64,000 nt of DNA, from the NCBI RefSeq assembly GCF_001437155.1, contig NZ_JQAR01000006.1, forward strand, positions 18,550-82,549. The letters are read 5' to 3'. Positions within the stretch are counted from its first letter, which is position 1. The number at the start of each line of letters is the position of its first letter. Below the pieces are notes generated by a model. The model worked only from the letters and a program-made list of their open reading frames with translations. It searched no databases and was not told the DNA's origin. Below are positions 1 through 64,000 of the stretch, in pieces. Source of the DNA: Liquorilactobacillus mali. Lineage in GTDB: Bacteria > Bacillota > Bacilli > Lactobacillales > Lactobacillaceae. The translations under genes were made by a program, and so were the position numbers.

Positions 1-317
1 AGTCAAACTTCTGAGTCAAGTAGCGCTGCCAGCTCTCAAAGTACTGAGTCTGCTGCCACTTCTTCCGATGTAAGTTCTACTTCTAGTTCAGCGGATACCT
101 CTAGCTCCGATGCTAGTCAAACTTCTGAGTCAAGTAGCGCTGCCAGCTCTCAAAGTACTGAGTCTGCTGCCACTTCTTCCGATGTAAGTTCTACTTCTAG
201 TTCAGCGGATACCTCTAGCTCCGATGCTAGTCAAACTTCTGAGTCAAGTAGCGCTGCCAGCTCTCAAAGTACTGAGTCTGCTGCCACTTCTTCCAGTGTA
301 AGTTCTACTTCTAGTTC
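1..317 (+). repeat. 114-bp in-frame tandem repeat in the wall hydrolase gene
   Basis: Units begin at 1, 115 and 229. The first two are identical over 114 bp (38 codons). The third matches for 66 bases, has two changes, and loses similarity after about 317. Each unit encodes a Ser/Thr/Ala-rich segment beginning [11 protein letters not shown]. The array runs off the left edge, so the copy number is unknown. Confidence 0.95.
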
Positions 318-2115
318 TGCCGCGACTAAAGCTTCTGAAACAACTAGCACTTCTAGTACAACCAGTACGACAGGAACGTTAACAGAAAGTGAGCTTGAAG
401 CAGCGATTGAAAAAATTCAGGCTTCCAATACCTCTACTTACAGCTCAAAAGTCTCTTCTTTCCTTAACGAAATCATTTCTGGTGCAATTGAAGGATGGAT
501 TAAATATAAGATACTTCCGTCGGTAACTGCAGCCCAAGCAATTCTCGAAAGTAGCTGGGGAACATCATCATTAGCTAGTACATACCACAACTTATTTGGT
601 ATCAAAGCTGGTAGTTCTTGGACTGGAACAACAGTAACGCTGAAAACTTCTGAATATTACAGTGGCTCTTATCATACGGTGTATGCCGAATTTCGTGTAT
701 ACGATAGCGACAATGACAGTATAACTGACCATTCTGAATTATTAGCAAGTAGCTCCAGATACAGTAACTTAGTTGGAGAGACCGATGCAGATACCGTTGC
801 AACATTGATTTATGAAGATGGATATGCAACTGATGTTGACTATACCTCAAAGCTTGAAGAACTAATAGAGGAATATAACTTGACCGCTTGGGATGAATTG
901 GCATTCGAATACAGTGGAACAACAACTTCTTCATCCAGTTCATCTACTTCTACGCCATCTGCGTCTAGTTCCAGTTCAGCGACTACCTATACTGTCAAAT
1001 CGGGAGATACCTTGTCTTCCATTGCTAAAACTTACAGCACTACTGTTAGTGCACTCGCTTCCTTGAACAGCATTTCTAACACGAATCTGATCTATGTGGG
1101 GCAGGTCTTGAAACTAAAGAGTAGTTCTAGTTCAACGACTTCTTCGTCAACTAGTTCGGCATCTACTTATACTGTTAAATCAGGTGATACCTTGTCCGCC
1201 ATTGCTAAAACTTACAGCACTACTGTTAGTGCGCTCGCTTCCTTGAACAGCATTTCTAACACTAGTCTGATTTATGTTGGACAAGTCTTAAAATTAAACA
1301 GTAGTTCTAGTTCAACAACATCCAGTTCTAGTTCAACGACTTCCTCGGCAACTAGCTCGGCATCTACTTACACCGTTAAGTCAGGTGATACCTTGTCCGC
1401 CATTGCTAAAACTTACGGAACCACCGTTAGTGCGCTCGCTTCCTTGAACAGCATTTCTAACACTAGTCTGATTTACGTCGGGCAAGTCTTAAAACTAAAC
1501 AGTAGTTCTAGTTCAGCAACATCCAGTTCTAGTTCAACGACTTCCTCGGCAACTAGCTTGGCATCAACTTACACCGTTAAGTCAGGTGATACCTTGTCCG
1601 CCATTGCTAAAGCTTATGGCACTACTGTTAGCACTATTGCTTCCTTGAACAGCATTTCTAACACTAGTCTGATTTACGTTGGGCAAGTCTTAAAACTAAA
1701 CAGTAGTTCTAGTTCAGCATCGTCGTCCGGTTCTAGTTCAACGACTTCTTCGGCAACTAGTTCTAGTTCTTCGGCAACCTACACAATAAAATCAGGTGAT
1801 ACCTTATCCAGTATTGCCAAAACTTACGGCACTACCGTTAGTGCTCTTGCTTCTTTGAACAGCATTTCTAATACTAGTCTGATTTATGTTGGACAAGTCT
1901 TAAAACTGAGCAGTAGTTCAACAGCAACATCATCCAGCGCTAGCTCGTCTTCTTCGTCAACTAGTTCCGGTTCAGCGTCAACTTACACTGTTAAATCGGG
2001 TGATACTCTGTCTGCTATCGCTAAAGCATATGGTACTACTGTTAGCAAGCTGGCTTCTTTGAACAGCATTTCCAACACTAGCCTAATTTATGTTGGACAA
2101 ACATTAAAAATATAG
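1..2115 (+). CDS. Secreted GH73 glucosaminidase with serine-rich repeats and six LysM domains (5' end outside window)
   Basis: Peptidoglycan hydrolase/autolysin of the glycosyl hydrolase 73 family, expected to be exported and held on the wall by LysM domains. The reading frame is open from base 1, so the start and any signal peptide lie left of the window. In order: a Ser/Thr/Ala-rich stretch built of 38-residue repeats (to about base 400), a GH73 domain (about 480-930) with the family signature ILESSWG (catalytic Glu at 547-549) and [10 protein letters not shown], then six LysM domains (about 985-2112), each with [10 protein letters not shown] and a VGQVLKL end, separated by Ser/Thr linkers. 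An internal ATG at 679 is not the start because it falls inside GH73. The Ser-rich part may be glycosylated (inference). A terminator follows the stop. Confidence 0.93.
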
Positions 2116-2155
2116 CTACTGTCTTTTAAAACTACAAAGAATAACAAAAATGAAG

Positions 2156-2189
2156 CTGAATCAAGAATAATATTTTGATTCAGTTTTTT
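2156..2189 (+). terminator. Rho-independent terminator after the GH73/LysM gene
   Basis: CTGAATCAA pairs with TTGATTCAG around a 10-nt loop and is followed directly by six T residues. It lies 40 bases after the stop codon. Confidence 0.85.
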
Positions 2190-2267
2190 GTCGATTACAT
2201 ATATATTCACTATGTAATTTGATAAACGACATTTTTACTCAATAGTATCGATAAATTGATTTTAAAA

Positions 2268-2296
2268 TTAATTTTTATGCATTTAGGTGCTATAAT
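2268..2296 (+). promoter_or_regulatory. Candidate sigma-A promoter for the M20 deacylase
   Basis: A perfect TATAAT at 2291-2296 preceded by TGC lies 38 bases before the start codon. The -35 at 17-bp spacing is only TTAATT, so the call rests on the -10 box. Confidence 0.45.
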
Positions 2297-2334
2297 ACTA
2301 TCATACAAATATGAAGAATGACTGGTGATTAAAA

Positions 2335-3495
2335 ATGGATAAAAAAGCAAAAATTGAAATTTTAAAAAAAATTTTGGCAATTGAGTCAGTTAATGATAAT
2401 GAGACAGAGGTGGCCGATTATATTGCATCACTTTTTGCTAACTATTCGACTGCAAAGATCGAAAAAGTTTCTTACGCTCCTCACCGTGATAATTTGGTAA
2501 TAACTATTGGCAATTCTGGACCCATCTTGGGATATTCTGGACATATGGATGTTGTTGCACCTGGCAATCTAACTGACTGGTCAACTGCACCTTTCGAACC
2601 AACAATCAAGAACAATTGTGTTTTTGGACGTGGTGCTGCTGACATGAAAGGTGGCTTAGCAGCTTTGGTTGTTGCATTGCTTGAATTACTCGAAAAAAAG
2701 AGCGAACTTCCTGGCCAAATTCGACTTCTAGCAACAGTCGGTGAAGAAACTGGCGAGTATGGCGCTGCTCAGCTAACCAAGCTGGGCTATGCAGATAAAT
2801 TAGCCGGGTTATTAATCGCAGAACCAACTGATAACATGCAAAGAATTGTTTATACAGCCCGCGGGGTGATTGATTACAAAGTAACTTCCAAAGGGAAATC
2901 TGCTCATAGCGCTCGCCCACAATATGGAATCAATGCAATCGATAACTTAGTTGAGTTCTACAAACTTGCAAAAGCTCGTTTGGCTAAATTTACTGCAACA
3001 GATGAAGTTCTTGGTGGTGTTACCCACAATATTACGTTTATCCACGGTGGCGAACAGGTTAACAATATTCCTTCCTACGCAGAACTTTTGGGAAATATCC
3101 GTACGATTCCTCAATATCCGAACAAATTATTTTATGCAGAACTTGAGCAAATTATTGCCGAACTAAATAAACAGAAGGGCTTTAGTCTCGCAATCACATA
3201 TAGTTTTCCTGAAGAAGCCATTCCCGGTAGTCCTGACTCACCGATAATTCAAATTGCTAAGAAGGTTCATTCAAAATATTGGGAAAAACCAGCAGCAATT
3301 ACTGGTAGTTTAGGCGCTAATGATGGTGCAGAGTTCTTGCAGGCAAAAGGTTCATTCAACAGTATCGTTATAGGACCAGGTTCCAATACTTCACATCAAA
3401 GCAACGAGTACGTTGCTATTGATTCTTACCTAAAAGCAATTGATTTTTATCAAGATTTCGCAATAACTTTTTTGAGTGCACAATCAGCAAAATAA
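2335..3495 (+). CDS. M20 family ArgE/DapE-type deacylase
   Basis: Zinc-dependent amidohydrolase of the ArgE/DapE/ACY1 (M20) family, 386 aa, cytosolic. Seen: the first metal motif in GYSGHMDVVAPG, the bridging Asp in GRGAADMKGG, the catalytic/metal pair in GEETGEYG, the dimerisation-domain Glu in IAEPTDN, and the C-terminal metal His in SNTSHQSNEY. The full length suggests an active enzyme. Lactobacilli often annotate this family as succinyl-diaminopimelate desuccinylase (dapE), but substrates range from succinyl-DAP to acetyl-ornithine and dipeptides, and no lysine or arginine genes are adjacent, so the substrate is open. The ATG is preceded by a weak GGTGA ribosome site. It stands alone between two terminator-like structures. 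Confidence 0.88.
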   Translation: MDKKAKIEILKKILAIESVNDNETEVADYIASLFANYSTAKIEKVSYAPHRDNLVITIGNSGPILGYSGHMDVVAPGNLTDWSTAPFEPTIKNNCVFGRGAADMKGGLAALVVALLELLEKKSELPGQIRLLATVGEETGEYGAAQLTKLGYADKLAGLLIAEPTDNMQRIVYTARGVIDYKVTSKGKSAHSARPQYGINAIDNLVEFYKLAKARLAKFTATDEVLGGVTHNITFIHGGEQVNNIPSYAELLGNIRTIPQYPNKLFYAELEQIIAELNKQKGFSLAITYSFPEEAIPGSPDSPIIQIAKKVHSKYWEKPAAITGSLGANDGAEFLQAKGSFNSIVIGPGSNTSHQSNEYVAIDSYLKAIDFYQDFAITFLSAQSAK

Positions 3496-3514
3496 CTAGG
3501 CATTTATTTTGTTT

Positions 3515-3581
3515 AAGACCTCCCGCTGCGATATGGTTATATTAACTAGTAACTGTCTGTTTAAAGCGAGGAGGTCTTTTT
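3515..3581 (+). promoter_or_regulatory. Long inverted repeat covering the ribosome-binding site of the next gene
   Basis: Left arm 3515-3527 (AAGACCTCCCGCT) pairs with 3565-3578 (AGCGAGGAGGTCTT) through 13 base pairs with one bulged A. The right arm contains the AGGAGG ribosome site of the oxidoreductase whose ATG is at 3582, and the T-run 3577-3581 ends just before it. It can act as a terminator for the upstream gene or hide the ribosome site. A TATATT at 3538-3543 inside the 37-nt loop could be a -10 box; a transcript from there would lack the left arm. Confidence 0.55.
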
Positions 3582-4919
3582 ATGTCCACAAATTCTTATG
3601 ACTACGATGTCTTATATCTTGGAAGTGGTCATGGTACATTCGATGGTGCAATTCCACTAGCTGCACAAGGTGTCAAAGTTGCTGTTGTTGAAAGCGGATT
3701 GGTTGGTGGTACTTGTCCTAACCGAGGGTGCAATGCAAAAATCACACTTGAAGCTCCCGCTGCACTCGCTAATCAGGTAAGTGAGATGCAAGGGCTTGTC
3801 AATCCATCTTTAACGCTGAATTGGCAAAATACAGTTGCACACAAGCATGAAGTAATCGATGCTCTTCCTGAATTTATCGCTGATTTAATGAAAAATAACG
3901 GGATTACCCTGATTAAAGGTCGCGGACATTTTATCGATTCTCACACTATTATAGTGAATGGAAAGAAAATCTCTGCAGAAAAATTTGTGATTGCTACTGG
4001 CATGCATCCGCATCAACTTGATTTACCAGGTCGTCAAATTGTAAATAACAGCAATGCCTTTATGAATTTAAAAAAGTTGCCTAAGCGTATCGCTATTATT
4101 GGTGCGGGATACATTGGAATGGAATTTGCTTCAATCGCATCTGCATTTGGCTCTCAAGTCACAGTTATTATGCGTGCAGATAAAGCATTAAGAAGATTTC
4201 ATCAACCTTTTGTAGAAAAAATAATTACCAAACTCAGTGATGCTGGCGTAGGTTTTATCAAAAATGCAAACATTAACTCATTTTCAGATGACTTTGGTAA
4301 TAAAACCATTCATTACAATGATACGGAAAAAATCGAAGCTGATTGGATTTTAGATGCAACTGGGCGCATTCCCAACACAACAAGTCTTGGTCTAGAAGAA
4401 ATTGGAGTGGACTATGACAAGGATGGAATTATTGTAAACGACTACTTACAAACAACTATTCCCCATATTTATGCGAGCGGTGATGTTATAAAGAAGAATC
4501 AGCCCAAGCTAACTCCTACTGCTATTTTCGAATCACTTTATCTGATGAAGACCTTCACCGGTGCAACAAAACAACCGATTGTCTATCCGGCAATTCCTTC
4601 AACCGTTTTCACTACCCCTAGAATTGCAAGAATTGGTATTACACCGGAAGAAGCGGCCGAGGATGATAATTTAACTGTTTCAACGAACAATGTTTTAGAT
4701 AATTGGTATCGTAATGTTGAAAAAGAAACATTTGGTGAAAATAAATTAATCTACACCAAGTCTCACCAGCTTGTGGGTGCGACAGAAATAAGTAATCATG
4801 CTGAGGATGTTATTAACACTCTGTTACCGGCAATTGAACTAAAGCTAACCCCTGAACAAGTTGAAAGAATTATCCATATTTTCCCAACAATCGGATCGGC
4901 TGCTTGGGAGAATTTATAG
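3582..4919 (+). CDS. FAD-dependent pyridine nucleotide-disulfide oxidoreductase
   Basis: Class I flavoprotein disulfide reductase fold, 445 aa (usual 440-470). The N-terminus has an FAD-binding GSGHGTFDGA variant. Next comes the redox-active disulfide in GGTCPNRGCNAK, an NAD(P)-binding site IIGAGYIGMEFAS at about residue 165, and the second FAD motif IYASGDV. The dimerisation domain ends IIHIFPTIGSAAWEN. In glutathione reductase and lipoamide dehydrogenase this place reads H-P-T with a nearby Glu, forming the catalytic acid/base. Here the His is Phe and the Glu is not evident. The nucleotide sites and disulfide suggest a disulfide-linked or quinone/NADH oxidase-like activity, but substrate cannot be assigned. 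The start is fixed by AGGAGG seven bases upstream, within a long hairpin. Confidence 0.85.
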   Translation: MSTNSYDYDVLYLGSGHGTFDGAIPLAAQGVKVAVVESGLVGGTCPNRGCNAKITLEAPAALANQVSEMQGLVNPSLTLNWQNTVAHKHEVIDALPEFIADLMKNNGITLIKGRGHFIDSHTIIVNGKKISAEKFVIATGMHPHQLDLPGRQIVNNSNAFMNLKKLPKRIAIIGAGYIGMEFASIASAFGSQVTVIMRADKALRRFHQPFVEKIITKLSDAGVGFIKNANINSFSDDFGNKTIHYNDTEKIEADWILDATGRIPNTTSLGLEEIGVDYDKDGIIVNDYLQTTIPHIYASGDVIKKNQPKLTPTAIFESLYLMKTFTGATKQPIVYPAIPSTVFTTPRIARIGITPEEAAEDDNLTVSTNNVLDNWYRNVEKETFGENKLIYTKSHQLVGATEISNHAEDVINTLLPAIELKLTPEQVERIIHIFPTIGSAAWENL

Positions 4920-5020
4920 GTATAAACCACTAATAGTTGTTATGCCTCACTAATTGTATGAGTTGTATGAGTGATTGAAGACTAACTGGAAAACTCAACT
5001 TATGAAACATATCCATATAT

Positions 5021-5073
5021 AAGAAATAAGATTCAGGTCAAGAAATTACATTTTGACCTGAATCTTATTTCTT
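5021..5073. terminator. Perfect 21-bp inverted repeat, likely terminator
   Basis: Bases 5021-5041 and 5053-5073 are exact reverse complements around an 11-nt loop. It lies 102 bases after the oxidoreductase stop. The A/T-rich ends (AAGAAATAAG / CTTATTTCTT) resemble a terminator, though there is no clean T-run. Confidence 0.65.
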
Positions 5074-5110
5074 ATTCTCTCGGAAAAGAATTATTTCTTT
5101 AAATAATTAC

Positions 5111-5139
5111 TTCACTAATTTTGAATCCAAAGATATAAT
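5111..5139 (+). promoter_or_regulatory. Sigma-A promoter for the small membrane protein
   Basis: TTCACT (5111-5116), a 17-bp spacer and TATAAT (5134-5139) stand 28 bases before the start codon at 5168, with a strong AAGGGGGAG ribosome site in between. Confidence 0.6.
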
Positions 5140-5167
5140 ATAGAATAGGTTAAAGGGGGAGTTATAA

Positions 5168-5536
5168 ATGAAAAACAATAGAAAAAAAGTAACATTTGAT
5201 TGGAAATATGGCCTTTATGCTAATATATACTTTCTGGCTTTTGTTCCTATGCTACTTTTTTTTAAAAATTCAATTTCCCTAGCCCTGGCTATATCTATAA
5301 TTCTAATTTTATTTTTACTCATCTTTTTTCATCTGTTCGAGAAAAAACATGATGCCTACAAATCAAAAAATCGTGATTATTTTAAATCCGCATATATTAC
5401 CTGCTCAGTTTTCTTCGCTGTCGGTGAATTAATTCTCATCTTTAATTACCAAACTTCTCAGAATTTATTACTATTATTTATTTATGGTATTTTTTGGGTC
5501 TTTATCAGAGATGGATTCTCCTCTGAAAAATTATAG
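5168..5536 (+). CDS. Small four-helix membrane protein, unknown function
   Basis: 122 aa with a basic N-terminus (MKNNRKKVTF) and four hydrophobic segments at about residues 15-34, 37-58, 75-93 and 98-115. The second and third are separated by a charged loop rich in Lys and Asp. No family recognised. Supported as a real gene by a good promoter, a strong ribosome site seven bases before the ATG and hydrophobicity typical of an integral membrane protein. Its 3' end overlaps the convergent pyruvyltransferase gene by six bases. Confidence 0.7.
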   Translation: MKNNRKKVTFDWKYGLYANIYFLAFVPMLLFFKNSISLALAISIILILFLLIFFHLFEKKHDAYKSKNRDYFKSAYITCSVFFAVGELILIFNYQTSQNLLLLFIYGIFWVFIRDGFSSEKL

Positions 5537-6556
5537 ATCATACTTATTTGAATTTAACTGTATTACATGTCTTAGTTGATTGAAATCATCCTTAATATCG
5601 TATTCATGTGTTTGAACTTGCATAAGCTCATTGATTTGCTGTTGAATCCTCTCCAGATCGTCCTCATCAGTATAGCTTACCCAATTAATATGCTCTAACC
5701 AATCAAAATAAGCGTGTTTCCCTTTACCATAACTATTTCCAAACAATAAGCAAGGCGTACCTGTCAATACAGAGAATACCATTGCATGCCACCTATCGGT
5801 CACAATAATCTCTTGTTTTGCGAAGAGTTCCAACTCCTGTTTGAACAATTTTTCGCGATTAATCGGAGTAATTCGCTTGACCGTGTCAAGAACTGTGTCT
5901 GTTTCGTCTACGCTATGATTCTCACTCAACATATTTTTTATTCCATCAACAGTTTCTTGCTTCACAATTTTTTCGCTGTCATGCCGCAACACGATCAGTG
6001 CACTCGACCTCTCAACCTCATGTTTCACAGGTTTCATATACAAAACCATATCAGGTGTAAACAAGACCTTATTTTTAAAAGTTGTCTGCATCCGATGATA
6101 GCTCTGTGCATCCCGTGCAATTAGAAAAAGATGCGGATTCTTTGCATAGGCTTCTTGACTCAGCTTTTCTTCAGCCTTACCATGTTCGTTATCTTCAAAA
6201 TGCATTGATTGTGGAAATGAAATTGTCAGATTATCAACAAATGTTGAAAATACTTTGCGACGAGCCTCTTCATGGTCAGTATACAAGCTGCCCATATTCC
6301 CTCCGCCAACAAATGAAACAATGTCACCTGGTCTAATAGCCTTTTTGACTATTTCAATTCCCTCATCATTATCATCTTCCAGAATCTCAATGAATTGATA
6401 TTCTGGAAACTCATGTTCAATATACTTTTTTTGGGCCAAAGACACCGCTTGATCACCCAAATTAGTATATGTAGGTACACCAAAAGAGTAAAATTTTGGC
6501 AAATCATTTGCGGGCAATTCATGAGTTACTTCATCTTTAATGTAGAATTCAACCAT
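5531..6556 (-). CDS. Polysaccharide pyruvyl transferase family protein
   Basis: 341 aa protein of the PS_pyruv_trans family (EpsI/EpsO/CsaB-like), which moves pyruvate from PEP to a sugar of a surface polymer. Seen: the N-terminal glycine-rich site YTNLGDQAV, the central GGGNMGSLY, FPQSMHF, and the C-terminal TDRWHAMVFSVLTGTP, all typical of the family. The start is supported by GGAG six bases upstream. It lies 34 bases after an MFS sugar porter gene on the same strand, so they may be co-transcribed. No exopolysaccharide cluster is in the window, so the acceptor is unknown. It could decorate a wall glycan encoded elsewhere. Confidence 0.88.
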   Translation of the reverse strand: MVEFYIKDEVTHELPANDLPKFYSFGVPTYTNLGDQAVSLAQKKYIEHEFPEYQFIEILEDDNDEGIEIVKKAIRPGDIVSFVGGGNMGSLYTDHEEARRKVFSTFVDNLTISFPQSMHFEDNEHGKAEEKLSQEAYAKNPHLFLIARDAQSYHRMQTTFKNKVLFTPDMVLYMKPVKHEVERSSALIVLRHDSEKIVKQETVDGIKNMLSENHSVDETDTVLDTVKRITPINREKLFKQELELFAKQEIIVTDRWHAMVFSVLTGTPCLLFGNSYGKGKHAYFDWLEHINWVSYTDEDDLERIQQQINELMQVQTHEYDIKDDFNQLRHVIQLNSNKYDL

Positions 6557-6590
6557 AATATCTCCTACTTTCTTTATCTACTGATACTAA

Positions 6591-7967
6591 CTATTTTAAT
6601 TCCATACCTGCCTTGTATGCTTTTCGTAATTTGTTATTTTTTAAAACAAGCGTTGAAAAAACAATACTTATACTATTTGTGATTGCAAATGCAAAGAAGG
6701 CCGTTGCAGTCCCAACAACAGATATAAGAACTGGGAAAATCAGACTAATCACAAAATTAGAAAGCCATACTGTCGCCGTAGAAACGGACATTAGTCGTGC
6801 TTTAATCCTATTTGGAAAAATCTCAGTCAAAATTAACCATGTAACCGGACTGACAATTCCTTGATGGCACGCAAGAAAGAGTGCCAAGAATACCAGAACC
6901 AAAACATTAGTAACCATCTGTGAAAATAATGCAGTTTTCATAGTCATTCCAAGTAAAAATAAGAATAAAACGTTACCTATCAAACCTACTACAAGCATCT
7001 TTCTGTGATTATACCTGTCAATCAATCTTGTGCCTGCAAGACTTGCGATAAGTGAAACAAAACCAATTAAAATATTGGCATATAAAGAATCACCTTGCCC
7101 CATTCCTACCTTTTCCATCAATATGGTACCGTAATACATCACCGCGTTAACACCTGAGATTTGCTGAATTAAAGCAATCAACATTCCGCAAACCAGCAGA
7201 TAACATAGACTCTTATTCTTTAAAATATTTTTCCATGAAACTTCGGTCTCCTCTTCCTCTACAGAATTTTCCTTTAACTTATTGTAAGCTAGTTTGTTAA
7301 AGCCTAATTTCTTAAAAATACCCTTGGCCTTTTTATACTGTTTCTCAGCCATAATCCAAATTGGACTATTAGCAATTTTGAATGATCCAATCCATAGAAT
7401 TACTGCAGGGATACTTGCTGAAAAAATCATTACTCGCCAGATAGGAGACCAATCTCCCCAAACATTTCCTAAAATCGCATTAACAACAAAAGCAACGAGC
7501 TGACCTAGAACAATTGCAATAGCATTTTTATTAACGTTGACCGTCCTGACGGCTCTGGGAGAAATCTCTGCCAAATACATTGGCGAAATGCCTGATGCTG
7601 CACCAACCGCAACACCCAGAATAAATCTAAAAGATGCCATCAACCAAAAATTTATTGCAAACGCACATAAAATCGTAGAAATCGTAAATACGATGGCAAT
7701 AAGTCTTAATGTTCGCCGACGCCCGATATGATCGGCAACTCGGCCGCATCCTAACGCTCCAATGCAAGCTCCCAGAATCAATGAACTTGAAACTACACCT
7801 TGTAATGTTGGGTTTAGATTAAGCTCAGTTGACTTACTCATAAATGCTAAAGCTCCATTAATAACTCCCGTATCATATCCAAATAAAAAGCCTCCCAGCG
7901 AAATAACATACACACAATATTTCAAAAAACTGGTTTGACTCTTATCTTGGTTGTCACTATCCATCAA
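6591..7967 (-). CDS. MFS sugar porter (SP family, IolT/AraE-like)
   Basis: Proton-coupled sugar or polyol symporter of the major facilitator sugar-porter family, 458 aa, twelve predicted membrane helices. Signature motifs: GRVADHIGRRR between helices 2 and 3, PMYLAEISPRAVR after helix 4, the helix-7 substrate motif LIQQISGVNAVMYYG, RLIDRYNHRK after helix 8 and LTEIFPNRIKAR after helix 10. The nearby dehydrogenases of the inositol dehydrogenase family make an inositol-like substrate plausible (inference). Two adjacent ATG codons can start it; GGAGAGG lies nine bases before the first. Codes toward the pyruvyltransferase gene. Confidence 0.92.
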   Translation of the reverse strand: MMDSDNQDKSQTSFLKYCVYVISLGGFLFGYDTGVINGALAFMSKSTELNLNPTLQGVVSSSLILGACIGALGCGRVADHIGRRRTLRLIAIVFTISTILCAFAINFWLMASFRFILGVAVGAASGISPMYLAEISPRAVRTVNVNKNAIAIVLGQLVAFVVNAILGNVWGDWSPIWRVMIFSASIPAVILWIGSFKIANSPIWIMAEKQYKKAKGIFKKLGFNKLAYNKLKENSVEEEETEVSWKNILKNKSLCYLLVCGMLIALIQQISGVNAVMYYGTILMEKVGMGQGDSLYANILIGFVSLIASLAGTRLIDRYNHRKMLVVGLIGNVLFLFLLGMTMKTALFSQMVTNVLVLVFLALFLACHQGIVSPVTWLILTEIFPNRIKARLMSVSTATVWLSNFVISLIFPVLISVVGTATAFFAFAITNSISIVFSTLVLKNNKLRKAYKAGMELK

Positions 7968-8481
7968 TAATCGCCTCTCCGTTATAAACTCAATTACACA
8001 ACAATAAAATAAAAGTCTACTACTTTAATTCTAGGGCAAATAATTTTCTTTGTACACAATATTGAAATCCATCATATTTATATATAAAAAGTAAAAGACA
8101 TAATTCACCACTTTTTATCCCTCTTCTACTATTATTTGAGATGACTTTGATATATATGTATATTCTTATTAGCGAGATAAATATCATTAAAAGCTAAAAC
8201 ATGTAGTTGTTTCCAAACAAACAGCCCCCCTATCAATGAGACAGGAAGGCAAATTATTCAAGCTCGGTAAAAGTAATATAGCCCTAAAAATTTAGTTTTT
8301 ATTTACATAAAACCGCTTATTAGTTAACGAAGTAATTTGCTGCATTAATCAACAACATGTATCGTACCACTGATTACTTTTATTTTAAGTCTGGCTGCGA
8401 CGAAAAAAGATAATCAAAAATTTGAATCTACATTTACTGCTTGTAACGCTGTATGTTGCATTGTCGTTATCTTTAGTTTCG
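7968..8481. other. 514-base A/T-rich gap, no gene found
   Basis: No credible reading frame with a ribosome site on either strand. The end next to 8482 holds an imperfect inverted repeat: GACGAAAAAAGATAA at about 8399-8413 against TTATCTTTAGTTTCGTC at about 8467-8483, with a loop of about 55 nt. It overlaps the stop of the dehydrogenase and could act as its terminator. The rest presumably carries the promoter of the MFS porter, but no confident -35/-10 pair was seen. Confidence 0.5.
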
Positions 8482-9486
8482 TCATTTAAGTACTACAGGT
8501 TTGTGTGTGTTCAATGATTCTAGGCAAGCTTGTGCAATTTTAACAGCCTGAAGCCCATCGAATCCTGTTATCGCAGGTTCCTTGCGTTCAGTAACAGTCG
8601 CATAAAAAGCCTTAAGTTCATCAACATATGCTTGGGTATAACGTTCAATAAAAAAGACTGGAATTTTATCTACATGCCCACCTGTAGCATTATCAAGTTC
8701 GACATTACTTAAACGATCATTTTCAGAAAAAGCCTGTCCTTTGGAACCAAAAACTTCAGCTCTTTGATCATAGCCATAAATAGCTTGGCGGCTATTGTCG
8801 ATAACACCAAGAGCCCCGTTGGCAAATTTTAAAGTTACAATCGCAGTATCAATATCCCCAGCATCTCCAATTTTAGGATCAACTAAAACTGCTCCATTAG
8901 CAAAAACTTCGGTAACTTCACTGTTGCTCAGATACCTTACCATATCAAAATCATGAATCATCATATCACTAAACAGTCCACCGGAAATTTTAACATATTC
9001 AAGCGAAGGGGGTTCAGGATCCCTGGAAGAAACTTTTATGATTTGGGGATCTCCCAAAGATCCATTCGTGACATACTCGTGAATTTTATGGAAGTTGTGA
9101 TCAAATCGACGATTGAAACCAATTTGAAGAAAGACATTTTTCTCTTTTACTACTGCAAGTACTTTCTTTATTCTTTCTATTTCAGTATCAATTGGCTTTT
9201 CACACAAAATATGTTTACCATTTTCTGCAGCGGCCATTATGATCTCGGCATGTGTATCAGTTGAAGAAGCTATCAACACTGCCTCCACATCCTTATTAGT
9301 AAGAACATCTTGATAATTTTTTGTGAATACCGGAATCTGATATTTCTCAGCAATCTCTTCCAGATGATCATTATATGAATCCGCAATCGCTATCAATTCA
9401 AAGTATTCCCTTAAATTAGCAATATTCTCAATATGCATTTGTCCGATTCTACCTGTACCTATTACCGCAATTTTTATTTTTTTCAT
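8482..9486 (-). CDS. Gfo/Idh/MocA oxidoreductase, inositol 2-dehydrogenase-like
   Basis: NAD(P)-dependent dehydrogenase, 334 aa. The N-terminal Rossmann domain has GTGRIGQMH. The catalytic Lys is K97 in CEKP, as in B. subtilis IolG. The C-terminal sugar-binding domain carries D174 and H178 in the order Asp-x3-His (SDMMIHDFD). IGFNRRFD is typical of IolG-type members. Expected to oxidise a hydroxyl of an inositol or sugar derivative. It is the third of three related dehydrogenases read in the same direction, 138 bases after the second. No iolBCDE genes lie here, so a full inositol breakdown route is not shown. GAGG precedes the ATG. Confidence 0.88.
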   Translation of the reverse strand: MKKIKIAVIGTGRIGQMHIENIANLREYFELIAIADSYNDHLEEIAEKYQIPVFTKNYQDVLTNKDVEAVLIASSTDTHAEIIMAAAENGKHILCEKPIDTEIERIKKVLAVVKEKNVFLQIGFNRRFDHNFHKIHEYVTNGSLGDPQIIKVSSRDPEPPSLEYVKISGGLFSDMMIHDFDMVRYLSNSEVTEVFANGAVLVDPKIGDAGDIDTAIVTLKFANGALGVIDNSRQAIYGYDQRAEVFGSKGQAFSENDRLSNVELDNATGGHVDKIPVFFIERYTQAYVDELKAFYATVTERKEPAITGFDGLQAVKIAQACLESLNTHKPVVLK

Positions 9487-9624
9487 AACAATGGCCTCAC
9501 TTTTTACTTGCTAACAAGTCAGATTTGTTTTACTTTACACAATTGTTGAAACTTAAATAATGGTTCAATTACATGAAGAAAACCGGAGTATTGTTGTAAA
9601 TCTACAGCGAGTCCCCTCAAATCA

Positions 9625-10641
9625 TTAATATTGGATTTTTACCGGTCGACCAATTTTTTGCGATTCTAAAGCCGCATTAGAACAACACATTGCTTTTAGA
9701 GCATCTTCACCAGTACAGATAACTGACAAGTCTTCAAGTACTGATTTAACAAATAATGATTTTTCTTCTAGATATGCTTCTTCAAAACGATTTAAGTAAT
9801 AATCAAGCGGTTTTTTCAAAGCAACATTTTGTTCATTATAATATTCAACAGTTGATTTAGAAACATTTTCGGCCTTCAGCATACCCTTTGGCCCAAAAAC
9901 CTCTACTCTTTGATCATACCCATAAACTGCCTTACGGCTTTCATCAATCAAACCTAAAGCCCCGTTTTTAAACTTGACTGAAGCTGTTAGAGTATCAACA
10001 TCGTCAAATTCTGCAAGTTTGGGATCTATAAGGATCGATGATTCAATAAAGACCTCATCAATATCACTCCCAGCCTGATAACGTAACATGTCAAAATCAT
10101 GAGCAGTAAAATCCTGAATCAATCCACCAGAGTTCTTGATGAAATCATAGGGAATAACAAACGGATCACGCGCAACAACTTTAACAATTTGCGGTGTTCC
10201 AATCTCGCCATTTTTAACCCGTTCATGAATCTGTTTGAATTGTGGATCAAAGCGACGATTAAAACCAATTTGGAGTTTAATTCCCGCCTCTTTTACTTTT
10301 TCTAGGGTTGCTTTACATTCCGCGATTGATCCATCTTTTGAAAGAGGTTTTTCACAAAAAATATTTTTGTGTGCTTTGGCTGCATCTGCAATATTTTGTA
10401 GATGCTGTGACGAAGGTGTAAAGAAGAAAATGGCTGCAACTTCATCATTAACTAAAATATCATGATAATCCTTAGTCAACAACGGAATCCCTGACAAATT
10501 AAGTGTTTCTTTTCGCGATTCGATCAAAGGATCGGCAACAGCAATGATTTCGACTGAGTCCATGTGTTGTAACTGCTTAAAGTGCATCGAGCCATTGGTT
10601 CCTAGACCAACAACAGCAATTTTTAGTTTTTTTTCAGTCAT
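9625..10641 (-). CDS. Gfo/Idh/MocA oxidoreductase, second paralogue
   Basis: 338 aa, clearly related to the 8482-9486 product. Shared features are GLGTNGSMH for the nucleotide, K98 in CEKPLSKD, IGFNRRFDPQF, and D177 and H181 in QDFTAHDFD. All catalytic residues are present. Close relationship suggests the two act on related substrates or on successive steps, such as oxidation of one inositol isomer and reduction to another (inference). AAGGAGG lies ten bases before the ATG and overlaps the end of the upstream gene, 12 bases away, so co-translation is likely. Confidence 0.87.
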   Translation of the reverse strand: MTEKKLKIAVVGLGTNGSMHFKQLQHMDSVEIIAVADPLIESRKETLNLSGIPLLTKDYHDILVNDEVAAIFFFTPSSQHLQNIADAAKAHKNIFCEKPLSKDGSIAECKATLEKVKEAGIKLQIGFNRRFDPQFKQIHERVKNGEIGTPQIVKVVARDPFVIPYDFIKNSGGLIQDFTAHDFDMLRYQAGSDIDEVFIESSILIDPKLAEFDDVDTLTASVKFKNGALGLIDESRKAVYGYDQRVEVFGPKGMLKAENVSKSTVEYYNEQNVALKKPLDYYLNRFEEAYLEEKSLFVKSVLEDLSVICTGEDALKAMCCSNAALESQKIGRPVKIQY

Positions 10642-10653
10642 AATTTTACCTCC

Positions 10654-11670
10654 TTATTGATAAAGTACAGGTCGTTCAGGTAATTTAATTTCAACAACTT
10701 GCTGACTTTGCTGACTTTCGACCGCATTATCCGCTGTTAAAGCTGCAACTAGTCCATCCCATGCGGTTGGTCCAGCAGGTGCCTCATGTCTTGTTGCCTG
10801 ATCAATAAAATCTTGCATTTCAAGTTGATATGCTTCCTCAAAGCGATAAGTCCAATCATGATCAATTTCATGATAAATTTTGCCTACTGAATGCATCTCC
10901 AATTTCGGCATATCTGGTAATTCAGCGATTCCCTTTTCACCAATAATTTGGCACTTAACATCATACCCATACTGCGAATTTTGAGTTAAATAGGTATTGA
11001 CGATAGCCCCTTGTTTCATTTTTACTGTAGCTATTTGCGGATCAACAAGATTATCATTTTTGTTTAAAGAATTTTGTCTAGCATACTGTACTTGGACAGA
11101 AACATAATCATCACCAAACAGCCAATGAATAATGTCAATCTCATGGATAAAAGCATCATTGATCATATTAGGTGTTTCAAAGTAATTTGTTGCTGGTTCA
11201 GCAGTAAAATGCCGACAATATCCCATTAAAGGTTTTCCAATTTTCCCACCATCAATAGTTTGTTTTAACTGTTGGTAGAACGGATCATAACGCCGCATGA
11301 AACCAACCTGCAAAAAGCGCTGATTTTCCTCAATTTCGGCTGCCACAATTTTTTGACAATCTTCATAGGTAGTAGCCAATGGTTTTTCAGAAAAAACTGG
11401 TTTATGGGCCTTAATTGCCGCTAGGATTGGCTCAACATGTGCATCATTTCGACTGCAAACCAAGACAGCATCAACTTCCTCAGAATTTACCAACTCATCA
11501 ATTGAAGAAGCAATTTTTGCTGTCAAATTATAATCACGAACAATTTTTTGAGCTGCGGCTGAGAAAACATCAAATACAAACGTAATTTGTGCGCCTTTTA
11601 ATTTATTAACAATATTTGCTGTATGAGTGTGCGCGATTGCACCACAACCAACTAAACCTAGTCTTAACAT
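10654..11670 (-). CDS. Gfo/Idh/MocA oxidoreductase, third and more divergent paralogue
   Basis: 338 aa. Rossmann motif GCGAIAHTH, catalytic K97 in SEKPLATT, and D172/H176 in NDAFIHEIDIIHW, matching the IolG numbering exactly. The conserved VGFMRRYDPFY replaces the GFNRRFD of its two neighbours, and the middle part differs more, so it belongs to another subgroup of the family. It sits 19 bases after the GlcU/RbsU-type porter and 12 before the next dehydrogenase, inside one probable operon. Exact substrate unknown. Confidence 0.87.
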   Translation of the reverse strand: MLRLGLVGCGAIAHTHTANIVNKLKGAQITFVFDVFSAAAQKIVRDYNLTAKIASSIDELVNSEEVDAVLVCSRNDAHVEPILAAIKAHKPVFSEKPLATTYEDCQKIVAAEIEENQRFLQVGFMRRYDPFYQQLKQTIDGGKIGKPLMGYCRHFTAEPATNYFETPNMINDAFIHEIDIIHWLFGDDYVSVQVQYARQNSLNKNDNLVDPQIATVKMKQGAIVNTYLTQNSQYGYDVKCQIIGEKGIAELPDMPKLEMHSVGKIYHEIDHDWTYRFEEAYQLEMQDFIDQATRHEAPAGPTAWDGLVAALTADNAVESQQSQQVVEIKLPERPVLYQ

Positions 11671-11689
11671 TTAAAATTCCTCCTTAAAT

Positions 11690-12547
11690 CTATTGTTTAG
11701 TAACTCCAATCATAATTGCACCAAGGACAACGAGACTTAATCCAAACAATGTAAACTTCAACTCTTTTTTAGTTTTATGTTCATGCAGTATCAGTAACCC
11801 ACCAACAGTAGCAACGACAACATTTAATTGTGAAAGTGTCCAACCAACTACCACACCATTCATTGCGTTACTAAACAAAATTGCTAGATTAGCTGCAGCA
11901 AAACAAGCACCTGTTAGCAAGTTTTGAAACGTCTTTTTACCAAACATTTGATTATCCTTTTGAAAAGCAACTAGAATACTTGTAGAAATCAGCATTGCGA
12001 TTGCTTGCGGCATTAAAACATCCCACCCATTTAAGTTGAAGATTTGTGGTAGTAATGCATAACCCACAAAACCAAGTGATGAAACGGTTAAAATAATCAC
12101 ACCACTTTTAACATTTTTATTTTTGTTAACCTTACTTTCCTGAAAAGTAGTCAACCAAATTCCAATAATAATAATAATTAATGATGCAATACCCAAAACA
12201 TACTGCCAACCGCTAGTCCATTCATGAAAAACGATGGCTCCAAAAAGCGAGGCCCCCACCAATTGTTCCCCAGTACTAATTGGCATTGCCATTGAAATGT
12301 CGAGCAAGTCAAAGGATTTAACCTGTAGGATTTGCCCGATGCTCCAGAAAACTCCACATAAAATTGATCCCCAAAGCAAATCAGCAGTGACAACTGGTCG
12401 ATGGAACATAAAAATAATGATTGCCATAATAGTTGTGCCAATTACCATTCCCATTACTTTGTTGGTAAATTTGCCACCAACCTTTTGCATAACAATTGAC
12501 TGAAATCCCCAACCTAATGCTGGGATTAAACCGATTAATAGACCCAT
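11690..12547 (-). CDS. GRP family sugar porter (GlcU/RbsU type)
   Basis: 285 aa membrane protein with ten hydrophobic helices, of the glucose/ribose porter family in the drug/metabolite transporter superfamily. It begins MGLLIGLIPALGWGFQSIV, as GlcU and RbsU do, and carries SIGQILQVKSFDLL and the helix-9 region LSQLNVVVATVGGLLILHE. I start it at 12547 because TAGGAGGCGAG lies just upstream; an in-frame start further up would add 30 polar residues before the first helix. First gene of the unit with the dehydrogenases, so probably brings in their substrate. The substrate is not readable from sequence. Confidence 0.87.
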   Translation of the reverse strand: MGLLIGLIPALGWGFQSIVMQKVGGKFTNKVMGMVIGTTIMAIIIFMFHRPVVTADLLWGSILCGVFWSIGQILQVKSFDLLDISMAMPISTGEQLVGASLFGAIVFHEWTSGWQYVLGIASLIIIIIGIWLTTFQESKVNKNKNVKSGVIILTVSSLGFVGYALLPQIFNLNGWDVLMPQAIAMLISTSILVAFQKDNQMFGKKTFQNLLTGACFAAANLAILFSNAMNGVVVGWTLSQLNVVVATVGGLLILHEHKTKKELKFTLFGLSLVVLGAIMIGVTKQ

Positions 12548-12663
12548 ACTCTCGCCTCCTATATTAAATAAATCACAATAAAATCTAAAACTAAAGGTGT
12601 TTAAAAATTGGACTTGGTAACGGATACATAGTATCATAATCAGTGAAATGGTATTGTTATATT

Positions 12664-12710
12664 GTGCATTTTGTTAATTAGTGAGCATTTAATTTTATTA
12701 TTGAATGCTT
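12664..12710. promoter_or_regulatory. Possible operator half-sites in the divergent AraC/porter region
   Basis: Between the porter operon and the AraC-type gene the motif GCATT recurs: GTGCATT (12664-12670) and GAGCATT (12683-12689), 19 bases apart in direct orientation, then AATGCTT (12704-12710) inverted. AraC-type proteins often bind direct repeats about two helical turns apart. No clear -35/-10 pair was found. Confidence 0.3.
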
Positions 12711-12760
12711 ATCTAAATCATCTTTTTATGTTATGCAAATTTAGAAGGAGATGAAACTTC

Positions 12761-13585
12761 ATGAAACAAGTTTTTTGGCAAAATGATAAAGAAATCGAAT
12801 TTAATAATGATAAAGGCTGTTTGGCTTATATTTATAAAATAACTACCGAGGAACACTATTTTTTTCGTGGAGCTCATTCACATGAAACAGTATCTGAGAT
12901 CACTTTTATTTTAGATGGCCAAAATACTTATTTCTTAGAGGATACTTTTTTCAATGTATACGCTAATGATGTTCTCTTCTACAACAAGGAAGTTATTCAC
13001 GAAGAAGGAAACTGCCTACCTTCGATATGTATTGGATTGTATGGTGACATTTTTTCAACGCTTGGTAAAAGTTTTTTGTTGCATCTTGATGAAGAAGATT
13101 TTGCTATTCTTGCCGAATTAGCCCAAAATGCCTATCATTTGGTAAGGTCAAATCAAGTAGAAATGGCTGAAAGTCTAGTATTGAATTTAATTATTCAACA
13201 ATTGAATTCGCTAATTTACCAAAATTATTCAAGACTAAAATTGATTGTTCCTAGTGAAGGTACACAAAAAATTACCTTAATCAAACAATATATTGACCGT
13301 CATTTTCAGGAGAACATAGATATTGCTTGCCTGTCTACGGAAAATAATTCCTCACGTTCATATATTCAGCATCAATTTAAAAATAATTTTTTACGTACAC
13401 CCATCAACTACCTGATTTCAAGACGAATTGGGGAGGCACAAACAGTATTAATCAGTAAACCAGATTATCCAGTTACACATATTGCTTTTGACATGGGTTT
13501 TCATAGTTTGAGTCACTTTGATCATGTGTTTACTAAAATATCTGGGATATCTCCTACTGAATACCGAAATCACTATATGAATTAA
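12761..13585 (+). CDS. AraC family transcriptional regulator
   Basis: 274 aa. The N-terminal cupin-like sensing domain (about residues 20-110) contains FFRGAHSHETVSEITFILDG and a second His/Glu strand ending NKEVIHEE. The C-terminal double helix-turn-helix (about 175-274) ends with the family signature GFHSLSHFDHVFTKISGISP followed by TEYRNHY. Read divergently from the porter/dehydrogenase operon 213 bases away, so it most likely controls that operon in response to its sugar (inference). AGAAGGAGATG lies just before the start. Followed by a bidirectional terminator. Confidence 0.9.
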   Translation: MKQVFWQNDKEIEFNNDKGCLAYIYKITTEEHYFFRGAHSHETVSEITFILDGQNTYFLEDTFFNVYANDVLFYNKEVIHEEGNCLPSICIGLYGDIFSTLGKSFLLHLDEEDFAILAELAQNAYHLVRSNQVEMAESLVLNLIIQQLNSLIYQNYSRLKLIVPSEGTQKITLIKQYIDRHFQENIDIACLSTENNSSRSYIQHQFKNNFLRTPINYLISRRIGEAQTVLISKPDYPVTHIAFDMGFHSLSHFDHVFTKISGISPTEYRNHYMN

Positions 13586-13705
13586 CTTGACCCAATAATA
13601 TCACTTAGCCTATGCTATTTCGGTGACTACAAGATCAAAGACAGAAAATCTACCTGTTACTAATATGTCCATCTTATAAAATGGATAAAGTACAAAAAAG
13701 AAGAA

Positions 13706-13737
13706 GTGTGGCATAAGTCGGGAAACTTGAGTATTAA
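13706..13737 (+). repeat. Dispersed repeat copy A
   Basis: About 32 bases starting GTGTGGCATAAGTCGGGAAA and ending TTGAGTATTAA, similar to 33906-33938. It lies in the non-coding gap after the AraC gene. The gap 13586-13958 otherwise holds only the terminator at 13828-13877. Confidence 0.45.
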
Positions 13738-13827
13738 TACAGAATTGCAAACATTTCGCGTACTTTGCTATGAGTAATTCAAAATCAGATGGAAAATTTT
13801 GACTTATGGAACAAATTTATATGGAGT

Positions 13828-13877
13828 AAATAGGGGAGCCGGTTCAAATTATAACTTTTGACCCGGCCCCTCTATTT
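13828..13877. terminator. Bidirectional terminator between AraC gene and adenosyltransferase gene
   Basis: 21-base arms at 13828-13848 and 13857-13877 pair with two mismatches and one G-U, including the GC-rich core GCCGG/CCGGC. A/T-rich flanks (AAATAG, CTATTTT) provide a T-run in either direction. Confidence 0.85.
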
Positions 13878-13958
13878 TGTAATATGACCCAACTCTACTG
13901 TTAGATTTCTTTATAATCCAACAGGTAAATTATCTAACCTTTGAACTAAGTTCTTTAT

Positions 13959-14492
13959 TTATACCTGTTTTTCCGATATACCTGCTTGCCAATTCACATA
14001 ACGAGCCATTGCAAACAAGTAATCAGACAATCTATTTGTATACCGTAAAATTGATGCTGTTATTGATTCATCTTGAGTAGCTAAAAAGTCCACTGATCGT
14101 TCAGCCCGCCGTGCAAGGGTCCTAGCATACTGAATTTCAGCAGCAACTGAGTTACCACCGGGTAACACAAAGGCCTTCAATGGAGGTACTTCTCCCATCC
14201 ATTTATCAATTTTAACTTCCAAACGCATTACGTGGGTATCAGTAATTGTTTGATGGCGTGGCACACCTATATCCGCTAGCAACTCATATAATTCTGTCTG
14301 CAACATTAAAAGTTCATTACCTAACCACTTGGCATATCCATCATAATCTATATGAGCACGAACAACACCTAACCACGAATCTAACTCATCAATATCACCC
14401 AAAGCCTTAATTTGAGGGTCATATTTAGGTATCTGCCCACCTTTTATTTGAATAGTAGTTCCTTGATCGCCACGTTTCGTGTACAGTTTCAT
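13959..14492 (-). CDS. PduO-type cob(I)alamin adenosyltransferase
   Basis: Makes adenosylcobalamin from cob(I)alamin and ATP; 177 aa. Family motifs seen: MKLYTKRGDQGTT at the N-terminus (ATP site), the helical bundle with RTLARRAERSVDFL, and NRLSDYLFAMARY near the C-terminus. I use the ATG at 14492 because GGAGG lies seven bases upstream; the in-frame ATG 18 bases earlier precedes that ribosome site. It is divergent from the AdoCbl-dependent ribonucleotide reductase, so its natural customer is next door. No propanediol or ethanolamine genes are present. Confidence 0.93.
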   Translation of the reverse strand: MKLYTKRGDQGTTIQIKGGQIPKYDPQIKALGDIDELDSWLGVVRAHIDYDGYAKWLGNELLMLQTELYELLADIGVPRHQTITDTHVMRLEVKIDKWMGEVPPLKAFVLPGGNSVAAEIQYARTLARRAERSVDFLATQDESITASILRYTNRLSDYLFAMARYVNWQAGISEKQV

Positions 14493-14575
14493 CTTTAGTC
14501 CTCCAATCATATTTTGTATTTCACTTCAAACAGTATCATGTTAAAAGCATTTATTTTAAAAGTCAAGACTTTAAA

Positions 14576-14621
14576 TACAGTATATTGTGTGTATAATGAT
14601 TTTTGTACACAATATGTTGTA
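14576..14621 (+). promoter_or_regulatory. Two NrdR-like boxes around the RNR promoter
   Basis: TACAGTATATTGTGTG (14576-14591) and TACACAATATGTTGTA (14606-14621) both resemble the NrdR consensus ACACwATATwTwGTGT. Their starts are 30 bp apart, close to three helical turns, the usual NrdR arrangement. A TATAAT at 14592-14597 sits between them, so binding would block the promoter. No cobalamin riboswitch was seen in this leader, which is only 35 nt from box 2 to the ATG. Confidence 0.8.
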
Positions 14622-14655
14622 TTTAATTAAAATGCTTATTTAGGAGGAAACAGTT

Positions 14656-16842
14656 ATGAAAGAAATAATTACCATACCAGATACTGTCATTAACAACATT
14701 ATGCAAAACGTTGCGCCACATTGGGGCCCACTTGGTTGGGTAACATACAAACGAACATATGCACGTTGGATATCTAACAAAAACCGCAGTGAAGAGTGGC
14801 CGGAAACAGTGAAACGGGTGGTTGAAGGCAATATTAATCTAGATCCTCGTTTGCATAAAGACAATCCAAACCCAGAAGTTGTCCATTCTTTGTCTATGGA
14901 GGCACAACAACTATTTAAGATGATCTATGGTTTGGCAGCAACACCTAGCGGCCGAAATCTATGGATTTCTGGAACTGATTATCAGCAGCGTAACGGTGAT
15001 TCACTTAATAATTGCTGGTTTATTGCGATTCGTCCACAAGCATACGGTAATAGCCATATTGAGCCAATTATGGTATCAAAGACCGAAAAAGCTGTTTCAA
15101 TGCCCTTCGCTTTTCTATTTGACCAGTTAATGAAAGGCGGTGGCGTTGGTTTTTCAGTTGAAAAAAATAATGTTGCAAAGATTCCAGCCGTTGATCATGC
15201 CATAAATTTGCAAATTATTATTAGTCACGACAGTGCTGCATATGATGAGTCCCTGGCAACAGGAGCTAAAGACCGTGACAAAGCATTGATTGCCCGTGAT
15301 GCCCTTATTTATGTGCTTCCAGACACGCGCGAAGGATGGGTAGAGGCATTAGCCCAACTCATTGATGCCCACTTTATTGGAAATTACAAGGAGATCGTGT
15401 TTGACATAAGCAAAATTCGTGCACGGGGTGTACGAATTCATGGGTTCGGAGGAACCGCATCAGGACCTGCTCCATTAATTGAAATGTTGAAGGATGTAAA
15501 CGCCATCATTAACAACAAAGTCAGCGCAAAGCTCAACTCGGTCGACTGCACAGACATTAGTAACCTGATTGGTAAAGCAGTTGTTGCTGGTAACGTGCGA
15601 CGTTCCGCCGAAATTGCTCTTGGGGATAGTAATGACTATAATTTTATTACCATGAAACAAAATAAAGATAAGCTTTATCACCATCGCTGGGCTTCAAACA
15701 ATAGTATTATCACTGACGAAAAGTACGCAAATTATGGTGACGTAGCAGAAGCCGTCGCAAAAAATGGTGAACCTGGAATCTTCAATCTAGATATGTCACG
15801 AAATTACGGACGGATCGCAGATGGTCGGCAAAATAATGTCGATGCATCTGTAGAAGGGACTAACCCTTGTGGTGAAATTTCGTTATCAAATGGTGAGCCT
15901 TGCAACCTTTTTGAAGTATTCCCGAGCATAGCTGAAGAACAAGGATGGAAACTAAAAGACGTTGTCACTTTAGCTGCCCGTTATACTAAAAGAATAACTT
16001 TCAGTCACTACGACTGGGAGGTATCGCGGCAAAGTATTGCCAAAAATCGGCGAATTGGTGTCTCCCTTTCCGGCATTCAAGATTGGTTTCTAAAAGACTT
16101 CGGTAATCGAGTTGTGACAGGATTTAACACTGAGGGTGACGCTATCTTTGATAAGCGAATTGTTCATGCTATTGATGAGCTTTACCATAACGTTGTACAA
16201 GCTGACAATGAATATTCTGCTGTGTTGGCCTGCAATAGATCAATCAAGCACACCACAGTTAAACCCAGTGGAACCGTATCAAAACTCGCTGGTGTCTCTG
16301 AGGGCATGCACTTTCACTATAGTAACTATCTGATTCAAAGAATCCGCTTTCAGGAAAGTGATCCGCTTCTTCCGGTACTACAAAAATGTGGATACCACAT
16401 TGAACCAGATGTTTACACCCAAAATACTAAGTGTGTCGAGTTTCCAGTAAAATCCGCACATGCAGACAGCGAACATTTTGCTAGTGCAGGTAATGTATCA
16501 ATTGCTGAACAGCTTGCCACTCAAGCATTTTTACAAAAATATTGGTCAGATAATGCCGTTTCCTGCACGATTACATTCCAACCAAGCGAAACACAGCAAA
16601 TTGCTCCCCTATTGGCTAAATATCGAAATGCCATTAAGTCAACATCATTACTGCCATATGCTGGTGATGCCTTCGAGCAGGCACCGAAACAACCAATCAC
16701 AAATACAGAATATAAAGCATGCCTGACAAAAATTACCGATGATGTTGAAATGGTCTATGCCCGTGAACATGGACTGGAAAATCAGGACCTGGAAATTGTC
16801 GGCCAACAGGATTGTGTTGACGGTTCATGTCCAATTAAATAA
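14656..16842 (+). CDS. nrdJ: Adenosylcobalamin-dependent ribonucleoside-triphosphate reductase (class II RNR)
   Basis: Reduces NTPs to dNTPs with a cobalamin-generated thiyl radical; monomeric, 728 aa, close to the 739-aa L. leichmannii enzyme. Seen: C120 in NNCWFIAIRPQ (one of the active-site disulfide pair), NPCGEISLSNGEPCN with the radical Cys and catalytic Glu at about residue 400, the KPSGTVSKLAG loop, and the C-terminal redox pair C720/C725 in CVDGSCPIK. All essential residues appear present. TAGGAGG precedes the ATG by eight bases. Flanked by a cobalamin adenosyltransferase and a probable corrinoid uptake pair. The two NrdR-like boxes upstream indicate control by dNTP/ATP levels through NrdR. 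Confidence 0.96.
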   Translation: MKEIITIPDTVINNIMQNVAPHWGPLGWVTYKRTYARWISNKNRSEEWPETVKRVVEGNINLDPRLHKDNPNPEVVHSLSMEAQQLFKMIYGLAATPSGRNLWISGTDYQQRNGDSLNNCWFIAIRPQAYGNSHIEPIMVSKTEKAVSMPFAFLFDQLMKGGGVGFSVEKNNVAKIPAVDHAINLQIIISHDSAAYDESLATGAKDRDKALIARDALIYVLPDTREGWVEALAQLIDAHFIGNYKEIVFDISKIRARGVRIHGFGGTASGPAPLIEMLKDVNAIINNKVSAKLNSVDCTDISNLIGKAVVAGNVRRSAEIALGDSNDYNFITMKQNKDKLYHHRWASNNSIITDEKYANYGDVAEAVAKNGEPGIFNLDMSRNYGRIADGRQNNVDASVEGTNPCGEISLSNGEPCNLFEVFPSIAEEQGWKLKDVVTLAARYTKRITFSHYDWEVSRQSIAKNRRIGVSLSGIQDWFLKDFGNRVVTGFNTEGDAIFDKRIVHAIDELYHNVVQADNEYSAVLACNRSIKHTTVKPSGTVSKLAGVSEGMHFHYSNYLIQRIRFQESDPLLPVLQKCGYHIEPDVYTQNTKCVEFPVKSAHADSEHFASAGNVSIAEQLATQAFLQKYWSDNAVSCTITFQPSETQQIAPLLAKYRNAIKSTSLLPYAGDAFEQAPKQPITNTEYKACLTKITDDVEMVYAREHGLENQDLEIVGQQDCVDGSCPIK

Positions 16843-16871
16843 GTGTACTTTAAAGAATGGAGGATAGTATT

Positions 16872-17252
16872 ATGTCTTTTTTGAAACGTCTCGTCGTTAC
16901 CATGCTCACTATTTTGGTGATAACCACAGGTGTCGCTGGTTGTACTCAACAATCAACTAGTAAAACTAATAGCGATCACGCCACCATAGTATTGATCGTA
17001 AATCACAAACAAGTTGCCAAGAAGCATGTGGTAGTGGTTAAAAAAGAAACTATAATAAAAGCACTTAGGTCCAAATTTAAGGTAAAAACTACAAAGGGAT
17101 TCATTACCTCAATCAATGGTCACACACAGAATACGAAGAAAAATAAATATTGGATGTATAAGGTCAACGGTAAAACTGCATCCAAAGGTGCCGATGCTAC
17201 TACCATACACAAGGGCGATAAGGTTGCATTTACACTCAATGCACAGAAGTAA
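16872..17252 (+). CDS. DUF4430 (transcobalamin-like) lipoprotein
   Basis: 126 aa. Lipoprotein signal with positively charged start, hydrophobic core and lipobox VAGC (about residues 20-23), followed by a Ser/Thr linker. The mature part has the DUF4430 pattern: a strand region KTTKGFITSINGH, then NKYWMYKVNGKTASKGAD and KGDKVAFTL. DUF4430 resembles the C-terminal domain of transcobalamin/intrinsic factor. The start is placed at 16872 because GGAGG lies eight bases upstream, while the earlier in-frame ATG overlaps that site. It is 29 bases after nrdJ and its end overlaps the S-component gene, so a surface corrinoid-binding role is a reasonable inference. Confidence 0.82.
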   Translation: MSFLKRLVVTMLTILVITTGVAGCTQQSTSKTNSDHATIVLIVNHKQVAKKHVVVVKKETIIKALRSKFKVKTTKGFITSINGHTQNTKKNKYWMYKVNGKTASKGADATTIHKGDKVAFTLNAQK

Positions 17253-17772
17253 CCACATAGGCACACGGCGTCTAACATTTTTGGCCTTGATGACGGCGCT
17301 CTGTGTGGTAGGCCGCTTTGCATTCGTTTCTATTCCTAATGTACAACCAATAACGGCAATTGTTGTGTGGTTAACACTAACGATGGGTATTTTTGACGGT
17401 ACAGTGGTCTCCATGCTGAGTATGTTGATTACCAACCTGTTTATGGGTATGGGATATTGGACATTAGCACAACTAGCTGCATACTTCACAGTTGTCTTGC
17501 TGGTAGCATTGTTAGGACAATGGCATTGTTCGCATCCACTCTTGATTCACAGCATAATAGCCGCATGCATGGGCTTTGTCTATGGTTTTGCCGTTAGCCT
17601 GTTTCAAGCACCAATTCTCGGTGGGTTCCCTGCTGCATTCGCCTATTGGTTAGTCGGAATTCCATTTGACGCAATGCACGCGTTTGGCAACATTATTATT
17701 TATCCCTTGCTAGCTCCACGCCTCACTAAATTGATAAAGCGTTATCCAAGGTTTATTGATCCCCACAATTAG
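17239..17772 (+). CDS. ECF transporter S component, probably for cobalamin
   Basis: 177 aa membrane protein with about six hydrophobic segments, beginning MHRSNHIGTRRLTFLALMTA. ALMTALCVVGRFAFVSIPNVQP is typical of substrate-specific S components of energy-coupling-factor importers (CbrT/YpdP-like). It works with a shared EcfAAT module coded elsewhere. The ATG at 17239 lies inside the end of the DUF4430 gene (14-base overlap), and only a weak AAGG stands upstream, suggesting translational coupling. Position in a cobalamin-use cassette argues for a corrinoid substrate; the sequence alone does not prove it. Confidence 0.82.
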   Translation: MHRSNHIGTRRLTFLALMTALCVVGRFAFVSIPNVQPITAIVVWLTLTMGIFDGTVVSMLSMLITNLFMGMGYWTLAQLAAYFTVVLLVALLGQWHCSHPLLIHSIIAACMGFVYGFAVSLFQAPILGGFPAAFAYWLVGIPFDAMHAFGNIIIYPLLAPRLTKLIKRYPRFIDPHN

Positions 17773-18100
17773 ATAATCGATTGAAATTAAAGTTGTTAAT
17801 GACAATTAGGTGAAAAAATATTGGAGAAACTCTACATTTACTAGGCGGTACCATGTTATCCGTCTACAATTAAATTCATATCTTTTTTGGCTCATTTTAG
17901 ATATTTAGATTGCTGTAACTTTGAACCTGAAATGTTTCAGGTACATTGTCACATATTCCACACTATATCCGAATGAAGTTAAAATTTAGAGAATCAAAAA
18001 AAGCGACGTGAGTAGTCGCTTTTTTTGATTAACATATAATCATAGTCGAAAAAGATAAATTTATAGTAAATATGCCTCACCTAATACAATTGATAACGAA
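17773..18100. other. 328-base intergenic gap with palindrome and terminator
   Basis: No gene seen. It holds an 18-base palindrome (8-base arms, 2-base centre) ACCTGAAATGTTTCAGGT at 17925-17942, an operator-like size but not in front of any gene, and the terminator at 17992-18030. The remainder is A/T-rich with no clear signal. Confidence 0.6.
17992..18030. terminator. Bidirectional terminator
   Basis: Sixteen-base perfect arms (AATCAAAAAAAGCGAC / GTCGCTTTTTTTGATT) around a seven-base loop, with a T-run on either strand. It separates the S-component gene from the convergent phosphoribosyltransferase gene. Confidence 0.92.
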
Positions 18101-18643
18101 CTAATCAAACAATGGTAATTTTTCCAGATATAAAATATCTTTTCGCTCGCTGGCTTCACCTTCTGCTAAAATAGCAGCTTCCGATATTACATGTCCTCCC
18201 GCATCCTCAACTAATTTCTTTGCAGTAGCCATTGAACCGCCACTGCTAATTACATCATCCAAAAGTAGAATTTTCTTTCCAGAAATCATTTGTGCATCTT
18301 CACCATCTAACACTAGGACTTGCTCCTGACTAGAGGTAATAGCATTGACCGCCAAAACACGTGGATCTCTCATATAGTCCTTAACCTTTTTCCTAAGAAC
18401 TATGTATCGTTTTTTCCCCATACAGTGACTTAGTTCTTGTGCCAATGGAATTCCCTTACTCTCCATCGTTACTATATAGTCGAATGGTTCATTAATCATT
18501 TTGCTCAACTTCTGAGCAGCATAATGAGTTAATTCTGCATCCCCCAGCAACACAAAAGAAGCAATTGTAAGAGTCGGATTCAACCTAATTAATGGCAATT
18601 TACGTGTAAGATTACCTAATTTTAATTCGTAATATTTTGACAT
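18101..18643 (-). CDS. Purine-type phosphoribosyltransferase (Apt/Xpt-like)
   Basis: Type I phosphoribosyltransferase, 180 aa. The PRPP-binding motif is seen as ILLLDDVISSGGS (about residues 123-135), preceded by a loop YIVLRKKVKDYM and a hood region FDYIVTMESKGIPLAQELS as in adenine and xanthine PRTs. Likely salvages a purine base to its nucleotide. Its ATG lies two bases after the stop of the nucleobase permease, so the pair is one import-and-trap unit. Which base it uses is not clear; adenine or xanthine are the main options. Confidence 0.82.
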   Translation of the reverse strand: MSKYYELKLGNLTRKLPLIRLNPTLTIASFVLLGDAELTHYAAQKLSKMINEPFDYIVTMESKGIPLAQELSHCMGKKRYIVLRKKVKDYMRDPRVLAVNAITSSQEQVLVLDGEDAQMISGKKILLLDDVISSGGSMATAKKLVEDAGGHVISEAAILAEGEASERKDILYLEKLPLFD

Positions 18644-18645
18644 CT

Positions 18646-19725
18646 CTATAACCCCAATCCAATCAACGGCAATAAGAATTTTAAGAAGGCTCCTGTTGTT
18701 ATTCCAACGAATGGATCAAAAATTGCGGTTACAACTAATGTAATCCCTGCTACAAGACTATTTGATCCATTCAATGCAGCTGCAGCATTCTCAGGGAAAA
18801 TAACAACTGCACCTAAAATAAATAAGAAACCTGCAATCGACGAACTTGGAACAAACTTGCCGATTTTAGGCAACCAGCCAGCAAATAAAATAAGTGCCAT
18901 GATGAGCATCATCATTATTCCAGCAATCACGGGTTCGGGTGCACTTGCCGTCGCAGAAATAATTGTTTCTACTGGTGCTCCTCCTAGGAGACTAGTTCCC
19001 ATATCCGCAAGCGACTGCGTAATCGTCAACAGGTTCAAGTTTACCGGATTTGGCTTGATTCCAGTCATCTGCCCTGTTATCAAACCATATGACAGATTTG
19101 CTCCAATATTGAGACATGCCAATCCAAGTGCTCCGCGGACTACTCGCATGCTAAAGGTTGGCTTTAAAAATCTAAATCTGCGTTCCGTCACGCTAGTTGG
19201 TAATTCTTTACGATAATGTTCTACAAAAACCGCAAATGCACTCGAGACAATTACTGATAAAACAATCGTCCAAACTAAATCTTTCGAAATTACATATGTA
19301 ATAGCTGCAACTAGAATTGAAATCCAACCAGTTTTGCTCTTACTTTCTTTGTTCATATCTACGGCTATCTTGGCAAGCATTAGTCCGACACCTGCCATCA
19401 TACCGTCAATAATATTATTGCCTAATACCGAGACAATCTTAGGCAATAATCCTGTAAAACCAATAATAGCCATAATTATTGAACCGCCAAAAATAATGGA
19501 TGTTCGTTCCCGTAAGTCTTTCCCCAAGTTCCCAGTCAAAGCCAGCGATTCAGCCTGAAACGAGATCGGGGCTACTGAGCCAAAAGCTCCATTAACTGCT
19601 GAGGCAAAAACAAATGAAAAAGTTGTTGGAAAAACGGCAAATCCCAGCCCCATTGCCATGATTCCTTGTGGAATACCATTTAATACTACTCCAATAGCAG
19701 CCATTAAATCTGATAACAAATGCAT
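18646..19725 (-). CDS. NCS2-like nucleobase permease (xanthine/uracil permease superfamily)
   Basis: 359 aa polytopic membrane protein with about ten or more hydrophobic helices. The NGAFGSVAPISFQAESLALTG segment resembles the helix-3 substrate region of NCS2/AzgA-type carriers, and IIDGMMAGVGLMLAKIAVDM resembles helix 4-5. Shorter than the usual 420-450 aa. Tightly coupled to a purine-type phosphoribosyltransferase, which supports a purine base as cargo (inference). I start at 19725 since GGAGG is six bases upstream; the ATG two codons earlier touches that ribosome site. Confidence 0.78.
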   Translation of the reverse strand: MHLLSDLMAAIGVVLNGIPQGIMAMGLGFAVFPTTFSFVFASAVNGAFGSVAPISFQAESLALTGNLGKDLRERTSIIFGGSIIMAIIGFTGLLPKIVSVLGNNIIDGMMAGVGLMLAKIAVDMNKESKSKTGWISILVAAITYVISKDLVWTIVLSVIVSSAFAVFVEHYRKELPTSVTERRFRFLKPTFSMRVVRGALGLACLNIGANLSYGLITGQMTGIKPNPVNLNLLTITQSLADMGTSLLGGAPVETIISATASAPEPVIAGIMMMLIMALILFAGWLPKIGKFVPSSSIAGFLFILGAVVIFPENAAAALNGSNSLVAGITLVVTAIFDPFVGITTGAFLKFLLPLIGLGL

Positions 19726-19943
19726 AAACATCCTCCAATAAACATATATTATTAACCATTAAGCCAAATATAATTCGTATAACATGAAAATATTATAATA
19801 AAAAGAGCACATTTTCAACATATTTCGCAAAAAATAGAAACTTTACGACTAAAATCAATAAAATTAAAATAAAGCTTTCTTTTAGTGAGTAAAAAATATA
19901 TTATTATGATTGTGTCATTATTTTTCAGAGGAGGAGCACTGTC

Positions 19944-21146
19944 GTGAGAACTTTTAATTTCAGAGCTATTATTCTTATTTTAATTGCCTTTGTTTTAGGA
20001 TGTAGTGAATTCATTATTGTTGGCATTTTGAATGACCTTGCACACCAATTTAATAAACCAGTAACCACTGTTGGTTATTTAGTAACGATCTTTGCTTTTG
20101 TCTATGCCTTCTCAACTCCCATATTGACTGCTCTAATTGGAAAATTTCGTTATTTTTGGTCATTATTTTGGTTTATGATTATTTTTATTCTAAGCAATCT
20201 ACTGAGTTTTATAGCACCCAATTATGAAATTCTAGTAGTCTCACGGATTATGACTGCGCTGGTTTCGGGTATTATTGTTTCTCTTGCCCTAACATTTGCC
20301 AATCTGATTGCACCCCTGGAAAAACGTGCATGGTTGGTTTCATGGGTTTTCTCGGGGTTTAGTATTGCCTCAGTTTTCGGGGTTCCGTTAGGTACTTGGA
20401 TCAGCACTACCTTTAATTGGCGCATTTCCTTTGCTGCAATCGCGGTTGTCAGTATCATAACATTGGCTCTCTTTACTTTGAGTATGCCTGTAGCCCCTAT
20501 TGCAAAGAGCAGTAAAATACTTGAACAGCTTAGTCTTGTACGTGATTCTCGTGTCTGGTTGGGAGCCTTACTTGTAATGCTCAGTGCAAGTGGTATTTAT
20601 GTATTTTACACTTATTTACGTCCAATCTTGACAACCGAACTGAATTTTTCAACAGATAGTCTAAGCATGCTATTGTTTATTTTTGGGTTGATGTCAATCA
20701 TCAGTAACCGTGCTAGTGGATATCTTGCAGAAAATAATGGGCTTTTGAAGATGCCACTTGTATATTCTTGTCAGGTAATCTTATTTATCCTGATGATATT
20801 CTTGCCTTATATGAAGTGGCCGGGATTGCTAGTAATTCTTCTCTTAGGAGCCACAATGTATCTATTAAACTCACCTATTCAAGTACACTTCTTTAGTGTC
20901 GCGGAAAAGGACTACCCGCAATCGTTGGTTCTCTCCTCTTCTCTGAACTCTATCTTTTTTAACTTTGGAATTTCCCTCGGTTCTGCAACTGGTGGGGTTC
21001 TAGTTGCAAGTCATGGATTATCTGCAATCGGTCCTGGTGCAAGCGTATTTGCAATCTTGTCTATCGTAATTGCAATCCTTCTAAATAAGGAGATTAGCCA
21101 CGACAATAAGATGAAAATAAACAAGGTCGTCGAGATTAACAATTAA
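19944..21146 (+). CDS. MFS transporter, DHA1 family (PbuE/AraJ-like)
   Basis: 400 aa with twelve predicted helices. The first helix region FVLGCSEFIIVGILNDLA and FGVPLGTWISTTFNWR after helix 5 (motif C-like) are typical of DHA1 exporters such as PbuE (purine base efflux) and arabinose efflux AraJ. Start is GTG at 19944, set by AGAGGAGGAG seven bases upstream. Divergent from the nucleobase permease/phosphoribosyltransferase pair, which makes purine efflux possible but unproven. Followed by a strong terminator. Confidence 0.82.
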   Translation: MRTFNFRAIILILIAFVLGCSEFIIVGILNDLAHQFNKPVTTVGYLVTIFAFVYAFSTPILTALIGKFRYFWSLFWFMIIFILSNLLSFIAPNYEILVVSRIMTALVSGIIVSLALTFANLIAPLEKRAWLVSWVFSGFSIASVFGVPLGTWISTTFNWRISFAAIAVVSIITLALFTLSMPVAPIAKSSKILEQLSLVRDSRVWLGALLVMLSASGIYVFYTYLRPILTTELNFSTDSLSMLLFIFGLMSIISNRASGYLAENNGLLKMPLVYSCQVILFILMIFLPYMKWPGLLVILLLGATMYLLNSPIQVHFFSVAEKDYPQSLVLSSSLNSIFFNFGISLGSATGGVLVASHGLSAIGPGASVFAILSIVIAILLNKEISHDNKMKINKVVEINN

Positions 21147-21202
21147 ATATCAAAATCGGATTTTCATGTAACTTATTATGATGACAGTTAATTTGCACAA
21201 AT

Positions 21203-21265
21203 AAAAAGCTTCCACTCAATCAAAAGTGGTATCAACCACATAATTTGATGAGTGAAAGCTTTTTT
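21203..21265. terminator. Bidirectional terminator between MFS and DUF1129 genes
   Basis: Arms at 21203-21224 (AAAAAGCTTCCACTCAATC...) and 21244-21265 pair over about 20 bases with one mismatch and one bulge, with A/T runs at each outer end. A smaller nested hairpin GTGGT/ACCAC lies in the loop. Confidence 0.88.
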
Positions 21266-21293
21266 AGTGTGTGACAAAAAACGGATAACCATT

Positions 21294-22016
21294 TTAAAAT
21301 GGTGTGCTCTTAATGTCATACTTCTTCTTTAAGAAGTAACGTAGCCCAAACACTAAGACTGCTAAAATAACATATACAATAGGCTCAAGTGTCTGATTGA
21401 TCACACCAGAGACATTCACGACAAGCGTGTACGCTGATACCCAGATGATAACCAAGAGAAGCGATAATAGCATGGTCTTCCAAAAAGGTACTTTTTTGCC
21501 CTTAGTTCTGCGATCACCTGCAGCACGATAAAAGTATGCCATCGCAACACCGGCGATAACCGATGTTACAATAAGTGTCAAGAATCCACCATTAATTTGA
21601 GAAGAATTTGGTGAAAATTGTTGCAAGATTGCATACATGATACAAAACATTATGAACATCATCAATCCATTATCCAATGCGATTTTCCAAAAAGGTGTTG
21701 CTGTGGGTGCCTTCTTCGGCCCTTTGATAATTTCCTCAGCCTTTTCATTTACAGTTCCGTAAAGTTTTGTAGCAGTTATACCCTGACGCTGCTTTTCTTT
21801 AAGTTCTTCGGCCATCGCCTGCAGAGCATCTTCGATCTTTTGACTTGCAACATTCTTTTCTTCGAGAACCTTTTTTATTTTGAACAAATATTCTACATTG
21901 CGTTTCGTCAAATCAGCAGTGTCCTTTTTTTCAACTTTTTCCGTTACATTTTCCGTATTGGGAAGAGTTTGTTTACTTTCAGTTTCTTTATTATTTTCTG
22001 CCAAGATAATCCCCAT
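21294..22016 (-). CDS. DUF1129 family membrane protein
   Basis: 240 aa. Hydrophilic, Lys/Glu-rich N-terminal half (about 1-110), probably partly helical, then four membrane segments (about 115-135, 142-162, 175-197 and 205-228) and a basic tail LKKKYD. Typical of DUF1129 proteins found beside ychF in lactobacilli; function unknown. It is 16 bases after ychF on the same strand. The start is uncertain: the ATG at 22016 lies only two bases after AAAAGG, and a TTG five codons later has AGGATGGGG at good spacing. Confidence 0.85.
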   Translation of the reverse strand: MGIILAENNKETESKQTLPNTENVTEKVEKKDTADLTKRNVEYLFKIKKVLEEKNVASQKIEDALQAMAEELKEKQRQGITATKLYGTVNEKAEEIIKGPKKAPTATPFWKIALDNGLMMFIMFCIMYAILQQFSPNSSQINGGFLTLIVTSVIAGVAMAYFYRAAGDRRTKGKKVPFWKTMLLSLLLVIIWVSAYTLVVNVSGVINQTLEPIVYVILAVLVFGLRYFLKKKYDIKSTPF

Positions 22017-22031
22017 CCTTTTACATAATTA

Positions 22032-23132
22032 CTACACATTAAATCTAAATTCAATAATGTCGCCGTCCTGAACCACATATTCTTTTCCTTCAGAGCGGAG
22101 ACGTCCAGCCTCACGTACTGCAGCCACACTGCCATATTGATCCAAATCTTCAAATGAAAATGTCTCGGCACGGATAAAACCACGTTCAAAGTCCGAATGG
22201 ATTATTCCTGCAACCTGAGGTGCTTTCATACCCTGTTTAAATGTCCATGCACGCGTTTCTTTTCCACCAGCAGTGAAGAATGTCGCAAGTCCCAATAACT
22301 TGTACGCTGCCTTAATCAGTCGATCTAGGCCGGATTCCTCAACACCTTCTGCTTCTAAAAAGTCTTTCTTATCCGCGTCATCTAATTGAGCAATTTCTTC
22401 TTCTGTCTTTGCACTAACTGCCAGCATCTGTGAGCCTTCTTCTTCAGTAAATTTCTGAATTTGCTGAACATAGCTGTTAGAACTAGGATCTGCCATATCT
22501 TCCTCAGCAATATTAGCAACATATAAGACTGGTTTCGATGTAAGAAGGAACAATCCCTTAACAATTTTTTGTTCTTCTTCCTCGAATTCAAGTGAACGAA
22601 CCGGTTTCCCAGCTTCTAGAACCGGTTTAATTTTCTTCAGTACATTGAATTCAGCAACTGCTTCCTTATCCTTTGTTCGCGCAACTTTCTCGACCCTAGC
22701 ATATCTCTTATTGATGCTTTCTAAGTCTGCCAGAGTTAATTCCAGATTAATAGTATCAATGTCATCTAAAGGATCGACCTTATTGCTGACATGTGTAATG
22801 TTATCATCATCAAAGGCACGGACAACATGAACTATTGCATCAACTTGACGAATATTCTCCAAGAATTTGTTGCCCAAACCTTCACCCTTACTTGCACCTT
22901 TGACAATTCCCGCAATATCAGTGAATTCAAAGGTTGTCCGAATGATTTTCTTTGCTGGGATAAGTTCATCAATTCTTGCTAAACGCTGATCAGGTACTTC
23001 AACCATCCCCACATTAGGATCAATTGTAGCAAACGGATAGTTAGCCATCTCTGCTCCCGCGTTAGTAATAGCATTGAACAATGTTGACTTTCCAACATTG
23101 GGTAATCCCACAATTCCAGCTGTTAATGACAT
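22032..23132 (-). CDS. ychF: Redox-regulated ATPase YchF (OLA1 family)
   Basis: 366 aa, full length. Obg-family P-loop protein that prefers ATP and associates with ribosomes. Seen: G1 GLPNVGKSTLFNA at the N-terminus, NYPFATIDPNVG (switch I), DIAGIVKGASKGEGLGNKFL (G3 and switch II), a coiled-coil insert at about residues 130-170, and the C-terminal TGS domain with TFFTAGGKETRAWT and DGDIIEFRFNV. Sits between DUF951 and DUF1129 genes. Confidence 0.97.
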   Translation of the reverse strand: MSLTAGIVGLPNVGKSTLFNAITNAGAEMANYPFATIDPNVGMVEVPDQRLARIDELIPAKKIIRTTFEFTDIAGIVKGASKGEGLGNKFLENIRQVDAIVHVVRAFDDDNITHVSNKVDPLDDIDTINLELTLADLESINKRYARVEKVARTKDKEAVAEFNVLKKIKPVLEAGKPVRSLEFEEEEQKIVKGLFLLTSKPVLYVANIAEEDMADPSSNSYVQQIQKFTEEEGSQMLAVSAKTEEEIAQLDDADKKDFLEAEGVEESGLDRLIKAAYKLLGLATFFTAGGKETRAWTFKQGMKAPQVAGIIHSDFERGFIRAETFSFEDLDQYGSVAAVREAGRLRSEGKEYVVQDGDIIEFRFNV

Positions 23133-23150
23133 AATTTATTTCACTCTTTC

Positions 23151-23357
23151 TTATTCTTCAATATTTGCTTTTTTTAGTATCTTCTTTAACTTGCGATTGA
23201 ATTCCCGGCGAGGCAGCATTACCAAATGACCGCATCCCGTGCATTTAATCTTAATGTCCATCCCTAACCTAATGATTTCCCAACTATTGGTACCACAAGG
23301 ATGCGGCTTTTTCATCTCAACAACATCATGCAGTTCGTATTCAGCTTGCATTCTCAC
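23151..23357 (-). CDS. DUF951 domain protein
   Basis: 68 aa. Begins YELHDVVEMKKPHPCGTNSWEI and has MDIKIKCTGCGHLVMLPRREF, so two possible zinc-binding sites: His-Pro-Cys-Gly and Cys-Thr-Gly-Cys. DUF951 genes lie between parB and ychF in many Firmicutes and are short, basic and soluble. Function unknown; the C-terminal Lys-rich end could touch nucleic acid (inference). Confidence 0.9.
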   Translation of the reverse strand: MRMQAEYELHDVVEMKKPHPCGTNSWEIIRLGMDIKIKCTGCGHLVMLPRREFNRKLKKILKKANIEE

Positions 23358-23377
23358 ACCTCCATTTATTCTAATGG

Positions 23378-24259
23378 TTAATCAAGATTTACTCCAAGTA
23401 TATCCATAATTCGATTAAAATCAGATGTCGACAAGTAATCAATTTCAATCCTGCCCTTGCCTTGTCTAGAGCTTGTTTTAACTGTAACCTTTGTCCCAAA
23501 CTTCTCACGTAGTGCATTTTCACTTTGCTCGTAGTAAACTGCGTTGGGATCTTTTTTTACCTTTTTAGCAGTTTTTGTTTCATCACCATTTATCTTAGCA
23601 ACCAATTGTTCGAGCTGTCGCACAGTTAAATTCTCAGCAACTGTCTTTTTCGCAACAGAGATAACGTGTTTCTTATCTTTTAAAGCTAGTAAAGTTCTAG
23701 CCTGTCCCATTGATAATTCCTCATTTTGCAACATATCCTTAACTTCTTTTGGCAATCCAAGGAGTCTCAAATAGTTTGCAATATATGGCCTGCTTTTCCC
23801 AAGACGTTCAGAAACTTGTGCCTGTGTAAGTTGCAGTTTGTCCATCAAAGTGCTGTAAGCCTGTGCCTCTTCAAGCGGCGTTAAATCTTCACGCTGCAGA
23901 TTTTCAAGGATTGCAATTTCCATCATGCTTGCCTCATCAATCTCACGAATAATTGCAGGGATGTTCTTCTTTTCTGCCAGTTTAGAAGCTCTGAAGCGTC
24001 GCTCGCCGGAGATTATCTCATACCCTTTGACGCTTGATTTACGGACAATAATTGGCTGAAAAACACCTGACTTTTTAATTGAAACCGAAAGCTCTGACAA
24101 TGATGCCTCATCAAATATTTTGCGAGGCTGATAGGGATTTGGTCGAATATCGTCCAAAGCTAATTCCGTGACAACTTCTTGACCATCATCAACTTGTTCT
24201 AAATCTTGGAAAAGTGCCTCAATTCCTCTGCCGAGCCCTTTATTATTTTTATTCACCAT
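23378..24259 (-). CDS. parB: Chromosome partitioning protein ParB (Spo0J)
   Basis: CTPase clamp that loads at parS near the origin, 293 aa. N-terminal KGLGRGIEALF, then the ParB/Srx domain with RPNPYQPRKIFDEASL and the CTP-binding GERRFRAS (about residue 95), a helix-turn-helix with TQAQVSERLGKSRPYIANYL, and a C-terminal dimer domain. The start at 24259 lies inside the end of parA, with an 11-base overlap; an upstream in-frame ATG would add parA-frame-shadow residues unlike any ParB. Co-transcribed with noc, parA and ychF. Confidence 0.96.
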   Translation of the reverse strand: MVNKNNKGLGRGIEALFQDLEQVDDGQEVVTELALDDIRPNPYQPRKIFDEASLSELSVSIKKSGVFQPIIVRKSSVKGYEIISGERRFRASKLAEKKNIPAIIREIDEASMMEIAILENLQREDLTPLEEAQAYSTLMDKLQLTQAQVSERLGKSRPYIANYLRLLGLPKEVKDMLQNEELSMGQARTLLALKDKKHVISVAKKTVAENLTVRQLEQLVAKINGDETKTAKKVKKDPNAVYYEQSENALREKFGTKVTVKTSSRQGKGRIEIDYLSTSDFNRIMDILGVNLD

Positions 24260-25016
24260 GATTAGCCAAAACCTCCTTTGCCAATGCCATATATTCCTTG
24301 GCACCTTTTGATGCGGGGTCATAATCAACAATTGCAAGCCCATGACTTGGTGCTTCTGATAAGCGGACATTTCTTGGTATCACTGTTTGATAGACTTTGT
24401 CCTTAAAGAACTTCTGAACTTCCTCAACAACTTGTGAGCCAAGATTGGTACGTGCATCCAACATAGTCATTAAAACACCCTCGATAGCCAGTTGTGGATT
24501 AAAATGTTTCTGCACTAATTTGATAGTATTTATCAGCTGACTCAAACCTTCCAGTGCATAGTACTCACTTTGAACTGGAATTAAGATTGAATCACTAGCA
24601 CTAAATGCATTGATCGTTAATAGTCCAAGAGAAGGAGGACAATCAATTAGAATATAATCATAATCATTCCTAATCTGCTTAATAGCATCCAAAAGTCGTG
24701 ATTCACGTGCCATCTGTGATGTTAGTTCAATCTCTGCACCTGATAATTGAATTGTTGCAGGAACAATTTCAAGCCCTTCATGACTTGTAGCGATAATCGT
24801 ATCAGCAATTGGATATTCATTAACTAAAACATCATAAATATCTTTCTCAATCTCCGTCTTTCTAACTCCGACACCGCTAGTTGCATTACCCTGTGCATCT
24901 GAATCAATCAATAAGACTTTCTTGCCCAAGTCTGCAAGACAAGCTCCCAAATTGACACTTGTTGTTGTCTTGCCTACACCACCCTTTTGGTTGGCAAGCG
25001 CTATTACAATCCCCAT
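24249..25016 (-). CDS. parA: Chromosome partitioning ATPase ParA (Soj)
   Basis: Walker-type ATPase that drives origin segregation with ParB; 255 aa. Deviant Walker A KGGVGKTTTSVNL at residues 11-23, A' motif LIDSDAQGNATSG (Ser-Asp-Ala in place of the common Cys-Asp-Pro), Walker B DYILIDCPPSLG. Start at 25016 is set by GGAGGG upstream; an earlier ATG would add 21 atypical residues. Confidence 0.96.
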   Translation of the reverse strand: MGIVIALANQKGGVGKTTTSVNLGACLADLGKKVLLIDSDAQGNATSGVGVRKTEIEKDIYDVLVNEYPIADTIIATSHEGLEIVPATIQLSGAEIELTSQMARESRLLDAIKQIRNDYDYILIDCPPSLGLLTINAFSASDSILIPVQSEYYALEGLSQLINTIKLVQKHFNPQLAIEGVLMTMLDARTNLGSQVVEEVQKFFKDKVYQTVIPRNVRLSEAPSHGLAIVDYDPASKGAKEYMALAKEVLANHGE

Positions 25017-25038
25017 GTTTTCTGACCCTCCTATGACA

Positions 25039-25890
25039 TTATTTATTGTCTTGCTGTTCTTTATCAACTGGAATATCAATTACGATTCGATGGAACCCTG
25101 GAACATCTTCTTCATGTGTCTTGACCTTCATTCCATTCTCCTTAATCAGCTTAACCGATTTCTTGATCGTATTTACTGCGATCCGTGTATCATGAAGTGC
25201 CTTATTACGCCGTGGCTTCTTAGTCGTATTATTAACAGTCTTTTCTTCCTTTTCCAGTTCTTTAAGAACAAGTGCTTCTGTTTCCTTAACTGTCAGCTGG
25301 TTATCAATAACTCGCTTTATTATCGCAATCTGTTTCTCATCATCCAAGCTCAATACACTGCGTCCATGACGTTCCAGAATTTTGCGCTGCATGATTACGC
25401 GCTGCACATAAGGTGCCAACTTGAGTAATCTCAACTTATTTGCAACAAATGATTGACTCTTGCCAAGTGCCTTGGCTAGCTCTACTTGTGTCAGCTTGTT
25501 TAACTCCATCAGTTCACGATAAGCCTTGGCTTCTTCAATTGCAGTCAAGCCCTCACGCTGCAGGTTCTCGATTACAGCGAGTGATGCAGCTTCAGTGTCT
25601 GTCATTTTCTTGACGATTGCCGGAATCTTATTCCATTGTAGCAACGATACAGCTCTGAAGCGCCGTTCACCAGCGATAATCTCGAATTTATTTTCTTGAA
25701 ATTCTCTTACAATGATTGGCTGCAACAAACCATGATCACGGATTGTATTTGCTAATTCGACTATTTTTTCTTCTTCAAAAACCTTACGTGGTTGAAATCT
25801 ATTAGGCACAATCTGTGAGAGTTCAATTTCTCTTACAGATTGCGTTTGGGCTTCTGGTTTCTTATCCTTATTCCAAAATGAAAATGCCAC
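25039..25890 (-). CDS. noc: Nucleoid occlusion protein Noc
   Basis: ParB paralogue that binds scattered NBS sites and keeps the division ring off the nucleoid; 283 aa. An N-terminal amphipathic stretch (MAFSFWNKDKK) resembles the membrane-targeting helix of B. subtilis Noc. Next come RFQPRKVFEEEKI, GERRFRAV (CTP site), and a helix-turn-helix with TQVELAKALGKSQSFVANKLR. The position between rsmG and parA is the classic one for noc and separates it from parB 780 bases downstream. Confidence 0.93.
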   Translation of the reverse strand: MAFSFWNKDKKPEAQTQSVREIELSQIVPNRFQPRKVFEEEKIVELANTIRDHGLLQPIIVREFQENKFEIIAGERRFRAVSLLQWNKIPAIVKKMTDTEAASLAVIENLQREGLTAIEEAKAYRELMELNKLTQVELAKALGKSQSFVANKLRLLKLAPYVQRVIMQRKILERHGRSVLSLDDEKQIAIIKRVIDNQLTVKETEALVLKELEKEEKTVNNTTKKPRRNKALHDTRIAVNTIKKSVKLIKENGMKVKTHEEDVPGFHRIVIDIPVDKEQQDNK

Positions 25891-25921
25891 TATTGTTTCC
25901 TCCCCGAATGTCTATCCTAGT

Positions 25922-26650
25922 CTATCCTACTAGAGGCTGCTTTCCAGGTGTCCCTGCTTTTCTTGGATATTTTGCCGGTGTCTTTTTGACTTTATCGATC
26001 TTAATAATATGACGCTCATCGCTTGTTATGGGAAGTACCAGCTTGTTATCCTGTACGAATTCTCCACCTAATGTCTTAATTGCAAATTGTGCTTCGTCAA
26101 GTTCTGTGTGTGCTTTTTGAGCTTTTAGGGCAACAAAACTTCCGCCAACCTTAACTAAAGGCAAACATAGCTCTGCTAAGACATTGAGACGCGCAACGGC
26201 TCGAGCAGTCACAATATCAAAACTTTCACGGTATTGACTCTTTTTACCTGCAAATTCTTCTGCACGCGCATGATAGAACGACACACCTGTCAATCCAAGA
26301 TTATTGGCCAACTGATCCAAAAAAAGAATGCGCTTGTTCAAAGAATCAACAATTGTTACCTCAAGGTTCGGAAAGGCTATTTTTAATGGAATTGACGGAA
26401 ATCCAGCTCCAGCACCGACATCGCATAAGGTCAGTGGCATATTTTGTAACTGTGAAACGGCCACACCTGTCAAGATTGAATCAAAAAAGTGTTTTAGATA
26501 CACCTCATTTTTTTCGGTAATTGCTGTCAAGTTAGTATGTGCATTGAAGTCTACCAGCAACTGAAAATAATCTTCATATTGCTCCATCTGATGGGCATCT
26601 AGTTTTATTCCCAGGTCTAAAAGAGCCTGTTTAAATTCTGTTGGATTCAT
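25922..26650 (-). CDS. rsmG: 16S rRNA (guanine527-N7)-methyltransferase RsmG
   Basis: 242 aa SAM-dependent methyltransferase. The SAM-binding motif is [19 protein letters not shown] (about residues 75-93), followed by [18 protein letters not shown] and the [16 protein letters not shown] motif. The start at 26650 follows AAAAGGAGCAAT; an earlier ATG would add 17 residues. First gene of the noc-parA-parB-ychF unit, usually found close to oriC. Confidence 0.96.
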
Positions 26651-26681
26651 ATTGCTCCTTTTTAATATCTGATTGCATTTT

Positions 26682-26701
26682 GTGAAACACAATTGTTTCA
26701 C
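26682..26701. promoter_or_regulatory. 20-bp palindrome of everted parS half-sites
   Basis: GTGAAACA, CAAT, TGTTTCAC: a perfect 20-base palindrome. parS is TGTTTCAC followed by GTGAAACA; here the same halves are in the opposite order, four bases apart. It lies between the rsmG promoter and its ribosome site, so it would be in the 5' end of the mRNA. Confidence 0.6.
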
Positions 26702-26712
26702 GAACTACTCTT

Positions 26713-26741
26713 AGTTTATGATACTTTTAAGGTTAATTCAA
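26713..26741 (-). promoter_or_regulatory. Candidate sigma-A promoter for rsmG-noc-parAB
   Basis: On the minus strand: TTGAAT (26741-26736), 17-bp spacer, TAAACT (26718-26713). Expected start near 26706, immediately before the parS-like palindrome. Confidence 0.5.
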
Positions 26742-26786
26742 GGTCTTATGAATAACAATCTTATTGATTTCTTGTTTGTTAATTAG

Positions 26787-26817
26787 AAAAAGCCTGCCAA
26801 GTCGGCAAGCTTTTTTT
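26787..26817 (-). terminator. Strong terminator closing the motility cluster
   Basis: AAAAAGCcTGCC pairs with GGCAaGCTTTTT around AAGTC, one mismatch. Transcription arriving from the glycosyltransferase gene (stop at 26844) meets the arms and then the complementary T-run. The symmetric ends could also stop plus-strand transcripts. Confidence 0.85.
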
Positions 26818-26843
26818 ACTATTGTTTTGCAGATACACTTTAT

Positions 26844-29003
26844 TTATAATAACCTCTCGTACAATTCATGTAATCGATCGACATCTCTATCTTCTGGCAG
26901 CAATTCTTTTAACTGATTAATCATGGACAGTACGCCCTCGGTTTTCCCTTGGCGGATCATATCCAAAATTTGTGTCTTAACCTGATTACCTAGGCGCTGC
27001 ATTTCGGCAGCAATCTGTTTCTGCTTTATTTCGAGTCCTTGATACTTCTTTACAAGATGATCTACAATTATTTTTGAATCCTGATAACAATTCAGGCCCC
27101 ATCTAAGATTGGCAAAGTACAATGAGTAATTGCCCTCTTGCTGTTCTTCCAAAGCTCGAGCAAGAAAGATACCAAATCTTGTTTCGGCAGGCAATAAATT
27201 AGACGGTTCCCCCGACAAAAGTTCTTTATGATACAGGTACTGTGCACAATTCACAACACTCCGCGCATAAAAGGGAAGCTGCTCTTCAATATTTTCCGGT
27301 AGGATTTCTTCACTGAAGACAAATTCATGATACAACTGCTGCAATAAAGACTCTCTGCGTTGTGATTTTGGCCAAGCACTCTCGATACTTCGCGCAAACT
27401 CAGGAATCTCACCCTTTTTCGAACTCATCTTATGTACTATTGCAAGTGAAGCCCCATACCAATCTTCTTGACTTATTCTGTCAATCGTAAAGGCCGGATC
27501 AATTCCTCTAGTAACCAGTTCTACAAATAATTCTTCATTAGGCAATGCGCATGTTATATTTCTTTTTTTGATTGTCCGTAAAAGAACATCAAATTCTCCT
27601 TGATTGCGTGCAATCAATAAGCGCTGGAGCAATACAAAATCATCATCTGAATTCAGTTTAGCAACAAAAGCTGCGAGTTTTTTTGCTTCAGTTACATCCT
27701 TTTGCTTCAAGATAACTATGTCGCGCCCGAAAATATCTGGCAACTGTCCATCATTGTTAAGCAGCACATCATGTAATTGCTGTAACCCCTTAGAATCATT
27801 CTCTAAAAATAATGCCTCTAATATGGTCCCCAACAATCTAGCAGTACTGTTAAAATCATACTTCCAAGGAACATATCTGGCAAAATGAATTACGGTGCGA
27901 TAATTCTTCTCGACCATTGCCTTGATAAAGATCTTCATAATCATCTTTATCCCCATCTCAACACTGACAAGTTCTCTAAAGTAAAAAGATGATTGATTAA
28001 CAAATTCACTTTGATGAGTACTCAGCCACCGTATATTAAGCATATAGTCTTCTAAATAGTTAGCAGCCTGAGGGAAATCTTCCATACTCAGTAAGTTAAC
28101 GAAGATTAATTGATCAAGGACGCATCTTTGATATTGATTAAGTTTAAACTCACCAGCATATTCTTCCTTAATATGCAGCACATCTTGCCAACGTTCATTA
28201 CGCAAACGTGCCTGAATCATGTAGCACATGAGGGTGAATGCATCATTTTTGTTCATCGGATTCTTATTATCTTTTGCAAAGAAGTTATTCAGCCCTTCTT
28301 GTGCAGTCTCAAAAACGGTATCTCGTTGTTTCTTGGTATTCTTACCCATACCAGCAACCAACTGTGCCCATAAATGCATATCATAAGGATTACTCTCAAG
28401 TCCTTCTCGCATAATGCTTTCATTACGCTCAAGTTTGCCATCAAGGCTCTTACCCACATATCCAAAATGATGCATAAACACATTTGTAGCTTTGGTGGGA
28501 ACATAGATAGGAGACAAATATTCATGAATTGGACTCTTAAATTCCGTATTTTCAGTCAGTCGAACACAACGTGTCTCAATGTTCTTGGAATAATTTGTAC
28601 CTTCTAAATTATGATAATTTCTTCTAATATACGAAAGTGAACCATATTTTGAGTATTCCTTTTCATTATTGAAAAAAGCAACTAGCTCTGAAACATCATC
28701 AAACCACTCGTCATCATCTAGAAAGAGGAACCATTTACCCCGTCCTTTTTTAAGACCTGCATTACGTGCAGCCGCAAAGTCATTATTCCATTCATAGGAC
28801 ACAACTAAGTCAGCATATTCTGTTGCAACTTGCAGCGATCCATCACTTTTTTCAGCCCCAACAGTATCGACCACAATCAGTTCACTAGGGACTTGGTTCA
28901 AGATTGGCAATAATGAATCCATGCATTTTTGCACACTATCTAGGTGATTGGAAACAAGTAAAGAAATTGTTAACACTGGCTGACTCCATTTAATTCGCTC
29001 CAT
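26844..29003 (-). CDS. GT2 glycosyltransferase with long helical repeat region, flagellar locus
   Basis: 719 aa. The N-terminal GT-A domain (about 1-230) has LLVSNHLDSVQKCMDSLLPI, a donor-binding region with NNDFAAARNAGL, and the metal-binding FLFLDDDEWF at about 93-102. The remaining 490 residues are mostly helical (PYDMHLWAQLVAG and similar) and may form TPR-like repeats. GT2-TPR proteins often modify flagellins. Here it is the last gene of the fliD-fliT-fliS unit, 18 bases after fliS, so flagellin glycosylation is likely but inferred. AAGGAATGGG precedes the ATG. No other sugar-pathway gene accompanies it. Confidence 0.85.
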   Translation of the reverse strand: MERIKWSQPVLTISLLVSNHLDSVQKCMDSLLPILNQVPSELIVVDTVGAEKSDGSLQVATEYADLVVSYEWNNDFAAARNAGLKKGRGKWFLFLDDDEWFDDVSELVAFFNNEKEYSKYGSLSYIRRNYHNLEGTNYSKNIETRCVRLTENTEFKSPIHEYLSPIYVPTKATNVFMHHFGYVGKSLDGKLERNESIMREGLESNPYDMHLWAQLVAGMGKNTKKQRDTVFETAQEGLNNFFAKDNKNPMNKNDAFTLMCYMIQARLRNERWQDVLHIKEEYAGEFKLNQYQRCVLDQLIFVNLLSMEDFPQAANYLEDYMLNIRWLSTHQSEFVNQSSFYFRELVSVEMGIKMIMKIFIKAMVEKNYRTVIHFARYVPWKYDFNSTARLLGTILEALFLENDSKGLQQLHDVLLNNDGQLPDIFGRDIVILKQKDVTEAKKLAAFVAKLNSDDDFVLLQRLLIARNQGEFDVLLRTIKKRNITCALPNEELFVELVTRGIDPAFTIDRISQEDWYGASLAIVHKMSSKKGEIPEFARSIESAWPKSQRRESLLQQLYHEFVFSEEILPENIEEQLPFYARSVVNCAQYLYHKELLSGEPSNLLPAETRFGIFLARALEEQQEGNYSLYFANLRWGLNCYQDSKIIVDHLVKKYQGLEIKQKQIAAEMQRLGNQVKTQILDMIRQGKTEGVLSMINQLKELLPEDRDVDRLHELYERLL

Positions 29004-29020
29004 CTAACCCATTCCTTTTA

Positions 29021-29410
29021 TCAAATATTATTTTGCTGAGACAACACTTCCCGCCACGATTCAAGCAATTCACTTAGCATGTCGATAACTGGTCCAATCG
29101 GTTCCTTATCCTTACCCAAATTTGCTTTGACTAGTTCATTTAGCATGAAGTCGTATAGACTGACGAGATTTGCTGGCAGCTCTCCAGCGACCTCTTGATT
29201 AATACTCTGCTTTAATTCATTAATAATATCCTGTGCCTTAACCAATTCATGATGAGCACTCTTGTTATCAGAATTATCCAATGCGAACTCCGCACGTTTG
29301 AGACTCTTGATTGCGCCCTCATACAAGAAAATGACTAACTTCTCGGGTGATGCTCCTAAAATCTGACTGCCTAGGTAAACATCTTTTGCTCTGCGATTAT
29401 CTGTATACAT
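29021..29410 (-). CDS. fliS: Flagellin export chaperone FliS
   Basis: 129 aa four-helix chaperone that holds flagellin in the cytosol before export. Seen: AKDVYLGSQILGASPEKLVIFLYEGAIKSLKRAEFAL (family N-terminal half; conserved A-S-P-E-K-L) and the C-terminal LSELLESWREVL. Between fliT-like and glycosyltransferase genes on the same strand. Confidence 0.95.
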   Translation of the reverse strand: MYTDNRRAKDVYLGSQILGASPEKLVIFLYEGAIKSLKRAEFALDNSDNKSAHHELVKAQDIINELKQSINQEVAGELPANLVSLYDFMLNELVKANLGKDKEPIGPVIDMLSELLESWREVLSQQNNI

Positions 29411-29430
29411 ATACTTATACTCCTTTAATA

Positions 29431-29757
29431 CTATAAGTCCATATCAATCAGCGATGGTCCTTCTTCTTGTTGCAAATAGGTCATTACAGTACTTTTTTGC
29501 GATTGATTTAACTTCTGAATATGGTTCAAAGTCTCGTGTTTCTTTTCCTTAAGTTGTGAGATAAGCAATTCATAATTATGCTGCACTCGTTTATACTCAG
29601 CCATATCAGCTAACCCATCTGGTCTAGTAAGACTTTTCAAAGTATCTAACATTGTATTAGTTTCATTAAGTACTTCCTCGTACTCAGATATTTCTTGATA
29701 CGAACTGTTTTCAATCAGTTCGTTTATCTGCGTTATTGTTTTCTTATAATCATTCAC
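29431..29757 (-). CDS. Small helical protein, probable FliT-type chaperone
   Basis: 108 aa, almost wholly helical and charged, with coiled-coil character in residues about 25-95 (EEVLNETNTMLDTLKSL, YELLISQLKEKKHETL). No strong signature. The position fliD - this - fliS is where FliT lies in many bacteria, and the size fits, so a FliD chaperone is the likely role. Rated by context rather than sequence. Confidence 0.6.
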   Translation of the reverse strand: MNDYKKTITQINELIENSSYQEISEYEEVLNETNTMLDTLKSLTRPDGLADMAEYKRVQHNYELLISQLKEKKHETLNHIQKLNQSQKSTVMTYLQQEEGPSLIDMDL

Positions 29758-29768
29758 TTGCTTACCTC

Positions 29769-31220
29769 TTAACTGCTACTACTGCTCGATGTTGAAGATG
29801 TCAGACTAGTTATATAACTAAGCTGTGTTTCAGCCTTCATCATCGCAGTATCAAGTCGTGTATAGATATCAACATAATGTTCTTTCTTGGCCTCAAGTGC
29901 CGTGGTAAATTTATCGATCTGGTCATTTAAGCTAGAGATTGAAGAGGTATATCCTGCTAGCTTAACCGCAATAACTCCCTTATTTGCTGATGTGTCTGAT
30001 AGATAGTTGTTCGCTAGGCTTCCCAAGCTTGCAGCGTAACCCGACTCTGAAGTGGTCGTTCCAGTAACACTCTTAGTTGATTGATAGAAAAAGTTCTTTA
30101 CTGCCTCAGGATCACTAGCTAATTGTTCCTTAAACTTATCCTCGTCAAATCCGACCGTCCCGTCATTATCGGTAATTGATATTCCTAATTTGCTGGCATT
30201 CAAAGTTGTGCCATTTGTAGCAGCCGAAGTCATTAAACTGCTTAATTGGCTTTGGAGACGTGTTAATTCACTATCACCAACTAACGCTCCTTGTGTATTA
30301 TCTGAACTGCTTGGATCACCAACATCTAAGTCATCATTTATAAGACTCATCAAACTATTATACTGGCTGACCAATGTGCTAACAGCTGAAACAGCTTTAG
30401 AAGTATCATTTGTCAAAGATAGGGTCACTGCGTCACTACTGACCTTAGAAAGATTGATTGTAACCCCATCAATCGCATCAGAAACCGAATTAGTATTACG
30501 TTCAATTGATACTCCATCTAATTCAAACTTAGCAGACTGGCCCGTTGTCGTCGTTGTTGCATCGCTACTCATCCCTAATGAGCTCAGAACACTATCGCTA
30601 TCTGCCGAAACAGAAAGTGTCTTTGCTCCCGCAGTTTGTTCTGTTAGAACCAAGTGATTATCTATTAGACTAGCCTTGACACCCGACGTTTTAGTTTGTT
30701 CATTGATCTTATCAACTACGTCGTCTAATGAATCCGTATCACTGATACTTATGTCAACCGAAGTGGAAGAACTGTCATCATCTGTCGAAGTTGAATCACT
30801 GCTCTTCAATGTCAAGGTTCCACTAATACCAAGGGCTGTATCCTTGTCAGTAGAAACTTGGCCACCAATAACCTTGGTATTAGTTGCCAGTTGATCGACT
30901 TTGAGTGAATATGTTCCCTCATCAGCAGCCGAAGTTCCCGAAATGGTGGCTATACTCGAATCAGAAGTTGTCGCGACCTTTGTGTTGAAGGCATCATCAG
31001 ATTCGAGCGCTTGAATATCAGTCAAGAAATTAGTCAAACGACTTTTAACATCACCCCATGCTGTCTGCTGTGATTGGATTGTCGTAATTTGAGTCTGCGC
31101 TTTTGTCTTGGCTACATAAGAAGAATCAGCTTGCAATAAAGACTCAATAGTACTTGCTGTGATACCTGAATATTGCCCTAATGTTGTACTAATTCCATCA
31201 GTTGTCGTCACGCTGGTCAT
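29769..31220 (-). CDS. fliD: Flagellar filament cap protein FliD (HAP2)
   Basis: 483 aa, Ser/Thr-rich as usual. N-terminal ITASTIESLLQADSSYVAKTK and SQQTAWGDVKSRL, middle domains with many TSTDDDSSSTS segments, C-terminal YIEKF-like region ISSLNDQIDKFTTALEAKKEHYVDIYTRLDTAM and SYITSL near the end. Caps the filament so that flagellin monomers fold and join. Begins 148 bases after flagellin, with terminator and a weak sigma-28-like site between them. Confidence 0.95.
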   Translation of the reverse strand: MTSVTTTDGISTTLGQYSGITASTIESLLQADSSYVAKTKAQTQITTIQSQQTAWGDVKSRLTNFLTDIQALESDDAFNTKVATTSDSSIATISGTSAADEGTYSLKVDQLATNTKVIGGQVSTDKDTALGISGTLTLKSSDSTSTDDDSSSTSVDISISDTDSLDDVVDKINEQTKTSGVKASLIDNHLVLTEQTAGAKTLSVSADSDSVLSSLGMSSDATTTTTGQSAKFELDGVSIERNTNSVSDAIDGVTINLSKVSSDAVTLSLTNDTSKAVSAVSTLVSQYNSLMSLINDDLDVGDPSSSDNTQGALVGDSELTRLQSQLSSLMTSAATNGTTLNASKLGISITDNDGTVGFDEDKFKEQLASDPEAVKNFFYQSTKSVTGTTTSESGYAASLGSLANNYLSDTSANKGVIAVKLAGYTSSISSLNDQIDKFTTALEAKKEHYVDIYTRLDTAMMKAETQLSYITSLTSSTSSSSSS

Positions 31221-31238
31221 AATATCAATCCTTTCGTT

Positions 31239-31265
31239 CTATTGGTCCTATAGTATTTAAATTAA
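31239..31265 (-). promoter_or_regulatory. Weak sigma-28-like promoter before fliD
   Basis: Minus strand: TTAA (31265-31262), 15 bases, then ACCAATAG (31246-31239), against the sigma-28 consensus TAAA-N15-GCCGATAT. Five of eight -10 bases match. Placement 19 bases before the fliD ATG is close, so this is tentative. Confidence 0.3.
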
Positions 31266-31303
31266 ACAAATTATGTGTTTATAAGTATTCCTTATGTATA
31301 CGA

Positions 31304-31331
31304 CAAAAGCCGAATCCAAATTCGACTTTTG
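31304..31331 (-). terminator. Terminator after flagellin
   Basis: CAAAAG-CGAAT and ATTCG-CTTTTG arms with one mismatch around a four-base loop. The right arm ends in a T-rich stretch when read from the flagellin gene. It would reduce read-through to fliD. Confidence 0.65.
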
Positions 31332-31367
31332 CACGCTTTTGTGTAACTAGAAATTAAAATAATTATC

Positions 31368-32435
31368 TTAACCTTGAAGTAAAGTAAGAACAGTATTAGG
31401 CATTGAGTTAGCTTGAGAAAGCATTGATGTGGCTGCCTGTGTCAGGATATTTTGTTTTGTAAATGTTGTCATTTCTGAAGCCATATCAACATCACGAATC
31501 TGTGAATTTGCATCAGATAAGTTCTCGGAAGTTGTTCCCAAGTTGTTGATTGTATGTGTCAAGCGATTTTGTGCGGCACCAAGATCTGCACGTTGACCAG
31601 AAACCGTGCTGACAGCTTTTGTAAGAGCTGTGATTGCTTGAGAGGCCTTAATAGTATCCGCAGCTTCTTGTTTTTGTGTAGCCGTCGCTGTATTACCAGC
31701 GTCTGATGACAATGTTGCTGCCTTAGCTAAAACGTCTGATAAACCTGAAACCGAGCTCCATGTGGATGTCGTAGTTAAGGTTGACGTATCTACACCCAAT
31801 GTTTTCAGCGTATCTAAGTCACCATCAGTCAATGCAGCACTTGTATCTGCAACAGCAAGGAGTTTGTCAGCTGCACTTGCCATTGATGAAAGATCATCAG
31901 CTGATGCTGTCAATGATAAAGTTGAGCTACCAATTCCTAATGTATCAGCACTCATATCACTAATCGAAACTGAAAGTGTTTGACCCGCATTTGCACCAAT
32001 TTGGAAGCTAAATGTGTTGTTGCCACTCAAAAGACTCTTGTTATTGAACTCTGTATCTTGGCTAACACGTGTAATTTCGCTTTGAAGAGCACCGAATTCC
32101 TTTTGAATATCTTGACGATCACTGTCTGACAAAGTACTGTTAGCACTTTGGACAGAGAGATCACGCATACGTTCGATCATTGTTTGACTTTCACTAAGTG
32201 CACCTTCAGCTGTTTGAATCAATGAAACACCATCTTGAGCATTACGAGTTGCTTGCGTCATCCCACTGATTTGTGACTTCATGTTTTCTGAGATAGCCAA
32301 TCCGGCAGCATCATCACCGGCCTTGTTGATGCGTGAACCAGATGAAAGTTTTGCTAAAGAATCACTCTTAGCTGTTGTAGCAGCATTTAAGTTACGCAAT
32401 GTATCCATTGCAGAGATATTAGTATTTATACGCAT
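31368..32435 (-). CDS. hag: Flagellin
   Basis: 355 aa filament subunit. Conserved N-terminal D0/D1: MRINTNISAMDTLRNLNAA, then KLSSGSRINKAGDDAAGLAI, IQTAEGALSE and NSTLSDSDRQDIQKEF. C-terminal: ALTKAVSTVSGQRADLGA, NRLTHTINNL, RDVDMASEM and LSQANSMPNTVLTLLQG. The variable centre is Ser/Thr/Ala-rich and could be glycosylated. The start at 32435 is set by GGAGG and the family start MRIN; the ATG five codons earlier overlaps that ribosome site. Own sigma-28-type promoter upstream, terminator downstream. Single flagellin gene in the window. Confidence 0.97.
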   Translation of the reverse strand: MRINTNISAMDTLRNLNAATTAKSDSLAKLSSGSRINKAGDDAAGLAISENMKSQISGMTQATRNAQDGVSLIQTAEGALSESQTMIERMRDLSVQSANSTLSDSDRQDIQKEFGALQSEITRVSQDTEFNNKSLLSGNNTFSFQIGANAGQTLSVSISDMSADTLGIGSSTLSLTASADDLSSMASAADKLLAVADTSAALTDGDLDTLKTLGVDTSTLTTTSTWSSVSGLSDVLAKAATLSSDAGNTATATQKQEAADTIKASQAITALTKAVSTVSGQRADLGAAQNRLTHTINNLGTTSENLSDANSQIRDVDMASEMTTFTKQNILTQAATSMLSQANSMPNTVLTLLQG

Positions 32436-32464
32436 ATTTAATTCCTCCATTTTTACATGTTTTT

Positions 32465-32480
32465 TGAGGCTTCCCCCTCA
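32465..32480 (-). promoter_or_regulatory. Small hairpin in the flagellin 5' leader
   Basis: TGAGG and CCTCA arms with a GGGAAG loop, in the roughly 50-nt leader between the sigma-28-type promoter and the flagellin ribosome site. A GGA-type motif lies at the loop base, as in CsrA sites, but no CsrA gene is in the window. Confidence 0.4.
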
Positions 32481-32489
32481 TGTTTATAG

Positions 32490-32515
32490 ATATCGGTCGA
32501 GTAATAGATTGTTTA
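32490..32515 (-). promoter_or_regulatory. Sigma-28-type promoter of flagellin
   Basis: Minus strand: TAAA (32515-32512), 14 bases, ACCGATAT (32497-32490), nearly the B. subtilis sigma-D consensus TAAA-N15-GCCGATAT. A fliA gene for the factor is at 50211-50924. Confidence 0.85.
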
Positions 32516-32632
32516 ATACTATCATCAAGAAATATTCATAAATTTTGATTTTATCTGCAGTGTTCAAATGGTACAGTTATTCCTTCACGTTAAATTTCTT
32601 TGCAACTAAAATGTGTTTGACAAAGTAACATC

Positions 32633-32668
32633 GTTAACAGTTGTTAACTAAAAATGTTAAAATATAAT
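32633..32668 (+). promoter_or_regulatory. Promoter and overlapping palindromic operator for the SDR gene
   Basis: TTGTTA (32641-32646), 16 bases, TATAAT (32663-32668). A perfect 16-base palindrome GTTAACAGTTGTTAAC (7-base arms, 2-base centre) spans 32633-32648 and covers the -35, as expected of a repressor site. Regulator not identified. Confidence 0.6.
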
Positions 32669-32695
32669 TTATAAACTACGTTAAGGGGTGTATAG

Positions 32696-33331
32696 ATGAA
32701 GATATTTATTGTTGGCTCTACTGGTCGTGTTGCTACTAAACTGATCAAACAATTAGCTCTGGAAGACTATGAAATTTTTGCTGGTGCTAGATCTCCAGAA
32801 AAGGTTTTAAAAGATCCCCATGTTACACCGCTAAAATTAGATCTGCATGATGATCTTGAAACCTTATCAAAAATCGTCAAAGGTGTGGATGTGATTTACT
32901 TTGTTGCCGGATCACGTGGAAGGGATTTGTTGCAAACTGATGCTTTCGGTGCTGTTAAAGTAATGCTGGCGGCAAAAAACAATCATATTAATCGTTTTAT
33001 TATGCTTAGTTCTGCCTTTTCTATGGAACCAGAGCAATGGAAGAATAAGGGTATGGAAAATCTCTTGGATTATAATATTGCTAAATTTTTTGCAGATAAC
33101 TACCTTGTGAATCAAAGCAACTTAGACTATACGATCTTGCAAGCCGCCGCATTAATTGATGAAGAGGGATCTCACAAAATTAGTATTAATGAAAATAGTG
33201 GCGTTAAAAATACAATTCAAAACGTTGCTGAGACATTGGCCGCTATTATCAAATTTGACAACACTACCAAAAAGATAATTCGAATGAGTGATGGTGAAAC
33301 TTATATTGATGAGGCTTTAAAACAAGTATAA
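32696..33331 (+). CDS. NAD(P)-binding SDR-type oxidoreductase (NmrA/YhfK-like)
   Basis: 211 aa atypical short-chain dehydrogenase. MKIFIVGSTGRVATKLIKQL gives the Gly-rich nucleotide site (GSTGRVA instead of GATGxxG). FAGARSPEKV ends the second strand, and FIMLSSAFSM and an extended NYLVNQSNLDYTILQAA follow the usual pattern for this subfamily. No Tyr-x3-Lys pair is evident, typical of the group. Plus-strand gene in a minus-strand motility cluster, with its own promoter/operator and terminator, so it is an independent unit inserted between flagellin and the flgM-L operon. Confidence 0.82.
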   Translation: MKIFIVGSTGRVATKLIKQLALEDYEIFAGARSPEKVLKDPHVTPLKLDLHDDLETLSKIVKGVDVIYFVAGSRGRDLLQTDAFGAVKVMLAAKNNHINRFIMLSSAFSMEPEQWKNKGMENLLDYNIAKFFADNYLVNQSNLDYTILQAAALIDEEGSHKISINENSGVKNTIQNVAETLAAIIKFDNTTKKIIRMSDGETYIDEALKQV

Positions 33332-33402
33332 TTTAGTTTCTCTGTAATAAATGGTTGATTCACAATTTCATAAATACCATAGGAAAACTATGATTCGCAG
33401 AT

Positions 33403-33439
33403 AAAAAACGCCTCAATACAGGATATTGAGGCGTTTTTT
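33403..33439. terminator. Bidirectional terminator between SDR and SemiSWEET genes
   Basis: AAAAAACGCCTCAATA pairs perfectly with TATTGAGGCGTTTTTT around a five-base loop, with T/A runs on each strand. Confidence 0.93.
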
Positions 33440-33485
33440 ATAGTAAGTTAACTGGGTAACCCAGTAAAATATTTCTTTTTTTGTA

Positions 33486-33800
33486 TTAGTGAATATATAT
33501 AGTAATAACTGTAAATAATCCAAAAAAGATGCCAGGAACATTGGAGATTATTACCGGCCAATCCTTGTACGTTTTATTCCAACCATATCCCGTCCATAAA
33601 GAAGCATTAACCATAGCTACAAATGGCTGCAGGAACCCTACTGGGTGTCCTGAAAAGTTACTGATAATTTGAGGAATATATGAAATATACATCGCAATGC
33701 ACATAACAGTTGCCAATTTACTTAATAATTTGAGACGCCTAATTCTATCAGCAGATACGGCATCTTCTCCTTCTGGGTATTTTGATGTATCAATTCTCAT
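33486..33800 (-). CDS. SemiSWEET/PQ-loop sugar transporter
   Basis: 104 aa with three membrane helices (about 27-48, 55-75 and 80-102). The PQ-loop motif is YISYIPQIISNFSGHPVGFLQP in helix 1, and a conserved Asn/Trp pair (MVNASLWTGYGW) lies in helix 2. SemiSWEETs are half-size sugar uniporters that work as dimers. A charged 25-residue N-terminus (KYPEGEDAVSADRIRRLKLL) precedes helix 1. Standalone gene with a good ribosome site (AAGGAGAA). Confidence 0.85.
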   Translation of the reverse strand: MRIDTSKYPEGEDAVSADRIRRLKLLSKLATVMCIAMYISYIPQIISNFSGHPVGFLQPFVAMVNASLWTGYGWNKTYKDWPVIISNVPGIFFGLFTVITIYIH

Positions 33801-33905
33801 GTATTTTTCTCCTTATTGATTAAAGTATGCATTATATCATATCATTGTTTTTTAAAAACGTAAAAAATAGCTAATTTTATCTCATGAACTAATCACAAAA
33901 ACAGA

Positions 33906-33938
33906 GTGTGATATGAGTCGATAAAATTTGAGTACTAA
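33906..33938 (+). repeat. Dispersed repeat copy B
   Basis: GTGTGATATGAGTCGATAAA continuing to TTTGAGTACTAA, about 80 per cent like 13706-13737. Non-coding, between the SemiSWEET gene and the broken XRE regulator. Confidence 0.45.
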
Positions 33939-33980
33939 CAATGCCCGTGAATTTGAAGCTATAGTAAAATTGCTTTTTTA

Positions 33981-34190
33981 ATCTTTTTTTACCCCTCCAC
34001 TGATTAATTCATCCGTTGTAGTCTCGTAAATATTCGCCAACTTTTAATCAGTACGATATCTGGTAAGTGTCTCCCAGTTTTCCAGTTGGAGACTGTTTGC
34101 CGTGAAACATGTAATTTTTTTCAATAGCAGCTTAGGTAAATCCATCTTCTTGTCGCTTATGTTTTAAGAGTTCTGGTATCTTGGAACCAT
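33981..34190 (-). pseudogene. Broken XRE-family transcriptional regulator
   Basis: The 464-base gap 33801-34264 contains remains of a helix-turn-helix gene on the minus strand. An intact ribosome site GAGGAGGAG stands five bases before ATG at 34190, but that frame stops after eight codons (MVPRYQNS). Pieces in the other frames read PELLKHKRQEDGFT, a TAA where Gln is expected, AAIEKN, then VSRQTVSNWKTGRHLPDIV, then KLANIYETTTDELISGG. Together they match the usual XRE order, so at least two frameshifts and one nonsense change have killed it. Confidence 0.85.
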
Positions 34191-34264
34191 ATATACTCCT
34201 CCTCAAAATCAATGTGTCTCTATTCTAATCGCAAGAAAGACATGCTATCACACCTGTTATAATC

Positions 34265-34849
34265 TTATTTCTTGTCTATAATTAAAATTTCCTCTTTATC
34301 GACAATCTTGTTATTCTTATCGAAGCTTATTTTCAGCACATATGGAGTAAAACACTGTAATCTGATAAAATCTAGATATCCAAATTCATTATCAAAATGA
34401 TTAAGCATAGAACTTAAGGCTGCTCCATGGGTTGAGAATAATATAGTTTCTCCTCGATGCTGTTCAAGGATCCTACTAAGTACCTCCATATTTCTTTGCT
34501 GCAAACTATTCATTGATTCACCGTTTTCTTCATGAAAATCAAAGTTTCCCCATCTTTTTTTTAGCAGAACATCCCCGTTTTCACCAATATCACCTCGAAC
34601 CCTTTCTTTTAAACGTTCGTCTATATGTACTTTAAGTTTTTTTTCATAAACCAGTGGTTCAATTGTCTGTAAGGTTCTCTTGTAGGGGCTCGAGATGCAA
34701 AAATCAAAAGAAAGATTCTTAAGAGAATCAAGTACCACTAAAGAATCATCTTTTCCTACTTGAGTTAATGGCATCATTGCATCATCTGCCCAAGAATAAT
34801 CAGGTAGTGCATGACGAACAAAATATATATTTGTTATATTCGTTAACAT
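34265..34849 (-). CDS. Histidine phosphatase family protein
   Basis: 194 aa of the phosphoglycerate mutase-like superfamily. Seen: the phosphohistidine motif FVRHALPDYS near the N-terminus (Arg-His), SSPYKRTLQTI (second Arg), and the C-terminal ILFSTHGAALSSML (second His). The usual RHG is RHA here. Start at 34849 is fixed by AAAGGAGAG; an upstream ATG would add 36 residues. Substrate unknown. It stands between the flgL terminator and the broken XRE gene, so is not part of the motility operon. Confidence 0.86.
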   Translation of the reverse strand: MLTNITNIYFVRHALPDYSWADDAMMPLTQVGKDDSLVVLDSLKNLSFDFCISSPYKRTLQTIEPLVYEKKLKVHIDERLKERVRGDIGENGDVLLKKRWGNFDFHEENGESMNSLQQRNMEVLSRILEQHRGETILFSTHGAALSSMLNHFDNEFGYLDFIRLQCFTPYVLKISFDKNNKIVDKEEILIIDKK

Positions 34850-34927
34850 ATGGCTCTCCTTTGTAAAAATTAATATTTGAAAAGTATATGCTGAAAACAA
34901 GGTATATGCAACAATTTTTTCATACGC

Positions 34928-34954
34928 AAAAAAAGCCAGAGTTTCAACTCTGAC
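34928..34954 (-). terminator. Terminator after flgL
   Basis: CAGAGTT and AACTCTG arms around a two-base centre at 34937-34952, followed on the minus strand by GCTTTTTTT. Ends the flgM-flgN-flgK-flgL unit. Confidence 0.88.
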
Positions 34955-34983
34955 CATACCATATGCATTAGTTTATTCAAGTA

Positions 34984-35907
34984 CTACTTCATATAGTCCA
35001 TGACAGATGTCTGCATCACCTTAGTTCCCATCGCTAAAGTTGCTTGGTATGTTGCCATTTGATTAGTATACTCAATATATTTTTCAGCAACATCTACATC
35101 TTGTTTATCAGACAAACTATCTGTCAAGTTAGTGTTTTCTGTCTCATTACGCGATTGTGCAGATGTGAGCCGATTTTCAAGTGCTCCCAGTTTGGATCTG
35201 ATATTAACAAAGTTCTGACGATAATCTTCAAATTTTGTCATTATATCTCCAGATAACGAGGTAGTATCGCCATTATTTAGCGCCGTAATCAAGTCATTGA
35301 AAAAGGTTCCCAGATTCTGGGGATCTGTTGTTGTCCCTGATTCATCTAAGAACTGACTCCCATCAGTTACTAGATCCACAGTTGTACCTTTAGATATTTC
35401 ACGACTCAAATTATCCGTTGTTCCACTATATTTAATTCCTGTAATATCACCATTGTCATCTTTTTCGACCGAAAAAGGCTGTGTGGTTGTATTTTGTCCA
35501 GAAAAGACATATTTACCACCATAATTTGTATTTAAAGAATCAACAATACTTTCAATATTTTGCTGGATTTCATCTTTATTCGCTTCAAATTCGTCACTAT
35601 CAGCCGTGCTGTTAGCAGAAGACTGAATCAATGTTTTAATTCTCAACATTGCAGTATTAACATCACTTAAAGCAGAGTCTTGTGTCTCAGTCCACGTCAA
35701 TGAATCCGAGATAGTCGATGAATCGCTCTCATTTTGTGAAATCAAATCCTTTAAATTCATTATCTGAGAAGCAGCAAGGGGGTCATCTGAAGACTTGCTA
35801 ACCTGTTTAGAACTTGATAATTGGCTCATTGTCTTCTGAACTTTATTGGAATTAACAGAAAGGTTGGATAAAAAATCACTATAAACCATGCTGCTAGAAA
35901 TTCTCAT
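34984..35907 (-). CDS. flgL: Flagellar hook-filament junction protein FlgL (HAP3)
   Basis: 307 aa. Flagellin-like N-terminus MRISSSMVYSDFLSNLSVNSN and SSDDPLAASQIMNLKDLI, central region with YGGKYVFSGQNT, and C-terminal AEKYIEYTNQMATYQATLAMGTKVMQTSVMDYMK. Joins hook to filament with FlgK. Eight bases after flgK. Confidence 0.96.
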   Translation of the reverse strand: MRISSSMVYSDFLSNLSVNSNKVQKTMSQLSSSKQVSKSSDDPLAASQIMNLKDLISQNESDSSTISDSLTWTETQDSALSDVNTAMLRIKTLIQSSANSTADSDEFEANKDEIQQNIESIVDSLNTNYGGKYVFSGQNTTTQPFSVEKDDNGDITGIKYSGTTDNLSREISKGTTVDLVTDGSQFLDESGTTTDPQNLGTFFNDLITALNNGDTTSLSGDIMTKFEDYRQNFVNIRSKLGALENRLTSAQSRNETENTNLTDSLSDKQDVDVAEKYIEYTNQMATYQATLAMGTKVMQTSVMDYMK

Positions 35908-35914
35908 ATTATGC

Positions 35915-37429
35915 TCACACTCCAGTATTATTAATTAAAGTATCCAGCATCTCAGAAACAACTGACAATAACCGTGCATTTGCTTGAAAACCTTGCTGAT
36001 ACTTAATAATGTTAGACATTTCTTCATTTAAAGACACCCCTGAAACAGATGAGTCTTTTTCTTCAAGTTGTGTCAAAACACTTTGTTGTGCAGTCGCAGT
36101 GTTATCGGCTGCCTGCTTAGAGATACCATTCTTAGTAACTGTATTGTTGAATTCATTGGCAAAGGTCGAACCAGTTTGGCTACTAGTAAAACTCATTGAA
36201 TCACTATCATACGTTGCAAGTTCCGTGTCAGAAACAGGATAATCAAGCTTTGTGTTTGCTAATGCTGCAATTGCTGCAGCTTTTGTTCCATCGCCTGATG
36301 CAGTAGACTTACCTGCACTAATTCCTGTACTATTATTACTAATATCAGAGTTGAGTGTAATATTTGCTGCATAGCTTCCTTCGTCTGCTCCTAAATCAAA
36401 GAAACCTGTCGTACTTGAAGATCCACCCGTATATATCATATTCGTTGTCTTAGCAATTGTTTCTGCAAAGTCATTCAAATCTTGTAAACGATCCTGTGTT
36501 TCTCCAATCGCGGCTTGCAGACCTCCAATAGTTCCTGAAGAAATATCAATTTTCTGGTAATCAGTAGAGTCTGCAGAACTAGATAATACAACTGTCCCCA
36601 ACGAATACTGAGTGTCTGTAGTACCTACTTCACTAGTATCGCCCCCAACTGCCAACGTTGATCCGCTTGAATTACTTGTGGTAACTACACTTAGAGTCGA
36701 CATACTTGTACTAGTCAGTATGTCCTGACCGTCAAGTTGAACAAAAGCTCGTCCGTAATTATCAGTTGTAGTGGTTATATCAGCCAGTCCAGATAAATCT
36801 TTCAACACGGAATCTCTTGTGTCCAGCAAGTCATTAGGTGATTCACCTCTGCTGGACATATTATAGATTTGATCGTTTAAATTCTGCAGTTGCTCGACTT
36901 TATTATTGAAATCAAGCACATTCTTACTTACGCTTTGAACTGTACTGTTGGTAAGGCTGTTAATATCATCTGCCATACTATTAAGTGTATCTGTGAAAGT
37001 GCTGGCATTCTCTGCTACTAATGTTTTTGCCGTGTCGGACTCAGGGTTATTAGAAAGCTCAGTCCAGCTACTTGTCAGAGTCGACAATTGTGTCAAGAGT
37101 CCATTATCAGATGGTTCATTAAAGATATTCTCCAAGTCACCTAAGACATCTGATTTTTCTGCTGCAAATTGGTAGTTAGAATTGGCATTGCGAATTTGTC
37201 CGCGTACAAAATCATCGACAATTCTTTCGACTCCTGCTGATTTCACACCTGTCCCAAGCGTTCCAACTCCTGAAACTGTATATGCACTGTTTGTCTCTAA
37301 ATTGACTCGTTGACGGGAGTAACCATCCGTACTTGTATTTGCGATATTATTACTGCTTGTCTGCAGTGCAACTTGATTTGCGCTCAATCCGCTTGTTGCA
37401 TTATTTAATGTTCCAAATAATCCTGCCAT
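35915..37429 (-). CDS. flgK: Flagellar hook-filament junction protein FlgK (HAP1)
   Basis: 504 aa. N-terminal rod-type motif FGTLNNATSGLSANQVALQT and SNNIANTSTDGYSRQRV; C-terminal SGVSLNEEMSNIIKYQQGFQANARLLSVVSEML. Serine/threonine-rich middle. Placed between flgN and flgL as in B. subtilis. GAGG precedes the ATG. Confidence 0.97.
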   Translation of the reverse strand: MAGLFGTLNNATSGLSANQVALQTSSNNIANTSTDGYSRQRVNLETNSAYTVSGVGTLGTGVKSAGVERIVDDFVRGQIRNANSNYQFAAEKSDVLGDLENIFNEPSDNGLLTQLSTLTSSWTELSNNPESDTAKTLVAENASTFTDTLNSMADDINSLTNSTVQSVSKNVLDFNNKVEQLQNLNDQIYNMSSRGESPNDLLDTRDSVLKDLSGLADITTTTDNYGRAFVQLDGQDILTSTSMSTLSVVTTSNSSGSTLAVGGDTSEVGTTDTQYSLGTVVLSSSADSTDYQKIDISSGTIGGLQAAIGETQDRLQDLNDFAETIAKTTNMIYTGGSSSTTGFFDLGADEGSYAANITLNSDISNNSTGISAGKSTASGDGTKAAAIAALANTKLDYPVSDTELATYDSDSMSFTSSQTGSTFANEFNNTVTKNGISKQAADNTATAQQSVLTQLEEKDSSVSGVSLNEEMSNIIKYQQGFQANARLLSVVSEMLDTLINNTGV

Positions 37430-37441
37430 AGTTATTACCTC

Positions 37442-37801
37442 TCAAATTTCTTCATCAACAAAATTAGTGCGTGGCTGTGCATATACTTGAGCACTCTTTG
37501 AATATGTACCAGCCGGGCTACTGAGGTTCTTTTTAACAGCCCCCATCAACATATTTTGGTAGCTAATTGCTTGTCTTGTAAGCAAAAGGTTCTCCTCTTG
37601 CTGGGCCTTGATCTCAGTAATCAATTCATGTGCCTTTTCTGAGACATCTCCTTGATATTCTTTTAGGATCTCCACAAAACCTTCTTTTTCTGGTAGCAGA
37701 TCTGTGAGGCTCTCGCCATCGTCCTTAATTAAATAGTTTTTTTCTTTTTTTAACAGCTTAACAAAGCTTCCCAAGTGACGCTCAAATTCTTTTGTCTGCA
37801 T
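37442..37801 (-). CDS. flgN: FlgN-type flagellar export chaperone
   Basis: 119 aa, helical and charged with a coiled-coil middle (LLPEKEGFVEILKEYQG, KAQQEENLLLTRQAI). The C-terminal half, with LMGAVKKNLS and a Tyr/Ser-rich tail, follows the FlgN pattern (chaperone of FlgK and FlgL). Its ATG directly follows the flgM stop, so the two are translated together. Confidence 0.86.
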   Translation of the reverse strand: MQTKEFERHLGSFVKLLKKEKNYLIKDDGESLTDLLPEKEGFVEILKEYQGDVSEKAHELITEIKAQQEENLLLTRQAISYQNMLMGAVKKNLSSPAGTYSKSAQVYAQPRTNFVDEEI

Positions 37802-37802
37802 A

Positions 37803-38105
37803 CTAATCTTCCTTTTGCATGTCCACTTGTGCCATCATTCGATTAGCGATATCTTCTGCCGAAATCTTATAATTTCCGTTATTAATTGCATTCTTGAGAT
37901 TCGCAACTTTCTTCAAGTCAACCTCAGGTTCAACCTGAGCACCTTGCATTATCTTCTGTGCTTTCTCTGACAATTCAACGCTTGTTGACTCCCCGGTTGA
38001 ATCATTATTAGTTTGATTTTTACTTGCAGCTAACTGTGTATGTTTCGTGAGTTTAGCAGCTTGGTCTCCATATATATTAGTTCCTTGGTAGCCTTCTATT
38101 TTCAA
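37803..38105 (-). CDS. flgM: Anti-sigma-28 factor FlgM
   Basis: 100 aa. The C-terminal sigma-binding part is recognised: VELSEKAQKIMQG, then VANLKNAINNGNYKISAEDIANRMM. The N-terminal half is Ser/Thr/Asn-rich and probably unfolded until bound. Start is a TTG at 38105, preceded by AAAGGAG at eight bases; another TTG three codons earlier touches that site. First gene after the sigma-28-type promoter, which forms the usual negative loop. Exported once the hook is complete. Confidence 0.9.
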   Translation of the reverse strand: MKIEGYQGTNIYGDQAAKLTKHTQLAASKNQTNNDSTGESTSVELSEKAQKIMQGAQVEPEVDLKKVANLKNAINNGNYKISAEDIANRMMAQVDMQKED

Positions 38106-38144
38106 AACGTCCAACTCCTTTCCTCAAAAAGTATCATATATTTA

Positions 38145-38170
38145 GTATCGGCACAACAAAAAAAAGTTAA
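38145..38170 (-). promoter_or_regulatory. Sigma-28-type promoter of flgM-flgN-flgK-flgL
   Basis: Minus strand: TTAA (38170-38167), 14 bases, GCCGATAC (38152-38145). Seven of eight -10 bases match. The -35 overlaps the terminator of the fliY operon. Confidence 0.8.
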
Positions 38171-38193
38171 ACCTCTTTCGTTTAACTTTTTTT
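38158..38193 (-). terminator. Terminator of the long early operon, after fliY
   Basis: AAAAAGTTAAAC and GTTTAACTTTTT arms (38180-38193 with 38161-38172) around a seven-base loop, then a T-run on the minus strand. Only four bases after the fliY stop. Partly overlaps the sigma-28-type promoter for flgM. Confidence 0.9.
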
Positions 38194-38196
38194 ATT

Positions 38197-39303
38197 CTAC
38201 TTGAGTCGTTTTATTCTTTGCGTCGGTGATAAGATATTCGTGATCCTAATACCAAAGTTCTCATTGATCACTACTACTTCACCAGTTGCAATCGGTTTAC
38301 CATTGAGTAATATTTCAAGCGGTTCATCGGTTAACCGATCTAATTCGATAACAGAACCTGTGCCGAAAGATAAAATATCACGCACTTTTTTCTCGCTTCT
38401 ACCCAAAACAACACTTAAGTTCAATGGAACATCTAGTAATAAATCCAGATTGTCGCCTTCAGCTTTGCGCTCATCATTCAATACTTGAAATTCTGGTTTA
38501 CTTACTTCAACTGGTTTTTCAACAGTTGGTTTTTCCTGTTGCTGTTGTTGCTGTGGGGCCGCCTTTATCGGCTCTTCAGTACTTGCCTCAACAATAGTTT
38601 TGGTCTCAGGTTCCTCATCGTTTCTAACAGTTGTTGCCTTATCAGAAAGCATTGCCTTAGCAATATCTTCCACCATATCCGCAGTAAAGATCTGCATAAT
38701 TTCACTTTCAATTAATCCCTCAACTGACAGTGAAAACGAAATACGATACACATCAGCATCTTTATCAAGGTTATCGTAATGAACGGATTCAGGATTTTCC
38801 CACAACTTAACGTTTGGAGGTAAAATATCCACTTTGCGATTTATCATCGTTGCCATAGATGTTGATGCAGAACCAATCATTTGATTCATTGCTTCTGCTA
38901 CTGCACTTAATTCCAAATCAGTAAACTGTTTATTTTCAGTTTTGCCGTCCCCTCCCATCATCAAATCCGCAATTATAATTGCATCTTTAACCTCAAGAAG
39001 TAACAGATTAGAACCAACTAATCCTTCCTTAAAACCAACAACTGTTGAAACCTTAGGTGTATCTACTGCACTTAAAATATTACCAAATTTCGTTGCTTCA
39101 ACTCTTGGAGTAGTAATGCTCACACGCTTATTTAAAATAGATGACAAAGTTGTTGCCGCCTGGGACATCGATATGTTGCCCACTTCTCCAATAATATCTT
39201 GTTTTGTTTTTTCATCAATATCATCTTTTGCTTCAGCAGTATCATCTGTAACTGCTCCAGCCATCATTGCATCAATTTCTTCTTGTGATAGACTGTCACT
39301 CAT
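38197..39303 (-). CDS. fliY: Flagellar motor switch phosphatase FliY
   Basis: 368 aa, the Bacillus-type fusion of CheC phosphatase and FliN. N-terminal EIDAMMAG resembles a CheY-P binding peptide. Two CheC motifs follow: GEVGNISMSQAATTL and SAVAEAMNQMIGSAS, both with the E-x2-N pair, so phosphatase activity is expected. A linker with a Gln run (PQQQQQQEKP) leads to a C-terminal SpoA/FliN domain (about 270-368) with DVPLNLSVVLGRSEKKVRDIL. Overlaps fliM by four bases. Confidence 0.95.
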   Translation of the reverse strand: MSDSLSQEEIDAMMAGAVTDDTAEAKDDIDEKTKQDIIGEVGNISMSQAATTLSSILNKRVSITTPRVEATKFGNILSAVDTPKVSTVVGFKEGLVGSNLLLLEVKDAIIIADLMMGGDGKTENKQFTDLELSAVAEAMNQMIGSASTSMATMINRKVDILPPNVKLWENPESVHYDNLDKDADVYRISFSLSVEGLIESEIMQIFTADMVEDIAKAMLSDKATTVRNDEEPETKTIVEASTEEPIKAAPQQQQQQEKPTVEKPVEVSKPEFQVLNDERKAEGDNLDLLLDVPLNLSVVLGRSEKKVRDILSFGTGSVIELDRLTDEPLEILLNGKPIATGEVVVINENFGIRITNILSPTQRIKRLK

Positions 39304-40298
39304 TGAGTTTCCCCCTCCAACTTATCGATTAACTCTACAGCAATCTGATTATTTTTCTTACCCAATTTAACATTATAATACGGACTGCCTTCAACATATG
39401 AATCAAGCGGTTCGTTAATCTTACTATCTAGCTTCAAAATATCACCTGGCTCTAAGTGCAAAAAGTTTGATAGTTCTAGTTCCGACTCTCCCAAGACTAC
39501 TTGCAAATCAAGAGCAATGTTATTCAAGCTTTCTTTTAACTTACGTTCATCATTTGCACTATATTCCTGGTTCGAATCAAACCAATTATGAAAGCTTAAT
39601 TTATCTGTAAGTCCTTCAAAGAACACGTAAGGAACACAAATATTAATAAAACTATCAATCTCTCCTACTTTAACAGTAAATGTTATCATAACAACCGGTT
39701 CATTTGGTGACATATTTTGAAGCAATTGAGGGTTACTAACCAACTCATCAAATTCAGTCTGCAATTCAATAATATCCTTCCAGACATTCTTATAAATCTT
39801 TGTCATCTCAATAACAATTTCTTTTAAAAGAATCAATTCAATATCTGTAAAAGAATTCTTTCCTTTTACAGATAAGTTTTCTTGCTTGCCAACACCAGCT
39901 CCTCCACAAAGTAGTTCCACAATTACCGTGCAGAGCTGTGGATTTATCTCTAAAATCTGAATTCCCTTTAGCGGGTCGGAATGGAAAAGCCCTAGTAAAG
40001 TAAAACGTGGAACTGAATGGATAAATTCATCATAACTGACTTGTTCAATAGATGCCAGACTAAAATTAATATTTGACCGCAAGAGCGTTGAAAGAACATT
40101 ACTGCTGACCTTAGAAAAGTCTTCAAAAATCATATGTAACGTATTGACATACTCTTTGGACAGCTTTGTTGGTCTTCTGAAATCATAGCTCTTTACCTTG
40201 AGTTCTTCTTCTTTTTCAGTTTTTTCTTCTACGATTTCACCGTTGTCCATTGCGTTCAACAGAGAATCAATTTCTTGTTGTGTCAATACTTGGTCCAC
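39300..40298 (-). CDS. fliM: Flagellar motor switch protein FliM
   Basis: 332 aa. N-terminal CheY-P binding peptide LTQQEIDSLLNAM, middle CheC-like domain, and C-terminal SpoA domain LQVVLGESELELSNFLHLEPGDI. Part of the C-ring with FliG and FliY. Stop overlaps the fliY start, as is usual. Confidence 0.96.
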   Translation of the reverse strand: MDQVLTQQEIDSLLNAMDNGEIVEEKTEKEEELKVKSYDFRRPTKLSKEYVNTLHMIFEDFSKVSSNVLSTLLRSNINFSLASIEQVSYDEFIHSVPRFTLLGLFHSDPLKGIQILEINPQLCTVIVELLCGGAGVGKQENLSVKGKNSFTDIELILLKEIVIEMTKIYKNVWKDIIELQTEFDELVSNPQLLQNMSPNEPVVMITFTVKVGEIDSFINICVPYVFFEGLTDKLSFHNWFDSNQEYSANDERKLKESLNNIALDLQVVLGESELELSNFLHLEPGDILKLDSKINEPLDSYVEGSPYYNVKLGKKNNQIAVELIDKLEGETQ

Positions 40299-40314
40299 TT
40301 TGATCCCTCACTTA

Positions 40315-40713
40315 TCAAAAAATCAGTTGATTTATCTCTATAACACTTGCTACATTTTCTTCAACAGTTGTTGCACCAATATAATATTTCTTATCTGAAG
40401 TACTTTCAAGCTGAATTTGATCTTTTTCTATATCGATAACTTTCAATACTTCGTCTATCAATAATCCCTTACGATTATCCTCGTTCTTCATTATTAATAT
40501 ATTCATCTTTTTCTTGATTGGTGGTAGATCAATTAATTCTGCCAGCCCAATTACCGTCAAAACACTGCCTCTCAAGTTTATCAACCCCTGTACCCATTTT
40601 GGTGCTAAGGGTATCCCCGTTATCTCGACAGTATCTATTACTTCTTCAACAGATTCAGCTGAAACCATAAAATTTTGCTGGTTCATTTTAAAGAGAATCA
40701 TTTGCACAGTCAA
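40315..40713 (-). CDS. cheW: Chemotaxis coupling protein CheW (first copy)
   Basis: 132 aa SH3-like adaptor that joins receptors to CheA. Motifs: SVEEVIDTVEITGIPLAPKWVQGLINLRGSVLTVIGL and LLIDEVLKVIDIE. The start is TTG at 40713 or GTG at 40707; AGGAG lies four to ten bases upstream. Located between cheY and fliM. A second CheW is at 46040-46531. Confidence 0.93.
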   Translation of the reverse strand: MTVQMILFKMNQQNFMVSAESVEEVIDTVEITGIPLAPKWVQGLINLRGSVLTVIGLAELIDLPPIKKKMNILIMKNEDNRKGLLIDEVLKVIDIEKDQIQLESTSDKKYYIGATTVEENVASVIEINQLIF

Positions 40714-40727
40714 ACATCTCCTAACGT

Positions 40728-41090
40728 TTAAGATAGTGCCTTGTCTAAAGCCTTGATAACCCTATCCGTATCAAAAGGCTTAACAATAAAATCAACAGCT
40801 CCTGCTCGAATTGCTTCCATAACCATACCCTGCTGTCCCATTGCACTGCACATTACAACTTTTGCATTACCATCAAAATTCTTAATTAACTTCAAGGCCT
40901 CAATTCCATCTACTTCGGGCATAGTAATATCCATTGTGACTAAATCTGGTTTTGCAGCTTGATACTTATCAAAAGCATCTTGTCCATTTTCGGCTTCTTC
41001 TGCAACCTCATACCCATTCTTTTCTAAAATATCTCTTAATTTCATTCTCATAAAAACCGCATCATCAACAATTAGAACTCTTTTTGCCAT
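40728..41090 (-). CDS. cheY: Chemotaxis response regulator CheY
   Basis: 120 aa single receiver domain. Asp pair in LIVDDAVF, phosphoacceptor D54 in LVTMDITMPEVDG, the Ser/Thr position in MCSAMGQQG, and Lys in IVKPF. CheY-P binds FliM and FliY to change rotation; Bacillus type promotes counter-clockwise rotation. Confidence 0.97.
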   Translation of the reverse strand: MAKRVLIVDDAVFMRMKLRDILEKNGYEVAEEAENGQDAFDKYQAAKPDLVTMDITMPEVDGIEALKLIKNFDGNAKVVMCSAMGQQGMVMEAIRAGAVDFIVKPFDTDRVIKALDKALS

Positions 41091-41103
41091 TTTATTGCTC
41101 CTT

Positions 41104-41691
41104 TCAAACTTGTAAAGACTCTACCATTTTATCCAAAACACCCTGCTCTGGGATTAAAAACAACGATGAATCAATTTTTTCATCTGCGTATATAAATTCA
41201 TTTCTCATAATCATTATTTGATCATCATAGTGTTCCAATGCTAGGTAAGAACTGCTAATAATAGCACCAAAGTAATCTTCTTGCGTTCGTGGTACTGATG
41301 TTTGCATCTCTGTGTTCAACAATCCTTCAATTGCATTTAGAAATGAATTAGTTATTATATTGGTTAGCTCGTTAATCGCCGATACTTCCAGCTCATCTGA
41401 AGCCGAAACACCACCTAGTAACAGCTTAATCAGTTTTTGGATTGATTTATCTGGTATTACTAGAAGAAAAATCCCGCTATAATCACCACTAAAATTACTA
41501 ATAGTAGCGTGGACCTCTTCGTCCTCAGCATATATTTCTTTGTATAATTCATGATAACTTAGAAAACTGATTTCAGGAACATGCATATTGATTTTTTGAT
41601 TAACAAGCTTTGAAATACTTGTTGCTGCATTGCCGCCGCCAATATTTATGATTTCTTTTATCGCGTCTAATTCAATATCAGTATATTCCAT
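41104..41691 (-). CDS. cheC: CheC, CheY-P phosphatase
   Basis: 195 aa. Two phosphatase motifs are intact: KEIINIGGGNAATS (E-x2-N) near residue 14 and NELTNIITNSFLNAI near 110. In Bacillus CheC is stimulated by CheD, which is also present here. Start overlaps the cheA stop (TAATG). Confidence 0.92.
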   Translation of the reverse strand: MEYTDIELDAIKEIINIGGGNAATSISKLVNQKINMHVPEISFLSYHELYKEIYAEDEEVHATISNFSGDYSGIFLLVIPDKSIQKLIKLLLGGVSASDELEVSAINELTNIITNSFLNAIEGLLNTEMQTSVPRTQEDYFGAIISSSYLALEHYDDQIMIMRNEFIYADEKIDSSLFLIPEQGVLDKMVESLQV

Positions 41692-43748
41692 TAGCTTTCA
41701 ACCAACTTGCCTTGACAAATGGCATTAACATCTAGGATAAGTGCAATCGATCCATTTCCAAAGATTGTCGCACCTTGAAACTTGTTAAGTTTTTGAATAA
41801 TGGTATCGATTTTTTTAATCACAATCTCTTGTTGACCAATTAATTCATTGACCAATACTGCAAAATATTGTTTATCACTCTTAACAACGATTGCAAACTG
41901 TTTGGTATTCTCCTCATTCGTTAAGCCTAAAACCTTATCTACCCTGATAACTGGAATCAATCCTTCTTGATATTCTACTACTTCCCTATCCATGCTGGTA
42001 ATTATTTCTTTTTCTTGAATTACAACAACACGTTCAACAACATCCAGCGGAATTGCAAAACTTTCATTAGCAACTCTTACCATCAGTGCCTGAATGATTG
42101 ATAGTGTTAACGGTAACTTAATTACAAATCTTGTCCCGACATGCAGTTCCGTCTTCATCTCTAATGATCCGCCTAAATCATTGATTTTGGCCATTACTGC
42201 ATCTAATCCGACACCACGCCCAGAAATATTGGTAATCTTTTTAGCAGTTGAAAAGCCGGGATGAAAAATCAAATTAATTAATTCATTATCTGTCATCCCT
42301 GTTGTATCAATTCCTTTACTCTCAGCACTTTCCTTCATGACCTGTGGATCAATTCCCTTACCGTCATCTTCAAGTGTGATATTGACTTGGTTGCCTTCTT
42401 GATATGCAGATAACTTAATTATTCCCTTTTCTGGTTTTCCAAGTTTCTTACGTGCTTCTGAGCTCTCAATTCCATGGTCTGCAGAATTACGCAATAAATG
42501 GATCAAAGGCTCGCTCAATTCCGAAACCACCGTCTTGTCCAATTCGGTCTCTTCACCTTCAACTATCAGCTCCATATCTTTATCAAGTTCTTTAGCCAAG
42601 TCTCTAACCATACGTGGAAAACGACTAAAGACGACACTCACTTGCTGCATTCTAATCTTCAAGACCAAATCTTGCAGCTCAGAAGTCAGACGTGAAACTT
42701 GTTCTAATGAATCCTTGACCTCCATCGCATCATTTCTTTTGTTCGCGTCATCCAATTGATTACGATAAACAACCAATTCCGAGACCAAATTCAAGAATGA
42801 ATCTAAACGTGATAAGTCGACCCTGATTGATTGATTCCTAGCCGCACTAGGATGTTTGCCTGGTGTACTGCTTTTCTTTCCTTTTTTATCAGGAGATTTG
42901 GTTTTTTTGGCAGTACTCTCAGTTGGTTTAACAGGTGCAGATTCCGCTGAAGGTTTGTGTTCATTACTATTTGCAGACTTGGCGCTATCGAATTCTTCTA
43001 CGATAAAGGTATCAATTTCACTATTGATATCAATATTTGCCTCGACTTGTTCCTTTGTATTCTTTGTCAAATAAATCAGTTTGAAATCAGTATTAAATTC
43101 ACCATTTTCAAGTAAATCAGCAGTAGGTTCTGTATAAATAACATCTCCTTCTTGCTCTAAATGTTCAATGATCAAGAATGCTCTTGGTCCTTTAAGCATT
43201 GATTCTTTATCTATTCGAATTGCTACTACAAATGCGTTATATCCTTGCGATTTTGCCTTCTTCACAACATCAATATCCGCATCTTCGCTGCTTTCTAATG
43301 CTGTAGTCAGTTTTTCAGTTTTTCCACTTGTATTTTGAACTTCCCCAGTTGCTGTACCATTAACACTTTCTTCGACATTGATTAATTTCTTTAGTAATTC
43401 ACTAATTTGATCTTCTGACAGCTCTTGGTCATTACGTAAATCCTCTACTAGTTCTGACAACTTATCCAAGCATTCAAATATCAATGATATGTATTCACTT
43501 GTGACTTTCAATTTGCCAGACTTAAAAAAGTCAAAAAGATTTTCCATTTTATGCGTGAGCTTAGTCATCACATTATAGCCCATTGTTGCAGACATTCCTT
43601 TTAATGTATGTGCCGCCCTAAAAATTTCATTGATCAAGTCTATATTTTCAGGTTCACTTTCCAATTCCAGAACATCATCGTTTAACTTTTGAAGATTATC
43701 ATCACTTTCTTCAAAAAATAGGTTACGATATACACTATTGTCGTCCAT
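41691..43748 (-). CDS. cheA: Chemotaxis histidine kinase CheA
   Basis: 685 aa. Hpt domain with phosphorylated H47 in FRAAHTLKGMSA, P2 CheY-binding region, a Lys/Pro/Ser linker (about 270-300), dimerisation helices, HATPase with SADHGIESSEARK, EDDGKGIDPQV and SGRGVGLDAV, and a C-terminal CheW-like domain with LMVRVANESFAIPLDVVERV. Full length and active-looking. Confidence 0.96.
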   Translation of the reverse strand: MDDNSVYRNLFFEESDDNLQKLNDDVLELESEPENIDLINEIFRAAHTLKGMSATMGYNVMTKLTHKMENLFDFFKSGKLKVTSEYISLIFECLDKLSELVEDLRNDQELSEDQISELLKKLINVEESVNGTATGEVQNTSGKTEKLTTALESSEDADIDVVKKAKSQGYNAFVVAIRIDKESMLKGPRAFLIIEHLEQEGDVIYTEPTADLLENGEFNTDFKLIYLTKNTKEQVEANIDINSEIDTFIVEEFDSAKSANSNEHKPSAESAPVKPTESTAKKTKSPDKKGKKSSTPGKHPSAARNQSIRVDLSRLDSFLNLVSELVVYRNQLDDANKRNDAMEVKDSLEQVSRLTSELQDLVLKIRMQQVSVVFSRFPRMVRDLAKELDKDMELIVEGEETELDKTVVSELSEPLIHLLRNSADHGIESSEARKKLGKPEKGIIKLSAYQEGNQVNITLEDDGKGIDPQVMKESAESKGIDTTGMTDNELINLIFHPGFSTAKKITNISGRGVGLDAVMAKINDLGGSLEMKTELHVGTRFVIKLPLTLSIIQALMVRVANESFAIPLDVVERVVVIQEKEIITSMDREVVEYQEGLIPVIRVDKVLGLTNEENTKQFAIVVKSDKQYFAVLVNELIGQQEIVIKKIDTIIQKLNKFQGATIFGNGSIALILDVNAICQGKLVES

Positions 43749-43768
43749 TAATCAAATCTCCTTCCACA

Positions 43769-44542
43769 TTAGATTTTTCTATATATAAAAGTATCAACTT
43801 TTTCAAGATTAAACTTACTAGGTTCATTAATTGTTTCAGTTGCACCCGTAAACAGCAGACCACCCCTGTTAAGAGATTCGCTAAATTTCCGATAAACATC
43901 ATCACGCGCCTCTAACTTAAAATAAATAGTGACATTACGGCAAACTATTACTTGAACATTCTTAGGATATTGCGTACCCAACAAATCCTGTCTTTCAAAA
44001 GAAACGTATTTCTTGATCTCATTTTTTACAACGTATTTGTCGGATCCTATTTCATTAAAATACTTCGCCAAGTCAGAAGGAGCCACGTTAGTTAATTCTG
44101 CTTTCGCATACTCGCCTTGTCTAGCCTTTGCGAGGATATTATTATCTATATCGGTTGCAAGAATACTAGTATTTCTTACCTTGTTCTTATTTAAAATCAT
44201 TGCTAGCGAATAAGGTTCTGCACCTGTTGAACAAGCTGCACTCCAAATTTTTATATGGTCAAATTCGGGGACCACCTTTTCCATAAAACACCTTTCAAAT
44301 ATGTCAAAGATTTCTTTATTTCTAAAAAAATCTGTAACGTTGATCGTTATATGTTTTACAAATGCGTTATATGCATCGCGATTTTTTTCAAGAATACGTG
44401 CATATTCCTCAACTGTTTTTGCACCCGTGGAATTCATGATGTTTGTTATCCTACGTTGCATTTGTTTTTCCTTATAGTTGTTTAAATCAATTCCTACATT
44501 TTTTAATACCCATTTGTTGAAGAAAATAAAATTCTGTTCCAT
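43769..44542 (-). CDS. cheR: Chemotaxis protein methyltransferase CheR
   Basis: 257 aa. Methylates receptor glutamates with SAM. Seen: an N-terminal helical domain, KIWSAACSTGAEPYSLAMIL (SAM site), ILATDIDNNILAKARQGEY, and VQVIVCRNVTIYF. In place of NVLIYF it has NVTIYF. I use the ATG at 44542; a TTG four codons earlier overlaps the cheB stop. Confidence 0.94.
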   Translation of the reverse strand: MEQNFIFFNKWVLKNVGIDLNNYKEKQMQRRITNIMNSTGAKTVEEYARILEKNRDAYNAFVKHITINVTDFFRNKEIFDIFERCFMEKVVPEFDHIKIWSAACSTGAEPYSLAMILNKNKVRNTSILATDIDNNILAKARQGEYAKAELTNVAPSDLAKYFNEIGSDKYVVKNEIKKYVSFERQDLLGTQYPKNVQVIVCRNVTIYFKLEARDDVYRKFSESLNRGGLLFTGATETINEPSKFNLEKVDTFIYRKI

Positions 44543-44546
44543 TCTC

Positions 44547-45551
44547 TCACCCAATCATCTGTTGCAATCTTTGACACACTTCATCCAAGCTTAAAACTTC
44601 ATCTACGACCCCAGCTTCAATTGCGCTGCGTGGCATCCCAAAAATCACACTACTTTTTTCATCTTGCGAAACTGTATAACCACCAAAGTCTTTTATTCTG
44701 CTCATACCAATAGTCCCATCTTTTCCCATACCGGTTAAGATAATCCCTGCAAGCCTGTTTCTGTAAACATCTGCCGCCGAAATAAATAAATTATCAACTG
44801 CCGGCCTCGTTCCGTTTTGTTTAGGTCCTTGATTTAGAGATATCTTGCCATTCTTAATTATCATGTGAAAATCTCCTGGAGCAATATATATCTTAGACTC
44901 GATTTTCATCCCATCTTTTGCTTCAATAACTTCACTTTTACTTTCCTGGTTCAGCCTCTCAGCAAATGATGTTGTAAATCCCTTAGGCATATGCTGAACT
45001 ATTAATATTGGTACCCTTGTAGGTTTTTTTAGTGAACTGATTATTTTAAGCAATGTCTTGGGCCCGCCTGTTGATGCACCAATAACTATGGCTTTGAGAA
45101 TACTAAAGTCCTTCTCAGTCTTCTTTGGGCTTACAAAAAGATTCACTTTATTGTCTGAATTACTTCCTACTTCACCATCAATTCCTCTGACTTTTGTTAC
45201 AAACTCCTCTATCCATTCGTTTTCCAAATTCATTAGATTTTTTGGTTTTTCAACAAAATCAGTAGCCCCTGTTGCTAAAGCATCGATTGTATTCTCTTTT
45301 CTGCTTAACGCACTCAGAATAATTACTGGAACATCATTTGTACGTCGAATGATTTTAAGTGCTTCTAATCCACTCATTACTGGCATCTCTATATCCATTA
45401 GCACTAAGTCGTAATTATTTTTGTCAATCAATTCGACCGCTTGTTTACCATCTCGTGCCATATCTGCCACGTGCAAATTAGCTTGTCTTTCAACAATATC
45501 CGTAATTACCTTTCGCATGAATGCTGAATCATCAACAACTAAAATATTCAT
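44547..45551 (-). CDS. cheB: Chemotaxis protein-glutamate methylesterase CheB
   Basis: 334 aa. Receiver domain with phosphoacceptor D53 in LVLMDIEMPVMSG, then a methylesterase domain with IGASTGGPKTLL (catalytic Ser), VQHMPKGFT (His) and GIILTGMGKDGTIG (Asp). Removes receptor methyl groups opposite to CheR. Start at 45551 gives the typical MNILVVDDSAFMR; the ribosome site is weak, AAGACGG. Confidence 0.95.
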   Translation of the reverse strand: MNILVVDDSAFMRKVITDIVERQANLHVADMARDGKQAVELIDKNNYDLVLMDIEMPVMSGLEALKIIRRTNDVPVIILSALSRKENTIDALATGATDFVEKPKNLMNLENEWIEEFVTKVRGIDGEVGSNSDNKVNLFVSPKKTEKDFSILKAIVIGASTGGPKTLLKIISSLKKPTRVPILIVQHMPKGFTTSFAERLNQESKSEVIEAKDGMKIESKIYIAPGDFHMIIKNGKISLNQGPKQNGTRPAVDNLFISAADVYRNRLAGIILTGMGKDGTIGMSRIKDFGGYTVSQDEKSSVIFGMPRSAIEAGVVDEVLSLDEVCQRLQQMIG

Positions 45552-45564
45552 AAAATCCGTCTTT

Positions 45565-46059
45565 CTATATATATACGATTTCGTGGTTAACAATTCGTAC
45601 CATCGTCTTAAAATCTTTCAAATCGACTACCATTGTTCTTCCACTATTTCCCCCAACATGTTCTGAAATAATTGGTATTTTCAAACTAGCTAAAGAATTT
45701 CTAACAGCCAATACATTACGTTGGCCAATGCTCAACCCAGTTCCATTATTGAAGTTAAACATATTGGCCCCACCAACGATTTTGGCAGCCAAATCCGCAT
45801 TAGGTGATTCCTTTTTGATTTGGGCAACCATCTCTGGAATTGCTAGATTTGCAAACTTAGCATTATTCAGTGCGCCTTTATTTTCAAATGGCACACTATC
45901 TGGAAGCATTATGTGACTCAGTCCTCCAATTCTTGTCTTTTTATCATAGACAATCGTCCCAACACATGAGCCCAAGCCAACGGTTACCAGCTTGTAATTT
46001 TCCATTCCTAGCTTATATTCTGCAATTCCAACTTTTATTTCATTCTCCAGCGCTGTCAT
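45565..46059 (-). CDS. cheD: Chemoreceptor glutamine deamidase CheD
   Basis: 164 aa. The signature GLGSCVGTIVYD carries the catalytic Cys, followed by GGLSHIMLP with the catalytic His and KIVGGANMF. Deamidates receptor Gln residues and partners with CheC. The ATG at 46059 lies inside the end of the second cheW gene (20-base overlap) with AAGG upstream, so coupling is likely. Confidence 0.93.
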   Translation of the reverse strand: MTALENEIKVGIAEYKLGMENYKLVTVGLGSCVGTIVYDKKTRIGGLSHIMLPDSVPFENKGALNNAKFANLAIPEMVAQIKKESPNADLAAKIVGGANMFNFNNGTGLSIGQRNVLAVRNSLASLKIPIISEHVGGNSGRTMVVDLKDFKTMVRIVNHEIVYI

Positions 46060-46531
46060 CAAAGGTACCTTCTGGTGCAGTTTCTTCAAGTGCATCTATT
46101 ATTTGATCTTCTTGCTTGTTATCAAAGAGGTATGTTAGATCAATTGAAATTACAATATCATCCTTAAGTTTCAAGAACTTATCCACATAGCCTCTTTTTA
46201 GATTTGCTCTTTCAATTTCAACTTCATACTCTGTCTCAGTCAATTCCGTAATTCCCACTATCTCTTCAATCAATAATCCCAATGAATTGTCTTGCCAATT
46301 GCATAGAATTACCTTGGAACTAGGACTATCCTCAATCTTCTCACCAAAAAGCTTATCTCTAAAATCAATAATAGGTGCCATCGTATTGTTATATTCCAGC
46401 GCTCCTAGAACGTATTCGGGCACCTCTGGAAGCACTATAAATTTTGGAGATTCCACTACTCTTTTCACTATGCTCACTGGCAATGCAAACATTTGCTCAT
46501 GACTTTTAAATACAATATACTGATCTACCAC
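46040..46531 (-). CDS. Chemotaxis coupling protein CheW/CheV-type (second copy)
   Basis: 163 aa with one CheW domain: MFALPVSIVKRVVESPKFIVLPEVPEYVLGALEY and SLGLLIEEIVGITELTE. The C-terminal 30 residues (QEDQIIDALEETAP) extend past the usual CheW end but carry no receiver domain, so it is not a CheV. Overlaps cheD by 20 bases. Neighbouring MCP upstream. Confidence 0.9.
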   Translation of the reverse strand: MVDQYIVFKSHEQMFALPVSIVKRVVESPKFIVLPEVPEYVLGALEYNNTMAPIIDFRDKLFGEKIEDSPSSKVILCNWQDNSLGLLIEEIVGITELTETEYEVEIERANLKRGYVDKFLKLKDDIVISIDLTYLFDNKQEDQIIDALEETAPEGTFDDSAGE

Positions 46532-46561
46532 CTAAAGCCATCTCCCTCAAATTAACCTTTT

Positions 46562-47875
46562 CTAAAGTTTAAAACTACCAACTTGGAACTTCAGAACTTC
46601 CGCAATATCTTCAATTTCTTTGACATTCTTTTCAAATTCTCTAACGTTCAACTGAAGTTCTTCAACGTTTGCAGTTACTTCTTGCGTTCCTGCTGACGTA
46701 TCAGAGATAGCTGAAGAAATATTTTCCACAGAATGCCCAACCATATTCTTTTCTTCCACTACTGCTGATACATTTTTCTCGATTTTTTGAATACTATCAA
46801 CAAATTTCTTAACTATGACTGAAATTTGTTCGGTCGAGCTAATTGCCTGTCCAATATAATTTGTTTGTTGTTCGCCACTCTCGTATGAGGTATTCAAAGA
46901 GGAGGCCATATGTTCTGATTTATTTCTTATCAGTGTTATTATTTCTCTAATATTCTTAGTTGACTCACTGCTTTGTTCTGCAAGGCTTCTAACTTCTTCT
47001 GCAACGATTGCAAATCCTCGACCTGCTTCTCCTGCTCTTGCCGCCTCAATTGAAGCATTGAGTGCTAGAAGGTTTGTCTGTTCAGAAATATCCGTAATTA
47101 ATGCAACAATGTTACCAATACTCTGAATGTCTTTATTCATTTCATCCATCTCTGTAACTAATTGTGCCTGGGCCTTTCGTTCTTCTTCCCAGTTGCTTGA
47201 CACTTGAATCATCATGGTTGAATTACTTTCATTCGTTTCCTTTGATTCTTCAACGTATCCGTCCATTAATTCAATTTCACTATATATTTTCTCTATCTTT
47301 TGAGAAAGCTCCTGCATATCATTTGAGGTTTGTTCGGCCTCTGCTGCCTGTGATTCTGAAGCTTCTGCAATGTTTCCCATCGTTGCTTTAACACCATCAA
47401 CAGAACTATTTGCGTCTTGGAGGACCTTAACAAGATTTCCAGCCATTCCGCTCATTTTCGTGCTTTCACTCTTCATTCCGATGATTACGGCCATAAAAAC
47501 ATTTGCAAGGCTGTGTACATCATCTTTTATTTCGGAGATCAATGGTTCATCATTCTTTGATGGTGTCAGGTCATCTAGACTGGATAAATCTCCTGAAACT
47601 ACTTGGCTGATCTTCTGATGTACATATTCAAGCTCTTTCTTATAAGGACTTGCTGCGGTATAGTTCAGGGCAACACACAGAATCAGGTGCATCACCAAAA
47701 TGACTACTGCAAAAACAAAAAACTTAGCCCTTATTGTGGTATCGCTACTCCCACTAATCAGTGTTAAATAAGCAACAATTAACACAAGCAAAGTAAAAAG
47801 AATCGGCTTTAACGCACCTATTCTTAACTTTGCAGTTCTCTTAGGGACTTTCTTTAAATTTTTTTTTGACATCAC
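46562..47875 (-). CDS. Methyl-accepting chemotaxis protein without external sensing domain
   Basis: 437 aa. Basic N-terminus, TM1 at about 25-41, a loop of about ten residues ([10 protein letters not shown]), TM2 at about 52-72, a short HAMP-like stretch, then a long coiled-coil signalling domain. The hairpin tip reads [33 protein letters not shown]. The tiny loop leaves no room for a ligand domain outside the cell, so it must sense membrane, internal or energy signals or work with a partner. GTG at 47875 or ATG at 47872 can start it. A sigma-28-type promoter lies 85 bases upstream. It is the only receptor in the window. Confidence 0.93.
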
Positions 47876-47959
47876 TACTCAATACCCCTTTCGATATGAA
47901 CAACATATATTTAGATTCGAGTAAGAATGATTAAAAACTCACGCAACTCTATGCTTCTC

Positions 47960-47986
47960 ATATCGGAAATTTATCAAAATTATTAA
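47960..47986 (-). promoter_or_regulatory. Sigma-28-type promoter of the MCP gene
   Basis: Minus strand: TTAA (47986-47983), 15 bases, TCCGATAT (47967-47960). Seven of eight -10 bases match. Situated in the 118-base gap between the FtsE-like gene and the MCP gene, the largest gap in this part of the operon. Confidence 0.75.
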
Positions 47987-47993
47987 GACTTCA

Positions 47994-48707
47994 TCACCAG
48001 ATGTATACGTCTTTATTATCAGGATACCTAGTATATCCCCCATCTTGTTCGTCCCTGATCAATGCTCCATGTCTTAATTCAAGTACTCGTTCACGAACTG
48101 TATTTACCATAGTACTATCATGCGTCGCCATTATCACTGTTGTTCCCATGCTATTAATCTTAAAAAAGAGCTTCATTATCTCTAATGCAGCTTTTGAATC
48201 CAAGTTTGCGGTTGGTTCATCAGCTAAAACAATTGATGGATGATTGACAATTGCTCTAGCAATCGCGACCCTTTTTTGCTGTCCAATTGATAATTCATTG
48301 ACTTTTCTACCACTCTTATCCAGTATGCCAGCAACATCCAACGCATCCTTTGTTCTCACAGCTACCTCACTGTCATTAACACCACTGACGGCTTCGACAC
48401 ACACAGCAACATTTTCAAATACCGAGCGCTGAGATAAAAACAGATCTTTTTGCATTACAACTCCCAGCTGTCTTCTTAAAAGATAGAGCTGCTTGTGGTT
48501 AATTCGGTCAACAAAAGTATTTCCCATCTTGATACTTCCAGAAGTCTGTTCTTCTTCACGATATAAAAGTTTCAGTAAAGTCGATTTTCCCGCTCCACTG
48601 GCACCAATTACATAGACAAATTCACCCTGGTCAATTGAAAAGTTGATATTTTTTAAAGCTTGAATGTTACCCTTATATATCTTTGAAACCTTTCTTACAT
48701 CTATCAA
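47994..48707 (-). CDS. FtsE-like ABC ATPase in the flagellar operon
   Basis: 237 aa ABC ATPase most like FtsE. Walker A GASGAGKSTLLKLL (about residue 35), Q-loop VMQKDLFLS, signature LSIGQQKRVAIARAI, Walker B VLADEPTANLDSK, switch MATHDSTMVNT. The signature reads LSIGQ, with Ile in place of the second Gly. No FtsX-type membrane partner is adjacent; neighbours are flgG and an MCP. A TTG at 48707 is the better start (GAGGTGGG seven bases upstream; gives MIDVRKVSKIYKG); a GTG four codons earlier has no good ribosome site. Role in motility unknown. Confidence 0.88.
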   Translation of the reverse strand: MIDVRKVSKIYKGNIQALKNINFSIDQGEFVYVIGASGAGKSTLLKLLYREEEQTSGSIKMGNTFVDRINHKQLYLLRRQLGVVMQKDLFLSQRSVFENVAVCVEAVSGVNDSEVAVRTKDALDVAGILDKSGRKVNELSIGQQKRVAIARAIVNHPSIVLADEPTANLDSKAALEIMKLFFKINSMGTTVIMATHDSTMVNTVRERVLELRHGALIRDEQDGGYTRYPDNKDVYIW

Positions 48708-48730
48708 TTGATGTCCCACCTCTTGAAATA

Positions 48731-49498
48731 TTAATCGGCTAAGCGGTCAATCACTTCAAACATATCGTCAGTTGACTGAAGTGCCTTGGCATTCATCTGG
48801 TATGCCCTTTGCGTCGCAATCATGTCTGTCATGGAGTCTGCCAAATCAACAGTTGAAGTTTCCAAATATCCTTGCTTTATATTTGGATTTGTCATCACCT
48901 GTAACTGATCACCATTCACAACAGTATAGTTATTATTCCCAGCACTTACCAAGTCTTCATTGTTCTGCGGTAGATACATTCTTATTTTGCCCACTGCAGT
49001 ACTGTTTCCATTGTTCACAATACTTATACTGCCATCACTAGCAACACTTAACTCACCGCTTGGCCAACTTGTTTCAGGTATTGTTGCATCAATTGCTACT
49101 TTATTTCCACTTGCATCCACCAACTGTCCAGTACTATCTCGCTTAAAACTACCATCACGTGTCAATAATAGTTGACCGTCTTGACCATATACTCCAAAGA
49201 AACCCTGTCCTTGTATCGCAAGATCAGTTGTGATCCCAGTTTGCTGTAAGCTTCCTTGTGTAAAGGCAATCGATTCTCCATTAACACCTACTCCAGCATT
49301 TAAGCCCAGAGATGTTCCAGAGGTTAAGTTTACTTCTTCAGCGGTTGTTTGATTATTTACTAACTCTTGAAAAGCCGTATTTCTACTCTTGTAACCAGTT
49401 GTATCTGAATTTGCAATATTATTTGCAATGTTGTCCATATTATTTTGTAAACCATTCATTCCAGACTTATTAATCGACAAAATACCTGAAATATTCAT
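48731..49498 (-). CDS. flgG: Flagellar basal-body rod protein FlgG
   Basis: 255 aa. N-terminal rod signature LQNNMDNIANNIANSDTTGYKSRNTAF, middle QGQGFFGVYGQDGQLLLTRDGSF, C-terminal TQRAYQMNAKALQSTDDMFEVIDRL. One of two flgF/flgG-family genes in tandem; assignment as flgG is by length and C-terminal ending. Confidence 0.86.
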   Translation of the reverse strand: MNISGILSINKSGMNGLQNNMDNIANNIANSDTTGYKSRNTAFQELVNNQTTAEEVNLTSGTSLGLNAGVGVNGESIAFTQGSLQQTGITTDLAIQGQGFFGVYGQDGQLLLTRDGSFKRDSTGQLVDASGNKVAIDATIPETSWPSGELSVASDGSISIVNNGNSTAVGKIRMYLPQNNEDLVSAGNNNYTVVNGDQLQVMTNPNIKQGYLETSTVDLADSMTDMIATQRAYQMNAKALQSTDDMFEVIDRLAD

Positions 49499-49509
49499 CT
49501 ACATCACCC

Positions 49510-50214
49510 CTACACCTTCCCTAAACTATTGACTGCTTTATCTAGTGTTTCATTCGTTGAACTCAAAACCTTTTGATTAGCTTCAAACTCTCTTCCCGTC
49601 TGCATTAACGTTACCATTTCATCTGACATTGAAACATTTGATTGTTCCAAGTATCCTTGCATCACATTAGGATTCGCATCAATTTGCACATTTTGATTGG
49701 TAGTGTAATAGCCATTCCCTGCGTCAGTTAGCTGTTGCTCATTAGCAACGTTCACTATTCTAAAATCCGGATTATCATTTGCGCTAACTGCTTGTCCATT
49801 TGCTCCAACAACTTGATATCCTTCTTGTGTTATATATTGGTTTTGGTCATTTAGCTTAAAGTTACCGTTTCTTGTATACGCAAGCGTGCCATCATTCATT
49901 CTAACCGTAAAATATCCATCACTATTAACCGCAAAATCAGTGTTTCTTCCAGTCTCATTCATTGTGCCTTTGCTTCTATCAATATAAGAACCATCAATGG
50001 CATTTCCAAATGTAAATCCACCAATATTTTGTTTCTCAGAAACAGTCGATCCTCCTTGATGATTCACAAATTGAACTTCTTTTAAGGTTGATTGAAATAG
50101 CTGTTTTGCCTGATATCCTGTTGTATTAACATTAGCGATATTACCGCTAGTATTTTCTTGTCTTTTGAGTAAAACGTCTAGACTTTGCTCTATCGTATCC
50201 AACCCTCGTATCAT
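49510..50214 (-). CDS. flgF: Flagellar basal-body rod protein FlgF-like
   Basis: 234 aa. Starts MIRGLDTIEQSLDVLLKRQENTSGNIANVNTTGYQAKQ and ends LMQTGREFEANQKVLSSTNETLDKAVNSLGKV, so both rod-terminal regions are present. Shorter than its neighbour. Its ATG overlaps the fliA stop by four bases. B. subtilis calls the pair flhO/flhP. Confidence 0.86.
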   Translation of the reverse strand: MIRGLDTIEQSLDVLLKRQENTSGNIANVNTTGYQAKQLFQSTLKEVQFVNHQGGSTVSEKQNIGGFTFGNAIDGSYIDRSKGTMNETGRNTDFAVNSDGYFTVRMNDGTLAYTRNGNFKLNDQNQYITQEGYQVVGANGQAVSANDNPDFRIVNVANEQQLTDAGNGYYTTNQNVQIDANPNVMQGYLEQSNVSMSDEMVTLMQTGREFEANQKVLSSTNETLDKAVNSLGKV

Positions 50215-50924
50215 GACAATTCATCCTCCATCAATAATTTTAGTTTTGCAATTACTTTTCCATGAATCTGTGAAACCCTTGCTATTGAGATATCTAAGAT
50301 AGCAGCTATTTCTTTCAAGGTGGCTTCTTCTTTATAGTACAGACTCAAAATTAACTGTTCACGTTCATTTAGTCTCTGTATACATCTTGTAAGTGCAGCC
50401 TTGCGTTCTTCTCCAATTAATTTCTGTTCAGCATTAGTTCCATCGTTGTCAGGAATAACATCTCCTAGTGAAACCCCACCTGCTCCTTCTGTGGGAAAGA
50501 TAGTGCCTTCGAGGGAAATACTAGCCAAATAATGAATGTTTTCATATATCTCATTCAGTTGTGTAATAGATATTCCCATCTTTTTGCAGATTTCACTATC
50601 AGTGACTTCTCTTTTATGATCTTGTTCAAGAACCTGTTTTGCCTTGTAGAAATCATTAATCGCAACCATCTTATATCTCGAAATTCTTGAATGTTTTCGA
50701 ACTTCATCAATGATTGCACCCCTTATTCTGATTGCTGCATAGCTCTCAAAAGGAACTTTCTTCGTCGCATCAAACTTGTGCAAGGCGTCGATCAGACCTA
50801 TCACACCAATATTATAGTAGTCGCTGTATTCATACTCAGTACTCTTAAGTGGAACCCTTTTAGCAACTTTTTCAACCAAAGGAAGATATTTCAAAACTTC
50901 ATCTTCAGGACTAGCTTCATACAT
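50211..50924 (-). CDS. fliA: RNA polymerase sigma-28 factor FliA (SigD type)
   Basis: 237 aa. Region 2 with DYYNIGVIGLIDALHKFDATKKVPFESYAAIRIRGAIIDEVRKHS, region 3, and region 4 with LSLYYKEEATLKEIAAILDISIARVSQIH. Directs filament and receptor genes from the TAAA / GCCGATAT promoters seen here. Held by FlgM. Confidence 0.95.
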   Translation of the reverse strand: MYEASPEDEVLKYLPLVEKVAKRVPLKSTEYEYSDYYNIGVIGLIDALHKFDATKKVPFESYAAIRIRGAIIDEVRKHSRISRYKMVAINDFYKAKQVLEQDHKREVTDSEICKKMGISITQLNEIYENIHYLASISLEGTIFPTEGAGGVSLGDVIPDNDGTNAEQKLIGEERKAALTRCIQRLNEREQLILSLYYKEEATLKEIAAILDISIARVSQIHGKVIAKLKLLMEDELS

Positions 50925-50955
50925 ATTATCTCCATACTCCCTTCATCAAAAATCT

Positions 50956-53031
50956 TTAAACATTAATTGTTCCTACAGTCTCAATTGAAATTTCATTAGG
51001 TACTTCGTTTAAAGACAAAATTGGCATGTTAGGAAAGTTAAAAGAAACTAACTTTCTGAAGGCCAGTCTAATCTTAGGAGAAGTTAACACTACAAACTCG
51101 ATGTTTTTAAGTGTAAGTTCCTGCTGAACCTTATTAATAGCTTCCAGAATTTGATTAACCGAATCTGGTTTCAAAACAGGATATGATCCAGTCGCCGTTT
51201 TTTGAATACTTTGTGTAATTAATTCCTCTACCTTTGGATGAATTGTTACTACCTTAATATTCTTTTGCTCGTCAGCATACTTAGCAGCAATCGTTCTTCT
51301 TAGTGCTTGTCTCACGTACTCAGTTAATACTTCTGTATCCTTTGTAACCGATCCATAATCCGCCAATGTTTCCAAAATTGTTGTTAAGTCATTGATTGGA
51401 ATTTTTTCTTCCAGCAAATTTTGTAAAACTTTCTCAACTTCTCCGAGACGTAAAATATCTGGTATTAGTTCATCTATTACGACATTATTTTGATCTTTTA
51501 TTCCCTCTAGTAATTTTTGAACCTCTTGTCTACCTAGTAATTCTGGCGCATTTCCTGAAATTATTTCCTTTAAATGCGTGGCGATTACCGTCAGAGGTTC
51601 AATGATTGTGAATCCCTGTATTTCAGCAGTTTCCTTATCTTTTTGATCAATCCACATTGCGTCAATATTAAACGCTGGTTCTTTTGTTGGAATACCCTTG
51701 AACGGAAATGGTTCATCATCAGGACTGATAATCATTAATTTGTCTGCATAAATCTGACCTGTCCCAACTTCGTTTCCCCTGATCTTGATTGAATAGTCAT
51801 TCGATTCAAGATATAAATTATCTCGAATTCTGACAGGATGTACTAAAATTCCAAGTTCCCTGGCAATTTGTTTGCGAATAGCAACTATTCTACTCATTAA
51901 ACTATTGTCCACTGTACTATCTACTAATGAAATCAGACCATAACCAATCTCAATGGCAATTGGTTCAACCTGAAAGGAGGAAACAGATTCGTCTTCTTCT
52001 TGCTCTTTTTTCTTACGTTTTAATGCCAATTTCTGTTCTTCTTCTTTTTTTCTAATTGCTGTTTTCTGTTCTGTTTGCTTAATGACCATACTTGCAACAA
52101 ACATTCCTATTCCAATAAACAGGAACGGCAGGAAAGGAAAACCTGGTACTATTGATAGTACAAGTAAAATCACACCGACGATTCTAAACAAAATAGGATA
52201 TCTTACAACATCAGAAGAAATATCTAATCCGAAAGAACTATTGTTATCTGAACGAGTGACTATAATACCAGACGCAATCGAAATCAATAGTGAAGGAATT
52301 GCACTGACTAGTCCATCACCAATTGACAGTTTCCCAAATTGGGCTAATGCATCAGTTATTGACATATCACCTTTCATAGTAAAAATGATGGTCCCCGCTA
52401 TCAGATTTATCAAAGTTATCATAATGCTGGCTATTGCATCACCCTTAACAAACTTACTAGCCCCATCCATCGAACCATAAAAATCAGCTTCTCTTTGTAA
52501 ATCTCTTCTACGATTTCTAGCTTTTTCTTCATTTATTAATCCAGAATTCAAATCAGAATCAATTGCCATCTGTTTTCCAGGCATTGCATCAAGCGTAAAT
52601 CTTGCAGAAACCTCTGAAACACGACCTGCACCATTTGTTACGACCACTAATTGAACAACCATGATAATTATGAACAAGATAATACCAACTATATAATTGC
52701 TGCCTGCTACAACATTTGCAAAAGCAGCAATCACATTTCCACCATTACCTTCTGTCAGTATCAAACGGGTTGAAGACATATTTAAACCAAGCTTGAACAT
52801 TGTTGTAATTAATAACAACGTCGGGAAAGTTGTAAATTCTAGGACACTCCTAGTAAATAACGTAATAAGTAAAATATTAATTGCAACTGCTAAATTAATA
52901 ACAATAAGGATATCCAACGCTATTGCAGGTAAGGGTATTATTATTAATCCAATAATACTGATTACTAAAAAAGAAACAATTACATCAGCATAATTTAAAG
53001 TTCTTTTCTTCTTAAGCCTCTTTTTACTCAT
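50956..53031 (-). CDS. flhA: Flagellar export gate protein FlhA
   Basis: 691 aa, full length. Eight predicted membrane helices in the first 310 residues, including SVLEFTTFPTLLLITTMFKLGLNMSSTRLIL and the cytoplasmic FHIPEP loop ARFTLDAMPGKQMAIDSDLNSGL. The C-terminal cytoplasmic domain (about 350-691) receives chaperone-bound substrates. Charged linker EEEQKLALKRKKKEQEEDE between them. No flhF or flhG follows before fliA. Confidence 0.97.
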   Translation of the reverse strand: MSKKRLKKKRTLNYADVIVSFLVISIIGLIIIPLPAIALDILIVINLAVAINILLITLFTRSVLEFTTFPTLLLITTMFKLGLNMSSTRLILTEGNGGNVIAAFANVVAGSNYIVGIILFIIIMVVQLVVVTNGAGRVSEVSARFTLDAMPGKQMAIDSDLNSGLINEEKARNRRRDLQREADFYGSMDGASKFVKGDAIASIMITLINLIAGTIIFTMKGDMSITDALAQFGKLSIGDGLVSAIPSLLISIASGIIVTRSDNNSSFGLDISSDVVRYPILFRIVGVILLVLSIVPGFPFLPFLFIGIGMFVASMVIKQTEQKTAIRKKEEEQKLALKRKKKEQEEDESVSSFQVEPIAIEIGYGLISLVDSTVDNSLMSRIVAIRKQIARELGILVHPVRIRDNLYLESNDYSIKIRGNEVGTGQIYADKLMIISPDDEPFPFKGIPTKEPAFNIDAMWIDQKDKETAEIQGFTIIEPLTVIATHLKEIISGNAPELLGRQEVQKLLEGIKDQNNVVIDELIPDILRLGEVEKVLQNLLEEKIPINDLTTILETLADYGSVTKDTEVLTEYVRQALRRTIAAKYADEQKNIKVVTIHPKVEELITQSIQKTATGSYPVLKPDSVNQILEAINKVQQELTLKNIEFVVLTSPKIRLAFRKLVSFNFPNMPILSLNEVPNEISIETVGTINV

Positions 53032-53058
53032 TTATCTACTAATCCCCCAAAACTTGAT

Positions 53059-54126
53059 CTAAATCTTATTTTTTTCTTTTTCTTCCAATTGATAAACCAG
53101 TGCGATAATTGCCGCAACTGATTCATACATCTCTGCTGGTATAAACTCGCCAGGCTCAACTTTAGCATAGATAGCTCTAGCAACAGGTCTATTCTCAATC
53201 ATTGGTATATGCATTTTCTTGGCCTCTGCCTTCATTCGCTGTGCCAATTCGTCTGCACCTTTTGCTAAAAGCAACGGAATTCCCTCTTTTTGAGGATCAT
53301 ACTTTATTGCAATTGCATAATGTGTCGGATTCGTGACCATAACAGTTGCTTCCTTGACCTTTGATATTGCATTACGTGACATTGCCTGATATTTGGCCTT
53401 CCTTTGTGCCTTTATCTTTGGATCTCCTTCTTGCTGTTTAAATTCATCCTTGATCTCCTGCTTAGTCATTCTCAGGTTCTTACGATACGTATACCTTTGA
53501 TATCCGTAATCGAAAATTGCCACAACTACCAGAAAAAAAGATATTTTTTCAATTAATGATCTAGTAAAATCCAGAACAAAATAAAGTATTTTTTGGAGTC
53601 CCACGTCATTCAGATTAATTATTGTCGGAATCTCTGACATAAATTGCTGGTAGCATAGATAAACAATTACACTTAACTTTGCAAGAGTTTTTGCTACGTT
53701 AACCAGTGATCTAAGGCCTACCATCTGTTTAAAACCATTCAGCGGATTTAGTTTTTTAAAATCAGGTTTTAATGGTTTCCATGTGAACAATAACCCGACC
53801 TGCAAAATATTAGTAAGTGATCCGAGAAACGTGCTCATCAGCATAAATGGGCTTGCGAGTAAAAGTATCATCAAAACGGCTTGTACTGCTACTCTAGGTA
53901 AGTCGTTCATCTCCACCTTAAAATTCGCAATTTGCTCAATCATCTGTGTTAAGTAGGGTAAAAGATTTTTAAGAATAAATTCCCATAGGGGCAAAATAAC
54001 AAACGCAAAAGCCAATAAAGAGATCGCGGTATTCAGTTCCGGTGTCTTGGGAACTTCCCCCTTTTTTTTTGCATCTTTTAATCTTTTAGGAGTTGGTTTT
54101 TCTGTTTTCCCATCTTTATTAGCCAT
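53059..54126 (-). CDS. flhB: Flagellar export switch protein FlhB
   Basis: 355 aa. Four membrane helices, then a cytoplasmic domain with the self-cleavage motif NPTH at residues 266-269 (VMVTNPTHYAIA) and RPVARAIYAKVEPGEFIP. Switches export from hook to filament substrates together with FliK. Confidence 0.97.
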   Translation of the reverse strand: MANKDGKTEKPTPKRLKDAKKKGEVPKTPELNTAISLLAFAFVILPLWEFILKNLLPYLTQMIEQIANFKVEMNDLPRVAVQAVLMILLLASPFMLMSTFLGSLTNILQVGLLFTWKPLKPDFKKLNPLNGFKQMVGLRSLVNVAKTLAKLSVIVYLCYQQFMSEIPTIINLNDVGLQKILYFVLDFTRSLIEKISFFLVVVAIFDYGYQRYTYRKNLRMTKQEIKDEFKQQEGDPKIKAQRKAKYQAMSRNAISKVKEATVMVTNPTHYAIAIKYDPQKEGIPLLLAKGADELAQRMKAEAKKMHIPMIENRPVARAIYAKVEPGEFIPAEMYESVAAIIALVYQLEEKEKNKI

Positions 54127-54135
54127 CTTGCTCTC

Positions 54136-54888
54136 CTACTTTACAGATTTTATAAATTCAAGCATGTTTTCTATTCCTTCAGAAAGATTATTCCCCAAAA
54201 AGCTTAATAAACTTGACAAGGCAAGTAAGAATATTATGATGCTAACAATCGTTTTCACAGAAAGGCTCATCATCAAAATATTAATCTGCGGAATTGATCT
54301 TGATATAACTCCCAGTAAGATATCAATCACGAGCACTGCTACTACTAGTGGTGCTGCCAGACTAACCGACATCTCGACCGTCTTCTCAAACAATTGCACG
54401 ACACCGTCTACTGATGCCCCGCCCATATTTTCAGTACCTAACGGAACTATTTTGAAGGAGTTAACGACACCGTAAATCATAGAATCTTGCAGATCAAGCA
54501 AGAAAAAAGCAGAAACAGTCAACCAATAATAAAGTTTACTGAACTGAGCAGATTGGATATCTGTCATCGTATCGTATGCTTGTGCCATCGAAAAACCTAC
54601 TTGAAAATCAATCATCTGCCCTGCCATCATAACGCCACTGAAAACGAGCTGACTTAAGTACCCCATTGCCAATCCAAAAAGAACTTCTTTGACAGCAACT
54701 TCACCCAAAAGTACCGTATTAGTGATTTCCTTGTATCCTGTAATTGCCGGGTATGCTGAAATTACTAGACTTCCTCCAACAACAAGCTTTGCAAAATTAG
54801 GAAAACCCTTTTGCGAGAACAGTGGACAAATTACAATAAATGACATCACTCTGCATAACAGAAGGGCGCCTATTTGAACCAGAACCAT
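54136..54888 (-). CDS. fliR: Flagellar export gate protein FliR
   Basis: 250 aa with about six hydrophobic segments. FGLAMGYLSQLVFSGVMMAGQMIDFQVGFSMA is the family core. Follows fliP-fliQ in the usual order. GGAGG-like GAGGTGG precedes the ATG. Confidence 0.95.
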   Translation of the reverse strand: MVLVQIGALLLCRVMSFIVICPLFSQKGFPNFAKLVVGGSLVISAYPAITGYKEITNTVLLGEVAVKEVLFGLAMGYLSQLVFSGVMMAGQMIDFQVGFSMAQAYDTMTDIQSAQFSKLYYWLTVSAFFLLDLQDSMIYGVVNSFKIVPLGTENMGGASVDGVVQLFEKTVEMSVSLAAPLVVAVLVIDILLGVISRSIPQINILMMSLSVKTIVSIIIFLLALSSLLSFLGNNLSEGIENMLEFIKSVK

Positions 54889-54897
54889 TTGACCACC

Positions 54898-55161
54898 TCA
54901 CAATTTTGAAATTATCTTAAATACATTTTTCGTAAATTCAAGAAGAATCGTCATCATGAAGTTGCCCGCAAAAATTAAGGTAATTAAAATTGCAACCAGT
55001 TTTGGTACAAAACTCAAGGTTTGCTCTTGAATTTGGGTAGTAGCTTGAAAGATACTAATTATTAGTCCAACTAGCATTCCAATTCCAACTGCAGGACCCG
55101 AAATTAAAATAATCCGAATAAAAGCATCTCTGATAACCTGTAGAACTACTTCGATTGTCAT
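54898..55161 (-). CDS. fliQ: Flagellar export gate protein FliQ
   Basis: 87 aa, two membrane helices. ISGPAVGIGMLVGLIISIFQATTQIQEQTLSFVPKL is diagnostic of the family. Lies between fliP and fliR. Confidence 0.96.
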   Translation of the reverse strand: MTIEVVLQVIRDAFIRIILISGPAVGIGMLVGLIISIFQATTQIQEQTLSFVPKLVAILITLIFAGNFMMTILLEFTKNVFKIISKL

Positions 55162-55178
55162 AAAATCTACCTAACTCC

Positions 55179-55946
55179 CTAATAAAAGCTTTTGATTAGC
55201 GACTCTACCAGCAAATACCAACCATCTACAAGCACAAACAATAGTATTTTAAATGGTAACGAAATCATGACCGGTGATAACATCACCATCCCCATCGACA
55301 TCAAGATGCTGGAAACCACCATATCAATAATCAAAAATGGGATAAACAACAAGAATCCAATACTAAAGGCTGTCCGTAGCTCACTAATAACAAAAGCCGG
55401 AGTAATTATTGTCAATGGTATTTCTTTGTACTTTTTAGTGTTGACTTTTTCTTTAGATACAGCAACAAAAAGTTTGATATCTTTTTTTCTTGTCTGACCA
55501 TACATGAACTCCTTTATCCTGTTCTCCGAACGGTCAAACACCTGTTGCTGAGTTATCTCGTTTTGGTTATACGGTTTGATTGCATCTTGGTATATATCCG
55601 TATAAACCGGTCGCATTGTAAAAAATGTTAAAAACAAGGCCAATCCAAGTAAAACTTGATTAGGTGGATTCTGCTGTGTCCCTAGTGCACTTCTTGCAAA
55701 CGAAAGTACCATTATGATTCTCGTAAAAGATGTCATCATTACCAACAATATTGGAGTAATAGATAATAAAGTCAGCAAGATAAAAGTATTAATGGTCGTA
55801 GTGGAGCTGGAATCATTGTTCAGCAAATTATTAACAGTTGATGTAATATCGTTGGTACTAATAGCGGAAACCACTGTTGGAAATAAGAATAACTTCCAAA
55901 AACAAATATTAATTACAGTCAGCCCCATGACAATTTTCTTTTTCAT
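55179..55946 (-). CDS. fliP: Flagellar export gate protein FliP
   Basis: 255 aa. N-terminal signal-like helix, then FTRIIMVLSFARSALGTQQNPPNQVLLGLALFLTFF and the C-terminal IPFLIIDMVVSSILMSMGMVMLSPVMISLPFKILLFVLVDGW. Its start overlaps the FliO-like stop by a base or two. Confidence 0.96.
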   Translation of the reverse strand: MKKKIVMGLTVINICFWKLFLFPTVVSAISTNDITSTVNNLLNNDSSSTTTINTFILLTLLSITPILLVMMTSFTRIIMVLSFARSALGTQQNPPNQVLLGLALFLTFFTMRPVYTDIYQDAIKPYNQNEITQQQVFDRSENRIKEFMYGQTRKKDIKLFVAVSKEKVNTKKYKEIPLTIITPAFVISELRTAFSIGFLLFIPFLIIDMVVSSILMSMGMVMLSPVMISLPFKILLFVLVDGWYLLVESLIKSFY

Positions 55947-56314
55947 TATCTTTTCCTCTTCTTAAGCTCTTGAATCTTATCGTTCATTTCTTGAAGAATT
56001 TGTTTGAAATTCTTACCATTATTCTCACTTTCCTTAGGATTCTCCATCGAGTCCAATAGCTGTGCCACTTCATTGTCACTTAATTCCTTCAATATTTCGT
56101 TGCGATTTTCTGAAAAACTCATCACATAGTAAGTATCAATAATTTGGACTATGCCAATCGAAGAGGTCTTACTTACCGCAATTTTTTGAATGATTCTAAA
56201 ATTTTTTTTGCTCTGATTAGCGTATTTTCCTAAAAGCTTTAGGCAAATATTAATCATGAAAATGATAATTATTAAAAAGACAATTGTCTTGAAAACTGTA
56301 ATATATATATCCAT
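55946..56314 (-). CDS. fliO: FliO/FliZ-like flagellar biosynthesis protein
   Basis: 122 aa. One N-terminal membrane helix (about 5-27, TVFKTIVFLIIIIFMINICL), then a short basic domain with RIIQKIAVSKTSSIGIVQIIDTYYVMS and a coiled, charged tail ending KKRKR. Position between fliL and fliP is the fliO/fliZ place. FliO helps FliP assemble. The identification rests on position, topology and the domain pattern. Confidence 0.8.
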   Translation of the reverse strand: MDIYITVFKTIVFLIIIIFMINICLKLLGKYANQSKKNFRIIQKIAVSKTSSIGIVQIIDTYYVMSFSENRNEILKELSDNEVAQLLDSMENPKESENNGKNFKQILQEMNDKIQELKKRKR

Positions 56315-56326
56315 CTTTTCCCTTTT

Positions 56327-56821
56327 CTATTGAATAACTAAATCTGTAATAAATACATCTTCTACAATCTTTGCCCCATACGACTTATTAATAGTATCCC
56401 GTAATTGATTTTTTAATCCTGCTAAACTATCTGCAGATCCGAGAATATCACTTGCCGTTTTTTGCCTGATAACGTTAATAACACTATCTCTAATAACCGC
56501 AACATTCTTTTTGGCCTTGGCTTTTTGTTCTGAATTTGCTACCAAAAGTGATAGAGTGATTTGTGCATACCTTGTGTTATTTGATCCGTCTTCATTGGTC
56601 AAATTAATTACAAATTTTTTAACGGGAACTATTTGTTGTTTCCCTGAGACAACTGTCTTGGAATGATGCTTAACAGTTGTCGTTTTCTTCGAGTTCAATG
56701 CACTCATTATCTTTGGTGTAACAACTGTACCTACTACTCCACCGCTAATTGCTACTAAAAGCAGTATTAGTACCCACAAAATCCATCTTTTCTTTTTTTT
56801 CTCACTTTTTTCTTTTGCCAT
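56327..56821 (-). CDS. fliL: Flagellar basal-body-associated protein FliL
   Basis: 164 aa. Basic cytoplasmic start (EKSEKKKKRWI), one membrane helix at about 13-33, and an external domain with VPVKKFVINLTNEDGSNNTRYAQITLSLLV and VEDVFITDLVIQ, typical of FliL, which stabilises stators. Confidence 0.92.
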   Translation of the reverse strand: MAKEKSEKKKKRWILWVLILLLVAISGGVVGTVVTPKIMSALNSKKTTTVKHHSKTVVSGKQQIVPVKKFVINLTNEDGSNNTRYAQITLSLLVANSEQKAKAKKNVAVIRDSVINVIRQKTASDILGSADSLAGLKNQLRDTINKSYGAKIVEDVFITDLVIQ

Positions 56822-56831
56822 GCGTAACTAT

Positions 56832-57050
56832 CTACCTCTCCTTATTGATGGAGTCTAAGTTCTGTGAATCCGCAAGAATTTCTCTCCTATACTCAATTAT
56901 CAATTTTTTTATCTCGACCGCTTTATTCCTTACAATTATGTTTCTATCATCCACAAGTGTGATTATTGTGTCTGGAGTCTCTTCGATTTTGAAAATTAAA
57001 TCTGCATTCAGAAAAAAGGTTTTACCATTTAGACCAACTAATTCAATCAA
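56832..57050 (-). CDS. flbD: FlbD/SwrD family flagellar protein
   Basis: 72 aa. MIELVGLNGKTFFLNADLIFKIEETPDTIITLVD matches the FlbD family, needed for flagellar torque in Bacillus. The start is a TTG at 57050, supported by AAGGAGG seven bases upstream. Lies between flgE and fliL as usual. Confidence 0.9.
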   Translation of the reverse strand: MIELVGLNGKTFFLNADLIFKIEETPDTIITLVDDRNIIVRNKAVEIKKLIIEYRREILADSQNLDSINKER

Positions 57051-57090
57051 AACTTGACCTCCTTAACGTTAACTAAGCGACTGATAAACA

Positions 57091-57981
57091 TTATGATTGC
57101 TTCAAGTTAATCAGTGTTTGTAACATTTCATCCGATGTGGTAATCGTCTTTGCGTTCGCTTGGTACGCTCTATTTGCAATAATCATTTCCGTGAATTCAC
57201 TGGATAAGTCAACATTAGACATCTCTAGTTCACCAGAGACAACAGTCCCTGTACCCGTATCACCTGGATTAGATACAATGGCCGCTCCCGAGTTTGCTGA
57301 AACCGCATAATTGTTTCCACCGACATTTTCAAGACCCGCAGCATTATTGAAGGTTGCCAATGAAATTTGCCCCAATACGAAATTTTGACTACCATACTTG
57401 CCAATAACAAGACCATTCTGATCAACTGATACAGAGTCATAATTGAGTGTTTCACCATTAACTGTAATTGTGCTTGGAATCGTTAATGCAGATAAATTAC
57501 CAGAAGCTGCGAGTGCAGCATCTGTATCAGTTCCATCCGTATATTCTGTTAGTGGCGTTGTTGCTGCTCGACCCATGACCTTCAACCCATCACTAGTCGT
57601 TAAATTTCCTTGATTGTCTCTGGAAAATGCACCATCTCTCGTATATAAATCCTCACCAGTTTCATTTTGAACGATGAAATATCCCCCACCATTTATATAA
57701 AAATCAAGTGCTCGTCCCGTTGATTGTGGTGAACCAGCAGAGGTATCCTTGTCTATCGAACCAGTTTTAGTCCCAAGTCCTATTTGCTTTGCATTTGTAC
57801 CACCTAAGTTATTGGATGCAGATGACGAAGTAGAGGTATTTTGACTCATTAAATCTTCAAAAATAACACGACTTGCCTTAAAACCCATTGTATTTACGTT
57901 GGCAATATTATCAGAGATTACATCCATCTTGGTCTGAAAACCTTTCATACCACTAACACCAGAATAAAGTGATTTTAACAT
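57091..57981 (-). CDS. flgE: Flagellar hook protein FlgE
   Basis: 296 aa, short for a hook protein. N-terminal SLYSGVSGMKGFQTKMDVISDNIANVNTMGFK, middle INGGGYFIVQNETGEDLYTRDGAFSRD and C-terminal SNVDLSSEFTEMIIANRAYQANAKTITTSDEMLQTLINL. Follows flgD and the TIGR02530 gene. The size is near the FlgG class, but the order and start fit FlgE. Confidence 0.9.
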   Translation of the reverse strand: MLKSLYSGVSGMKGFQTKMDVISDNIANVNTMGFKASRVIFEDLMSQNTSTSSSASNNLGGTNAKQIGLGTKTGSIDKDTSAGSPQSTGRALDFYINGGGYFIVQNETGEDLYTRDGAFSRDNQGNLTTSDGLKVMGRAATTPLTEYTDGTDTDAALAASGNLSALTIPSTITVNGETLNYDSVSVDQNGLVIGKYGSQNFVLGQISLATFNNAAGLENVGGNNYAVSANSGAAIVSNPGDTGTGTVVSGELEMSNVDLSSEFTEMIIANRAYQANAKTITTSDEMLQTLINLKQS

Positions 57982-58057
57982 TTAACATTCCTCCTATAAG
58001 TTGAACTCTCCTCAATCAGTCAGAGAGTTATTAGGCTTCCTTATAAGGTCCAGCCCA

Positions 58058-58423
58058 TTATTTTACAAACTTTGTACTATCTATATTTGTTACTGTATTT
58101 ATCTCATTGACATTCATAGCGGTAATAATCGTTCTATTTTGGACATTCGCTATTAGACCCATATCCTTGTAGAGTAACAATGAATCCTTACTGCCCTTTT
58201 CATCTAATTCACTCATAGCTTGCCCAATATGAGAAAGATCGCTATTCTGCAAATCCAAATTACGTGCACTTAACCTTTGGCGTGCATGCTTCGATATCTT
58301 CACTTGTTCTTGACTTTGCTCAAGTATTTTTGAAAAGTCTTCGTTATTTTTACTGGAATTATTTGCATGGATATTATTTATTCCATTGGAACTATTACTA
58401 ATTCCATTAATTTGTTGTATCAT
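58058..58423 (-). CDS. TIGR02530 (Flg_new) flagellar operon protein
   Basis: 121 aa. N-terminal Asn/Ser-rich stretch, then KISKHARQRLSARNLDL and SHIGQAMSELDEKGSKDSLLLYKDMGLIANVQNRTIITAMN, the pattern of the Firmicute gene found between flgD and flgE (YlzI/Flg_new neighbourhood). Function not established; perhaps hook assembly. Its start overlaps the flgD stop by 17 bases. Confidence 0.85.
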   Translation of the reverse strand: MIQQINGISNSSNGINNIHANNSSKNNEDFSKILEQSQEQVKISKHARQRLSARNLDLQNSDLSHIGQAMSELDEKGSKDSLLLYKDMGLIANVQNRTIITAMNVNEINTVTNIDSTKFVK

Positions 58424-58844
58424 TATCCACTTCCGTCAATGCACCCATTTGATATTCATTTCCATTTACCACAAGAGTTGCATATCCATTTGAAAATTTA
58501 ACTTTATCCACTGTGCCACTAATCGTTGTACCTTCATCGGTTAGCTGTACATTCTTCCCTAATAACGAAAACGCCTCATTTTGTTGCATTCCCATGACTG
58601 TAGTAGTCAAATTCTTCCCAATACTATTCAACTGATCCAACGAAGCAAACTGTGCCAGTTGTGAAACATAATCTGTACCACTACTACTACCGCTTGATGA
58701 ATCACTATCAATTGAGGGGTTCTGCATTGCAGCAGACATGATTTTCAAAAAGTCGTTCATTGATAGACTGCTCGTGCTTGTTGAACCGCTATATTCTGTT
58801 GATATTCCCACTGATGGAATAGCCTGTGTATAGTCATAACTCAT
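58407..58844 (-). CDS. flgD: Flagellar hook-capping protein FlgD
   Basis: 145 aa, N-terminal FlgD domain only (SSLSMNDFLKIMSAAMQNPS and SDYVSQLAQFASLDQLNSIGKNL), then a short strand region with VQLTDEGTTISGTVDKVKFSNGYATLVVNG. Guides hook subunit addition. I start at 58844 because AAAGGAG is eight bases upstream; the ATG two codons earlier is too near. Confidence 0.92.
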   Translation of the reverse strand: MSYDYTQAIPSVGISTEYSGSTSTSSLSMNDFLKIMSAAMQNPSIDSDSSSGSSSGTDYVSQLAQFASLDQLNSIGKNLTTTVMGMQQNEAFSLLGKNVQLTDEGTTISGTVDKVKFSNGYATLVVNGNEYQMGALTEVDNDTTN

Positions 58845-58857
58845 TATCATTTCTCCT

Positions 58858-60381
58858 TTACGCTAAAATACTGATTATATTTTTTTCACTTTGTCGTTCT
58901 TTTTCTTGTTCTTTAGTAATTGTTTCATCTTGACCAATTTTGTTATTACGGTATTGCTCATTTAATCTTGTCTTGGGCATATTTTGATTTGCTTGTTGTC
59001 CAAACTGGTGCTGCCCAAATGAAAATTGTGCTCCATCCAAGATACCTGTCGTAGTTGTCTGATACGCTGTAATTTTATTATCGGCAGTCTGATCTGCTGC
59101 AATCTGCTTATTCAATATTTGTTCTAACTGCGTTGATATACCGCTGATGAGCGATTTCGCATGGCTCGATGATAGTTTAAAATCAAGGCTTACTTCATTC
59201 GAAGTTGACTGCAAAGAAATTTCAATTTTACCAAGGTTCTTCGGTTCCAGTTGAACTGTAACCTGTTTGCTTTCTCCACCTAGCAATGTCTTAACAATAC
59301 TTGTGGCTGTCCTGCTTTGCAGAACAGTCCCAGAGTCACTGATTCTTGACGTAAAATCTGACTTGCTATCTGTCACAATTTTGTTTTCCATCATCAAGTT
59401 AGCTACCGCTGTTTGGCTTTGTGTTACATTTTTAATAACTTCTTCAGCTGAAGTTGAATTTTCTTTAGCATCCGTCGTCACAGCTGACGTCAATTTTTCT
59501 TTAGCATCTACCTCAACTATTGGTACTGAATTCTCCTCGTCATTTGACTTTGCGGTTGTTGTACTACTAACTTTTGGCATAATTTCTGTCGTGTCCTTAC
59601 TACCCTGGGTAAATTCATCTTGCATTACCAAGCTAGTATCTTGACTTCCTAACATATCTGCTAAGGAAAAATTGCCCATGACATCACTTGAAGTTTTTAT
59701 TTTTGAAACAGTACTTTGTACACTATCTATGTCATCTAAATCCTGTACACTAATACTTTTAACCTCAGGCTGCTTATTACTTTGTTGATCATTAGTATTT
59801 GGGTTATTCGCTAGCAAATTTATACTCAGTTCTTGCTGACTCCCTACAATTGACTTGGAACTAAGATCCGTCATATCCATGTCTTTTTTAGTAACTTTAT
59901 TATCAGGACTGGCATTTTCACTCGTACTTACCGTACTTGAAAATGAAGACAATTCCTCATCATCTGCAAGGCTGGGGCCATTTACTTGTCCAGCTTTAAA
60001 ATCCGATGTTTTTAACATCTCTGTTTCCATAGCATTTTCTGGTATCGAATGCAGATTGGATTCTTCTTGTACCACAGCATTCACAGCTGACAGATTTTGA
60101 CTATTTATTTCATCGTTTTCTCTCTTTTTCCTTTCTTCCTTAATTTGTTGATTTATAAGTGTATCTTTATTATCTTGAAATCCTGTTGTATCGCTAAGAT
60201 TTTCGTCGCTTGAGTCAGATTCACCAGTATCGTTTACTGAAGGTTTACTGCCCATTTTTTGTTGCAGTAGATTAATAAACTGCACTGCTGAAGTTCCTGT
60301 TTCACTTGTCGTATTACTATTTCCAACGCTTATAACTTTCGTTGCTGCTGCCTGCTGATTTGTTATTACTGTACTATTCAT
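58858..60381 (-). CDS. fliK: Flagellar hook-length control protein FliK
   Basis: 507 aa. Long low-complexity, Ser/Asp/Glu-rich N-terminal ruler region (about 1-360), then the conserved C-terminal Flg_hook domain VTVQLEPKNLGKIEISLQST with SSSHAKSLISGISTQLEQIL and a Gln-rich end. Start at 60381 is the ATG eight bases after AAGGAGG; a GTG three codons earlier overlaps that ribosome site. Overlaps fliJ by eight bases. Confidence 0.9.
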   Translation of the reverse strand: MNSTVITNQQAAATKVISVGNSNTTSETGTSAVQFINLLQQKMGSKPSVNDTGESDSSDENLSDTTGFQDNKDTLINQQIKEERKKRENDEINSQNLSAVNAVVQEESNLHSIPENAMETEMLKTSDFKAGQVNGPSLADDEELSSFSSTVSTSENASPDNKVTKKDMDMTDLSSKSIVGSQQELSINLLANNPNTNDQQSNKQPEVKSISVQDLDDIDSVQSTVSKIKTSSDVMGNFSLADMLGSQDTSLVMQDEFTQGSKDTTEIMPKVSSTTTAKSNDEENSVPIVEVDAKEKLTSAVTTDAKENSTSAEEVIKNVTQSQTAVANLMMENKIVTDSKSDFTSRISDSGTVLQSRTATSIVKTLLGGESKQVTVQLEPKNLGKIEISLQSTSNEVSLDFKLSSSHAKSLISGISTQLEQILNKQIAADQTADNKITAYQTTTTGILDGAQFSFGQHQFGQQANQNMPKTRLNEQYRNNKIGQDETITKEQEKERQSEKNIISILA

Positions 60382-60808
60382 AATTCTCACCTCCTTTCAA
60401 AATTTTTCGATTCGCAAACTCATCTAATTCCTTCTGTTCTTCATGTGCTAGCCTTGTTTCAAATTCATTTTTTTGCTTAACTTCAAGCTTTTCTAAAATC
60501 TTGCGCTCTTGTTGTGCCCTAACTAATCGTTCCAACAATCCAGCAATACTTTGCTGTAACTTTAATGATTCTAGCCTCAGTCTGCTTACTTGCTGATCAA
60601 TCTCATCTAAATAATTCCTCTGAATCTGCATTCTTCCAATGGTTGGCTCAATTGCGTACATCAGATTATTCTTCTCTGACAATAATTCATTAATTCTTTT
60701 TTCCTTTAACGACAACTCAATGCCTAAGTTCATGTATTCTTGTTTTAAGCTATCTTCGTTTTCTTTTCTAAAATCGAGTAACTTTTCCAATGTAAAGTTG
60801 AACTTCAC
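60374..60808 (-). CDS. fliJ: Flagellar export chaperone FliJ
   Basis: 144 aa, nearly all coiled coil. KFNFTLEKLLDFRKENEDSLKQEYMNL is the family N-terminus. Start is GTG at 60808 with AGGAG seven bases upstream. An upstream in-frame ATG would add 26 Cys/Arg-rich residues with no ribosome site. FliJ links FliI to the export gate. Confidence 0.92.
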   Translation of the reverse strand: MKFNFTLEKLLDFRKENEDSLKQEYMNLGIELSLKEKRINELLSEKNNLMYAIEPTIGRMQIQRNYLDEIDQQVSRLRLESLKLQQSIAGLLERLVRAQQERKILEKLEVKQKNEFETRLAHEEQKELDEFANRKILKGGENYE

Positions 60809-60824
60809 TATTTTTCTCCTAGTT

Positions 60825-62156
60825 CTACAAATTATATTGTTCAAACAACTGATGCAGTTTTCTTTCCGTCTCATCAAAAGTCTCATACTCTTCTACAGAC
60901 TGGCATAGAAAATCTTCAATTGGATGATGCAAAGAAACCGCGTAATCAATAACAGGATTTGCTCCATTCTTATATGCTCCAATATCAATCAAGTCCTTTG
61001 CATCTGCGTACACAGTTATATTCTCACGCAGTTCTTTTGCATCGTTTTCATGTTCTTTTGTAATTAAGGATTTCATCAACCTACTTAAGCTATCTTGAAT
61101 CGAAATTGCCGGATAGTGATTCTTACTTGCAATCTTTCTGGACAAGACAATGTGTCCGTCGAGAATTCCACGAACTGAATCTGCAATTGGTTCGTTCATA
61201 TCATCACCCTCAACAAGCACCGTATAAAATGCTGTAATTGACCCTTTTTCCGACATCCCACTTCTTTCTAAGAGTTTAGGAAGTGTGGCAAAAACTGAAG
61301 GTGTGTATCCCTTTGTAGTCGGTGGTTCGCCTATTGACAACCCAATCTCCCTTTGTGCCATTGCAAAGCGAGTGACTGAGTCCATCATCAACACAACTTT
61401 TTTACCCTGATCCCTAAAATATTCTGCAATTGCTGTCGCCACATATGCACCTTTTAATCTAACCAATGGTGGCATATCCGAAGTAGCACAGACAACGACT
61501 GATTTTGCATACCCTTCATTGCCCAAGTCTTTTTCGATAAATTCCTTAACTTCCCTACCTCGTTCTCCGATAAGTCCAATCACGATCACATCTGCTTGAC
61601 AATATTTAGCAATCATCCCCAAAAGTGTACTTTTGCCGACACCACTTCCAGCAAACACACCCATTCTCTGTCCCTCGCCCACAGTTAGCATTCCATCAAT
61701 TGCTCTTACACCTGTGCTTAAAATTGTATCAATGTTCTTACGCTTAAACGGAGCTGGAGATTCTCTCATTACTGGATATTCTAGAAGTTGGTCATCACTA
61801 TTTCCTTCAATTTCCATAGGTCTTCCCAATCCATCTAATGTATGTCCGAGTAGAGAATCACCCACTTTGATCGTCAGGCTCTTACCGGTTGCCTTTACTA
61901 ACGAGCCCGGTCCAATTCCGCTAAGCTCATCCAGCGGCATCAGCAGAACTGTCTTTTTAATAAAACCAACAACCTCCGTCAGTGTCACTTTCTCACTATT
62001 TTTATTCTTAATCTCGCAAATTTCACCCATAAAAACATCTATTCCCGTAACACGAATTGTTAAACCAACAACTTCGCTCACTTTACCAAAACTTGAAAAA
62101 AAATCATTCTTTTTGGCCTGATCCAAATAATGTTCAAAAGGTATTTCAAAGCTCAT
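60825..62156 (-). CDS. fliI: Flagellar export ATPase FliI
   Basis: 443 aa. Walker A FAGSGVGKSTLLGMIAKY (about residue 168), Walker B VVLMMDSVTRFAMAQREIGLSIGEPPTTKG, YTPSVFATLPKLLERSG and YTVLVEGDDMNEPIADSVRGILDGH. Powers unfolding and delivery of export substrates. Overlaps fliH by 11 bases. Confidence 0.97.
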   Translation of the reverse strand: MSFEIPFEHYLDQAKKNDFFSSFGKVSEVVGLTIRVTGIDVFMGEICEIKNKNSEKVTLTEVVGFIKKTVLLMPLDELSGIGPGSLVKATGKSLTIKVGDSLLGHTLDGLGRPMEIEGNSDDQLLEYPVMRESPAPFKRKNIDTILSTGVRAIDGMLTVGEGQRMGVFAGSGVGKSTLLGMIAKYCQADVIVIGLIGERGREVKEFIEKDLGNEGYAKSVVVCATSDMPPLVRLKGAYVATAIAEYFRDQGKKVVLMMDSVTRFAMAQREIGLSIGEPPTTKGYTPSVFATLPKLLERSGMSEKGSITAFYTVLVEGDDMNEPIADSVRGILDGHIVLSRKIASKNHYPAISIQDSLSRLMKSLITKEHENDAKELRENITVYADAKDLIDIGAYKNGANPVIDYAVSLHHPIEDFLCQSVEEYETFDETERKLHQLFEQYNL

Positions 62157-62865
62157 TTACAGACTCCTCAACGCTTTTCACGTATTTTTCCAACTCACTT
62201 TTTAAGTTAAACGTCTCCAATGAATCACTAGATTCAATATTAATTTCATACAGTCCCATTTTTGAATCATTAATGATTGTATATCTCAGTCTGCTTACTT
62301 CACTTCTTTTTTCTTCCATCTTTTTCATAATTAAATCGTGATAGCGTTCATTGGCATGTATTATGAATATTTGATCAGGTTTTTCCAACTTGAAAAAAAT
62401 TGGTTCTATCAATGCCAGCAATTCACTGGCATCCTCATCTATCCTGTGTTTCAGAACTACTTCGGCCATCTCAACTGCAAATTCAAAAATTTCATCATGT
62501 TTATCGTGCTCATAACGCTTAATATCGGCCACTATATCTTTATAATTTTTCCGTGCCTTTTCTATTAATTCAGTCGCTACTTTTTGACCTTCATTCTTTC
62601 CATCTTGATAACCCTTTTCAAATCCCTCCCTTTCGCCATCTTCATAAGCCTTATCTCTAATTTTGTTAGCTTCTACTTTTGCATTTTCAATAATTGTTTC
62701 CTTTAAAACTTCTAAGCTTTCACGCTGTTGCTTCCCCGCCTGGCCCAACTTTGCCTTCATCTCATGAATTTCTCGCGGTTCAGGTGCCTTTGTAACAATC
62801 TTCTTTTTCTCTTCAATACTTGAAATTGAGTTACTTTTAACAAGATTTTTATTCGATAACTGCAT
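62146..62865 (-). CDS. fliH: Flagellar assembly protein FliH
   Basis: 239 aa. A Lys/Glu-rich coiled-coil N-terminal half containing AYEDGEREGFEKGYQDGKNEG (G-x3-G repeats typical of FliH), then a C-terminal domain with MAEVVLKHRIDEDASELLALIEPI. Stator and regulator of FliI. Overlaps fliG by 17 bases. Confidence 0.9.
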   Translation of the reverse strand: MQLSNKNLVKSNSISSIEEKKKIVTKAPEPREIHEMKAKLGQAGKQQRESLEVLKETIIENAKVEANKIRDKAYEDGEREGFEKGYQDGKNEGQKVATELIEKARKNYKDIVADIKRYEHDKHDEIFEFAVEMAEVVLKHRIDEDASELLALIEPIFFKLEKPDQIFIIHANERYHDLIMKKMEEKRSEVSRLRYTIINDSKMGLYEINIESSDSLETFNLKSELEKYVKSVEESVNEL

Positions 62866-63859
62866 CTTGTTCGCCTCTTTCGATATAAATCTCGCCAGCT
62901 TCGTCTAACCTACGGATGACACTGACAATCTTTTGCTGTGCCTCTTCAACAGCAGAAAGACGCGTTGGCCCCATAAATTCGATTTCTTCTTTCAAGTTTT
63001 CAACTGCTCGACTAGAAAGATTCTCAAAAATAAAGTCACGAATTGAATCTGCAGCACCTTTAAGTGCCAACGACAAGTCAGAATTTTCAACATCACGCAA
63101 GACTTTCTGAACATCTTTACTACCCAAGCTGACGATATCATCAAACGTAAAGAGACTGGCTTTAACTTCTTGTGAAAGTTCAGGTTGCCTTTGTTCCAAA
63201 TCAGAAAGAATATTCTTTTCCGTTCCTCGACTAACCGAATTAAGTATCTCAACTAATGAATGAACACCGCCAATATTTTCAGTATCGTTCTCGACTGCCG
63301 TTGAGAATTTATTCTCCATTATTTGTTCAACTCTTTTAATAATTCTAGGCGAAACACTTCCTAAAGTTCCAATTCGCTCCGCAACCTCAACCTGTAATTC
63401 ATCGGAAAAATGTGTTAATATTTCTGCTGCTTTATCTGGTTGAATGTAACACATTATCATTGCAATTATTTGTGGATTTTCCTCTTGTAATAGTCTGGTC
63501 AATTGTGCTGTATCAGCTTTTCTAGCAATTTCAAATGGTCTTTCTTTTAACTGGAGCTGATTCAGCAAATCAATTACTTCTTTTGCCCTTTGAGGTCCTA
63601 AAGCTTGTTTCAGGAGATCTCTAGCATAATCTATCCCACCATCAATAACATATTGCCGTGCATCAGCCGTTGCAACGAATTCCTTGAGCACACTAGATCG
63701 TTCTTCGGGACTGACAAAATCCGTATTAGCAATTTCATAACTGACTTTCTGGATAAAACTGTCGGGGAGTAATTTCATAATTTTAGCAGATGTTTCAGAG
63801 CCAAGAGAAATCAACAAAATTGCTGCTTTTTTAATACCGTCTATTGAATCCATAATCAC
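62849..63859 (-). CDS. fliG: Flagellar motor switch protein FliG
   Basis: 336 aa. N-terminal domain binding FliF (IDGIKKAAILLISLGSETSAKIM), middle with EHPQ-like EENPQIIAMIM, C-terminal torque domain with FTFDDIVSLGSKDVQKVLRDVENSDLSLALKGA and FEFMGPTRLSAVEEAQQKIVSVIRRL. The start is GTG at 63859 (GAGG seven bases upstream) or ATG at 63853. Confidence 0.96.
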   Translation of the reverse strand: MIMDSIDGIKKAAILLISLGSETSAKIMKLLPDSFIQKVSYEIANTDFVSPEERSSVLKEFVATADARQYVIDGGIDYARDLLKQALGPQRAKEVIDLLNQLQLKERPFEIARKADTAQLTRLLQEENPQIIAMIMCYIQPDKAAEILTHFSDELQVEVAERIGTLGSVSPRIIKRVEQIMENKFSTAVENDTENIGGVHSLVEILNSVSRGTEKNILSDLEQRQPELSQEVKASLFTFDDIVSLGSKDVQKVLRDVENSDLSLALKGAADSIRDFIFENLSSRAVENLKEEIEFMGPTRLSAVEEAQQKIVSVIRRLDEAGEIYIERGEQDAVIE

Positions 63860-63872
63860 TACTCTACCTCTA

Positions 63873-64000
63873 CTATTTTTCTTTCATCCATGCCTTTAAT
63901 AACTCTGCAACGACCTCTGGATGTTCATCTGCGAACTTTTTCGCGTTCTCATCTTCTTCTACCTTTTTCTGTCTCTTCTCCAAATCAATTTTAGGCTTAG
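63873..64000 (-). CDS. fliF: Flagellar MS-ring protein FliF, C-terminal end (partial)
   Basis: The last 41 codons read KIDLEKRQKKVEEDENAKKF, then ADEHPEVVAELLKAWMKEK and TAG at 63873-63875. The HPEVVAELLKAWM ending matches the FliF tail that docks FliG. Truncated by the window edge; 13 bases before fliG. Genes expected beyond are fliE, flgC and flgB. Confidence 0.9.
   Translation of the reverse strand, partial: KPKIDLEKRQKKVEEDENAKKFADEHPEVVAELLKAWMKEK

Follow-up and report, generated by a model that had tools for sequence, protein, structure and literature searches.

A predicted cobalamin supply cassette for class II ribonucleotide reductase in Liquorilactobacillus mali

Within the 64,000-nucleotide stretch of L. 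mali DNA analysed here (the window), four genes form a compact cassette which we regard, with a probability of about 85%, as a cobalamin supply module of the class II ribonucleotide reductase (RNR), in which NrdR would provide control, CbrS binding, CbrT import, and PduO and NrdJ use. A salvage-to-use route of this kind, in which corrinoid is caught, imported, adenosylated and used in NrdJ, had been proposed in the first-pass annotation of this DNA, and most of the tests made here are in keeping with it. As a module that supplies B12 to an RNR, the cassette is ordinary and well supported; its type and the salvage-to-use scheme are already published (PMC5997447, PMC1796856). What varies in the window is a divergent pduO and the presence of two NrdR-like boxes between pduO and nrdJ.

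Gene layout and control region

The adenosyltransferase, the adenosylcobalamin (AdoCbl)-dependent RNR, the DUF4430 lipoprotein and the ECF S-component, which the first-pass annotation had grouped, were all found together. The features are the following (window coordinates).

13959..14492, minus strand: pduO, PduO-type cob(I)alamin adenosyltransferase (ORF open to 14510; likely start ATG 14492)
14575..14590, no strand: NrdR-like box 1 (genome contig position C56:33124-33139; 32 bp from box 2)
14607..14622, no strand: NrdR-like box 2 (genome contig position C56:33156-33171)
14656..16842, plus strand: nrdJ (rtpR), adenosylcobalamin-dependent class II ribonucleoside-triphosphate reductase (728 aa; TIGR02505)
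16872..17252, plus strand: cbrS, DUF4430 (transcobalamin beta-domain-type) predicted lipoprotein (126 aa precursor; PF14478)
16941..16943, plus strand: lipobox cysteine codon (V-A-G-C) of CbrS, by eye from the sequence
17239..17772, plus strand: cbrT, ECF-type cobalamin S-component (177 aa; start within the end of cbrS)

Three starts were set by eye. That of pduO is most likely ATG 14492 rather than 14510, and that of the DUF4430 gene is ATG 16872 rather than 16857, each with GGAGG just upstream. The S-component starts at ATG 17239, not at the mechanical ORF start at 17116, and the overlap of the last two genes behind the RNR gene, already described in the first-pass annotation, is consequently 14 nt. 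Transcription of pduO points away from nrdJ, so the co-directional run consists of nrdJ, the DUF4430 gene and the S-component gene only. A gene 100% identical to the cbrS query is present in L. mali KCTC 3596 (L085). No cobalamin riboswitch was detected at the gathering threshold in the window or in 26 further stretches, two of them from the same genome, and the window contains no tRNA. Beyond the cassette (18101-19731) lies a phosphoribosyltransferase gene (NF005592, 229 bits) and, directly upstream of it, a gene for a 361-aa membrane-like protein that matches no Pfam or NCBIfam model at E≤0.001; our guess is that this pair serves purine salvage.

NrdJ matches TIGR02505, the model for monomeric AdoCbl-dependent ribonucleoside-triphosphate reductase (RTPR), over its full length with 756.5 bits (curated cut-off 340.05), and also matches PF21995 and PF17975 in Pfam. 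PduO scores 162.9 bits against the equivalog-domain model TIGR00636 (curated cut-off 108.45) and 158.8 bits against PF01923, the sole match to that family in the genome. From general knowledge of the two families, PduO would adenosylate the corrinoid and NrdJ would use AdoCbl to produce dNTPs; the same genome also encodes class I (NrdE) and class III (NrdD) RNRs. Searches of this genome for PF02310 domains and for QueG detected neither, which leaves NrdJ as the one B12 enzyme seen in a survey of that scope. In the NrdJ tree the window sequence clusters with that of the metagenome-assembled genome L086 (99/98), apart from L. oeni of the same genus, a placement that speaks against vertical inheritance of the cassette. 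Transfer is only suggested, because the window sequence forms a long branch.

The two 16-bp near-palindromic boxes between pduO and nrdJ are 32 bp apart, about 51 and 83 bp before nrdJ; they resemble the NrdR-box consensus. They show zero mismatches by construction, since the search pattern was derived from them. With up to three mismatches, the same pattern also detects pairs upstream of nrdHIEF (spacing 33 bp) and of nrdD (31 bp), spacings of about three helical turns like that at nrdJ; all three RNR operons found in this genome bear box pairs, and it also has an NrdR gene (202.6 bits). Single boxes at up to two mismatches numbered 36 on both strands versus 23 for a reversed-pattern control, which is just moderately above it, and the argument hence rests on the pairs and their places. 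A 32-bp pair occurs upstream of nrdJ at seven of 22 other loci and in none of 500 mononucleotide shuffles per region; by this pattern the other 15 loci have no pair. NrdR acts as a repressor and responds to cellular nucleotide status. The paired boxes suggest that it controls nrdJ, cbrS and cbrT; the divergent pduO would probably share this control region.

CbrT and its linkage to B12 enzymes

By its sequence, the S-component is a homologue of CbrT, the cobalamin S-component established for L. delbrueckii. A phmmer search matched residues 49-204 of the 218-residue ORF to CbrT of that species (PDB 6fnp_A; 110.9 bits, E 7.5e-31). The first-pass annotation had treated the protein as a corrinoid importer, and no grouping with a non-corrinoid family appeared: 6fnp_A is the only PDB match at E≤1. 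It is very improbable that the protein imports another vitamin or cobalt in place of cobalamin. In favor of such a role, it passes just the broad PF12822 in Pfam (33.7 bits) and matches no NCBIfam model; against it stand the single PDB match and the company that the gene keeps, for 33 of 35 genomes with a CbrT-like gene in the sample described below also have RTPR, an NrdJ_Z-type RNR, QueG or PduO. The two exceptions (G101, G115) have weak CbrT-like matches (E 2e-5 and 9e-5).

Santos et al. 2018 (PMC5997447) showed that ECF-CbrT of L. delbrueckii takes up both cobalamin and cobinamide. By analogy with that homologue, the present CbrT would dock on a shared ECF module encoded elsewhere and import corrinoid with ATP. 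EcfT-type PF02361 matches lie on two other contigs, C9 (184.1 bits) and C12 (75.2 bits), and none is found in the cassette.

We examined linkage in a sample of 121 Lactobacillaceae genomes, the present one included. DUF4430 was found in 30 and CbrT-like genes in 35, and, over cut-off, RTPR was found in 15, PF01923 in 26 and QueG in 19. In one-sided Fisher tests at the level of genomes and of 40 genera, where kinship among genomes and genera makes the P values guides only, DUF4430 was associated with CbrT-like genes (together in 28 genomes; P 1e-18, genus level 4e-6), RTPR with CbrT-like genes (14 of the 15 RTPR genomes, G105 lacking a CbrT-like match; P 4e-8, genus level 3e-4), RTPR with DUF4430 (15 of 15; P 3e-11, genus level 4e-6) and QueG with CbrT-like genes (all 19 QueG genomes; P 6e-13, genus level 6e-4). 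The DUF4430 gene lies directly behind RTPR (matches within about 300 bp) in nine of the 15 RTPR genomes (G000, G021, G030, G049, G050, G081, G098, G108 and G114) and apart from it in the other six. Among the nine, pduO follows directly in seven, is divergent in the window and is distant in G114. The order nrdJ-cbrS-cbrT-pduO is found in seven of the 14 RTPR genomes sampled apart from the present one and, as annotated, in L. intestinalis. Linkage of the DUF4430 and S-component genes to nrdJ and pduO across lactobacilli, which the first-pass annotation had set as a check, is widespread. Coincidental adjacency of the cassette genes was ruled out by the linkage counts (121 genomes; 80 loci).

A wider set of 80 named DUF4430 loci, several of which end at contig edges, included CbrT-like genes at 66, PduO at 43, RTPR at 32 and another RNR at five; ten had none of these. 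At the 32 RTPR loci PduO was always present, and CbrT-like genes were present at 29. Four Enterococcus-type loci (L097, L101, L102 and L105) carry a class II RNR of another type as the partner; PduO is adjacent and CbrT is divergent. Two members of this other RNR type, from G027 and from an E. faecium plasmid, match TIGR02504 (NrdJ_Z) with 576 and 578 bits and NF005991 with 1378 and 1346 bits, respectively; both models describe B12-dependent RNR. In Lactococcus nasutitermitis (L135) the gene that comes after the DUF4430 gene matches the MetH activation domain weakly and below the cut-off, and the third gene encodes a methionine synthase-type protein with two B12-binding domains; in Agrilactobacillus yilanensis (L162) queG lies behind the cassette. 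Relatives of the DUF4430 protein are, in sum, encoded next to or near RTPR, another class II RNR or MetH, or co-occur with QueG.

QueG was present in 25 of 34 genomes checked for it. Twenty-five of 34 genomes had a CbrT-like gene with no class II RNR at the locus, and 19 of these 25 had QueG; the other six are all Limosilactobacillus. This genus is known for its B12-dependent glycerol dehydratase.

Several variants of the locus were also seen. In genus g15 (G014, G052, G083 and G110) the CbrT-like gene adjoins queG, and no DUF4430 match is found in the genome. Genus g22 is stepwise: G021 (L056) has the full nrdJ-cbrS-cbrT-pduO set, G058 (L063) is without nrdJ, and G089 (L064) is without nrdJ and pduO. 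At eight Streptococcus loci, including those of S. suis and S. agalactiae (L091, L098, L111, L119, L121, L140, L141 and L150), a cbrT-like gene directly precedes cbrS, QueG is present in the genome, and there is no class II RNR at the locus. On plasmid NZ_CP118956.1 of E. faecium DSM 20477 (L167), typed as conjugative, genes for a B12-dependent RNR, an adenosyltransferase and a DUF4430 protein (3823-7303) are situated between insertion sequences, with no S-component annotated in a 14-kb stretch; among 47 plasmid records that match CbrS, 40 are from Enterococcus.

CbrS and the transcobalamin beta domain

CbrS matches PF14478 (DUF4430) with 76.7 bits, the sole match to this family in the genome. 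A signal peptide and a lipobox (V-A-G-C) were recognized by eye. Predicted lipidation is not conserved: a single regular expression, which may miss some, finds the lipobox in 46 of the 80 named relatives, and the relative in L. oeni is without the Cys. In Lactobacillus kimbladii (L095 5980-6833) cbrT is preceded by a tandem pair of CbrS genes, of which only the first has the lipobox cysteine; a wider gap before cbrT suggests tandem CbrS genes also at L096, L099, L100, L103, L110 and L114.

The first-pass annotation had likened DUF4430 to the C-terminal domain of animal B12 carriers, and for the predicted fold this likeness is borne out. The AlphaFold model of CbrS (56 sequences) has pLDDT block means of 91-98 from residue 41 onward. 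In VIA-align the beta domains of 14 structure entries for the B12 carriers transcobalamin, haptocorrin and intrinsic factor match it at Z 12.8-14.2; with 3u7z included the range is Z 12.8-14.6, and the next fold group reaches Z 7.9. Foldseek places the model with the same carrier group (E 1.3e-5 to 5.4e-4). Other beta-grasp and toxin-component matches (VIA-align, Z under 8) were taken as a common fold arrangement. Against the human transcobalamin beta domain (5no0, 5np4; PMC5599065) the model gives Z 13.1 and an rmsd of 2.0-2.1 Å over 89 residues at 15% identity. Transcobalamin was out of reach of sequence-profile searches of the PDB with CbrS (E≤10) and was recovered by fold comparison alone.

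In the model a helix (61-68) is followed by strands 71-74 and 77-81, which form a hairpin. According to the account of the fold in PMC1796856, a hairpin inserted after the helix defines the transcobalamin-like clade. Five positions are invariant (I81, Y93, W94, N99 and K101); mapped by strand order rather than superposition, they fall where the hairpin ends and within the strands that follow. The corresponding part of the domain is described as anchoring the ligand in rat transcobalamin, and Cbl as being bound first by the beta domain (PMC11107200). Crystals of the human beta domain by itself with CNCbl and with cobinamide have been reported (PMC5599065). With its lone transcobalamin-type beta domain, CbrS, predicted to be lipid-anchored outside the membrane, would bind cobalamin or cobinamide and concentrate the corrinoid at CbrT or hand it over.

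It is unlikely, though less so than the doubt raised above about CbrT, that CbrS plays no part in corrinoid capture for CbrT and instead helps to assemble or stabilize CbrT at the membrane, serves as a scaffold near the wall, or binds some other ligand, for example a metal. The main text of PMC5997447 mentions cbrS once, as a gene of the cluster, and in L. delbrueckii ECF-CbrT appears to transport without it. No DUF4430 match was found in seven of the 35 genomes with a CbrT-like gene, and QueG is present in five of the seven, so CbrS is not always needed. By sequence, its closest relative of solved structure is 3u7z, which carries the name of a putative metal-binding protein. In Lactococcus, DUF4430 lipoprotein genes (L116, L147 and L157) lie beside polar amino-acid-type ABC genes (the L116 permease by profile scan, the other two contexts by eye) with no B12 neighbor, and a common fold does not prove function. 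Set against these points are the linkage of DUF4430 proteins to the unrelated B12 enzymes RTPR, NrdJ_Z-type class II RNR and MetH, and a fold match to the B12 carriers far above that to the next group. We favor corrinoid capture by CbrS; given the apparently CbrS-independent published transporter and the seven genomes without DUF4430, the protein is best seen as an aid to affinity or delivery.

Six genomes encode a full ECF transporter (EcfT-like protein, fused ATPase and S-component) together with at least one DUF4430 protein and a further secreted protein: G084, G109, G088, G027, Enterococcus xiangfangensis (L123) and Enterococcus sp. CSURQ0835 (L138). The EcfT-like proteins of these six, which we call group I relatives, were named by tblastn or by eye. 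A profile of the six secreted proteins matches squalene-hopene cyclases (E 8e-7), and their assignment as toroid-type rests on this match and not on an AlphaFold model (L138 and L123, both 5′-cut), which had a mean pLDDT of 44.9 and was set aside. Four of the toroid-type proteins (L071, L072, L073 and L080) match no Pfam family at E≤0.001. Animal transcobalamin consists of an alpha/alpha toroid and a beta domain, and bacterial fusions are among the proteins described in 2007 (PMC1796856). In the six group I relatives the predicted toroid-type and DUF4430 parts are separate genes. With two Enterococcus and four sampled lactobacilli adding a separate toroid-type protein, the halves of transcobalamin would here be encoded apart.

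Relation to known systems

The gene order nrdJ-cbrS-cbrT-pduO of L. delbrueckii is given in PMC5997447, which credits the prediction of the cluster to Rodionov et al. 2009. The present cassette resembles it in the order nrdJ, cbrS, cbrT and in the CbrT, NrdJ and PduO families, and differs in that pduO lies divergently on the other side of nrdJ. From its position in the cluster, we infer that the published cbrS is the DUF4430 gene. Scavenging of B12 by stand-alone beta-grasp proteins encoded in operons with CbiO/CbiQ-like genes was proposed by Burroughs et al. 2007 (PMC1796856). The present CbrS resembles the transcobalamin-like clade of the SLBB beta-grasp superfamily in being a stand-alone, predicted secreted protein with the post-helix hairpin and in its linkage to B12 use; the RNR context of the cassette is a difference from that account, since the word "Ribonucleotide" is absent from its main text. 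Unlike human transcobalamin, a circulating two-domain carrier, the cassette has no alpha domain, and CbrS has a predicted lipid anchor. In L. rhamnosus, LGG_02295 appears in PMC9963975, through annotation and proteomics, as an "additional lipoprotein component of putative cobalamin ECF transporter"; like CbrS it is a DUF4430 protein encoded near rtpR. In the open-licence PMC literature, as far as its accessible text goes, we found no experimental test of CbrS; cbrS, lipoprotein and DUF4430 do not occur in PMC12075633, nor CbrT or CblT in PMC2667541.

To our knowledge, ECF transporters are characterized by having no soluble substrate-binding protein. There is perhaps an even chance that CbrS is an exception, an ECF transporter with a binding protein in which a tethered beta domain delivers to CbrT, that the halves of transcobalamin are separate genes beside a B12 importer, and that streptococcal CbrT-CbrS would import cobalamin mainly for QueG, the B12 enzyme covered by the search in streptococci.

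Knowledge of what CbrS does would reveal whether certain ECF transporters rely on an external binding protein, and would tie bacterial B12 capture directly to the animal carriers. The presence of a CbrT-like gene in all 19 QueG genomes of the sample, five of them without DUF4430, suggests QueG as a possible use for imported B12 in lactobacilli that have no B12-dependent RNR.
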